Below are positions 1-38,880 of a stretch of 38,880 nucleotides of DNA, piece by piece; positions within the stretch are counted from its first letter, which is position 1, and every line of letters begins with the position of its first letter. The notes under the pieces were generated by a model, which made no database searches, was not told the DNA's origin, and was given only the letters and a program-made list of their open reading frames with translations. The stretch is taken from positions 1 through 38,880 of the forward strand of contig JAUVIR010000001.1 of NCBI GenBank assembly GCA_030592645.1, in the 5' to 3' direction. Made by a program: the position numbers and the translations under genes. This stretch comes from Candidatus Fermentibacterota bacterium (GTDB taxonomy: Bacteria; Fermentibacterota; Fermentibacteria; Fermentibacterales; JCC-6).

Positions 1-1
1 A

Positions 2-949
2 GCTGTTCATGCGTCGCACTCGGCTGTATGCCTTAATCCATACGCAGCTTCCATTCTGAAGGGATCCTATCCGGATGGCGGAATTCTGACCATAGGCCAT
101 CCACTGAGCCCTCTTCCTGAACTGGAAGTGCTGTCCAAACCGTTTCCCCTTTCTTTCGGAATGATCGGAACCAATTATCACGGCAGGAATCTTGAGAAGA
201 TTGTAGAGGCGATTGAGCTTCTCAGAATCGATTATCCGGATGCCGGGCTTGTTCTGATAGGCGGAAATTACCCCGAAGAGCTGCCGCAATGGGCCATCAG
301 AACAGGCAGACTTGAAGAGCCCGAATATCAGAGCTGGATAAGAACGCTGGATTATGTTTTCGATGTCAGATATCCGACATGCGGCGAGACATCTGGCAGC
401 CTCTTTGAAGCGATGAGGGCAGGTATACCATCCATTGTAACAGCAACTGGGTCGTTCAATAACATCCCATCCGATGCGGTGATAAGGGTTCCACCTGACA
501 GTATCGTTCAGGGTGTCTGCGCTGCAGTCCGGCTGCTAGAGAGCAGGCCGGAATTAAGGAATGCACTCTGCAGGAACGGAGCCCGATACGCAACTGATAC
601 AGGCTCAATTGTGAGGCTCGAAGCGGACTGGAAAAGAGTTCTACAACTCGCGGGAAAGCGTTCTTCCGATTATCCCCCAGCGGATAATTCTCATTCGAGC
701 TCGCCGGCATGGCGCGAACCTCCAGATGGCTTCAAGAGGGATATCAACACCCGGCCGGTAAGCTGGAAATTCACCGGTAAGGCAGAGCTCGAAGGCCCGC
801 AGTCCTGTTCAGGAGCGATGGTAACGGCATGGGGAGAGGGTACTGCAGGAGGTGTAGAGCTTAAAAGTGAGCCGGAAGTTATTAACCTGGATGGCCGAAT
901 CGTACATTTCACCGGTAATGGATGGGTCTCGAATGTTATCTGGAAATAA
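2..949 (+). CDS. Glycosyltransferase, GT4-like, 5' end cut by window
   Basis: The frame is open from base 2, so the N-terminal acceptor-binding half lies outside the window; 315 residues are visible. The part seen is the GT-B nucleotide-sugar domain. A 'GRNLEKIVEAIELL' helix is followed by 'LVLIGG' and the donor-site segment 'GETSGSLFEAMRAGIPSIV', where the two Glu residues of the GT4 EX7E motif are visible. After about residue 220 comes a polar linker and a tail of about 70 residues rich in Gly, Trp and beta-formers that is not part of a normal GT4 enzyme. The next gene overlaps the end by 17 bases. The likely role is sugar transfer to a surface glycan at the cytoplasmic membrane; donor and acceptor are unknown. 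Confidence 0.8.
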   Translation, partial: AVHASHSAVCLNPYAASILKGSYPDGGILTIGHPLSPLPELEVLSKPFPLSFGMIGTNYHGRNLEKIVEAIELLRIDYPDAGLVLIGGNYPEELPQWAIRTGRLEEPEYQSWIRTLDYVFDVRYPTCGETSGSLFEAMRAGIPSIVTATGSFNNIPSDAVIRVPPDSIVQGVCAAVRLLESRPELRNALCRNGARYATDTGSIVRLEADWKRVLQLAGKRSSDYPPADNSHSSSPAWREPPDGFKRDINTRPVSWKFTGKAELEGPQSCSGAMVTAWGEGTAGGVELKSEPEVINLDGRIVHFTGNGWVSNVIWK

Positions 950-2102
950 CAACCTCAAAGATACTGAAGAGGGACACGCAGATATTCGTGTTCTTTTCGA
1001 TATCAGTATCGTTCCGCATGCAGTCGGGGGAGTATCCAGATACCTTTTATCGGTTGCGGGAGCCCTTCTGACAGTCGCTGATTCTCTTGGAATCGATTTT
1101 CACCCACTGGATGTTCCCGCGGCGCATCCCGGTGTCCCCGGACCTGAAATAGACTCTCTTCTCCTTGATACTCCTTTTTACCTGAAAATCCCTTTCTTCA
1201 GAAGACTACCCATTCGAAAAAGATGGGAAGAGAGATCGCGAAGCAGACGGCTTCGCAAAATCGCCGGAGGAAATGCGATATTTCATCACAGCGGCGTACA
1301 GCCAGAGTATCCACAGGGAAGCATATCAGTTATAACCGTGCACGATCTCTCAGCGCTTGAAAACCCTCAATGGCACAGGAATGAAACGGTTGCATTTGCC
1401 GAGAAGGAAGCCCGGCTGATAGAGGGCGGGTCTTCAGTCATGACCAGTTCGGAATGGACCAGGCGGCGGGTTATGGATTATTTTGCATTGCCTCCGGAAA
1501 GGGTATTTTCCGCGGGAGGAGCTGCGTGCAGCATATTCTCACCGGGGATACCCTCCTCCGAAGTAATGAAAGAGCTTGATCTCGAACCCGGGAGATATTT
1601 ACTTCATGTGGGAAACTTCGTACCAAGAAAGAATATTCCGTTCCTGCTGGATGTATACGGAAGATCAAGAGAAAAAGGTGTTGAAATCCCTCTTGTTCTC
1701 GTAGGAGCCGGTGGATGGGGGGATGTAGCGGTTGATGAGGGAGCGGGAGTGAGGGTACTGAAAAACCTTTCTGACAAAGCTTTAGTCGAATTGTACCGCG
1801 GAGCCAGAGCACTTCTTTATCCAAGCACCTTCGAGGGGCTTGGCCTTCCGGCTCTCGAAGCTTTCGCATGCGGTACTCCTGTCATATCAAGCAATGCAAC
1901 TGCACTTGCAGATACAGTTGGGAAAGACGGCATTCAGCTTGACCCGGATGCTCATCAGGCATGGGTCGGGGAGATCACCGCGCTGGAGGAACCGCAGAGG
2001 GTTGATGAACTCAGAATAATGTCTTCAGCAGCCGTGAGGAAGGACTGGAACGATATAGCGAGGGGCATCTGCGGTTTCTACAGGAGAATATCACGATCAT
2101 GA
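933..2102 (+). CDS. Glycosyltransferase family 4 (GT4)
   Basis: A full GT-B enzyme of 389 residues with this start. The N-terminal domain begins 'VLFDISIVPHAVGGVSRYL', with the Gly-rich acceptor loop, and 'VITVHDLSALENPQWH' resembles mannosyltransferase-type GT4 proteins. The C-terminal domain has 'YLLHVGNFVPRKNIPFLL' and the donor motif 'PSTFEGLGLPALEAFACGTP', with both EX7E glutamates. The start is uncertain: ATG 933 has a weak GGG-type ribosome site 6 bases upstream, ATG 918 and GTG 867 are alternatives, and the conserved region begins well after all of them. It overlaps the previous gene, and its stop overlaps the next start as ATGA, so the genes are translationally coupled. Confidence 0.85.
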   Translation: MLSGNNNLKDTEEGHADIRVLFDISIVPHAVGGVSRYLLSVAGALLTVADSLGIDFHPLDVPAAHPGVPGPEIDSLLLDTPFYLKIPFFRRLPIRKRWEERSRSRRLRKIAGGNAIFHHSGVQPEYPQGSISVITVHDLSALENPQWHRNETVAFAEKEARLIEGGSSVMTSSEWTRRRVMDYFALPPERVFSAGGAACSIFSPGIPSSEVMKELDLEPGRYLLHVGNFVPRKNIPFLLDVYGRSREKGVEIPLVLVGAGGWGDVAVDEGAGVRVLKNLSDKALVELYRGARALLYPSTFEGLGLPALEAFACGTPVISSNATALADTVGKDGIQLDPDAHQAWVGEITALEEPQRVDELRIMSSAAVRKDWNDIARGICGFYRRISRS

Positions 2103-3343
2103 AAATACTGCATCTTGTCCATAGATCCTGGCCTTATCATGGAGGCGCGGAACGCTACGTTCTCGAACATGCGCTTGCAGGAAAAAGATGGGGGCATGAG
2201 TCAGTTATCTGCACAACAGACGCATGGGATATGTCCTGGCTGGTTTCGCGATCCGGACTGCATATTCAGAGAAAGATGGATATCTGGAATGGTATTGAAA
2301 TAGTCAGGTTTCCTGTCCTTCATCCTCCTGTGCAGAATGTATTCCGAGCTGTGCTGAGGCGGATAAGTAAATGCGGTCCCGATAGATACTATTACCCTAA
2401 TCCATTTATACCTTCACTTCACCGCTGGCTTTCAATCGACAGAGGATTCGATTTCGTGCATGCCAACGCTATGCCTTTCATGCTTTACGAAGGACGGCGA
2501 TACAGTGAAAAATTTGGAAAGGGCCTTGTTTCAGTGCCTCATGCCAACGTTGGCGAGAAATACAGAAGGGTAAAGGCGCTGCACTATTTCAGCGGCTGCC
2601 AGAAGAGGATTCTGCGAAACAGTTCTTTTGTCGCAGCGCAGAGCCAGTTCGAGAAAGGGCTGTACACCGAGATGGGAATACCCGAAGAGAGGATTCATAT
2701 CTCGGGCAGCGGGATAGACCCTTCAGAATTCGCAGGCGGCAGCGGAGAGAGGGGATTGAAACGGCTCGGAGTGAAGGGACCTGTTATTCTAAGCCTTACA
2801 GCCCACTCACTGGACAGAGGAACAGCGCATATCATTGAGGCGTGCAGGATTCTTCTGAAGAAAGGCCGGGATTTTACCCTGGTTCTTGCCGGTCCCGTTC
2901 TTCAGGACGTTGAAGATTACATCGATTCTGATAAGAAACTCTCGGAGGAGTTTGGTGATAAGCTCGTTTTAACGGGGTATGTAAGCAGAGAAGATAGAAT
3001 AGATCTTCTTTCAGCAGCGGATATTGTCCTTCTTCCTTCGAGGCTGGACTGTTTTGGTATCGTGGTTTTAGAAGCGTGGGTATCAGGAAAACCGATCATA
3101 GGGTGCTGGTCTGGAGCGATGCCCGATATCATCAGCGACGGCAGGAACGGATTCCTTGTATCATGGGGTGATATTGCCACACTTACGAACAGGATAGAGA
3201 TACTGCTGGATAACAGAGCACTTGGACTCGGAATGGGCGAAAACGGCCGGAAGAACGTACTTGAAAGATGGACCTGGGAAAAAGTTACCGACAGATTCTA
3301 CAGACGTCTTTCACAATGCTGCCCGGAAGCGAGCAGTCCATGA
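2099..3343 (+). CDS. Glycosyltransferase family 4 (GT4)
   Basis: A 414-residue GT-B enzyme. 'ILHLVHRSWPYHGGAERYV' is the usual GT4 N-terminus with the Gly-Gly acceptor loop. The C-terminal half contains 'VILSLTAHSLDRGTAHII' and 'LPSRLDCFGIVVLEAWVSGKP', in which the first residue of the EX7E motif is Asp rather than Glu, a tolerated but notable change. The start ATG overlaps the previous stop as ATGA and the stop overlaps the next start the same way, fixing both ends well. The likely role is addition of one sugar to a lipid-linked or surface glycan; the substrate cannot be read from the sequence. Confidence 0.88.
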   Translation: MKILHLVHRSWPYHGGAERYVLEHALAGKRWGHESVICTTDAWDMSWLVSRSGLHIQRKMDIWNGIEIVRFPVLHPPVQNVFRAVLRRISKCGPDRYYYPNPFIPSLHRWLSIDRGFDFVHANAMPFMLYEGRRYSEKFGKGLVSVPHANVGEKYRRVKALHYFSGCQKRILRNSSFVAAQSQFEKGLYTEMGIPEERIHISGSGIDPSEFAGGSGERGLKRLGVKGPVILSLTAHSLDRGTAHIIEACRILLKKGRDFTLVLAGPVLQDVEDYIDSDKKLSEEFGDKLVLTGYVSREDRIDLLSAADIVLLPSRLDCFGIVVLEAWVSGKPIIGCWSGAMPDIISDGRNGFLVSWGDIATLTNRIEILLDNRALGLGMGENGRKNVLERWTWEKVTDRFYRRLSQCCPEASSP

Positions 3344-4587
3344 AGAAAATCACTGCTGTTGTGGTTACATGGAATTCATCAGGATTGATTCCGGATCTCA
3401 CAAAAACGATCAACGGTATTGAATCGCTCTGCAATATCGTGATATCCGATAACGCTTCGGATGATTCCACGGTTGAGCTCGCATCGAAAATGCTTCCCGA
3501 TGCTGAAATACTAAGAAATGAGATGAACGGCGGCTTCGGGTACGGGAACAACAGGGCCATTTCGATCTGCAATACGGAGTACGTTCTGTTTCTCAATTCC
3601 GATGCTTCAATTACTGCATCATCACTGGAGAAGCTTGTCAGTGCCCTTGAGAATAACCCGGGAGCTGCAGGGGTGCAGCCCCTTGTCAGGCTCTGGGGAT
3701 GGCCGCTTATCACACTTAGTGCCGGAGCGGCCATGACCGAGTACGCGAGGGGCTACGACTTCGATTTCATGCATTTCCAGCCTTCACCTATCAGTTCAAC
3801 GGTAGGGGTACCATGCATAACTGCGGCATTATCTCTATTTAGAACGGATGCGCTCCAAAAAGCAGGTGGATTTGATGAGAACATCTTCATGTATTACGAA
3901 GATGTGGATCTATGCCTGCGGCTGCGGGGGATGGGGTATTCATTTCTGCTGGAACCCGGGGCTGCTGGCATGCACAGAATGGGCGCCTCAAGCAGCAGAA
4001 GGCTTGCGGAAAAGTGGGAACTGGAGTCGTCCGCATATTTAACAAGAAAGTTTCTTGGCGGCACAGGCTGCAGTCTACCCGATTACTGGAAAAGAACGGA
4101 GTTGAGAACAAGGATATCCTGCATGCTGAAGGGAAAACCATGGCTATGGAGGCTTGCCGTACTTCGCAGTGCCCGGAAAATGGAAACAGCATCTTCAGCA
4201 CTACCCGATGAGATCCTTATGAACCTGCTTGCGCCAAGGCCCCTTAGAATGCCTCATGCAAGGCCGCATAACACCTCTATCGGGCCATTTTCCCGGAGTA
4301 ATGTTATCGAGGGCCCCGGATGGAGGGGCACGAGAACTGACAGCTGCGGTTTCGGCTGTATGGAGGTGCCCCGGAATGAGGGAACACTTACATTGCAGAT
4401 TCGATCATGCAATATTCCCGGATCAGTTGCCTTGTGGTCTGGAAACGGTGCTGGATCAAGGGTATTCCTGAATGCTGGACAGAAACGTGAAATGACCGTT
4501 GCGGTCCCGCACGGTGTTAGAAAACTTTATCTGGTTCCTGACAGGAGTGAACAGATAATTGAGCTTGCAAATGTCACATACACTTAA
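3340..4587 (+). CDS. Glycosyltransferase family 2, rhamnosyltransferase-like, with C-terminal extension
   Basis: A GT-A enzyme of 415 residues. 'ITAVVVTWNSSGLI' opens the Rossmann-like fold, 'VISDNASDDST' and 'NGGFGYGNN' bind nucleotide, 'FLNSDAS' holds the metal-binding Asp, and 'GGFDENIFMYYEDVDLC' is the ED-x-D acceptor/catalytic region typical of WcaA/RfbF-type enzymes. The core ends near residue 270. The remaining 140 residues are a basic helical stretch followed by a beta-rich tail of about 100 residues with no GT2 counterpart. ATG 3340 was chosen because it overlaps the upstream stop as ATGA, although the frame is open further upstream. Confidence 0.88.
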   Translation: MKKITAVVVTWNSSGLIPDLTKTINGIESLCNIVISDNASDDSTVELASKMLPDAEILRNEMNGGFGYGNNRAISICNTEYVLFLNSDASITASSLEKLVSALENNPGAAGVQPLVRLWGWPLITLSAGAAMTEYARGYDFDFMHFQPSPISSTVGVPCITAALSLFRTDALQKAGGFDENIFMYYEDVDLCLRLRGMGYSFLLEPGAAGMHRMGASSSRRLAEKWELESSAYLTRKFLGGTGCSLPDYWKRTELRTRISCMLKGKPWLWRLAVLRSARKMETASSALPDEILMNLLAPRPLRMPHARPHNTSIGPFSRSNVIEGPGWRGTRTDSCGFGCMEVPRNEGTLTLQIRSCNIPGSVALWSGNGAGSRVFLNAGQKREMTVAVPHGVRKLYLVPDRSEQIIELANVTYT

Positions 4588-5350
4588 AACCAGGCTGTTA
4601 TTCGCGTTATCAGCTTCTCTAGCTGTACTTATACTGCGTGGATTTTCGTTCTTCACACTGGCTGTGTGTCTCTATGCAGCCGGAACAGCCCTGATAAAAG
4701 GACCTCTTCCCATTACTGTTTCAGCGATCATTCTTGGAGGTCTTTCATTACTTATCGCTGTCGGAAGCGGGGGACCTGCGCTGATCATGATCGGCGCTCT
4801 GCTTGCAGTTGTACTGTCCGAATCTCCCGCCTCAAGGTACCTGTTCTGCATTTGCGCGGCGGCTATTCTGATAGAAGGCTCAATTGTGGGGTTACTTCCC
4901 ATTATAGCGGCTCTGTTCATCGCTTCGCCCGTTAACAGGGATAAGTGGAGAACAGTTATCCTCGCAGGAGGGGTTCTTCTAATGCTGATAATCACCGGCA
5001 TACCCTCAGCGCGGGAGAATCGTTTTCTTGTACTGCAGGAAGCTCTTTACCCGGAGGCTGTTGTTTGGCACCTGCCGGCAGAACTGAATCTGGGAATGCC
5101 TGAATTGATACTGAAAGCTCCGGGAAAAGAAGCTGTGAGTTTGAGGCTGGAAGTTTCGGCGGGGGGAGTAAGGGATAACGATCCTGTGGGCTATGTAACT
5201 TCCGCCCTGAGAAGAGTTCCTGTTTATCCTGGAGAGAATACACTGATAATTGAAGACCCTGAATTCCCGGTATCGATTCGGATATGCCGCTCATGGAAAC
5301 TCTTTTCACATCCCGTTATCCATTTCTATTCAGCGGAGGCCGCGATTTGA
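4571..5350 (+). CDS. Multi-pass membrane protein of unknown function
   Basis: About 259 residues, not recognised. The first 150 residues are five or six hydrophobic segments separated by very short loops (for example 'LLFALSASLAVLILRGF' and 'VILAGGVLLMLIITGI'). The last 110 residues are soluble and beta-rich, and by the topology of the preceding helix may face the periplasm. Its position between the glycosyltransferases and the large GT-C-like membrane protein, with overlaps at both ends, suggests a role in the same glycan pathway, perhaps as partner of the downstream protein. ATG 4571 overlaps the upstream stop; a TTG at 4559 is less likely. Confidence 0.7.
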   Translation: MSHTLKTRLLFALSASLAVLILRGFSFFTLAVCLYAAGTALIKGPLPITVSAIILGGLSLLIAVGSGGPALIMIGALLAVVLSESPASRYLFCICAAAILIEGSIVGLLPIIAALFIASPVNRDKWRTVILAGGVLLMLIITGIPSARENRFLVLQEALYPEAVVWHLPAELNLGMPELILKAPGKEAVSLRLEVSAGGVRDNDPVGYVTSALRRVPVYPGENTLIIEDPEFPVSIRICRSWKLFSHPVIHFYSAEAAI

Positions 5351-7422
5351 TAAACCTCAGAAGGTTATTTGAAGGCAGATCAGGGATGATATTCCATGCC
5401 CTTTCTTCAATACTGGTTTTCTTCATCTGGCGTATTACCGGAATGCCTTCTCCGGGGGTACTGGGAAGGCTCATACCTTTATCCTGGCTGATAACGGCAT
5501 CAGTATACGGGAAAGGTGGAATCCCAGGGTTATCCAGATACCTTATCGCGGCTTTCATACTCTTCTCACTTTTCTGGACTCTGGATCCGGGGTTTGAGTT
5601 TATCGCAGCCGCGTTCGGACTTATGGGGATATTCCCCGGTCTTCTTGCTTTGTCTTCCAGAAAATTCGGGATACAGCTGGCGCTCCTGCCGCTTATTCCC
5701 ATTATTCTGCTTCTGGTTCCATTTACCGGCGATGAACCCCACTTCGCTTCAATAACCGAGCGTCTGATCACTTCAGGAACCGGCAGGTTCAATGAATTTT
5801 CAAGCCAGATGGGTGATCCCGGTGGAGGCATCACACATCATCAGAGCTTCTATCCGGCACTATTGATACCGGGATATCCGTTTTCTGTACCGGGTATCAG
5901 AGGAATGAATCTTCTGTACGCTATGGCGGCGCTGGTATTTATGTCAAAACTGTTCAGGGATTCAGGTTATAAGAACTGGAAGCAACTCACAGTATTCGGA
6001 TTTCTGCTCATACCCGGTTCCAGTATTCTTGGGCTTGTATATCCGGGGTGGCTGGCACTTGCTGTTTTCCTCGGTGGCGTTTACTCATACATCCGATCGA
6101 AAAACACAGCCTGGATAATAGCCGCAGCAATGGCGCTCGTGCTTATTAAATTTCGTTTCATCGGCCTGTCAATCGGTCTTCTTGCCGCACTCCTGATAGA
6201 ATCAAAAGGAAGGAAAAGAGTATTCCTTTCAGTTGCCTTCGTATGCATTGCAGCAGGGGGTTTGCTCTTTGACTTATTGATACTTAACGGAAGGATATTC
6301 TGGGTCAGATACGGAAATCTGGCGTTTATTAAAGTAATAATTCTCCAGCCGCTCTATAGAACACCGGAAGTCCTCATAGCTGCCGGATCTTCACTTATCG
6401 ATATTGAAAGCGGTCTGCTCCCGAAAGCGCCATGGGTACTTGCGGGATTAGCTGGATTGCATATGCTGAAAAGCTCTAACAGGAAGATGTTCTTATGGCT
6501 CGGCCTGCCCGCCCTCTGCTATTTCCTCATTCTTGTTTTCTGGAACCCTAACGAGTGGAGCGGTATGCCCACACCAACCGGAAGGATGCTTCTACCGCTC
6601 CTTCCAGTTCTTCTTGCATCACTCGGGCTCATTATGAAGAGAAAAGGTGTGCGAATACTGGTCTGGGTCTCTCTGGGTATATCGGCTCTCCTGTTCACAC
6701 ATCCTTTTCTGCGGTTCAATACAGCCGATGGTTCCGATTCGCTGGTGGGAAGAGTATTCGGATATTTTGGTAACTTAGGTGAATTTCTGCCCAGCGCTGT
6801 AAGACTCGATATTGCAGTATTCGCCGGGTTTATGATACTTGCCGGAATCATTATTGTGCTCTTTAGAGTTAGAAGCAGATACACGCAATACACTATCGCT
6901 TCAGCCTTCCTCCTGATCTGCGTTTTCGGAGGGCTGGAGAGGAATTCATATGAAGCCGAGGACATCCAGCCCGAATATCGTAACTATTGTACTATTTACC
7001 CCGATGAATCGGATCTTGAATTAAGGAAGTTCTGGTTTTTTTCAAGAGAGAAAATGCTGAGGCTTTCCCAGAAGGATGACGCAGTTATTCTGCCCATTCC
7101 CCAGAATGCTGGAGATTCTCTGGAACTGACAGTAATCTACCGTTCTTTATCCTCCGGAGCAGAGTCAGGTATAGAGGTTTCATCTGGAGAGTGGTGTGAT
7201 TCTGTATATGTAACATCCGAAGTTATGGAAACTCCCGGATGGGTTCGTATCATGAGGAATACCGATCTTCCTTTAATGCCGGAGAATCTGCAGAATATTC
7301 GATCTGATTTTATTATTCCATTAGCAGATTGCGGGGACAGCATCCGTATAACGGCACTCGGACTGGACGGCAGGCATGGAAGGTTTCAGGGAATCTATCT
7401 TGACAGGATACTTGTAAGGTAA
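5347..7422 (+). CDS. Polytopic membrane protein, probable GT-C glycosyltransferase
   Basis: 691 residues with many transmembrane helices. The first large loop carries 'GDEPHF' at residues 128-133, an acidic pair placed like the catalytic Asp/Glu of GT39/ArnT-type GT-C enzymes, followed by 'THHQSFYP', resembling the His-Pro stretch of that family. After the last helix, about 150 residues form a soluble beta-rich domain, presumably periplasmic. TTG 5347 is preferred as start: GGAGG lies 7 bases upstream and the TTG overlaps the previous stop as TTGA, whereas ATG 5284 sits deep in the upstream gene. It likely transfers sugar from a polyprenyl donor at the outer face of the membrane; assignment is by topology and motif only. 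Confidence 0.7.
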   Translation: MINLRRLFEGRSGMIFHALSSILVFFIWRITGMPSPGVLGRLIPLSWLITASVYGKGGIPGLSRYLIAAFILFSLFWTLDPGFEFIAAAFGLMGIFPGLLALSSRKFGIQLALLPLIPIILLLVPFTGDEPHFASITERLITSGTGRFNEFSSQMGDPGGGITHHQSFYPALLIPGYPFSVPGIRGMNLLYAMAALVFMSKLFRDSGYKNWKQLTVFGFLLIPGSSILGLVYPGWLALAVFLGGVYSYIRSKNTAWIIAAAMALVLIKFRFIGLSIGLLAALLIESKGRKRVFLSVAFVCIAAGGLLFDLLILNGRIFWVRYGNLAFIKVIILQPLYRTPEVLIAAGSSLIDIESGLLPKAPWVLAGLAGLHMLKSSNRKMFLWLGLPALCYFLILVFWNPNEWSGMPTPTGRMLLPLLPVLLASLGLIMKRKGVRILVWVSLGISALLFTHPFLRFNTADGSDSLVGRVFGYFGNLGEFLPSAVRLDIAVFAGFMILAGIIIVLFRVRSRYTQYTIASAFLLICVFGGLERNSYEAEDIQPEYRNYCTIYPDESDLELRKFWFFSREKMLRLSQKDDAVILPIPQNAGDSLELTVIYRSLSSGAESGIEVSSGEWCDSVYVTSEVMETPGWVRIMRNTDLPLMPENLQNIRSDFIIPLADCGDSIRITALGLDGRHGRFQGIYLDRILVR

Positions 7423-7445
7423 ATAATTACCATAAAGGAGATCCA

Positions 7446-9116
7446 TTGTCAAAGAAATTCATCATAGGTGTAGAACTACTGACGGGACTTGTAATCGGAG
7501 CTGCCGCTGCAGCTGTTGCAGTTTCCTTCATAATCGTATTTCTTGTGGACAGGGACCAGGCAGCGCAATCCGGTTACATGGCTACAGCAACAGCTTATGC
7601 GATAAGCAATTCCATAAATGTTTCCAATACTCTGGACAGTTTTGAAAGCATCACTGAACCGATAATCCAGACAGGAGGCATAGAAGCCGCAGTAATACTT
7701 GATTCTTCCGGTGAGATGATAGCAGGTGTCGGGATATCCTCCCCAGAAGAGATGCCTGTTCCGGCACAGACAAGTAACTGGTATTTCGTACAGCAGCCCC
7801 GAACTGACTTCCTAATCGGGGTCAAACCCGGCAAGTCCTCGATTTCCACGATATACAGGACACTCATAATAGGGCTTGCAGCACTTACCGCTGCCATGGC
7901 AGTACTGGCATTTTTTACACCCCGATACCTTACCCGGACCCTGATTCACCCTTTGAGGGGGATACTGTTTGAAGCTGATCGTTTCAGCAGCGGGAGCGGA
8001 GCCGATCCGGAAGCTGCCGGTGCCTCTTTCCACCGACTTGTGGAGCTTCTTCACGAAAGGGAGCAGCAGCTGAACGAACTGAGAGAAAAGGCTGAACAGA
8101 GGGCGGACAGAGTGGAAGAAAGATCAGGCGCGATTCTATCGGTACTGGGGTCGGCAGTATTAGCAATTGATGGAAACGGTAACCTTTCACTCTTCAACAA
8201 GCAGTCTGAAGAACTGTTTGATCTCAGTGATGATGATATCATGAAGGAATTTCCGTGGGAGAGAACCACTGTTGCGCTTAAGCTTAAACCCCTTCTTCTT
8301 TCAATGAGCAGGAAGGGGAACACATCTTCCGAGTTTCAGGTCAGGGATAAAAATGCGAGAACTGATAGAATGTACAGTATCGAAATATCCCGATCAAGAG
8401 ATGATGATATAGCTCTGCTTGTCACTGATGTAACCAGAATAAGTGAACTGGAAAAGAAGATTGCCGATGAGACAGCTATGGCGGACATCGGGGCAGCGTC
8501 TGCCGGGATATCCCACGAAATGGGAAACACACTATGTGCTTTGTCCGGGTTTGTAGATCTTCTTGCCAGAGGACATTCGGATGAAAGAACTCTGAATATT
8601 CTATCCGAGGTGAAAAGGGAAGTCGATTCAGCGCAGGAGAGGATAAGTTCCCTCGGACACTTTGCCAGATCCCCCGAACCGGTTTCCGCAAATCTGAGCA
8701 GGGATGATATTTACTCCGTCTGCAGGGAAGCCTGCAGACTGGACAGTGATAGATGCTCCGTTAACATCTCGCTGAATGAAATCTCAATTAAAGCGGACAG
8801 AAGACTCCTGAGATCCTGCATCTGCAATATCGTTAAGAATGCTATCGAAGCTGATCAATCCTCAGAAATAGAGATATCAATTAAGAGGAACGATGATGAC
8901 CTCATTATTTCAGTTGCGGATACTGGACCGGGTCTTTCACTCGACAGTGAGGAGATCTTCAGGCCTTTTCGAACAACTAAGAACAGAAGCAGCGGAAATA
9001 TGGGACTCGGTCTTTCCGTCAGCAGGAGAATAATAAAGTCAATGGGCGGAGAACTCCTGGGTGAGAACAGAGAAGAAGGAGGAGCCCTCTTCACTATTCT
9101 GTTCCCGATTCAGTGA
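7446..9116 (+). CDS. Membrane sensor histidine kinase (HAMP-PAS-HisKA-HATPase)
   Basis: 556 residues from a TTG with AAAGGAG ending 5 bases upstream. Order: transmembrane helix (about 8-34), periplasmic sensor of about 100 residues, second helix (about 139-161), HAMP-like and coiled-coil region, PAS domain starting near 'ILSVLGSAVLAIDGNGN', then the phosphoacceptor helix with 'GISHEMGNTL' (His357) and an ATPase domain with N box 'NIVKNAIEA', G1 'DTGPGLS' and G2 'NMGLGLSVSRRI'. The H box reads HEMGN instead of the usual HE(I/L)xNPL. It is followed at once by an NtrC-type regulator, its likely phosphorylation partner. The signal is unknown; placement after glycan genes suggests envelope control, which is inference. 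Confidence 0.92.
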   Translation: MSKKFIIGVELLTGLVIGAAAAAVAVSFIIVFLVDRDQAAQSGYMATATAYAISNSINVSNTLDSFESITEPIIQTGGIEAAVILDSSGEMIAGVGISSPEEMPVPAQTSNWYFVQQPRTDFLIGVKPGKSSISTIYRTLIIGLAALTAAMAVLAFFTPRYLTRTLIHPLRGILFEADRFSSGSGADPEAAGASFHRLVELLHEREQQLNELREKAEQRADRVEERSGAILSVLGSAVLAIDGNGNLSLFNKQSEELFDLSDDDIMKEFPWERTTVALKLKPLLLSMSRKGNTSSEFQVRDKNARTDRMYSIEISRSRDDDIALLVTDVTRISELEKKIADETAMADIGAASAGISHEMGNTLCALSGFVDLLARGHSDERTLNILSEVKREVDSAQERISSLGHFARSPEPVSANLSRDDIYSVCREACRLDSDRCSVNISLNEISIKADRRLLRSCICNIVKNAIEADQSSEIEISIKRNDDDLIISVADTGPGLSLDSEEIFRPFRTTKNRSSGNMGLGLSVSRRIIKSMGGELLGENREEGGALFTILFPIQ

Positions 9117-9121
9117 ATATC

Positions 9122-9130
9122 AGGAGGTGA
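9122..9130 (+). promoter_or_regulatory. Shine-Dalgarno site deciding the start of the response regulator
   Basis: AGGAGGTGA is a near-perfect anti-16S match. The only in-frame standard start near it, GTG 9127, lies inside this sequence and so cannot use it. The in-frame codon at ideal distance is ATC 9136, 5 bases after the motif. An out-of-frame ATG at 9131 would make only an 8-codon peptide ending at 9157. Confidence 0.6.
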
Positions 9131-10407
9131 ATGATATCGAAAGGATTCTGCTTATAGAAGACAAACGCGCAATGCGTAACATGCTCACAACTGCCCTTGA
9201 TGAAGATGGATGGGATGTAACCGCTGTATCTTCGGGAACCGAAGCGCTGAAGATGATCAAGAGCTGCTCTTTTGACATTCTGCTGAGTGACATATGCCTT
9301 CCAGGAAGCATCGACGGGATGGATATCCTCAGAAATTCAAGAGAATTCAATCATGGAACACCGGTGATTCTCATGACAGCATTCGGTACAGTTAACCTTG
9401 CCGTTGAAGCGATGAAGGAGGGCGCAAGGGATTTTATCACAAAACCCTTCGATCTCGACGACTTGCTGTCATTACTCAGAAGGTATGTGCATTCAAAAGG
9501 AACCGAAATAATAGGTTCTTCTCAAGCCCTTCTTTCGACACTCATAAGAGCATCGAAGGGTGCTCAGACAGATCTGAATATTCTTGTGCTGGGTGAGAGC
9601 GGTACGGGCAAAGAGCTTCTCGCAAGAATGATTCACAGGGAAAGCGCATGTTCGGATGGACCTTTCGTACCTGTCAACTGTGCTGCCATACCTGCTGATC
9701 TTATGGAGAGTGAACTCTTCGGGGCTGAAAAAGGTGCTTATACAGGAGCAGATCGAACACGGCCGGGCAGGTTCGAACATGCCCAGGGCGGAACGATCTT
9801 TCTCGATGAGGTTGGGGATCTCGGCACTTCATTACAGGGCAAACTTCTAAGAGTACTTCAGGAAAGGGAATACACCAGAGTGGGCGGATCAGAGATCTTC
9901 CACACAAATGCCAGAGTCATTTCAGCGAGCAACAGAGAACTCAAGGAGGAAACAGAAGCGGGCAGATTCAGAAAGGACCTTTACTTCAGAATCGGAGAGT
10001 TCCCTGTAACACTTGCGCCGCTTCGGGAGCGGGCTGAGGATATACCTGATCTTGCTAAACACTTCCTCAGACAGTCCGGGCACCGCGATGTTATCGTTAC
10101 AGATGACGCGATGATCAAACTCAGGGGATACCAATGGCCCGGTAATGTCAGACAGCTGAGAAGTATCGTTCTGAGGGCTGCAGCTCTCGCGGATAATAGT
10201 ATCATCGACGCAGGGATACTCGAGATAGATGATACGGTCTCCGCTGAAGGACTTCTGGAGGAATCTGCAAGGGCAGCGAAGCTTCGCGAAGAAGAAATGA
10301 TTACAAGAGTACTGAAGGAGACCTGCGGAAACAGGAAGAAAGCTGCCGAAATACTCAAAGTCAGCTACAGAACTCTGCTTTCGAGACTTAAGGAATTAGG
10401 TCTTTAG
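9127..10407 (+). CDS. NtrC-family sigma-54-dependent response regulator
   Basis: About 426 residues. The receiver domain shows 'ILLIEDKRAMR', phosphoacceptor Asp in 'LLSDICLPG' (residue 55 from GTG 9127), 'LMTAFG' and 'FITKPFD'. The central AAA+ domain has Walker A 'GESGTGKE', the sigma-54 contact loop 'GAYTGA', and Walker B 'GGTIFLDEVGDL'. The C-terminus is a Fis-type helix-turn-helix ('NRKKAAEILKVSYRTLLSRL'). The gene directly follows the histidine kinase, forming a two-component pair that activates sigma-54 promoters. The start is uncertain: GTG 9127 is a standard codon but lies in the ribosome site, while ATC 9136 fits both the spacing and the usual N-terminus of receiver domains. A large hairpin follows the stop. 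Confidence 0.93.
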   Translation: MNDIERILLIEDKRAMRNMLTTALDEDGWDVTAVSSGTEALKMIKSCSFDILLSDICLPGSIDGMDILRNSREFNHGTPVILMTAFGTVNLAVEAMKEGARDFITKPFDLDDLLSLLRRYVHSKGTEIIGSSQALLSTLIRASKGAQTDLNILVLGESGTGKELLARMIHRESACSDGPFVPVNCAAIPADLMESELFGAEKGAYTGADRTRPGRFEHAQGGTIFLDEVGDLGTSLQGKLLRVLQEREYTRVGGSEIFHTNARVISASNRELKEETEAGRFRKDLYFRIGEFPVTLAPLRERAEDIPDLAKHFLRQSGHRDVIVTDDAMIKLRGYQWPGNVRQLRSIVLRAAALADNSIIDAGILEIDDTVSAEGLLEESARAAKLREEEMITRVLKETCGNRKKAAEILKVSYRTLLSRLKELGL

Positions 10408-10419
10408 TGGCAGGTAGTC

Positions 10420-10483
10420 GGGGTCGGACGTCACTTGCGACACTTGCAGATCAATACAAGTGTCGCAAGTGACGTCCGGCCCC
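10420..10483 (+). repeat. Long inverted repeat (27-bp stem, 10-base loop)
   Basis: The arms are 10420-10446 and 10457-10483. They are complementary at 26 of 27 positions, and the one exception (T10424 against G10479) is a G-U pair in RNA. The loop is 10447-10456. It begins 13 bases after the regulator stop. No T tract follows directly, so it is not a textbook rho-independent terminator. It may be a REP-like palindrome, a 3' mRNA stabiliser or a bidirectional stop. No second copy was noticed in this window. Confidence 0.85.
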
Positions 10484-10578
10484 CTGTCGAATATGTTCAC
10501 GCATACTTTTTAATCACCCATTTAACAATTCCTGGATATGAGCACTAACACGTATAATGCAAGGAGATCTGTCTCAAC

Positions 10579-12522
10579 GTGATAAAAACAATGGAAGAGA
10601 TGACAGCATCGGATTACAAGGCGATAGGACTTCGCAGCGGACTTGAGATACATCAGCAGCTCGATACGGCTAAAAAGCTCTTCTGCCGTTGTCCGGTGCT
10701 TCCCTATTCCGATGTTTACGATGCCAGGATACTCCGTCATATGAGACCAACACTTTCGGAGCTTGGTGAATACGACGGGACAGCTCTTATGGAGTTTAAA
10801 ACCAGGAAAAACATTACCTACCAGATAAATACTGATACGATATGTACTTACGAAATGGATGATAATCCTCCTTTTGAACTTAATCCGAAGGCTCTTGATA
10901 TCGCTCTTGAGATAACAATGCTCCTGAACTGTAAACTTGTAAGCGAGATCCATATTTTAAGGAAGCAATATCTTGATGGTTCGATACCTGCGGGTTTTCA
11001 GAGGACAACTCTTCTGGGAGTTGACGGCTGGATTCCGTTCGGGGACAGGCGGATCACCATTATCCAGCTTGGACTTGAGGAGGACGCATGCCGGGAAGTA
11101 AGCGACAACGGGCATGAACGGGTCTATCTTACCGACAGGCTTGGAATACCGCTTATAGAGACTGTAACAGCCCCGGATATGACCACTCCTGCAGAAGTGG
11201 CTCAGGTTGCCGTTATACTGAGTAATCTTGCACGCGCTTCGGGAAAGGTCAGAAGAGGGATAGGTGCTGCAAGGCAGGATGTGAACGTATCTGTAGCCGG
11301 CGGATGCAGGGTTGAGATAAAAGGTGTTTCTCGGATTCCCACAATACCTCTCCTTGTTCATAACGAAGCCTTCAGACAGGTATCTCTGCTTGAGATCAAG
11401 AGTGAATTGTCCGATCGTGGAATAACCGCTTCCACTTTCAGCTCGGAGTCTTTCGATGTTACCACCGAACTATCAGGAACTTCCTACAGGTATGCAGCTG
11501 AAGCTCTGAAGAAGGGGTTTGAATTACGGGCAGTTGTTTTCAGGGGATACCGCGGGTTATTTTCAAAGATCACACAGCCCGGTCATACCTTTGCTCGCGA
11601 GATATCCGATAGAGTACGTGTGGTCGCATGTCTGGACAGCCTTCCTAATATCGTTCACGACGGGGAGGAAGGTCACAGTTTCTCTCCCAATGAATGGGAG
11701 ATATTGAGAAAAGTTACAGGCGCAGGGCAGGAAGATGCCGTTATTGTAGTCTGGGGATCGGCTGATGATATTGAAACGGCGGCAAGTGAAATAACCATTC
11801 GCGCAAAAGAAGCTATCGATGGAGTACCCAGTGAGACAAGGCAGGCGCTTCCCGATTTAACGAATGGATTCGAGCGAATTCTTCCCGGGCCGAACAGAAT
11901 GTATCCGGATACAGACCTGCCCCCTATAGCCATAGCGGAAGACAGGATCGAGCGCATTGCATCTGTTCTTCCCGAGCGTCCGTGGGAACGTGAAAAAAGG
12001 TATGCTGAGGAAGGTGTACCTGAGGAGTCCGCCCGCCAGATGAGTATTTCAGACATTAGATATCTCTACGATACTGCTGTGGAACGAACTGTCTACTCTT
12101 CACGTGTTCTTATGCACTTCTTCCTGAGCACTCTGCCGCATCTGAAGATAAGCGGAAGGGTTCGGGGATTGACGGAAGATAACCTGATAGATGTCCTTGT
12201 GGAAGCAGGAATTCACAAACTATCCATTGAAGCAGCTGCTTTCATTCTTGAGGGAGTTTGCGATCATGAACATTCAGAAATTGATGAAGTTATCACGAAC
12301 CTGAAAATTCCCGGGATAGAAGAACTGGAAAAGGTATCCCAACATATAATTGAAGCTGCAGGTGATTTAGATACACTCCTTCTTGAGCAATATGTTACCG
12401 GCCGGGTAAGGGAGAGATTCAATTTAATACCGGGCGGCAAAGATGTATTGGAACTTGTTCGAAACGTAATCCGTTCCAGAGATGCCATCTCATCATCCTT
12501 GCAGAAAACGAAAGGGAGGTGA
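10579..12522 (+). CDS. gatE: Glu-tRNA(Gln) amidotransferase subunit E (archaeal type)
   Basis: 647 residues, close to the usual GatE length. 'GLEIHQQLDT' followed by 'KKLFCRCP' is the family signature near the N-terminus; 'RHMRPTLSELGEYDG', 'RKQYLDGS' and 'GFQRT' follow in the expected order. 'LPGPNRMYPDTDLPPI' marks the end of the GAD-type insertion domain, and the last 150 residues form the helical tRNA-contacting tail. GatE phosphorylates Glu-tRNA(Gln) and transfers ammonia delivered by GatD. The GatDE pair is known as the archaeal system, whereas bacteria normally use GatCAB. GTG 10579 has AAGGAG 12 bases upstream, a long spacing; ATG 10591 is an alternative. The stop TGA is part of the gatD ribosome site. 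Confidence 0.95.
   Translation: MIKTMEEMTASDYKAIGLRSGLEIHQQLDTAKKLFCRCPVLPYSDVYDARILRHMRPTLSELGEYDGTALMEFKTRKNITYQINTDTICTYEMDDNPPFELNPKALDIALEITMLLNCKLVSEIHILRKQYLDGSIPAGFQRTTLLGVDGWIPFGDRRITIIQLGLEEDACREVSDNGHERVYLTDRLGIPLIETVTAPDMTTPAEVAQVAVILSNLARASGKVRRGIGAARQDVNVSVAGGCRVEIKGVSRIPTIPLLVHNEAFRQVSLLEIKSELSDRGITASTFSSESFDVTTELSGTSYRYAAEALKKGFELRAVVFRGYRGLFSKITQPGHTFAREISDRVRVVACLDSLPNIVHDGEEGHSFSPNEWEILRKVTGAGQEDAVIVVWGSADDIETAASEITIRAKEAIDGVPSETRQALPDLTNGFERILPGPNRMYPDTDLPPIAIAEDRIERIASVLPERPWEREKRYAEEGVPEESARQMSISDIRYLYDTAVERTVYSSRVLMHFFLSTLPHLKISGRVRGLTEDNLIDVLVEAGIHKLSIEAAAFILEGVCDHEHSEIDEVITNLKIPGIEELEKVSQHIIEAAGDLDTLLLEQYVTGRVRERFNLIPGGKDVLELVRNVIRSRDAISSSLQKTKGR
12514..12522 (+). promoter_or_regulatory. 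Shine-Dalgarno site for gatD, overlapping the gatE stop
   Basis: GGGAGGTGA contains the gatE stop codon TGA as its last three bases. It lies 6 bases before CTG 12529, an ideal distance, and supports CTG as the gatD initiator. The arrangement implies tight termination-reinitiation coupling of the two subunits. Confidence 0.7.
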
Positions 12523-12528
12523 TCGAAA

Positions 12529-13914
12529 CTGTCTTCAGATCTATACAAAGGCTATCAGGGTAAAAGCCTGGAGTGCCTGAAGAAATTCAGTGTTGGTGTA
12601 TGGTCGGACGTTGATATAAAATCAACAAGAGGAGGCTTCAAAGGGGTCATCCTTCCAAGATCGGAAACAGCAGACGATACACATATAGTATTGAAGATCC
12701 ACAACGGTTACAATGTGGGACTGAGTGTAGATACTATAGAATCGATTACGGAACTCGGAAGGAATGAAGCTCATTATAAGATCCCCGAGAAGGAATTCCC
12801 ATCCGATCCATCAAAACCGAATGTAAAACTTTTCGGAACCGGCGGCACTATAGCATCCAGGCTGGATTACAGGACCGGTGCTGTTATTCCCGCATTTTCC
12901 CCGGGTGAGCTCTACGGCTCCGTACCTGAACTCGCAGATATATGCAATCTTAAAACAGAGAAGCTTTATGGAGTATTCAGTGAGAATATGGGACCCGAGC
13001 AGTGGAAGGGTACGGCAGAAGCGATAGGCAGAGAAATAGCTGACGGTGTTGACGGTATAGTCATTGGTCATGGGACGGATACCATGCATCACACCGCTGC
13101 TGTTCTTTCTTTCATGATTCAGGATTCTCCTGTTCCTATCGTAATGGTCGGTTCCCAGAGATCAAGTGACAGACCTTCCAGCGATGCTGCGATTAACCTT
13201 ATGAATGCCACCTATGCTGCTGCGCACAGCGATATAGCAGAAGTGATGGTCTGTATGTTCGGACCGACAAGTGACCAGTACGGTCTTCTGCACAGGGGTA
13301 CGAGGGTCAGAAAAATGCACTCCTCCTACAGGTCAACATTCAGAACTATCGGGGATATACCCCTGGCAATGGTTGAAAATGGAAAGATCACACATCTGAA
13401 GAAGGATTACAAAAAAAGAGATAAAGAACGCAAGGTGATCATTAACACTGCATTCGATCCAAGGGTATCAATTGTTTACTACTATCCGGATATGAAACCC
13501 GACATAATCGAATCGCTCATAGATAACGGCTACCTGGGTATAATTATTGCGGGTACAGGACTTGGACATGTCAACAAACCGCTTTACCCTGTACTTAAGA
13601 AAGCATGTGAGCAGGGTATACATATATACATGACAGTTCAGACGTTGTGGGGATATGTACAGATGTTCGTTTACGATACTGGCAGGGACATCATGGATCT
13701 TGGTGTATTTCCAGCATCTAACATGCTTCCTGAGGTGGCATACGTAAAACTGTGCTGGGCGCTTGGACAAAGTCATGATCGTGATGAGGTTTCGAGGATC
13801 ATGCTGAATCCTGTAGCCGGTGAGATAACTGAACGGGAACCGCACAACGGTTATCTTATACTCCAGGGCGGCATTCCGGAGGTTGAAGAGTTCATAAGCA
13901 AGTACAAAAAATAG
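12529..13914 (+). CDS. gatD: Glu-tRNA(Gln) amidotransferase subunit D (archaeal type)
   Basis: 461 residues if CTG 12529 is the start. The residues between CTG 12529 and the first standard start (TTG 12691) read as the GatD N-terminal Tudor-like domain ('YKGYQGKSLECLKKFSVGVW', 'GFKGVILPR', 'HIVLKIHNGYNVGL'), so the TTG would delete a conserved domain. The asparaginase-like domain has 'GTGGTIASRLDY' (Thr107 region), 'GHGTDTMHHTAA' (Thr and Asp) and 'TRVRKMHSSY' (catalytic Lys). GatD hydrolyses glutamine and channels ammonia to GatE. The frame is the same as that of gatE, separated only by its TGA and two codons. AnsA-type asparaginase is ruled out by the N-terminal domain and the adjacent gatE. 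Confidence 0.95.
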   Translation: MSSDLYKGYQGKSLECLKKFSVGVWSDVDIKSTRGGFKGVILPRSETADDTHIVLKIHNGYNVGLSVDTIESITELGRNEAHYKIPEKEFPSDPSKPNVKLFGTGGTIASRLDYRTGAVIPAFSPGELYGSVPELADICNLKTEKLYGVFSENMGPEQWKGTAEAIGREIADGVDGIVIGHGTDTMHHTAAVLSFMIQDSPVPIVMVGSQRSSDRPSSDAAINLMNATYAAAHSDIAEVMVCMFGPTSDQYGLLHRGTRVRKMHSSYRSTFRTIGDIPLAMVENGKITHLKKDYKKRDKERKVIINTAFDPRVSIVYYYPDMKPDIIESLIDNGYLGIIIAGTGLGHVNKPLYPVLKKACEQGIHIYMTVQTLWGYVQMFVYDTGRDIMDLGVFPASNMLPEVAYVKLCWALGQSHDRDEVSRIMLNPVAGEITEREPHNGYLILQGGIPEVEEFISKYKK

Positions 13915-13955
13915 AGAAATGAGACTTCGAGATGGATGACATGTTTCATCAGCTG

Positions 13956-13984
13956 TTGACCCGGCTGCTGTGGAACAATATTAT
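13956..13984 (+). promoter_or_regulatory. Predicted sigma-70-type promoter of the hpf-pts gene group
   Basis: The -35 box TTGACC (13956-13961) matches 5 of 6 consensus bases. An exact 17-base spacer separates it from the -10 box TATTAT (13979-13984), which also matches 5 of 6. It lies 41 bases after the gatD stop and is the best promoter match noticed in the window. Transcription would begin near 13991, leaving a leader of about 130 bases before hpf. Confidence 0.65.
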
Positions 13985-14015
13985 AGTTTCGTGATAAATA
14001 TATTTGTGATTGCTT

Positions 14016-14064
14016 CACTGTTCAGGATATGCCTAAATCGCATACTTGGGGACAGTGTTTTTTT
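14016..14064 (+). terminator. Terminator-like hairpin with T7 tract in the hpf leader
   Basis: The outer stem pairs CACTGTTC (14016-14023) with GGACAGTG (14050-14057), 8 pairs including one G-U. An inner stem pairs TATGC (14028-14032) with GCATA (14040-14044) around a 7-base loop. Seven T residues follow at once (14058-14064). It lies downstream of the predicted promoter and 56 bases before hpf, so it would either end gatDE transcripts, attenuate hpf transcription, or release a short RNA of about 74 bases. Confidence 0.65.
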
Positions 14065-14120
14065 GTACATGTTCACCGTTTCCCTTGAAATAATAGGCAC
14101 CTACCCGAAGGGAGTTCTAA

Positions 14121-14663
14121 ATGAACATTGAGATCAGTGGCAGGCACTTTGATCTGACAGATGCTCTTAAGGAGCATGTTGAGCATAAACTGAAAACCAT
14201 AGATAGATTCTATGATGGCATAAGTGATATACATGTAATACTGGAAGTAACTTCCGGCACCAATCATGTGCATTTGCAGGTAAGAGGAAATCATATAAAG
14301 CTGGATTCAAAATCGGAAGCCCACGATATCTATGCGGCTTTCGATGATGCATTTAATTCCCTGGAGAGCCAGGTAAGAAAATTCAAGGATAAGATGCATA
14401 ACCATTCTCACAGGAATGATTCGAACGGGACTTCTCTCACATACTACGTTGCCGCCGAGGAATCGGAGTTTGATAACGGTATTCTTATCGATGATTTGAA
14501 ACAGATACCAAGGTTGAAAACCGAGGACGCGATAATGAATTACGAAATTGAGCAGGAAGGGGATTATGTGTTTCAGAACACTGAAACCGGGAAGCTCAGT
14601 ATCGTATATCTGACCTCCAGCGGTAAAACACAAGTTGTGGAACTTGTAAGAGAACAGAAATAA
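14121..14663 (+). CDS. hpf: Ribosome hibernation promoting factor, long form
   Basis: 180 residues, the length of long HPF. The N-terminal domain ('MNIEISGRHFDLTDALKEHV' to about residue 95) is the S30AE/YfiA fold that sits in the 30S decoding region. A short linker follows, then the C-terminal dimerisation domain with 'RLKTEDAIMNYEIEQEGDYV' and 'NTETGKLSIVYL', matching the long-form pattern that pairs two ribosomes as 100S particles. GGGAG lies 6 bases before the ATG. It is the first gene after the predicted promoter and leader hairpin, and is followed by hprK after 14 bases, resembling the hpf/hprK grouping known in proteobacteria, but without ptsN here. Confidence 0.93.
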   Translation: MNIEISGRHFDLTDALKEHVEHKLKTIDRFYDGISDIHVILEVTSGTNHVHLQVRGNHIKLDSKSEAHDIYAAFDDAFNSLESQVRKFKDKMHNHSHRNDSNGTSLTYYVAAEESEFDNGILIDDLKQIPRLKTEDAIMNYEIEQEGDYVFQNTETGKLSIVYLTSSGKTQVVELVREQK

Positions 14664-14677
14664 CGGAGTAGATCCTG

Positions 14678-15676
14678 ATGAAAGACATCCCTGACAAGGG
14701 AAAGCTTACTGTTGGAAAACTCTTCGAGATACTTGGCGACCGCCTTGAAATGGAAACAGTAAACGGAGATTCCGGTTTTCGGAGAATAATCCAATCACAG
14801 GATATCAGCCGGCCCGGAATGGCACTGACAGGATATCTTCACAAATTTCTCCATGACAGATTACAGATATTCGGTGAAACGGAGATATCATATCTCAATT
14901 CACTTACGGTGCCGCGAAGAAATTCATTGATAGCAGCGATATTCCAATTCCCGATATACTGCTGTATTGTTACCAAAGGACTGGAACCGCCGGAAGAACT
15001 TGTACGCCTCTCCAAATCCAATTCTTCTGCTCTGTTTCGCTCAAGAATGGACACTACTCCACTGATACATGAGCTGCACAGTTACCTGGACCTTGTATTC
15101 GCACCCAGAACGAATGTGTACGGAAGTCTGGTAGAGGTGTTCGGTGCAGGAGTTCTTTGTACTGGAAGAAGCGCAATAGGCAAAAGCGAGACGGTGCTGG
15201 GGCTTTTAGAGAGAGGGCATAGACTGATTGCGGACGACAGGGTTCATGTAAGAAGAATAGGCAACACGATTATTGGAACCGGGGATTCGGCAATGGCACA
15301 TCATATGGAGATAAGAGGACTCGGCCTTGTGGATGTCTGTGCATTCTACGGTATACGATCGGTTAAGAACAGGCAGCAGATAAATCTGGAAGTAAGACTG
15401 GAAGAATGGTCAAGGGATAATCAGGATTTCGACAGGACCGGTCTTATACAGAAGATCAGTACTATACTTGATCTTCCGATACCCCTGACCATAATACCTG
15501 TTCTTCCAGGAAGGAACCTTACACTGCTGCTTGAGGTTGCAGTCATGAACTACCTTCTTCTCAAGAAGGGAAGGAATGTACCCGAGGAGGTCGAAAAAGA
15601 CCTTATTGCCAGAATAATAATGAAAGAACTCAAATCAGGTAAAAAGAAAGACCTGGAGGACCTCAGTGATAGTTAA
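14678..15676 (+). CDS. hprK: HPr kinase/phosphorylase
   Basis: 332 residues, slightly longer than the usual 310-320. The N-terminal regulatory domain runs to about residue 140. The kinase domain has a P-loop 'GRSAIGKSE' starting at residue 163, with Ala where many HprKs have Gly, then 'LIADDRVHVRR' and the family signature 'MEIRGLGLVDV'. HprK phosphorylates and dephosphorylates Ser46 of HPr in response to energy and phosphate state. The gene overlaps ptsH by 11 bases, so enzyme and substrate are made together. The last 20 residues are a charged tail. Confidence 0.95.
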   Translation: MKDIPDKGKLTVGKLFEILGDRLEMETVNGDSGFRRIIQSQDISRPGMALTGYLHKFLHDRLQIFGETEISYLNSLTVPRRNSLIAAIFQFPIYCCIVTKGLEPPEELVRLSKSNSSALFRSRMDTTPLIHELHSYLDLVFAPRTNVYGSLVEVFGAGVLCTGRSAIGKSETVLGLLERGHRLIADDRVHVRRIGNTIIGTGDSAMAHHMEIRGLGLVDVCAFYGIRSVKNRQQINLEVRLEEWSRDNQDFDRTGLIQKISTILDLPIPLTIIPVLPGRNLTLLLEVAVMNYLLLKKGRNVPEEVEKDLIARIIMKELKSGKKKDLEDLSDS

Positions 15677-15932
15677 AAAAGCTGAAGTAGTTAACAGACT
15701 CGGAATTCATGCCCGCCCGGCGGCTCAGATAGTCAAGGCGGCTTCACAGTATGACTGCAGTCTGACACTGACAGTTGATGGAGATTCTGTCAACGCTAAA
15801 AGCATTATGGGTGTAATGACACTTGCCGCATGCAAGGGGAGTATCATAGAAGTCACGGCTGAAGGTGACGATGAAAATATTGCGATTTTATCCATCATCG
15901 AGATAATCAGGAACGGCTTCGGAGAGGAATAG
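15666..15932 (+). CDS. ptsH: Phosphocarrier protein HPr
   Basis: 88 residues, standard HPr size. 'NRLGIHARPAAQ' places the Enzyme I-phosphorylated His at residue 15, and 'NAKSIMGVMTLAA' places Ser at residue 46, the HprK site. Both sites are intact, so the protein can be phosphorylated by PtsI and by HprK. GTG 15666 has GGAGG 6 bases upstream and gives exactly the canonical numbering. It is flanked by its two kinases, hprK and ptsI. Confidence 0.97.
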   Translation: MIVKKAEVVNRLGIHARPAAQIVKAASQYDCSLTLTVDGDSVNAKSIMGVMTLAACKGSIIEVTAEGDDENIAILSIIEIIRNGFGEE

Positions 15933-15937
15933 AACGA

Positions 15938-17716
15938 GTGAGTATTAGACTGAGGGGCACACCTGCGTCTCCGGGAGTATCCATTGGACCCGCATTTCTT
16001 CTGAATTTTGAAGAGATAAGAGTTCAGAAGAGAACTCTGAGAACAGCCTCCGAAGTTGAAAGCGAGCTGGAACGATTCGCTGGCGCCATCGAAAAAACAC
16101 GTGGGGAACTCGAACAGATATCCGATCAATTAAGTGATGTCATCGAGGGGAAGCAGCTCATAGAGGTTCATATTCTTCTCCTGAGCGACCCTTTCATTAT
16201 CAGCGAGGTCCGTAAACAGATAAAAGATGATCTTGTATGCGCCGAGTACGCTGTAAGCAAGGTATTGTTCGATGTTCTTGAGCGCTTCAATGCTATTGAG
16301 GATCCCTATCTCCGCAGCAGATCTGTTGATGTAAGAGATGTCGGGAGAAGGGTAATTGCTAACCTGCTCGGCACAGAGAAGCAGGCACTCTCCAACCTCA
16401 AGAATCCGGTGATCCTTGTCTCTGAAGACCTCGATCCATCACAGACCGCAGGGCTTACAAGTAAACAGCTTCTGGGGATAGTGACAGATCTGGGCGGCTC
16501 GACATCGCACACTGCGATACTGGCAAGGAGTATGGGGATTCCGGCTGTTGTTGCTCTTAAGAATGTAGCAGAGAATGCTGTTCCAGGGCAGGTAGTTATC
16601 ATAGATGGAATTCACGGGGAGGTAATACTCGATCCCGATGCTGATGAGCTGCAGTATTATTCCGAACTGAAGAAACGTTACAACACAGCAGAGGCGGAGA
16701 TAGCGCTGAATGCTGATAGTCCTGCAGTAACAGCAGATGGAAAGGCTGTAGAGCTTTCCGCAAACATCGAATTCTCTCAGGAAGCGGATCAGGTCGGCCG
16801 TTTCGGAGGACATGGAATAGGTCTTTTCAGGACAGAGTTCATAAGACTTCTCGCTCCGGAGGCAGAGGAAGAAGAAAAGATGCATTTCAGAGCCTACAGG
16901 CATGTATTGCAGACTCTCAATCCTGATCCTGTGATCATAAGGACACTGGATCTGGGAGGGGACAAGTTTCTTGATTCTATCCCCACTGTTGAAAAAAACC
17001 CCTTTCTTGGATGGAGGGGAATAAGGATCTGTCTTGACCGTCCGGAGAAATTCATAAGTCAGCTCAGGGCACTCCTGAGGGCTGCAAGATTCGGCAACGC
17101 CAGGATCATGCTTCCTATGATCACCGGATACGATCAGATTGTGCAGGTCAGGGACATGCTGGATAATATCGCGGCTGACCTGGACCGTGAGGGGATTCCA
17201 AGAGGAGATATCCCGCCGCTCGGCATCATGATAGAAACGCCCGCAGCGGTTCTGGGAATTGATCTGCTGCTTCCGCACAGTGCTTTTGTATCTATAGGAT
17301 CAAACGATCTTACGCAGTACACACTTGCAGTTGACAGAGGCAGTCCATACGTGTCAAACCTCTTCGATTCATTTCATCCTGCAGTCATCAGGCAGATCAA
17401 TATAGTTGTCACTAAATGCAGGGAAGCCGGGAAGTGGGTTGGAATCTGCGGACAGATGGCCAGCGATCCTCTGGCAATTCCTCTTCTGCTCGGATACGGT
17501 GTGAATGAGCTCAGCGTACCTATGACACTCATACCGGATGTAAAAGAGATGATAAGTGTCATCAGTATGAATGATGCCGAATCCCTGGCAGAGAAGGCAC
17601 TCGTATTGAAATCCTCTGAAGAGATCAGAAGATCTGTTCTAGATTATGTTGAATCCAAATATCCCGAGATCATACTTGATGAGATACGTCGGGATGAAAA
17701 CTATCGGGGGAGTTAA
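15938..17716 (+). CDS. ptsI: Phosphoenolpyruvate-protein phosphotransferase (Enzyme I)
   Basis: 592 residues, near the usual 570-575. 'RGTPASPGVSIGPAF' opens the protein. The phosphorylated His is in 'GGSTSHTAILAR' (His191). The PEP-binding TIM barrel shows 'GIGLFRTEF', 'LDLGGDK', 'NPFLGWRGIR', 'IMIETPAA', 'SIGSNDLTQYTLAVDR', and the catalytic Cys in 'GICGQMA' (Cys504). It transfers phosphate from PEP to HPr. GTG 15938 lies 5 bases after the ptsH stop. No EII permease is found in the window, so the chain may serve regulation or EII genes elsewhere. The next gene starts directly at the stop. Confidence 0.97.
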   Translation: MSIRLRGTPASPGVSIGPAFLLNFEEIRVQKRTLRTASEVESELERFAGAIEKTRGELEQISDQLSDVIEGKQLIEVHILLLSDPFIISEVRKQIKDDLVCAEYAVSKVLFDVLERFNAIEDPYLRSRSVDVRDVGRRVIANLLGTEKQALSNLKNPVILVSEDLDPSQTAGLTSKQLLGIVTDLGGSTSHTAILARSMGIPAVVALKNVAENAVPGQVVIIDGIHGEVILDPDADELQYYSELKKRYNTAEAEIALNADSPAVTADGKAVELSANIEFSQEADQVGRFGGHGIGLFRTEFIRLLAPEAEEEEKMHFRAYRHVLQTLNPDPVIIRTLDLGGDKFLDSIPTVEKNPFLGWRGIRICLDRPEKFISQLRALLRAARFGNARIMLPMITGYDQIVQVRDMLDNIAADLDREGIPRGDIPPLGIMIETPAAVLGIDLLLPHSAFVSIGSNDLTQYTLAVDRGSPYVSNLFDSFHPAVIRQINIVVTKCREAGKWVGICGQMASDPLAIPLLLGYGVNELSVPMTLIPDVKEMISVISMNDAESLAEKALVLKSSEEIRRSVLDYVESKYPEIILDEIRRDENYRGS

Positions 17717-18697
17717 ATGCACGCCATAATCCCGGTTGCAGGAAAAGGAACGAGAATGCGGCCGCTCACATGGTCCGTACCCAAGGTACTTATTCGTCTG
17801 GCTGGTAACACTGTACTTGGGCATATTATCGATAAACTGACAGCTTCCGGTGTGAACCACATAACACTGATTGTAGGATATCTTGGCGATGAGATTGTAG
17901 AATGGACCAGAATGAATTATCCTGACATCCGGGTTGATTACGCAATTCAGGATACTATGGACGGTCTTGCATCTGCAGTCTATCTGGCATCACCCATGAC
18001 CGATGATGGACAGACCCTTGTTGTGCTGGGAGATACTATCTTCAACGCTGACCTTTCCCTCGCATACAGCGAAGACTCAAACATGATCGCGGTTAAAAGG
18101 GTTGCAGACCCGCGCCGATTCGGTGTTGTCGTTCGCGAGGGCAGCAGTGTTACTGAACTTGTAGAGAAACCGTCAGTATTCGTAAGTGACCTCGCTATAG
18201 TTGGTATTTATGGATTCACCTCAGGAACGGTTCTTATGGACGCAATCTCAAAGCTTATTGCAAGCGGCAGGAAGACAAAGGGGGAGTTTCAGCTGACTGA
18301 CGCCATGCAGCTTATGCTTGTAGAGGGAAGGAAATTCGGGTGCTTTGAAGTTGAAGACTGGTTCGATTGCGGTAAACCTGAAACTCTTCTGGAAACCAAT
18401 CGGATTCTGCTTGATATGGGAACAGGTTTATCGGATACGGAACATTGTTCTTCTCTAATAGTACCGCCTGTAAGTATAGATGACAACGTAGAGATTCTCT
18501 CTTCCATCGTAGGTCCATACGTTTCAATCGCATCAGGTTCCAGAATTCATGATTCAATTGTAAGGAACGTAATAGTAGGGTCAGGTACGACTCTGAGGAA
18601 CGTAAATATCCATGATTCCATAATAGGTAACGACGCGGACATATCCGGTACTGCCCTCAGCATAAACGCCGGCAGTTCATGCAGAATTGAAATCTAG
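17717..18697 (+). CDS. Sugar-1-phosphate nucleotidyltransferase with C-terminal beta-helix
   Basis: 326 residues. The N-terminal domain has the pyrophosphorylase signature 'GKGTRMRPLTWSVPK', 'LVVLGDTIF' with the metal-binding Asp, 'FGVVV', 'ELVEKPS' and 'DWFDCGKPETLL'. From about residue 255, hexapeptide-like turns ('VSIDDNVEILSSIVGPYVSI', 'IVGSGTTLRNVNIHDSII') form a left-handed beta-helix. It activates a sugar phosphate with NTP, most like glucose-1-phosphate thymidylyl- or uridylyltransferases; the exact nucleotide is not determined. The ATG abuts the ptsI stop, and two GT4 genes follow that could use its product. Confidence 0.9.
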   Translation: MHAIIPVAGKGTRMRPLTWSVPKVLIRLAGNTVLGHIIDKLTASGVNHITLIVGYLGDEIVEWTRMNYPDIRVDYAIQDTMDGLASAVYLASPMTDDGQTLVVLGDTIFNADLSLAYSEDSNMIAVKRVADPRRFGVVVREGSSVTELVEKPSVFVSDLAIVGIYGFTSGTVLMDAISKLIASGRKTKGEFQLTDAMQLMLVEGRKFGCFEVEDWFDCGKPETLLETNRILLDMGTGLSDTEHCSSLIVPPVSIDDNVEILSSIVGPYVSIASGSRIHDSIVRNVIVGSGTTLRNVNIHDSIIGNDADISGTALSINAGSSCRIEI

Positions 18698-19775
18698 TAA
18701 TTCTCATACTCCAGACTGCCCTTCAGCGGCTGTAATCTACGCTGATTCCCTTTCCAACAGAGGTGGAACAGGCGTTTATCTGAAGAGACTTCTCGAAGGT
18801 TTCGATCAGTGTGATGCATCCGTATTTGCTATTATCGGCAGGGAACTTATGACTCCAGCACAGGCTCTATCCTGCAAGATATTCGGTGGAAGCATACGGA
18901 AGGTAATCAACGAAAACAGTATACGGTCTTCACTCACAGCATCTATCTCACCATCAATCGTTCATCTTCCCGCCTTCTCAGGGAGGGCTTTAAAATCTGT
19001 TCCATGCGCGGTTACTCTGCATGACCTTGCATTCTGCAGAAATCCCTCATGGTTCCCGCCCCTTCGATCTGTCTATTACCGTCTTCATTTCAGGAAAGTA
19101 GCCGGAAAAGCGGATGTGATAATAGTTGACAGTGAATCAACGGCTGAAGGGGCGAGGAAGTACCTTGGAATTGAGGATAAAAGAATCCGAAAAGTCTACC
19201 TTTCAACCGATTCATTCAAGGCTGACCCTGATGTTTTCAGAAATGCATTCCCGGTTCAGGGGAAATACATAGTATTTGCAGGTACTATTGAACCGAGGAA
19301 GAACATTCCTGCCCTGCTTGATTCCTGGCAGATTGTGAACAGAATCCATACCGATCTCCGTCTTGTAATTGCAGGTAGATGGGGCTGGGGTCCTGCTGCA
19401 CTGAGAAGAAGGCTTGCTGATACCGAGGGAGTTCTTCTGAGCGGACCACTTTCGGAAAATATGCTGAAAAGCTGCATCTCCGGAGCGGAGCTTCTTGTCT
19501 ACCCATCTCTTTACGAGGGTTTCGGACTTCCTCCACTGGAGGCTGCTTCAGCTGGAGTACCTTCGGTGGTCACCCCGGCTTCCGCCCTGAAGGAGATCTA
19601 CTCGGGGATCTCCATTGTTTCTGAAGGCTTTGATCCCGATTCGATTTCTGAATCGATACTTCATTCGCTTGAAAGTAAACATGACTCGGAGGCGCTTATA
19701 GATTTCGCAGCGGGTTTCTCAAACGAGCGGATGGCAAGAGAGGTGCTCAAGGTGTATGAGGAGTTCCGAATATGA
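18687..19775 (+). CDS. Glycosyltransferase family 4 (GT4)
   Basis: 362 residues, GT-B fold. 'LSNRGGTGVYLKRLL' forms the acceptor loop, 'CAVTLHDLAFCRNPSWFP' resembles mannosyltransferases, and the donor domain has 'YIVFAGTIEPRKNIPALL', 'LVIAGRWGWG' and 'PSLYEGFGLPPLEAASAGVP' with both EX7E glutamates. TTG 18687 overlaps the upstream stop by 11 bases and lacks a strong ribosome site; no better start was seen before the conserved region. Its stop overlaps the next GT4 as ATGA. It probably builds a surface glycan using the nucleotide sugar made by the preceding gene. Confidence 0.88.
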   Translation: MKSSNSHTPDCPSAAVIYADSLSNRGGTGVYLKRLLEGFDQCDASVFAIIGRELMTPAQALSCKIFGGSIRKVINENSIRSSLTASISPSIVHLPAFSGRALKSVPCAVTLHDLAFCRNPSWFPPLRSVYYRLHFRKVAGKADVIIVDSESTAEGARKYLGIEDKRIRKVYLSTDSFKADPDVFRNAFPVQGKYIVFAGTIEPRKNIPALLDSWQIVNRIHTDLRLVIAGRWGWGPAALRRRLADTEGVLLSGPLSENMLKSCISGAELLVYPSLYEGFGLPPLEAASAGVPSVVTPASALKEIYSGISIVSEGFDPDSISESILHSLESKHDSEALIDFAAGFSNERMAREVLKVYEEFRI

Positions 19776-20851
19776 GGATACTCGAGGTTTACAAAGATAT
19801 CCATCCATTCGTAAGGGGCGGGATCGAGAGATACATTCACGACCTTTCAAAGTATCTCTCCTCTGAGGGGCATGAAGTTGATGTTCTTGTAGCGGGCGGT
19901 TATGACACTTCAGAAAAAGTATCAGGATTCAATGTCATGACTTACCCCTGTATCTGCAGAATTCTCTCAAATCCAGTATCTCTGCATCTGCACAGGATAC
20001 TGAAAAATACTCCTGCGGATGTTCTGCATTTCCATCTTCCGCTTCCTTCGGCTGTTGCTGCATGGATGCTGTCGGGGCGCGATACTCCATACATTGTAAC
20101 TTACCACAGTGATATTGTAAGGCAGGCTTTCTTTCTTCCGCTTTACGGTCCGATCCTCAGGAGATTCTTAAAAGGTGCATTCAGGGTTATAGCGACATCG
20201 GATACTTACCGTGATACATCTGAGTATCTTTCTGTACTTGAAAATACCACGGTCATACCCATAGGTTCAGATCTTCATGTTTTCAAACCGCCTGACAGGA
20301 AGGATAAAGAAGATTACGTTCTCTTTGTAGGAAGGTTCCGGAAGTACAAGGGTATCGAAGTCCTTCTTGATGCATGGAATGAATTTCCCGCGCGAAGACT
20401 TCTTATGGTCGGTGGAGGTCCACTGGAGAGCAGAGTACGAATGAGGATCCGTAAGGAGAAGCTCAATGTTACAATTGTAAGCGATCCTTCTGACCTGGAG
20501 CTTGTGGAACTCTATCAGCAGGCCAGATGCCTTGTTCTTCCATCCACTCTCAGAAGCGAGGCTTTCGGTATGGTCCAGACCGAGGCAATGGCATGCGGTA
20601 TTCCCGTCATAAGTACGGCATTGTCTACCGGAGTACCATGGGTAAACTCTTCCGGTGTATCAGGGTTGGTCATCCCGCCCGGTGATGCCGCTGCTCTAGC
20701 AGGGGCTTTGCTGAAACTTGACGACCCGAATCTTCATTCGATTCTCGCAGAGGGCGCACTGAAGAGGGCAAGGAGACACTTCAATGCCGCCCGGTTGTTT
20801 GAGCAGGTGGAATCACTTATCGAAGAAGCGGTAGATGCCCAAACCAACTGA
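19772..20851 (+). CDS. Glycosyltransferase family 4 (GT4)
   Basis: 359 residues, GT-B fold. 'RILEVYKDIHPFVRGGIERY' is the N-terminal acceptor region and 'YIVTYHSDIVRQ' follows in the WbaZ/PimB-like manner. The donor domain has 'YVLFVGRFRKYKGIEVLL', 'LLMVGGGPLESR' and 'LPSTLRSEAFGMVQTEAMAC' with both EX7E glutamates. The ATG overlaps the upstream stop by 4 bases, and the downstream gene starts 17 bases before this stop. Role: sugar transfer at the cytoplasmic membrane; specificity is unknown. Confidence 0.9.
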   Translation: MRILEVYKDIHPFVRGGIERYIHDLSKYLSSEGHEVDVLVAGGYDTSEKVSGFNVMTYPCICRILSNPVSLHLHRILKNTPADVLHFHLPLPSAVAAWMLSGRDTPYIVTYHSDIVRQAFFLPLYGPILRRFLKGAFRVIATSDTYRDTSEYLSVLENTTVIPIGSDLHVFKPPDRKDKEDYVLFVGRFRKYKGIEVLLDAWNEFPARRLLMVGGGPLESRVRMRIRKEKLNVTIVSDPSDLELVELYQQARCLVLPSTLRSEAFGMVQTEAMACGIPVISTALSTGVPWVNSSGVSGLVIPPGDAAALAGALLKLDDPNLHSILAEGALKRARRHFNAARLFEQVESLIEEAVDAQTN

Positions 20852-21374
20852 AGAGAGAGCAAACAGGGTTAAAATAGAAGTTCTGCTGGTATTACTCGCA
20901 ATAGGTGCAGGTGTTATAGAGAACATCATTCCAAGACCAATTCCGTTTATCAAACCGGGGCTTGCTAACGTAATCACTGTTGCCGCAATTGCTAAGTACG
21001 GTTTCTGGACAGGTCTGAGGGTTAATATCCTCAGGTCGACCGGCGCAGCATTAGTAATCGGTACCCTTGCGACACCAACATATCTCCTGTCTCTTACCGG
21101 CGGAATCGCATCAGCTCTTTTAATGGGGAGTGTCAAAAAGATACTATCTGTCACCGGAATGTCTGTTACCGGAAGTCTTGGAAGCTTATCGATACAACTT
21201 CTGACAGCTTCCGCGCTGCTTCCGGGCCTTCCGGCAGGCGCCCTGTTGCTGCCCCTTCTAATGTGGGGTACCCTTTCAGGAACCATAACTGGTATTGTAG
21301 CTATTGTGTTATTGAAAAGAGGCTTTCCCTGGATTCATGATTCAGGGGTTGATTCAGCAAGTTCGCTGGAATAG
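20835..21374 (+). CDS. Gx-transporter / heptaprenyl-diphosphate-synthase-component-I family membrane protein
   Basis: 179 residues, mostly hydrophobic helices. 'IENIIPRPIPFIKPGLANVI' is the hallmark of Pfam Hpre_diP_synt_I (Gx transporter) proteins, with 'NILRSTGAALVIGTLATPTY' and 'YLLSLTGGIASALLMGSVKK' in the expected places. The family's biochemical role is poorly established. It resembles substrate-binding ECF transporter components and in other bacteria often sits with isoprenoid or flavin-linked genes. It overlaps the preceding GT4 by 17 bases, an unusually deep overlap, but the ATG is the only sensible start. It could affect lipid-carrier supply; that is inference. Confidence 0.75.
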   Translation: MPKPTEERANRVKIEVLLVLLAIGAGVIENIIPRPIPFIKPGLANVITVAAIAKYGFWTGLRVNILRSTGAALVIGTLATPTYLLSLTGGIASALLMGSVKKILSVTGMSVTGSLGSLSIQLLTASALLPGLPAGALLLPLLMWGTLSGTITGIVAIVLLKRGFPWIHDSGVDSASSLE

Positions 21375-21395
21375 ATTACAATTGCTGGAGGAGTT

Positions 21396-21668
21396 TTGCT
21401 TCACAATCGCTCTAATGTATTCTGGATAACCGTTTCTTTCTTCGGAATGATGACTGGTACTGTATTCGGTGAAGCGATAGCAGCTCTTCTGCCTGAATCA
21501 TCCACAGCTCTGCGTTCATTTTTCGGAGGTGCTCTGGAGTTTTCAGTAGGGCCGTTCGGTTTCGATCTGATTGTATTCAAGTTCGCTCTACAGGAGATTG
21601 CTTTAAAGCTGAATCTCATGAGTTTTGCAGGACTGATGTTTGTAGGTTATCTTTACCGCTGGTTCTGA
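21396..21668 (+). CDS. Small membrane protein, DUF4321-like
   Basis: 90 residues with one hydrophobic helix near the N-terminus ('FWITVSFFGMMTGTVFGEAI') and one at the C-terminus ('LNLMSFAGLMFVGYLYRWF'). The centre contains 'GPFGFDLIVFKFALQEIALK'. This layout matches DUF4321 proteins, which have no known function. TTG 21396 follows GGAGG with 4 bases between. It sits between the Gx-transporter-like gene and tatA. Confidence 0.65.
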   Translation: MLHNRSNVFWITVSFFGMMTGTVFGEAIAALLPESSTALRSFFGGALEFSVGPFGFDLIVFKFALQEIALKLNLMSFAGLMFVGYLYRWF

Positions 21669-21693
21669 TCAGGTACTGCAGGCAGGAGATATT

Positions 21694-21900
21694 ATGATGT
21701 TTCGTCCAGGTACCGGTGAAATAATACTGATAGTCGTTGTTCTTCTATTACTTTTTGGAGCAAAAAGAATTCCTGATCTGGCCAGATCGGTCGGTCAGGC
21801 ACTCAATATGTTCAGAAAGGGAATGAAAGAAGGTATTTCGGATATCGAGATAGATGAAAAGGATTCTGGAAACGGGGAAAATACTGATGGCAACAGTTAG
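21694..21900 (+). CDS. tatA: Twin-arginine translocase component TatA/E
   Basis: 68 residues. A short N-terminus with 'FRPGTGEIILIVVVLLLLFG' forms the membrane helix, followed by the family 'FGAKRIPDLARSVGQAL' hinge and amphipathic helix and a charged tail. TatA proteins form the channel-like part of the Tat system that exports folded proteins. AGGAGA lies 4 bases before the ATG; a second ATG follows directly at 21697. No tatB or tatC is present in the window. The end overlaps the start of the GTPase gene by 14 bases. Confidence 0.92.
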   Translation: MMFRPGTGEIILIVVVLLLLFGAKRIPDLARSVGQALNMFRKGMKEGISDIEIDEKDSGNGENTDGNS

Positions 21901-22495
21901 CTACAGTTCAAGAGAGATCGATTGCAAATTAGTATACGCCGGGCCTGGATTGTCCGGTAAAACAACAAACGTCAAGTTCATCCACAGTCAGATACCTTCC
22001 AGTGATCGTGGAAAACTTATCTCGCTGGCTACAGGAAACGAACGTACATTGTTTTTTGATTTCCTTCCCATAAACACAGGTTCCATTTACGGGTTCAAAG
22101 TAAGGCTGCATCTCTACAGTGTACCAGGACAGGCAATGTACACAGACAGCCGGCATCTGATTCTTCAGGGTGTTGACGGCATTATATTCGTTGCCGATTC
22201 ACAGAGAGCCAGAATGGATGCCAATATAGCAAGTCTGCGCGATCTGAAGGATAACCTCACAAGTTCGAAGCGAAAGGGACTGAGCCTTGTACTCCAGACA
22301 AACAAGAGAGATCTACCCGACATTCTGCCAACCGATGTTATAAGAAAACGTCTCGGTCTCGAGAGGGTTCCCTGTATCGAGTCAATTGCTACGGACGGCA
22401 CAGGAGTGTTCGAAACCCTCAGAAAAGCAAGTCGCATTGTTATGCGAAGGCTGCACCGTCAGTTCTCTCTTGCCCTCGATCAGAAGAGAGGATGA
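21887..22495 (+). CDS. MglA-like small Ras-type GTPase
   Basis: 202 residues. The P-loop is 'GPGLSGKTTN' (residues 19-28), followed by 'GNERTLFFDFLPI' (switch I region), 'LHLYSVPGQAMYTD' (switch II PGQ) and 'LQTNKRDLP' (NKxD base recognition). These are the marks of MglA, the GTPase that sets cell polarity in Myxococcus and has broader uncharacterised roles elsewhere. Its usual activator MglB (roadblock fold) is not in the window. ATG 21887 overlaps tatA; it was chosen because the conserved region begins a few residues later. The next gene, a zinc-finger membrane protein, starts 1 base after the stop, suggesting partnership. Confidence 0.92.
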   Translation: MATVSYSSREIDCKLVYAGPGLSGKTTNVKFIHSQIPSSDRGKLISLATGNERTLFFDFLPINTGSIYGFKVRLHLYSVPGQAMYTDSRHLILQGVDGIIFVADSQRARMDANIASLRDLKDNLTSSKRKGLSLVLQTNKRDLPDILPTDVIRKRLGLERVPCIESIATDGTGVFETLRKASRIVMRRLHRQFSLALDQKRG

Positions 22496-22496
22496 T

Positions 22497-23966
22497 TTGA
22501 ACAGCAGCAGAATGGTCGACCTTCTTCTTGTAAGACTGACCCGGGAAGATGAAAAGATTAAAGTAATAGACCTGCTCATGACTGAACTCGGCATGTCCAG
22601 AGAAGAAGCGAGGGAAAAGGTCGACACTTCCCCGAACATTCTCAGTGAAGGTGTCGAAATGGAGCAGGGCAGGATACTTCAGGACAGGATGTACCCATTC
22701 GTAGACCTCCTTCCGAGACATTACGATGGAAATCCTGCCATTACTGCTGCCAAAGAAAGCGAACCCGAAAAAACAACATATGATACAAAGACCGATGATT
22801 TCAATCCCCCTGAAGAACAGATGGAAGAAGAGCATCCTGAAACCGAGGAGTCAGACGACTTCTATTTCGATACGAGTTCCGCGACTCAGGAAGATGTTAA
22901 TCTCAATGATATCGAAGAGGACGAAGACGACTCACTTATTATTACTTCAGCGGCCGAGGAGATGCTTAATATAGAGCGCTGCCATATATGCGGCAGAACT
23001 CCTACTGGCGGCTTCAAACTTGCTCCATGCCAGGTATGTGAGGAACTGACATGCTCGGATTGCTATAACAGAAAACATCACGTCTGCGAAAAGTGTGCCA
23101 CCGATGGAAAAACTGTGGATCGACCGCTGGATTCCGTACCCGAATCAAAACAGGATATCGCTCAACCCTCAAAGAGAGCGACGGATTCACAGAAAAGAGC
23201 ATCAAAACCTGCAAAAAAAGGCAAATCATTCAGTATTCCACCAATTGCAGTCATTTTAACAGCACTGATGCTGGTTGTCGCCTTTCTGGTTATTGATCCG
23301 ATGAATCTGCTTTCTTCCTCCGATGACACCACGGAAACAGAGTATGGAAGTACTGATTCTACAGAGGCAGTTGCGATTGAGGTACCTGATACAACACATG
23401 TTATAGAAATCGATACAACCATTACGCAAGATGATTCACTGCCCGCGGATACATTACCATCCGTCGATTACCTTTCACTCACTGACGTTTCTCTGCCCGA
23501 TTCTCTCATTGTAACCGAGGAATACTCGCTGCCGCGGATCATTAACTCCACACCGATCAGCAGCATTACTATCCTGACCGATTCCCTGCCTGTAATTGCC
23601 GAATTCATTGGTCAGCTGGCATCAGTCTATTCAATTGAGTTCGACGGCATTTCGTTTGTCCGTACCGAAGACGGAATAGAAATACTTCTGATGTCCATAC
23701 TGCATCCAGAGCCTGCTGAAAGAAGAACTGCTCTATTGGGGTATCTCGGCATGATGCTGGATTCTACAGCGGTTGATCAGATGGTTCTCTACTACCGGGA
23801 AAACCAGTATTACAATGCTGTCATGTTCACATTCACGGCTGACAGTTTCTCTGTTCTTGCAGGATACAACAGCCCCACTATCCTTCAGAGGAAACAGGCG
23901 TTTCTGCCTGAGACGACTGAGCTTATCACCGGTAGAATCTTCGACTGGATGACAGATCTGAACTGA
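22497..23966 (+). CDS. Zinc-finger single-pass membrane protein, unknown function
   Basis: 489 residues from TTG 22497 (GAGG 5 bases upstream); ATG 22512 is an alternative. Order: N-terminal helical domain (about 1-75), long acidic linker (about 80-155), an eight-Cys cross-brace-like zinc module from Cys162 ('CHICG', 'CQVCEELTCSDCYNRKHHVC', 'CEKC'), a basic Lys-rich segment, one transmembrane helix near 249-271 ('AVILTALMLVVAFLVI'), a Thr/Ser/Asp-rich linker and a C-terminal domain of about 130 residues. The zinc module should face the cytoplasm and the C-terminus the periplasm. The gene lies 1 base after the MglA-like GTPase, so it may be its membrane anchor or effector. No family was recognised. 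Confidence 0.75.
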   Translation: MNSSRMVDLLLVRLTREDEKIKVIDLLMTELGMSREEAREKVDTSPNILSEGVEMEQGRILQDRMYPFVDLLPRHYDGNPAITAAKESEPEKTTYDTKTDDFNPPEEQMEEEHPETEESDDFYFDTSSATQEDVNLNDIEEDEDDSLIITSAAEEMLNIERCHICGRTPTGGFKLAPCQVCEELTCSDCYNRKHHVCEKCATDGKTVDRPLDSVPESKQDIAQPSKRATDSQKRASKPAKKGKSFSIPPIAVILTALMLVVAFLVIDPMNLLSSSDDTTETEYGSTDSTEAVAIEVPDTTHVIEIDTTITQDDSLPADTLPSVDYLSLTDVSLPDSLIVTEEYSLPRIINSTPISSITILTDSLPVIAEFIGQLASVYSIEFDGISFVRTEDGIEILLMSILHPEPAERRTALLGYLGMMLDSTAVDQMVLYYRENQYYNAVMFTFTADSFSVLAGYNSPTILQRKQAFLPETTELITGRIFDWMTDLN

Positions 23967-23990
23967 TCATGTACCCTCCGGGAATATTTC

Positions 23991-24019
23991 TCGAAAAGGC
24001 ACTATTCAATGAATATTAT
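23991..24019 (+). promoter_or_regulatory. Possible sigma-70-type promoter before topA
   Basis: TCGAAA (23991-23996, 4 of 6 consensus) and TATTAT (24014-24019, 5 of 6) are 17 bases apart in the 70-base gap before topA. The predicted start near 24026 would leave a leader of about 11 bases. The match is weak on the -35 side. Confidence 0.3.
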
Positions 24020-24036
24020 ACAATCACGAAAGACTT

Positions 24037-26253
24037 ATGAGTAAGAAGAAAAAGAAGAACCTTGTAATCATAGAATCTCCGGCAAAGGCAACCAGCCTCC
24101 GCGGTTATCTTGGTGACAACTATGAAGTAGTAGCTTCTAACGGCCATGTTAGAGATCTTCCAAGGAATTATCTGGGTGTTGACGAGAAGGCTGATTTCAA
24201 ACCCACATATACGATAATGCCGGAGAAGAGAAAAATCGTCTCACGCCTGAAGAAAATAGCTGAAGGATACACCAGAATATATCTGGCAGCTGACCCTGAT
24301 CGCGAGGGAGAAGCCATCTGCTGGCACCTGTCACAGATCCTTGAGCGAAAAGGTGTAGTATTCAGCAGACTGAGATTCAACGCAATAACAAAAGATACGA
24401 TTTTGCGGTCATTAAAAACTCCGAGTACAATAGATATGCAGCTGGTGGACGCTCAGCAGGCAAGACGGGTAATGGACAGGCTTGTAGGATATAAGGTTTC
24501 ATCCTGGCTCCAGAGGATAATGGGGAAAGGGAAAAGCGCCGGAAGAGTTCAATCGGTGGCTCTGAGGATAATTCAGGAGCGGGAAGACGCTATCACCAGT
24601 TTTCTGCCAGTTGAATACTGGATCATCGATGCGGAATTTATCCAGGGAGATACACTATTTACAGCTTCACTCTGCAGGATAGATGGGAATGCATCAGGGA
24701 AACCCGGGAAGAGTCCATCATCCGGGGATGAGGCTGAAAATGTTATTGGTAGAATGAGTGAGACGGGTATTAACTGGGAGATACTTAAAGTCACTTCAAG
24801 AGAGAAATCTGTGCAGCCTCCTCCGCCATTTATAACCAGCACACTTCAGCAGACGGCTTCAAACAGACTTTCTTACTCCCCGTCAAGAACAATGTCGATT
24901 GCCCAGCAGCTTTACGAGGGTATATCAATCGGAAGCACTGAAAGAACGGGCCTTATCACTTATATGCGTACCGATTCTGTCAGAATGAGTCCTGAAAGCA
25001 TCAAAAGCTGCAGGGAATACCTTGCGGAGAAGTACGGATCAGATGCACTATCTTCCAAAGTACGAAGGTACAGAAGTGCAAAGGGCTCACAGGATGCCCA
25101 TGAAGCCATAAGGCCTGTGAATATCAGGCTTACTCCTGCAAAGCTGGAATCAATTCTGACGCCTTCTCAATTATCACTGTACAGACTTATCTTCCGCCGT
25201 TTCGCTGCAACGCAGTTAAGTGACGCAGTAATCAGCAATACTACCGTAACTGTATCGGGTGCGGGGCTTGAATTCAGCTCAATAGGTGAGGTACTCCTGA
25301 AGCCCGGATTTTCTATTATAGATCCGGCATTCATAAAGACAAAGAACCAGCTGCCGGTGCTGTCGACAGGTAAGGTTCTGCTTGAAACCTTCGATAAGGA
25401 ACAGAAGTTCACAACTCCGCCGCCGAGATTCTCGGAGGCAAGACTTGTGGCGGAAATGAAGAAAGTAGGCATTGGAAGACCCTCAACATATGTAAGCACA
25501 ATAAAAACACTCAGAAAAAGAGAGTATGTGGAAAAGGATGGAAAAGTTCTGAAACCTACTGAACTTGGAACCACAAGCATACGTATACTGGTTAAAATGT
25601 TTCCCCATATTTTCAAGGTGGATTTCACCGCCAGAATGGAAGAGCTTCTTGATTCTGTTGCGAATGGGACTGAAACCTATACAGGTGCCTTGAAACAGCT
25701 CAGTCTTCCTCTTGAATCCTCACTGCAGATGGCGATGAAGAACACTGATAGTTTCAGGAATGAACTGCAGAAGGAAACCGGAGAGACATGTCCTCAATGC
25801 GGTTCCCCGATTATCATCCGATGGGGCAGATATGGAAAATTCAAAGCCTGCACATCCTTTCCGGACTGCAGGTACTCAAGCCCCCTTGAAGAAGATAATT
25901 CATCTGAATACAAAGACAGAAAATGTCCCGAATGCGGCAGCAGTATGTTGCTGAAAACCGGCAGGTATGGAAAATACCTGAGCTGCTCTGGCAATCCAGA
26001 ATGCAAGCATACTGAACCTGTTCCGACAGGCGTTCCGTGTCCTGAAGAAGGATGTAATGGGGAACTTGTTGAGAAAAAATCCCGCAGAGGAAGGCTCTTC
26101 TATGCCTGTAACAGATATCCTGAATGTAAATATGCAGTATGGAACATGCCGCTTAACAGAACCTGTCCCAGATGCGGTTTTCCACATCTGGTCGAAAAAA
26201 GTACGAAGAAAGGTATCTGGTGTCCGGAATGCAGGAAGAAAATAACAACCTGA
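24037..26253 (+). CDS. topA: DNA topoisomerase I (type IA)
   Basis: 738 residues. The Toprim domain shows 'LVIIESPAKA' and 'AADPDREGEAICWHL'. 'QQARRVMDRLVGYKVS' and 'KGKSAGRVQSVALRII' are strand-gate motifs, and the nucleophilic Tyr is in 'TYMRTDS' (Tyr309). Four C-terminal zinc ribbons follow ('CPQCG', 'CPECG', 'CPEEGC', 'CPRCG', each closed by a second Cys pair). It relaxes negative supercoils. A short Lys-rich N-terminus precedes the conserved start. The end overlaps the xerC start, as in the topA-xerC-hslVU grouping known from Firmicutes. Confidence 0.97.
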   Translation: MSKKKKKNLVIIESPAKATSLRGYLGDNYEVVASNGHVRDLPRNYLGVDEKADFKPTYTIMPEKRKIVSRLKKIAEGYTRIYLAADPDREGEAICWHLSQILERKGVVFSRLRFNAITKDTILRSLKTPSTIDMQLVDAQQARRVMDRLVGYKVSSWLQRIMGKGKSAGRVQSVALRIIQEREDAITSFLPVEYWIIDAEFIQGDTLFTASLCRIDGNASGKPGKSPSSGDEAENVIGRMSETGINWEILKVTSREKSVQPPPPFITSTLQQTASNRLSYSPSRTMSIAQQLYEGISIGSTERTGLITYMRTDSVRMSPESIKSCREYLAEKYGSDALSSKVRRYRSAKGSQDAHEAIRPVNIRLTPAKLESILTPSQLSLYRLIFRRFAATQLSDAVISNTTVTVSGAGLEFSSIGEVLLKPGFSIIDPAFIKTKNQLPVLSTGKVLLETFDKEQKFTTPPPRFSEARLVAEMKKVGIGRPSTYVSTIKTLRKREYVEKDGKVLKPTELGTTSIRILVKMFPHIFKVDFTARMEELLDSVANGTETYTGALKQLSLPLESSLQMAMKNTDSFRNELQKETGETCPQCGSPIIIRWGRYGKFKACTSFPDCRYSSPLEEDNSSEYKDRKCPECGSSMLLKTGRYGKYLSCSGNPECKHTEPVPTGVPCPEEGCNGELVEKKSRRGRLFYACNRYPECKYAVWNMPLNRTCPRCGFPHLVEKSTKKGIWCPECRKKITT

Positions 26254-27134
26254 TCGAGGATTTCTGCAGAGACCTGCTGTACGGCCGGAGATTCTCGATT
26301 AATACTGTAAAGGCCTACAAAGCCGATCTCTACAGGTTCAACGACTGGCAGCACGAAGTCAGCATTCTCGATGGCTTCATTCTAAACGAATTAAGGGGAT
26401 TTCTTCGGCACGAAGCGTCAAGGGGACTTGATTCAAGATCTCTGGCAAGAGAAGTGTCATCGCTGAGAACATTCGGGAACTGGCTCCTTGAAACAGAAAG
26501 ACTGACCTCTTTAAATCCCGCAAAACTGATAGCCATGCCTAAAACACCTGTCAGTCTTCCGGGATTTCTAAGCGTTTCGGAAGTATGCCAGGTTATCGAC
26601 AGCTACGATGAATCCACCGTTCTAGGCAGGCGGAACCGGGCTATAGTCGAATTACTTTACGGAGCGGGGCTCAGAGCCTCGGAAACAGCCGCGGCCACAC
26701 TTGAAGGGCTGAACCTGACGGCGGGAGAGATTAAGGTTATGGGAAAAGGGAAGAGAGAGAGGATAGTTCCTCTTCCCGAGCTCACATGCAGGTCATTGAA
26801 GTCATGGATCAGCACCAGAAGCGAGCTTACAGCCGATTCGAAAGATGATCCAGGAACTGTATTCATAAGTATTCGTGGAAGAAAGCTTGACCCCAGAGAT
26901 ATCCGGCGTATTGTTGCATTCGGAGTGAAACACGCTGCACGTGCAGCAGGAGCAACGCCACATACTTTCCGGCACAGTTTCGCGACTCATCTCCTTGATA
27001 ATGGAGCTGATCTGCGAGCTGTTCAGGATATGCTCGGGCACGCAAGTCTTTCAACAACTCAGGTGTACACGCATCTGACGATGGAGAGATTAAGGGAAGC
27101 ATACAGGAAAGCACATCCGCGGGGGGAAGAGTGA
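26229..27134 (+). CDS. xerC: Tyrosine recombinase XerC/XerD type
   Basis: 301 residues, the normal Xer length. The N-terminal core-binding domain contains 'SINTVKAYKADLYRF' and 'SSLRTFGNWLLE'. The catalytic domain has Arg149 in 'YGAGLRASE', Lys in 'GKGKRERIVPLP', 'HTFRHSFATHLLD' (HxxR) and 'GHASLSTTQVYTH' with the nucleophilic Tyr. Xer recombinases resolve chromosome dimers at dif. The placement after topA and before hslVU supports a housekeeping XerC rather than a phage integrase. ATG 26229 overlaps the topA end by 25 bases; the frame is open further upstream, but those residues are not Xer-like. Confidence 0.92.
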   Translation: MQEENNNLIEDFCRDLLYGRRFSINTVKAYKADLYRFNDWQHEVSILDGFILNELRGFLRHEASRGLDSRSLAREVSSLRTFGNWLLETERLTSLNPAKLIAMPKTPVSLPGFLSVSEVCQVIDSYDESTVLGRRNRAIVELLYGAGLRASETAAATLEGLNLTAGEIKVMGKGKRERIVPLPELTCRSLKSWISTRSELTADSKDDPGTVFISIRGRKLDPRDIRRIVAFGVKHAARAAGATPHTFRHSFATHLLDNGADLRAVQDMLGHASLSTTQVYTHLTMERLREAYRKAHPRGEE

Positions 27135-30100
27135 CATACAGCATTATTGACAAGAAAAGAATACGGATCGACAGGATTTTTTCACTGTTAGTGGGGCTTG
27201 CAGCCCTTACAACATATCTGATTACACTGGCTCCCAGCGTGAGTTTCTGGGACAGCGGGGAGTACCTTACATGCTCCTGGACAGCAGGGGTTCCGCACCC
27301 GCCCGGTGTTCCGCTCTTCGTCCTGCTTGGGAGGTTCAGCACAATTCTTTTCTCCTTTATTCCTGCAATCGCGGTACGGGTCAATCTTCTATGCGCTTTT
27401 GCCGGTGCATCCACGCTTGCAATCCTGACCCGTCTCGTGCAGCGCTGGGGAAACAGAATGGGCTTTACACCGTCGTGGTACAGGCCTATGTCCGTTCTTT
27501 CAGGTCTTATCGCTGCTTTCAGTTACTCTATCTGGCGCAACAGCAATGCCACCGAGACATATGCTACAGCTCTGCTTCTGACATTCATTATCATGTGGGC
27601 TTTCGACTGCTGGATAGAAAAATACGCCGAGAAAAAACATGAAAAGGGAAAGAAGGATCATGGCGGCTGGGGAGAGGCAAGGTATCTTCTTCTGATTTCT
27701 TACCTGCTGATCCTCGCGATTGGAAATCACGGAAGTGTGCCATTCGTAACAGGCCCCCCGATACTGCTCATGTTCCTTATCTATGCCTTCAGGAAAAAGA
27801 CGGATATCTGGAAGAGAGCATGGTTCACACTGACCATACTGGGGCTTGTGTTTCTGGCTTTCAGTATTCATCTCTATATGCCGATCCGCGCTATTCAGAA
27901 TCCGGAGATCAATGAAAGGGATACAGCTCACTGGTCCGATTTCGAGAAGGCTTTCACCCGTGAGCAGTACGGAAGCACTTCGATACTCGACAGGAAGGGA
28001 CCATTTTTAGACCAGATGAAGCTGTATATGAAATACCTTTCCTGGCAGTCCGGAAGGGTGGACGACGGCTGGGACCGTCACCTCGGCGATACAGCAGGTT
28101 CCGCCGCTTCAATGGTAATGAAGATAGTACTGATATTCGGAGCTATTTACGGACTGGTGGTACTGGGTATTAAGAGGCCAAAACTGCTACTCTATCTTGG
28201 AGCTCTGTTCCTGATGTCCTCCATTCTGTTCATATTCTTCATACTGAATTTCAAGACAGGCCTTGAGGCAACCTCTCTTGGAGAAGTGAGGGAGAGGGAC
28301 TACTTCTTCGGAGCGTCTTTCGCACTTTTCGCCATATTCTCAGGAATAGGACTGGTTTCCGTATTCAAGGATTTCCTGTCTGAGAGATCCAGGCTGGTGT
28401 GGCTTACATTACTGATACCCATGGTATCATTCGGAGTAAACTTCTACAGATGCGACAGATCGCAATCCTATTTCGCTCACGATTACGGCATAAACCTTCT
28501 TGAGAGCTGTCCCCAAAACGCAGTTCTCATAACCAACGGTGACAACGATACATTCCCTCTGTGGTTCGCCCAGGGAGTTCTGGGAGTACGCAGGGATGTA
28601 ATAGTCAGCAACCTGAGCCTGATGAACACGAACTGGTACGTTCAGCAGCTTGTGGAAAAGGATCCTCTGCTTCTGAGCTTTGACGACCTGGGACTTGTCG
28701 ATTCCCTGCATCCCATCTATATCTGGGGTCCTCACTACTTCCACGTCGGGATGGTAGGTAATGCGGAATCATCACCAATTGACGGGGAGATACTCCGAAC
28801 AACTTTCGATCAGGCATGGCCATGGGCGATAATCGAAGGTGAAATGGCTATCGCCATGCACACTGAAGGCCTCTCTAATCAGGGTGCACTGACAATGCAG
28901 GACCTTGTTCTCCTTAATATGATAAAGAACCAGCCCGTTCACGGTCGCGAGATCTATTTTGCAGGCACTGTTGCGCCTGAAAGCCGGCAATTCCTGGAGC
29001 ATTATCAGGAGATGGAGGGTATTGCATTCAGGATAACGGATCATCCCGTTGTCGATGCAGTTAACAGCGCAAGAGGCTGGGAGCTGATGGAAAACTACAG
29101 ATTCACAGGAGTTACCGATCCCTCCATATACAAATGCGACCAGGCCGTTCAGCTCCTGAAGAATTACGTTTCAGCATACCACCGGCTTGCCCATAAGTAC
29201 CTCGCAATGGGAGAACCGGATAGTGTACGGCTTGTTCTTGATCGGGCGGAACAACTGTTTGTTACGCTCCCGGACGACTGGGCGGAAGTACTTCCTTCCA
29301 GGGCGATGATAGTAGGAAAACTGATAGACGGGCTCTACGGACCACAGGCTGCTTCTGATACTGTTCTTGCCCTTGCAGAACAATCACTTGAAGCCGCCCA
29401 GTTATCAGGTAATCACGAACTCATGCAGCTTTCTCTTTCAATCGCCAGTATGGCCACCAGTTCGGATGATTCCTTCGGATACAGGCGTAAGATGGAATAC
29501 AAGAATCTCTTCGATATTATTGATAACGGTTCAATAGCCTTTGCATGGATGAGAATTGAGGTTTCACTGATGTTCTCCGATTTTGTTGGAGCATGGAACA
29601 TACTTGACAGCCTTTCCATCACTGAAGATCCCTATTCCGTTCCGCTGGGTGAACTGTCGCGCAGTTCTCTAGATAATATCATGGATAATTCAAGAATAGG
29701 CTCCAGGGTCAATATTCTCGATACCGGTTTATTCCTCTATTTTGAATCGATAGAACAGAATTTCTCCTCTGATATTGAGCTTGACGATAGCGCAAACGCT
29801 GGAACAATTATCCATGGCATGATAAAGCTTGCTTCCCGCGGGCATATTATGTCATCCATTTCCGCAGGTCTTGTGCTCTCCGAGTACATTGAAGACCCGG
29901 ATGAAGCCAGACTGCTGAGGGAGTTCTCATACAGACTTCTCGAAGATGAACCTGAGGTTACGAGGCAGTGGACAGAATGGTACATGATCGAACAGAACAG
30001 GGTTTCCTCCGAAGCCCTTGCATGGATGGCTGCAAAGGGCGGAAGGTACTTTCTTATGTATTCCGCACTCAGTAGAAGCAGCGTTCTTTCCGAATCAGCA

Positions 30101-30208
30101 CTCTCGGAGATACTTACCGATCCTGCATCGTATGCGGGGTCCATACCGGATCCCGGCAGAGGAACCGGCGGATATTCCTGGGTGAACACCCTTGATGGAG
30201 GATCATGA
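27131..30208 (+). CDS. DUF2723 membrane protein (protein O-mannosyltransferase-like) with helical-repeat tail
   Basis: 1025 residues. The N-terminal part is the DUF2723/GT-C fold. After the first helix, 'FWDSGEY' places Asp41 and Glu44 as candidate catalytic acids, followed by 'GVPHPPGVPLFVLLGR' (HPPG 56-59), the family signature. About ten transmembrane helices extend to near residue 440. The C-terminal half is soluble and helical with TPR-like character ('AYHRLAHKYLAMGEPDSVRL'). It probably transfers a sugar to exported proteins or glycans at the periplasmic face; substrate is unknown. GTG 27131 overlaps the xerC stop as GTGA, and its own stop overlaps hslV as ATGA. It separates xerC from hslV, which are often adjacent elsewhere. 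Confidence 0.85.
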   Translation: MTYSIIDKKRIRIDRIFSLLVGLAALTTYLITLAPSVSFWDSGEYLTCSWTAGVPHPPGVPLFVLLGRFSTILFSFIPAIAVRVNLLCAFAGASTLAILTRLVQRWGNRMGFTPSWYRPMSVLSGLIAAFSYSIWRNSNATETYATALLLTFIIMWAFDCWIEKYAEKKHEKGKKDHGGWGEARYLLLISYLLILAIGNHGSVPFVTGPPILLMFLIYAFRKKTDIWKRAWFTLTILGLVFLAFSIHLYMPIRAIQNPEINERDTAHWSDFEKAFTREQYGSTSILDRKGPFLDQMKLYMKYLSWQSGRVDDGWDRHLGDTAGSAASMVMKIVLIFGAIYGLVVLGIKRPKLLLYLGALFLMSSILFIFFILNFKTGLEATSLGEVRERDYFFGASFALFAIFSGIGLVSVFKDFLSERSRLVWLTLLIPMVSFGVNFYRCDRSQSYFAHDYGINLLESCPQNAVLITNGDNDTFPLWFAQGVLGVRRDVIVSNLSLMNTNWYVQQLVEKDPLLLSFDDLGLVDSLHPIYIWGPHYFHVGMVGNAESSPIDGEILRTTFDQAWPWAIIEGEMAIAMHTEGLSNQGALTMQDLVLLNMIKNQPVHGREIYFAGTVAPESRQFLEHYQEMEGIAFRITDHPVVDAVNSARGWELMENYRFTGVTDPSIYKCDQAVQLLKNYVSAYHRLAHKYLAMGEPDSVRLVLDRAEQLFVTLPDDWAEVLPSRAMIVGKLIDGLYGPQAASDTVLALAEQSLEAAQLSGNHELMQLSLSIASMATSSDDSFGYRRKMEYKNLFDIIDNGSIAFAWMRIEVSLMFSDFVGAWNILDSLSITEDPYSVPLGELSRSSLDNIMDNSRIGSRVNILDTGLFLYFESIEQNFSSDIELDDSANAGTIIHGMIKLASRGHIMSSISAGLVLSEYIEDPDEARLLREFSYRLLEDEPEVTRQWTEWYMIEQNRVSSEALAWMAAKGGRYFLMYSALSRSSVLSESALSEILTDPASYAGSIPDPGRGTGGYSWVNTLDGGS

Positions 30209-30744
30209 TCGAAGAAATTCACGCGACAACCGTAGTGGGGATCGTCCGCAACGGCAAAGCGGCAATGGCAGCTGACGGCCAGGTGACCATGGGCGAAACC
30301 GTAATTAAGAGTACAGCAAGAAAGATAAGGAAACTCTACTCCGGTACTGTTCTTGTTGGTTTTTCCGGTACAGGAGCCGATGCATTTGCGCTTGTTGAGC
30401 GGCTCGAAGAGAAACTAGAGACAGCCAGAGGCAATCTCCCGAGGGCAGCTGTTGACCTGGCACGCGAATGGAGAGCTGATAAGTACCTGAGGCAGCTTCA
30501 GGCTCTTATTGCCGCCGTTGACAGAGAGCATGCACTGCTGATAGGCGGGTCCGGGGAAATAGTCGAAGCGGAAGACGGGATTGTTGCAGTTGGCTCCGGG
30601 CAGCCGTACGCTCTAGCAGCCGCCAGGGCTCTCGATGCATACACGAAAATGGGACCTGCCAGGATAGCAGGCGCCAGTATCAGAATCGCATCCGGGATAT
30701 GTATCTATACCGGAGGAGACATACAGGTTGAGGAGCTCAGATAA
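30205..30744 (+). CDS. hslV: ATP-dependent protease subunit HslV
   Basis: 179 residues, typical length. 'HATTVVGIVRNGKAAMAADG' gives a short propeptide followed by the N-terminal catalytic Thr (Thr8 before processing). 'GQVTMGETVIKSTARKIRKL', 'VGFSGTGADAFAL' and 'AVGSGQPYALAAARAL' are standard HslV segments. It is the proteasome-like peptidase of the HslUV complex. ATG 30205 overlaps the DUF2723 stop by 4 bases, and the hslU ATG shares one base with this stop (TAATG). Confidence 0.97.
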   Translation: MIEEIHATTVVGIVRNGKAAMAADGQVTMGETVIKSTARKIRKLYSGTVLVGFSGTGADAFALVERLEEKLETARGNLPRAAVDLAREWRADKYLRQLQALIAAVDREHALLIGGSGEIVEAEDGIVAVGSGQPYALAAARALDAYTKMGPARIAGASIRIASGICIYTGGDIQVEELR

Positions 30745-32057
30745 TGAAGAGGGATCTTACTCCCGCTCAGATAGTGGAATGGCTTGATCGGCATGTCATA
30801 GGTCAGGACAACGCAAAACGTGCTGTTGCGATAGCTCTTCGAAACCGCTACAGGAGAAGGAACGCGTCGGAAGATATCAGGTCAGAGATATTCCCAAGTA
30901 ATCTTATAATGATGGGGCCTACAGGCATAGGTAAAACAGAGATTGCAAGAAGGCTCGCTAATCTCACAGGGGCACCATTTGTAAAAGTTGAAGCAACAAA
31001 GTACACGGAAACCGGTTATGTCGGAAGAGATGTTGAATCGATGGTTAGATCTCTTGTCCGTCATGCGGTTAATATTGAAGCGGAAATTGCCGCCAGAGAA
31101 CGGGAAGGACAGCTTAAAGAGGCTGTAAATGCCAGACTGGCTGAAGCACTGAGAAAAAACGGGTACGATTCCATGACCTCCAGCGAGTTGTGCAGAATGA
31201 TGGAGAAAGGTCTTCTTGATGATACTGAAATAGAGATTATCCTTCCTGAGAACATGACACATCTGGAGATTCTCCCGATTATGCCAGGGGGTGGTTTCGA
31301 CAATCCAGCTGGTGAGAACATAAAAAAACTCATGCAGAAAATGGTCGGCAGCAGGCGAAAAAGAAAGAAACTGACAGTCAGGGATGCCCGGGAGCGGCTG
31401 CGTGAAGAAGAAATGAGAAGGCTCCTCGAAGGCAGCGATCATATCGCAAAAGGCCTCTGGCTTGCTCAGGAGGAAGGTATAATTTTCATTGATGAGATCG
31501 ACAAGATCATAGGTATCAGTGAAAGCAAGGGGCCTGAGGTTTCCAGAATGGGAGTTCAGAGAGATCTGCTTCCAATAGTTGAAGGGTGCACAGTCCAGAC
31601 CCGGTATGGTCCAGTCACTACAGAACATATACTGTTTATTGCCGCGGGAGCGTTTCATGGATCCAGTCCTTCAGATCTGATACCTGAACTTCAGGGACGT
31701 TTTCCCATGAGAGTTGAACTTGATCCGCTTTCTGAAGATGATTTGTTTCGGGTACTGACAGAGCCGGAAAACTGCCTTCTTAAGCAGTATTCCGCTCTGC
31801 TTGCAGCCGACGGCGTTAAACTGAAACTATACAGAAAGGCGGCACTCGAAGTCGCAAGAGTCGCAAATTATCTTAACGAGGAAACAGAAGATATAGGTGC
31901 AAGAAGACTCAGGCCGGTATTAAGTTATCTTTTGGACGAGCAGCTGTTTGGGGCACCCGACCTTGTCCAGGGTAATGTGAATATTACCGGTGCAAAGGCT
32001 TCGAGGATACTACTTGACCTTGCTGATCAAAGAGAAGATGGTAATTATATACTTTAA
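30744..32057 (+). CDS. hslU: ATP-dependent protease ATPase subunit HslU
   Basis: 437 residues. Walker A is 'GPTGIGKTE' (residues 58-66), the pore loop is 'GYVGRDVESM', Walker B is 'IIFIDEIDKI', and the sensor/C-terminal segment 'TEDIGARRLRPVLSYLLDE' is characteristic. The family I domain lies between about residues 110 and 230 and contains basic 'GSRRKRKKLTVRDARERL'. HslU unfolds substrates for HslV. The extreme C-terminus is 'DGNYIL'; the C-terminal tail of HslU is the part that docks in HslV. It directly follows hslV. Confidence 0.97.
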   Translation: MKRDLTPAQIVEWLDRHVIGQDNAKRAVAIALRNRYRRRNASEDIRSEIFPSNLIMMGPTGIGKTEIARRLANLTGAPFVKVEATKYTETGYVGRDVESMVRSLVRHAVNIEAEIAAREREGQLKEAVNARLAEALRKNGYDSMTSSELCRMMEKGLLDDTEIEIILPENMTHLEILPIMPGGGFDNPAGENIKKLMQKMVGSRRKRKKLTVRDARERLREEEMRRLLEGSDHIAKGLWLAQEEGIIFIDEIDKIIGISESKGPEVSRMGVQRDLLPIVEGCTVQTRYGPVTTEHILFIAAGAFHGSSPSDLIPELQGRFPMRVELDPLSEDDLFRVLTEPENCLLKQYSALLAADGVKLKLYRKAALEVARVANYLNEETEDIGARRLRPVLSYLLDEQLFGAPDLVQGNVNITGAKASRILLDLADQREDGNYIL

Positions 32058-32092
32058 GTTTGTTATAAGGAATTATTTCCAAAAGAGGATAA

Positions 32093-32674
32093 ATGCATCG
32101 ATCTGTAAATGAAGTTGCCTACAAAATCGTTTATTACGGTCCCGGTCTTTCAGGAAAAACCACTAATTTACGAAGGATCAGAGACATAATCGGTCCGGAG
32201 CACCGCGGAAGACTGGTAACTCTATGCACCAGAGGAGAGCGGACAGTCTTCTTTGATTTTCTCCCTATCAATTTCGCTTCAATCGGCAATGACAGAGTCA
32301 GGCTTCACCTCTATTCAGTACCAGGACAGGCATATTACTCACTTAGCAGAAGAGTAATACTTGATGGTGTTGACGGTATTGTTTTCGTGGCGGACAGCCA
32401 GACTGAACGCATGGATGCAAGCATGGACAGCATAGATGATCTCGAGGCCAATATGGAATCCTACGGGCTTGAGCTCTCCTCTATCCCGACAGTTCTTCAG
32501 TTCAACAAGCGTGATCTACCATCGATCGCATCAAAAGATGAAATGGAGAAGCTTCTCAACAGGTACGAATGGTCAACTATAGAATCTGTCGCCATAGGAG
32601 GAGCAGGTCCTGTTGAAACACTTAAGCTGATGGCAGCAAAAATAGCAAAACAGCATGCTGGTCTACTCTCCTGA
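32093..32674 (+). CDS. MglA-like small Ras-type GTPase, second copy
   Basis: 193 residues. The motifs run parallel to the copy at 21887: P-loop 'GPGLSGKTTN' (16-25), 'GERTVFFDFLPI', 'LHLYSVPGQAYYSL' and 'LQFNKRDLP'. The C-terminal half differs clearly, so the two are diverged paralogs with probably separate partners. AGAGGA lies 3 bases before the ATG. No MglB-like gene is adjacent; neighbours are hslU and an STT3-like membrane protein. Likely a molecular switch for polarity, secretion or motility; the specific process is unknown. Confidence 0.92.
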   Translation: MHRSVNEVAYKIVYYGPGLSGKTTNLRRIRDIIGPEHRGRLVTLCTRGERTVFFDFLPINFASIGNDRVRLHLYSVPGQAYYSLSRRVILDGVDGIVFVADSQTERMDASMDSIDDLEANMESYGLELSSIPTVLQFNKRDLPSIASKDEMEKLLNRYEWSTIESVAIGGAGPVETLKLMAAKIAKQHAGLLS

Positions 32675-32723
32675 CATCACACTGAATATCTCTATTTCAG
32701 CAATTCGGGCCTGTTCTCCTTAA

Positions 32724-34931
32724 ATGTCAAAGAGAATAAGGAGCATTCTGGTTGTCTCGGCATTGATCAGCGCGGTCATTGCCGGTTATTATTTCAGGTC
32801 ATGGTTCGCAAATGATATTATGCCTCCCTCACGCAGAATGCAGACAGAAACAACTCAGTCCTACAGATATGCAAGAATGATCTCCGAGGATGGCTGTATT
32901 CCGCGGTTGGATACGCTCGTGATGTATCCGGGGGGAATGATCACCTCCGAGAATTCTATTTTCGAGGAGTACATAGCTGGCGGGATACACAGACTGACCG
33001 GGGGGGATTTTGATCTCTTCATAAGACTGTTCTCCCTTCTATTTCCCCTCTTAACGATTCCTTTTCTTTACCTGTGGATGCGTGCTGCCGATTACGGAGT
33101 ATCTTCGGCACTTGCAGGTTCAGCTCTTTACGCTTTCATATTCCCTGCGCTTCTGAGGGCCAGAGGAGAGTCCTTTTACCGGGAGACTGTCGCATTACCT
33201 TTTCTTGTAGCGCTTGCCTGGCTCGTAGAAAAAACAATTTCGAACGGCCAACGGGATGGAAAGCGAAGCAGGAATACTCTTCTAACATCAATTTCAGCCG
33301 GATTGATTCTTATCATTGCTCTTGCCGCCTGGAAGGTTTCGGCTTTTATAACGCTGTTTCTCTTTCTTTACCTTTACTGGAGGAATTACAGAAGAGGTGA
33401 TATTCCCTTCGCGCTCCGTATATCTCTTGCAGCTGCACAGTTATTGGCGGCACTGCTTATTTCGCATATGAGGCACGATGGTGCCCTTGTAAGCCCCTCT
33501 TCAGTAATGGCTGTTCTTCTTGTTCTCAAGAGACCGAAATCTATCTGGATACCTGTTGCAGGAACACTGCTGGCGCTTTTCTCTGCATTTGCCGGCACGG
33601 GTTCAACCGGCCATGTATCGGCTGTTATTGTGGCGAAGATACGTTTCATGTTCTCTCATCCGTCCAATCCCCAGCTTCTTTCAGATGATGCCAGACTTTT
33701 CTGGGTTCCGGGGTATACTACTCCAACACCAGCGCAGTTCCTGCTTCTATTCGGGATTCCCATTGCAGCAGCGATACCGGGAGTGCGGCAGTTCTTCAGG
33801 GAAAAGAATGGTAAACTCATTTTCTGGTTCCTGTTTCTCTCGCTTGCAGGTTATCTCTTCTTTGACAGACTTCTTGTACTTCCTGCAGTAGCGCTGATCC
33901 CGGTCATCTCTATATCCTTTGCAAAGAAATGGTTCATTATCCCTGCTCTGTCACTGATACTGCTTCAATCTGTATTTCCCGGACATATATCGGAAATGAT
34001 CTCCAGAACCGGACTGCAGTACAGAAATACATCTTCATTTTTAAACGACACCGAACTTGATTCATTCCTGCAGTGGGTGCGTCGGGAAACTGAGAGTGAT
34101 GAAGCCGTACTGAGTTTCTGGCATATCTCGGGGCTCCTTTCCGCATACGCGGACCGACCTGTTGTTACCCATACTTTCTTTGAAAACAGTGAAAACAGGA
34201 AAACGATAGTAGAGTTCGCACGGAGCATGTTCATGACGGAAGAGAGCCTGACCGCCTTCATGCTTGAGCGGGAATGCAGTCTGGTTGTCTACCAGGCTGA
34301 TTTCCTCCTTGATTGCAGTTATTCAGGTCTTCTTTACCTTGCTGGTCTGCAGGAGGTGCCGGATTATTCGGTTGCATTGAGAATGCATTACGCTCCGGAA
34401 TTGCTATCTTACCTTACACCTGTTTTTCAGGGACCATCGCTTAGAGTGTTCCGGATTGGAGCTCTGAGTCACGAAACACTGCCGAGACAGTTCCTCTTTG
34501 AAGAGAGGTACAGACACTGTTACGATGGTTACGATTCCGCAAGGGATCTGATGTTCGATCAGAGGGCAGCTTCAGGATATCTGGCCGATAGAGCCATGGA
34601 AACAATGGATCCTGATATGCTTTCAGGAGCAATACTCCTGGGAGTATCCGGGGGAGGTCCCGAGAGAGTATTAGAACAGATGCTCAACGATCTGATTCAG
34701 TTGTATATTCAGGGAAGCTACACTCTGGATCATCTTGCTGAGGACATTGAAACGTTTATCTACTGGTTCGGCAGCAGGATTGAATTGAGGCTTTTACTTG
34801 CTAGATTGTATGCATCCGAAAGTATGTTCACTAATGCGGAACTTCAATACCGCCTCGTACTTGAAGAAGATCCGGGAAATACTCAGGCTTCGGATGAGCT
34901 GCAGCTGCTAACCGACAGGGGAACTGAATGA
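32724..34931 (+). CDS. STT3/oligosaccharyltransferase-like GT-C membrane protein with TPR-like tail
   Basis: 735 residues. An N-terminal helix is followed by 'TETTQSYRYARMISEDGCIP' and 'YPGG', laid out like the first luminal loop of STT3/PglB, with Glu42 in the metal-site region. Many transmembrane helices follow, with 'RARGESFYRETVALPFLVAL' matching the STT3 helix bearing an acidic catalytic residue. In the soluble domain the WWDYG motif position is occupied by 'FWHISGLLSAYADRPVV' (Trp466). The last 90 residues are helical repeats ('NAELQYRLVLEEDPGNTQAS'). It may be a divergent oligosaccharyltransferase or another polyprenyl-dependent GT-C enzyme. No ribosome site is obvious before the ATG. 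Confidence 0.7.
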   Translation: MSKRIRSILVVSALISAVIAGYYFRSWFANDIMPPSRRMQTETTQSYRYARMISEDGCIPRLDTLVMYPGGMITSENSIFEEYIAGGIHRLTGGDFDLFIRLFSLLFPLLTIPFLYLWMRAADYGVSSALAGSALYAFIFPALLRARGESFYRETVALPFLVALAWLVEKTISNGQRDGKRSRNTLLTSISAGLILIIALAAWKVSAFITLFLFLYLYWRNYRRGDIPFALRISLAAAQLLAALLISHMRHDGALVSPSSVMAVLLVLKRPKSIWIPVAGTLLALFSAFAGTGSTGHVSAVIVAKIRFMFSHPSNPQLLSDDARLFWVPGYTTPTPAQFLLLFGIPIAAAIPGVRQFFREKNGKLIFWFLFLSLAGYLFFDRLLVLPAVALIPVISISFAKKWFIIPALSLILLQSVFPGHISEMISRTGLQYRNTSSFLNDTELDSFLQWVRRETESDEAVLSFWHISGLLSAYADRPVVTHTFFENSENRKTIVEFARSMFMTEESLTAFMLERECSLVVYQADFLLDCSYSGLLYLAGLQEVPDYSVALRMHYAPELLSYLTPVFQGPSLRVFRIGALSHETLPRQFLFEERYRHCYDGYDSARDLMFDQRAASGYLADRAMETMDPDMLSGAILLGVSGGGPERVLEQMLNDLIQLYIQGSYTLDHLAEDIETFIYWFGSRIELRLLLARLYASESMFTNAELQYRLVLEEDPGNTQASDELQLLTDRGTE

Positions 34932-35761
34932 GAATTGAATTCGTTAAGATGAGCGGCGCCGGGAACGATTTCATTGTATTTGACAATATGGACTCATCAC
35001 TTGATGCTGTCATTACACCAGGGCTTATTAAAAACCTGTGCGCACGGGGTCTTTCTGTGGGCGCGGACGGTTTGCTTGAAATGAAAAGTGACCCCGAGTA
35101 CGCATTCCGCATGAAGTACTACAACAGTAACGGGAAAAGTGCCGGAATGTGCGGTAACGGCGCAAGATGCATGATCTCTTATGCGGCATCAAAGGGAATT
35201 ATTCCGGACAGTGGAGTTATTAAATTCAGGAGTGATGCGGGAATTCATTCGGCCGAAATATCAGCTCCGGACAGTGTGAAATTATGGATGACCGATCCCG
35301 AGGTGCATTATCTTGATCGCACCATCAATATGGAATCTGTCGACCTGCATCTCTCATTTCTCGATACCGGAGTGCCACATGCAGTGGTCATGCTTGACGG
35401 ATCTCAAGAGATACCATTTCCGGAGTTCGCTTCTGAACTCAGAAAACACAGCCTTTTTGGAGATGCCGGTGCAAATGTTGATTTTGTCCGGGTAACAGGG
35501 GAATCAGAACTTGAACTGCGAACCTGGGAGAGAGGTGTCGAGGGAGAAACCCTTGCCTGCGGTACAGGTGCGGTGGCTTCGGCTATCTGCGCTGCCGAGA
35601 TCCATGGTATGAATCTTCCCATTGATATTACAGTCAGAAGCGGCCTGAAACTCAGAGTTGGAAAAAACAGCATCGGCTGGTGGCTTGAAGGCGAAGCAAG
35701 AACTGTATACCTGGGTGTTCTTGAAAGTTCATCTTTTCAGAAACTGGCGGCCATATTATGA
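34928..35761 (+). CDS. dapF: Diaminopimelate epimerase
   Basis: 277 residues. 'KMSGAGNDFIVFDN' opens the fold. The two catalytic cysteines are in 'GMCGNGARC' (Cys75) and 'LACGTGAVA' (Cys211). 'GVPHAVV' and 'NVDFVRV' are family segments. It converts LL- to meso-diaminopimelate for lysine and peptidoglycan synthesis. ATG 34928 overlaps the upstream stop as ATGA. The stop TGA overlaps an ATG at 35758 that opens the frame running through the tRNA gene. The last residues ('ESSSFQKLAAIL') extend past the usual end by a few positions. Confidence 0.96.
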   Translation: MRIEFVKMSGAGNDFIVFDNMDSSLDAVITPGLIKNLCARGLSVGADGLLEMKSDPEYAFRMKYYNSNGKSAGMCGNGARCMISYAASKGIIPDSGVIKFRSDAGIHSAEISAPDSVKLWMTDPEVHYLDRTINMESVDLHLSFLDTGVPHAVVMLDGSQEIPFPEFASELRKHSLFGDAGANVDFVRVTGESELELRTWERGVEGETLACGTGAVASAICAAEIHGMNLPIDITVRSGLKLRVGKNSIGWWLEGEARTVYLGVLESSSFQKLAAIL

Positions 35762-36486
35762 AATCCTATTCATCTAATCAATACGGAGCGGGTATAACTC
35801 AGTTGGCAGAGTGTCAGCTTCCCAAGCTGAATGTCGCGGGTTCGACCCCCGTTACCCGCTCCATATTAGTACCCTGGCAAGCATCAGCTGCCAAGATACT
35901 ACTTCTATCCATTATACTCTTAATATATTCTTCATCATATGCCTCACCTATCTACACAGACCCGGACTTCTGGCTTATGGCTTCAGGATATGGACTGATG
36001 AACACTTCCACCGCTGTGTCTTCATTAGATGAGAGATCCCTGATACTCCAGCTGAATAATGGTAACAGGAAAGCACTTATACCTCTTATCGATCTTCTTG
36101 TAGTTTCCGGCAGAATGGAGTGTGCCGAAATATGGATGGAGGGCAGGGCATTTAGCATACCCGTTTCCAGAAGGGATCTCGGAATAGCTCTTTCATGGTA
36201 CGGCCGATACGATCTGCACGACGTTATGACCCTGGATCTGCCCACTCCTACGGATCTTGATGATGATGATTATGCATCCACACTTGCCGCAATACTCTAC
36301 ATGGGATGGATGAACGCCTCAGAGGATGGATCTTTCCATCCGGATATTTTTGTGGGGATCTCGGATCTCAATATTATTGCCCCCTATTTCTTTGCGTCAT
36401 CCTATCATTGGGAGAAGGATTGGATCGGCATGAGATCTCTTGACAGTCTCTTTGCAGCAGGTGCCCACGAAGGAGACGGGCGTTGA
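35758..36486 (+). CDS. Secreted or lipid-anchored protein of unknown function; start uncertain
   Basis: The frame is open from ATG 35758, which overlaps the dapF stop as ATGA, but residues 11-35 would be encoded by a tRNA gene. After the tRNA comes 'AAKILLLSIILLIYSSSYAS', which looks like a signal peptide with cleavage near its end, then about 180 residues of soluble, mostly helical protein. No ATG, GTG or TTG occurs in frame between the tRNA end and the signal-like region; the next ATG is at 35977, after it. So the true start is either 35758 (tRNA nested in the gene), a non-standard codon after 35863, or 35977. The product is not recognised. It overlaps the next gene as TTGA. Confidence 0.6.
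   Translation: MKSYSSNQYGAGITQLAECQLPKLNVAGSTPVTRSILVPWQASAAKILLLSIILLIYSSSYASPIYTDPDFWLMASGYGLMNTSTAVSSLDERSLILQLNNGNRKALIPLIDLLVVSGRMECAEIWMEGRAFSIPVSRRDLGIALSWYGRYDLHDVMTLDLPTPTDLDDDDYASTLAAILYMGWMNASEDGSFHPDIFVGISDLNIIAPYFFASSYHWEKDWIGMRSLDSLFAAGAHEGDGR
35788..35863 (+). tRNA. tRNA-Gly (anticodon CCC)
   Basis: 76 bases including an encoded CCA end. The acceptor stem pairs GCGGGTA (35788-35794) with TACCCGC. The D stem is ACTC/GAGT, the anticodon stem TCAGC/GCTGA encloses the loop TTCCCAA (anticodon CCC), and the T arm is GCGGG-TTCGACC-CCCGT. The discriminator is T, as usual for bacterial tRNA-Gly. It reads GGG codons. It lies 27 bases after dapF and inside an open frame of the same strand. 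Confidence 0.95.
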
Positions 36487-37124
36487 TAACGGAAACAAAA
36501 AAAGGCTGGGCTTTCCTCAAGCAGCTGAATCTTGATATTCAGGAAAAAGCACAGCAGATATCAGGCAGTTTTGCGATCATCCCCGCCATGATATCATGGA
36601 TACGTTTCGTTGGCGCTGCAGCGGTAATATTCATAATATACAGGTCAATGAATCTGCATCTTCTCTTCTGGGTTATCCTTGCGTGTGCTGTTTCTGATTA
36701 CCTTGACGGATGGGTTGCAAGAAGGCTGAAAAAAACCTCCTATCCGGGTAAGGTCATGGATTTCATTGCTGACAAACTCTTCATATCGATAACGCTTCTG
36801 GCACTGTCGTTCTCTCTTGGAGCCATTGACACGGTTGTCGCTGGAATACTTGCAGGGTATCATCTTCTTCTTCTTTTTCTGCTTGCGGCAATATCCTGGA
36901 GCATTCATATACCTGTTGTTACAATAACAACCGGTGAGCGTCTTGCCATACTTGCAAGCTATCTTCTTCTGATAACAGCGGTAGGAAGGCTTGCATTTCC
37001 TGGAAAGCATATATTTCAATCTCTGTATGCACCCATGACAATAATAGCTATTCTTTCAGCACTGACCGGTCTTCTGAGTTATCTGCGGCTGCTTCGCAGG
37101 ATGCTCTCACGTTTTCTGGAGTAA
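36483..37124 (+). CDS. CDP-alcohol phosphatidyltransferase family membrane protein
   Basis: 213 residues. The signature D-x2-D-G-x2-A-R-x8-G-x3-D-x3-D is complete, spanning 'DYLDGWVARR' and 'GKVMDFIADK'. About six hydrophobic segments surround it. Such enzymes transfer a phosphoalcohol (glycerol phosphate, inositol phosphate and others) to CDP-diacylglycerol; this one is most like PgsA in layout. The first 35 residues form an amphipathic N-terminal stretch. TTG 36483 overlaps the upstream stop as TTGA. The exact acceptor is not determined. Confidence 0.88.
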   Translation: MITETKKGWAFLKQLNLDIQEKAQQISGSFAIIPAMISWIRFVGAAAVIFIIYRSMNLHLLFWVILACAVSDYLDGWVARRLKKTSYPGKVMDFIADKLFISITLLALSFSLGAIDTVVAGILAGYHLLLLFLLAAISWSIHIPVVTITTGERLAILASYLLLITAVGRLAFPGKHIFQSLYAPMTIIAILSALTGLLSYLRLLRRMLSRFLE

Positions 37125-37126
37125 AT

Positions 37127-37807
37127 ATGTTTATCAACCTGATACTTACGCTTTCAATGTTTCTTTCAAGCGGTGCTGAACTGGAGATAGCAGGTGATTT
37201 TGTTTCTGCTGGAAATGCCTATTACGAGGATAATGATATATCTGGAGAAGCCAGAATCCTGTGCAGATTCCTTGAGGAAGCTCTTTACGCAGGAAGCAGC
37301 GCGCATGCCTATGATCTGATAATGCAGCTTGAGCAGCTCCCCTTTGAATCCTGTTATTTTGATTTCTGGTACGCGAGGCTAAGCTGGAACTGCGGTATGC
37401 CGCAATACGCATGCGCAGCACTTGATGATGTTGCCGGAAACAGCTGGCTTCAAAGCAGAGCAGACGGACTTGCGGCGCAGTTAAGGGGCAACGCCTCTTC
37501 AGCTGCAGAGCACTTCAGACTTTCCCTCTCTCTGGCGGAATCGGCTAGACAGCGCTTTTACTCGGCTCTTGATCTGAGCTTTGCTCTTATCCAGACCGGG
37601 GAATACAATGAATCTGAGGATATTGCCCTGTACCTTGCAGGCAACTTTCCAGGTGAAAGCCTGCCCCTTATATCCCTCGCTCTGAACTATCAGGAGCAGG
37701 ACAGGTTCGGCGAGGCCATGTCCATACTTCAATCAGTCTACTCCGGAGATGAATTTTCTTTCATCGGGAAGCATTTCGCTGCTCTTCTCCTGGAGGATCT
37801 GGAATGA
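37127..37807 (+). CDS. Secreted TPR-like helical-repeat protein
   Basis: 226 residues. A signal-peptide-like N-terminus ('FINLILTLSMFLSSGAEL') is followed by alpha-helical repeats with TPR spacing and Ala/Tyr/Leu pattern ('YEDNDISGEARILCRFLEEA', 'LALNYQEQDRFGEAMSILQS'). No enzymatic motif is visible. It probably acts as an extracytoplasmic scaffold. The ATG comes 2 bases after the preceding stop, and the stop overlaps the next gene as ATGA. Confidence 0.7.
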   Translation: MFINLILTLSMFLSSGAELEIAGDFVSAGNAYYEDNDISGEARILCRFLEEALYAGSSAHAYDLIMQLEQLPFESCYFDFWYARLSWNCGMPQYACAALDDVAGNSWLQSRADGLAAQLRGNASSAAEHFRLSLSLAESARQRFYSALDLSFALIQTGEYNESEDIALYLAGNFPGESLPLISLALNYQEQDRFGEAMSILQSVYSGDEFSFIGKHFAALLLEDLE

Positions 37808-38730
37808 TAAAAGTATTCCCGAAACTGTTCAGAAATATTCTCCGGGGAAATACAGGCACCAAAAAGCTGAAGGAAAGAGTCATCCACCTGCCCGATGATC
37901 TTATCAATCCCACGGGATTCCTGGTTTATTCAGGACCTGAGGAATCGGATGTCTGGCCTGCTATGTTTATCATGAACACTCTTAACAGGGAATATCCTGA
38001 AAAAAATCTTGTCGTAATCTGCAGCATAAGAGATAGAGTTCTTTTCAACATGCTGCAGTTCAGCCCCACAGTTCATTCCTACGAAGGGCGTCCGAGGATA
38101 CCCGATATTATCGAAGAAGATTCCATTTCACCCGGATCAATACTTGTACACCCTTATACAACTGTCCTCAGCGAGGATGAGAAAGTGCTTTCTGGAACAC
38201 CCTGCCGAATACGTATGGCTCCTCTGAGCCATTCATCGCCATACATAAATTTCAGAGTAAAGACAAAAGCGAACGTCTATCCAGATATTCTTTCTGAAAT
38301 GTGCAGTACCATCGGGCTTGATTACGATGCGGATTGGAAACCGGCTGTTCCGAACCGGATAGAGCAGCTGGTGGAGAATAAGATTGCCCCGGTTTCAGGA
38401 AGGATGCTGCCGTATATAGTTACTACACCATCTGCCTTATCGATACTCGAAAAGCGCAGAGCCGAAATACCACTGAGAACCGTATCGCTGTCCGGCAAAT
38501 ACAGTGATTTCGATCATCTGGACAGGGAGATCAAGACAGTGATCATTGCAGACGCAACCGCGGTGCTGACCGATTCCGATGATCAATGGGGAGATGCATG
38601 CGCCCACGGCGTACCAGTAGCAGGCCTTGATAGATCCGGCAACTTCCTGAAATGGAAAGACAGAATACCGGCATCGAACGAAGACGAATTTGCCGAAGCA
38701 TGGGTCAGGCTCCTGAAAATAGGCTGGTAA
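37804..38730 (+). CDS. GT9 (heptosyltransferase)-like protein, divergent
   Basis: 308 residues. The layout, with two Rossmann-like halves, 'CSTIGLDYDADWKPAVPN' between them and 'AVLTDSDDQWGDACAHGVPV' near the end, resembles GT9 heptosyltransferases, where the latter segment binds the nucleotide sugar. The usual N-terminal 'GDxxxxxP' stretch is replaced by 'SGPEESDVWPAMFIMNTL', so the protein is diverged. It overlaps the previous gene as ATGA and is followed after 1 base by a clearer GT9 gene. A role in lipopolysaccharide-like core assembly is inferred from this pairing. Confidence 0.6.
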   Translation: MIKVFPKLFRNILRGNTGTKKLKERVIHLPDDLINPTGFLVYSGPEESDVWPAMFIMNTLNREYPEKNLVVICSIRDRVLFNMLQFSPTVHSYEGRPRIPDIIEEDSISPGSILVHPYTTVLSEDEKVLSGTPCRIRMAPLSHSSPYINFRVKTKANVYPDILSEMCSTIGLDYDADWKPAVPNRIEQLVENKIAPVSGRMLPYIVTTPSALSILEKRRAEIPLRTVSLSGKYSDFDHLDREIKTVIIADATAVLTDSDDQWGDACAHGVPVAGLDRSGNFLKWKDRIPASNEDEFAEAWVRLLKIGW

Positions 38731-38731
38731 C

Positions 38732-38880
38732 TTGTCTCTGGTTGTCAGAACTCCTAACTGGCTTGGTGATCTTGTCATGGCATTTCCAGCCCTTTCGATG
38801 CTGTTCGAGAAATATCCGCGCATGATCTTATGGAGCCATCCGAGAGTATCAGGGCTTATTCCCGTATTTTTCCCCTCAAT
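38732..38880 (+). CDS. GT9 heptosyltransferase-like protein, 3' end cut by window
   Basis: Only the first 49 codons are present. TTG 38732 begins 'SLVVRTPNWLGDLVMAFPAL', which matches the start of WaaF-type ADP-heptose:LPS heptosyltransferases ('RxPNWxGDxVMxxPAL'). No stop is reached before the window end. No strong ribosome site is seen, but the start lies one base after the previous stop and gives the usual N-terminus. Confidence 0.8.
   Translation, partial: MSLVVRTPNWLGDLVMAFPALSMLFEKYPRMILWSHPRVSGLIPVFFPS

Follow-up and report, generated by a model that had tools for sequence, protein, structure and literature searches.

The window analysed here is a stretch of 38,880 nt from a Candidatus Fermentibacterota bacterium (contig JAUVIR010000001.1 of assembly GCA_030592645.1). 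It carries adjacent genes for the two subunits of a GatDE-type tRNA amidotransferase, which are listed here with the features that flank them.

9061..10407, forward strand: gene for an NtrC-family sigma-54 response regulator, the upstream neighbour; a related gene is found upstream of gatE in L121
10420..10483, strand not assigned: 27-bp near-perfect inverted repeat with a loop of 10 nt, in the intergenic space that separates the NtrC-like gene from gatE
10579..12522, forward strand: gatE, Glu-tRNA(Gln) amidotransferase kinase/transamidase subunit, 647 aa, full length including the C-terminal tail; the start is GTG 10579 or one of the in-frame codons ATG 10591 and ATG 10600, its exact position being uncertain
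12514..12524 (ends within a base or two), forward strand: extended Shine-Dalgarno element GGGAGGTGATC, kept in congeners
12529..13914, forward strand: gatD, asparaginase-like ammonia-producing subunit, 461 aa, with a conserved CTG start
14121..14663, forward strand: hpf, ribosome hibernation factor, the downstream neighbour; syntenic in L121 and L122
14678..15676, forward strand: hprK, HPr kinase/phosphatase; also near gatE in L122 and in the g4/g5 relatives

The TTG codon at 12691, listed as the start of gatD, is internal, and translation from it removes about 50 N-terminal residues. The reading frame is free of stops back to the gatE stop codon, and CTG 12529-12531 is preceded by the Shine-Dalgarno sequence GGAGGTGATC, the extended element overlapping the stop codon of gatE. 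The same position is occupied by CTG in several congeners and by TTG or GTG in two others, and the protein translated from CTG 12529 includes the GatD N-terminal domain. The two genes apparently form a single operon. Long open frames that had raised the suspicion of a GatD-GatE fusion among the loci compared would most simply be overlapping stop-free frames. The inverted repeat upstream of gatE folds into a very stable hairpin (folding energy z-score -10.9), which is terminator-like or mobile-repeat-like; its core sequence is absent from the locus DNA of every relative compared.

An intact GatDE pair in a bacterial genome

Both proteins score above the cut-offs of the archaeal family models: GatE with 518 bits against NF003107 (cut-off 456) and 464 bits against TIGR00134 (cut-off 320), GatD with 487 bits against TIGR02153 (cut-off 324). 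Their nearest relatives in the PDB, as found by sequence search for GatE, are the archaeal enzymes from Pyrococcus abyssi and Methanothermobacter thermautotrophicus (1zq1_A and 2d6f_A for GatD). The AlphaFold model of GatE (pLDDT 87.5) matches 1zq1_C with an E-value of 2e-48, and also 2d6f. The GatB_N catalytic domain is present. The GAD insertion domain (PF02938) has no match in the genome, and the region nevertheless aligns throughout in both sequence and model. The C-terminal tail comprises 79 residues past position 562, with helices at 574-640 in the model. The pair resembles archaeal GatDE in its two subunits, domain order and catalytic-region residues, with 36-38% identity to archaeal GatE in the structural alignment. 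GatD shares its catalytic fold with type I L-asparaginases but differs from these by its extra N-terminal domain and its GatD-family score; asparaginase-like genes separate from gatD exist in the same genome.

Across 24 GatE sequences, none of the 16 active-region residues checked varies, and dN/dS for gatE within the genus is about 0.1 (0.07-0.12). GatE is thus under purifying selection, and the combination with the invariant residues suggests that it has been kept working. We infer that the pair is catalytically active.

The host genome is Fermentibacterota/Aegiribacteria-like, with Candidatus Fermentibacteria and Candidatus Aegiribacteria as close relatives; its assembly is 92.9% complete and lacks a 16S rRNA gene. 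Further bacterial genes surround gatDE (ptsH, ptsI, topA and a gene for a ClpX/HslU-type AAA ATPase), and congeners have hpf with hprK, or else the NtrC-like gene, next to the pair. Within the order, GatE is encoded in 35 of 42 genomes and GatD exceeds the cut-off in 33 of the 42. Bacterial neighbours, synteny in congeners and the occurrence of GatE across the order rule out contamination or a chimeric assembly, a concern raised in the preliminary description, and bear out its claim of an intact, full-length pair in a genuine bacterial genome.

A bacterial GatDE clade

In a sample of 343 bacteria from outside the order, 32 genomes, spread over 25 families, encode a true GatE, and a named scan returned more than 570 GatE-encoding places. 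The best 80 of these include Krumholzibacteriota, Ignavibacteria, Bacteroidales, Cloacimonadota, Neomarinimicrobiota, Aminicenantes, Phycisphaerae, Myxococcota, Gemmatimonadota, Zixibacteria, KSB1, WOR-3, Acidobacteriota, Calditrichota, Caldisericota and Coatesbacteria; one host among them, Perlabentimonas gracilis, is an isolate. At least 59 of these best 80 loci contain gatD within the locus DNA.

In the GatE tree, 61 sequences (bacterial ones and one from an archaeal-labelled MAG) are separated by a 100/100 branch from the archaeal side, which is very thinly sampled with two references. The GatE from the window clusters with those of its own genus and a sequence from Krumholzibacteriota. 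A single clade for all GatE sequences of the phylum is rejected (AU test, p = 5e-82), which implies repeated transfer of the gene. With its two archaeal references, the tree fits both acquisition of the gene from archaea and its inheritance by bacteria. From this tree, the pair belongs to a bacterial GatDE clade and is not an isolated archaeal import. The bacterial proteins also differ from the two archaeal references in the loop adjoining an invariant Lys, which reads YLDGSIP[TA]GFQRT in bacteria and DGSN..GFQRT in archaeal GatE; DGSIP[TA]GFQRT was found in 78 of the best 80 loci from the named scan.

Two sequences lie on the other side of this division: a bacterial MAG (G047, locus L007) has an archaeal-type GatE that falls with the archaeal references, and a Thermoplasmatota MAG (L197) has a bacterial-type GatE. 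Each may reflect transfer or misbinning.

Reviews published in 2021 and 2022 restrict GatDE to the archaea (PMC8007984, PMC9499178). The preliminary description had considered that the pair might fall among many already known bacterial GatDE. It does fall within a large bacterial clade, but that clade is not described in the parts of the literature that were searched: titles and passages since 2009, a selection outside which most subscription papers lie, contain no report of bacterial GatDE. The clade appears widespread and overlooked, and automatic annotation may already name such genes.

Supply of Gln-tRNA and the possible role of GatDE

The preliminary description had proposed that, if GlnRS were lacking, this bacterium would make Gln-tRNA by the archaeal pathway. 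That proposal fails, since a full-length GlnRS of bacterial type is encoded (753 bits against TIGR00440, cut-off 425.8), and GatDE is therefore not the only Gln-tRNA route of the host. GlnRS is the single GlnRS/GluRS-type enzyme found; the assembly, 92.9% complete, lacks a GluRS gene, but most congeners carry both enzymes. Only GatE matches GatB_N (PF02934) in this genome, so that GatB, and hence GatCAB, was not found there; the suggested division of Gln and Asn duties between GatDE and GatCAB does not apply here.

In each of the two tRNA-Gln genes the acceptor end carries U1-A72 and G73, in agreement with the acceptor identity elements of bacterial GlnRS (PMC9976931). The U1-A72 pair is what known bacterial amidotransferases read (PMC9976931), and among the host tRNAs for Gln, Asn and Asp it occurs only in tRNA-Gln, both tRNA-Asn and tRNA-Asp having G1-C72. 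This favours Glu-tRNA(Gln) over Asp-tRNA(Asn) as the probable substrate. The host thus differs from those of archaeal GatDE by its GlnRS and its U1-A72 tRNA-Gln; archaeal GatDE reads A1-U72 on its substrate tRNA (PMC9499178), a pair that is absent from both tRNA-Gln genes here.

Coexistence with GlnRS is the rule in the order, GlnRS being present in all 14 genomes tested, 13 of which also carry GatE (the exception is G020). Among the 32 GatE-positive genomes from outside the order, GlnRS exceeds the cut-off in 18 and is fragmentary in two. A second, GatB-like match is present in 13, absent in 17 and unclear in two, and 13 of the 17 without it have GlnRS or a fragment thereof. Taken together, 26 of the 30 classifiable genomes own another route to Gln-tRNA, bearing in mind that these counts rest on automatically sampled draft MAGs with match counts as a proxy for GatB. 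A comparable arrangement is known from Thermus, Deinococcus and Bdellovibrio, where a tRNA amidotransferase, GatCAB, coexists with both GlnRS and AsnRS (PMC4206432); GatDE has different subunits, however, and the tRNA-Asn of the present host lacks the U1-A72 pair which the Asn route of those bacteria needs. Within the order, two relatives, G020 (95% complete) and G012 (91% complete), lack both GatE and GatD and retain two GlnRS/GluRS-type genes. The pair is thus dispensable.

Because bacterial GlnRS already charges tRNA(Gln), our favoured reading, to which we give about an even chance, is that GatDE provides a nonessential second route to Gln-tRNA(Gln) or a clean-up of Glu-tRNA(Gln). GatD would hydrolyse glutamine (or asparagine) and release ammonia; GatE would use ATP to phosphorylate the Glu side chain on tRNA(Gln) and then amidate it, yielding Gln-tRNA(Gln). 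Glu-tRNA(Gln) arising from occasional mischarging would be what GatDE mainly clears or converts, and the pair would be maintained and spread through horizontal transfer. This reading, in which activity, substrate and clean-up role are inferred, is supported by the match to family models and structure, the 16 invariant residues, the low dN/dS, the association with GlnRS across the order, the restriction of U1-A72 to tRNA-Gln, the joint absence of both subunits from G020 and G012, and a gene context in which only gatD recurs. Several findings point the other way. The Arg equivalent to R358 of Thermus thermophilus, a residue typical of discriminating enzymes, is found in the GluRS of congeners; this suggests that little Glu-tRNA(Gln) is made. 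The loop beside the invariant Lys differs from that of archaea, and A1-U72 of the archaeal substrates is absent. In the sister genera g4 and g5 (L023, L025, L035), GatE lacks the tail domain and gatD is unlinked, being located elsewhere in the genome; archaeal GatDE distinguishes tRNA(Gln) from tRNA(Glu) with the help of the GatE tail (PMC4810234).

The main rival, which we consider rather unlikely for the pair described here, is a repurposed enzyme that amidates something else than Glu-tRNA(Gln) for translation, such as a different carboxylate or an aminoacyl-tRNA with a non-ribosomal use. It would account for the presence of GlnRS and/or a GatB-like gene beside GatDE in the 26 genomes mentioned above, for a loop motif particular to the bacterial clade, for the retention of both unlinked GatE and GatD where the tail has been lost, and for the transfer of the pair from phylum to phylum on several occasions. 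Yet the GatE of the window retains all domains and all checked residues. Moreover, gatD is the sole gene that recurs often beside gatE in the neighbourhoods of relatives, so that the context gives no pointer to another pathway, and no candidate substrate emerged. For the bacterial branch as a whole, across its many phyla, we regard a role outside the provision of Gln-tRNA(Gln) for ribosomal translation as a tentative, minority possibility, to be taken slightly more seriously, given that GatDE is nearly always found on top of GlnRS or GatCAB, with a distinctive active-site loop and, in some members, no tRNA-reading tail.

By analogy with AspRS2 and GatCAB of Thermus and Deinococcus, GatDE might instead amidate Asp-tRNA(Asn) formed by a non-discriminating AspRS of archaeal type. 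The only AspRS of the host (L004, G000:C67) is indeed of archaeal/eukaryal type and lacks a GAD domain; among solved structures it is closest to the non-discriminating AspRS2 of T. thermophilus. A full-length AsnB was not seen in several GatDE-positive genomes (G005, G017, G099). We nevertheless judge this route improbable for the host, where the AspRS specificity residues are ambiguous, AsnRS and one AsnB-like gene are present, and tRNA-Asn has G1-C72, a form that known enzymes do not amidate (PMC9976931, PMC4206432). AsnRS is encoded by two genes, assigned by sequence reading (L005 and L006; G000:C32 and C48). These are similar to each other, one being on a 6.2-kb contig, and represent a duplicate or a strain variant.

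That GatDE is a decaying relic of an older indirect pathway, superseded by GlnRS, is very improbable: some genera lack the GatE tail and some genomes lack both genes, but purifying selection is strong, the catalytic-region residues are invariant, and the phylum acquired the gene several times separately. Least probable of all is that GatDE serves, as it does in archaea, as the principal or only path to Gln-tRNA(Gln); the intact pair and the failure to find GatB in this genome would fit, but GlnRS rules out a sole route here, and the GlnRS genes across the order, the acceptor identity of tRNA-Gln and the relatives devoid of GatDE speak against a principal one. It could hold elsewhere, in G189 (98% complete; L090, L271), which encodes GatDE and has GluRS next to tRNA-Gln(CUG), with neither a GlnRS nor a GatB match. 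It is the strongest candidate for a bacterial host truly dependent on GatDE.

Implications for the origin of Gln-tRNA synthesis

Two arguments in the 2022 review presuppose the confinement of GatDE to archaea. In one scenario, bacteria stem from a lineage that had only GatCAB; the absence of GlnRS from archaea, for its part, is attributed to co-evolution of GatDE and tRNA-Gln (PMC9499178). Both arguments are undercut by a well-populated clade of GatDE in bacteria that possess GlnRS as well. It also makes the purpose of a second Gln-tRNA enzyme testable, in bacteria which have GatDE beside GlnRS.
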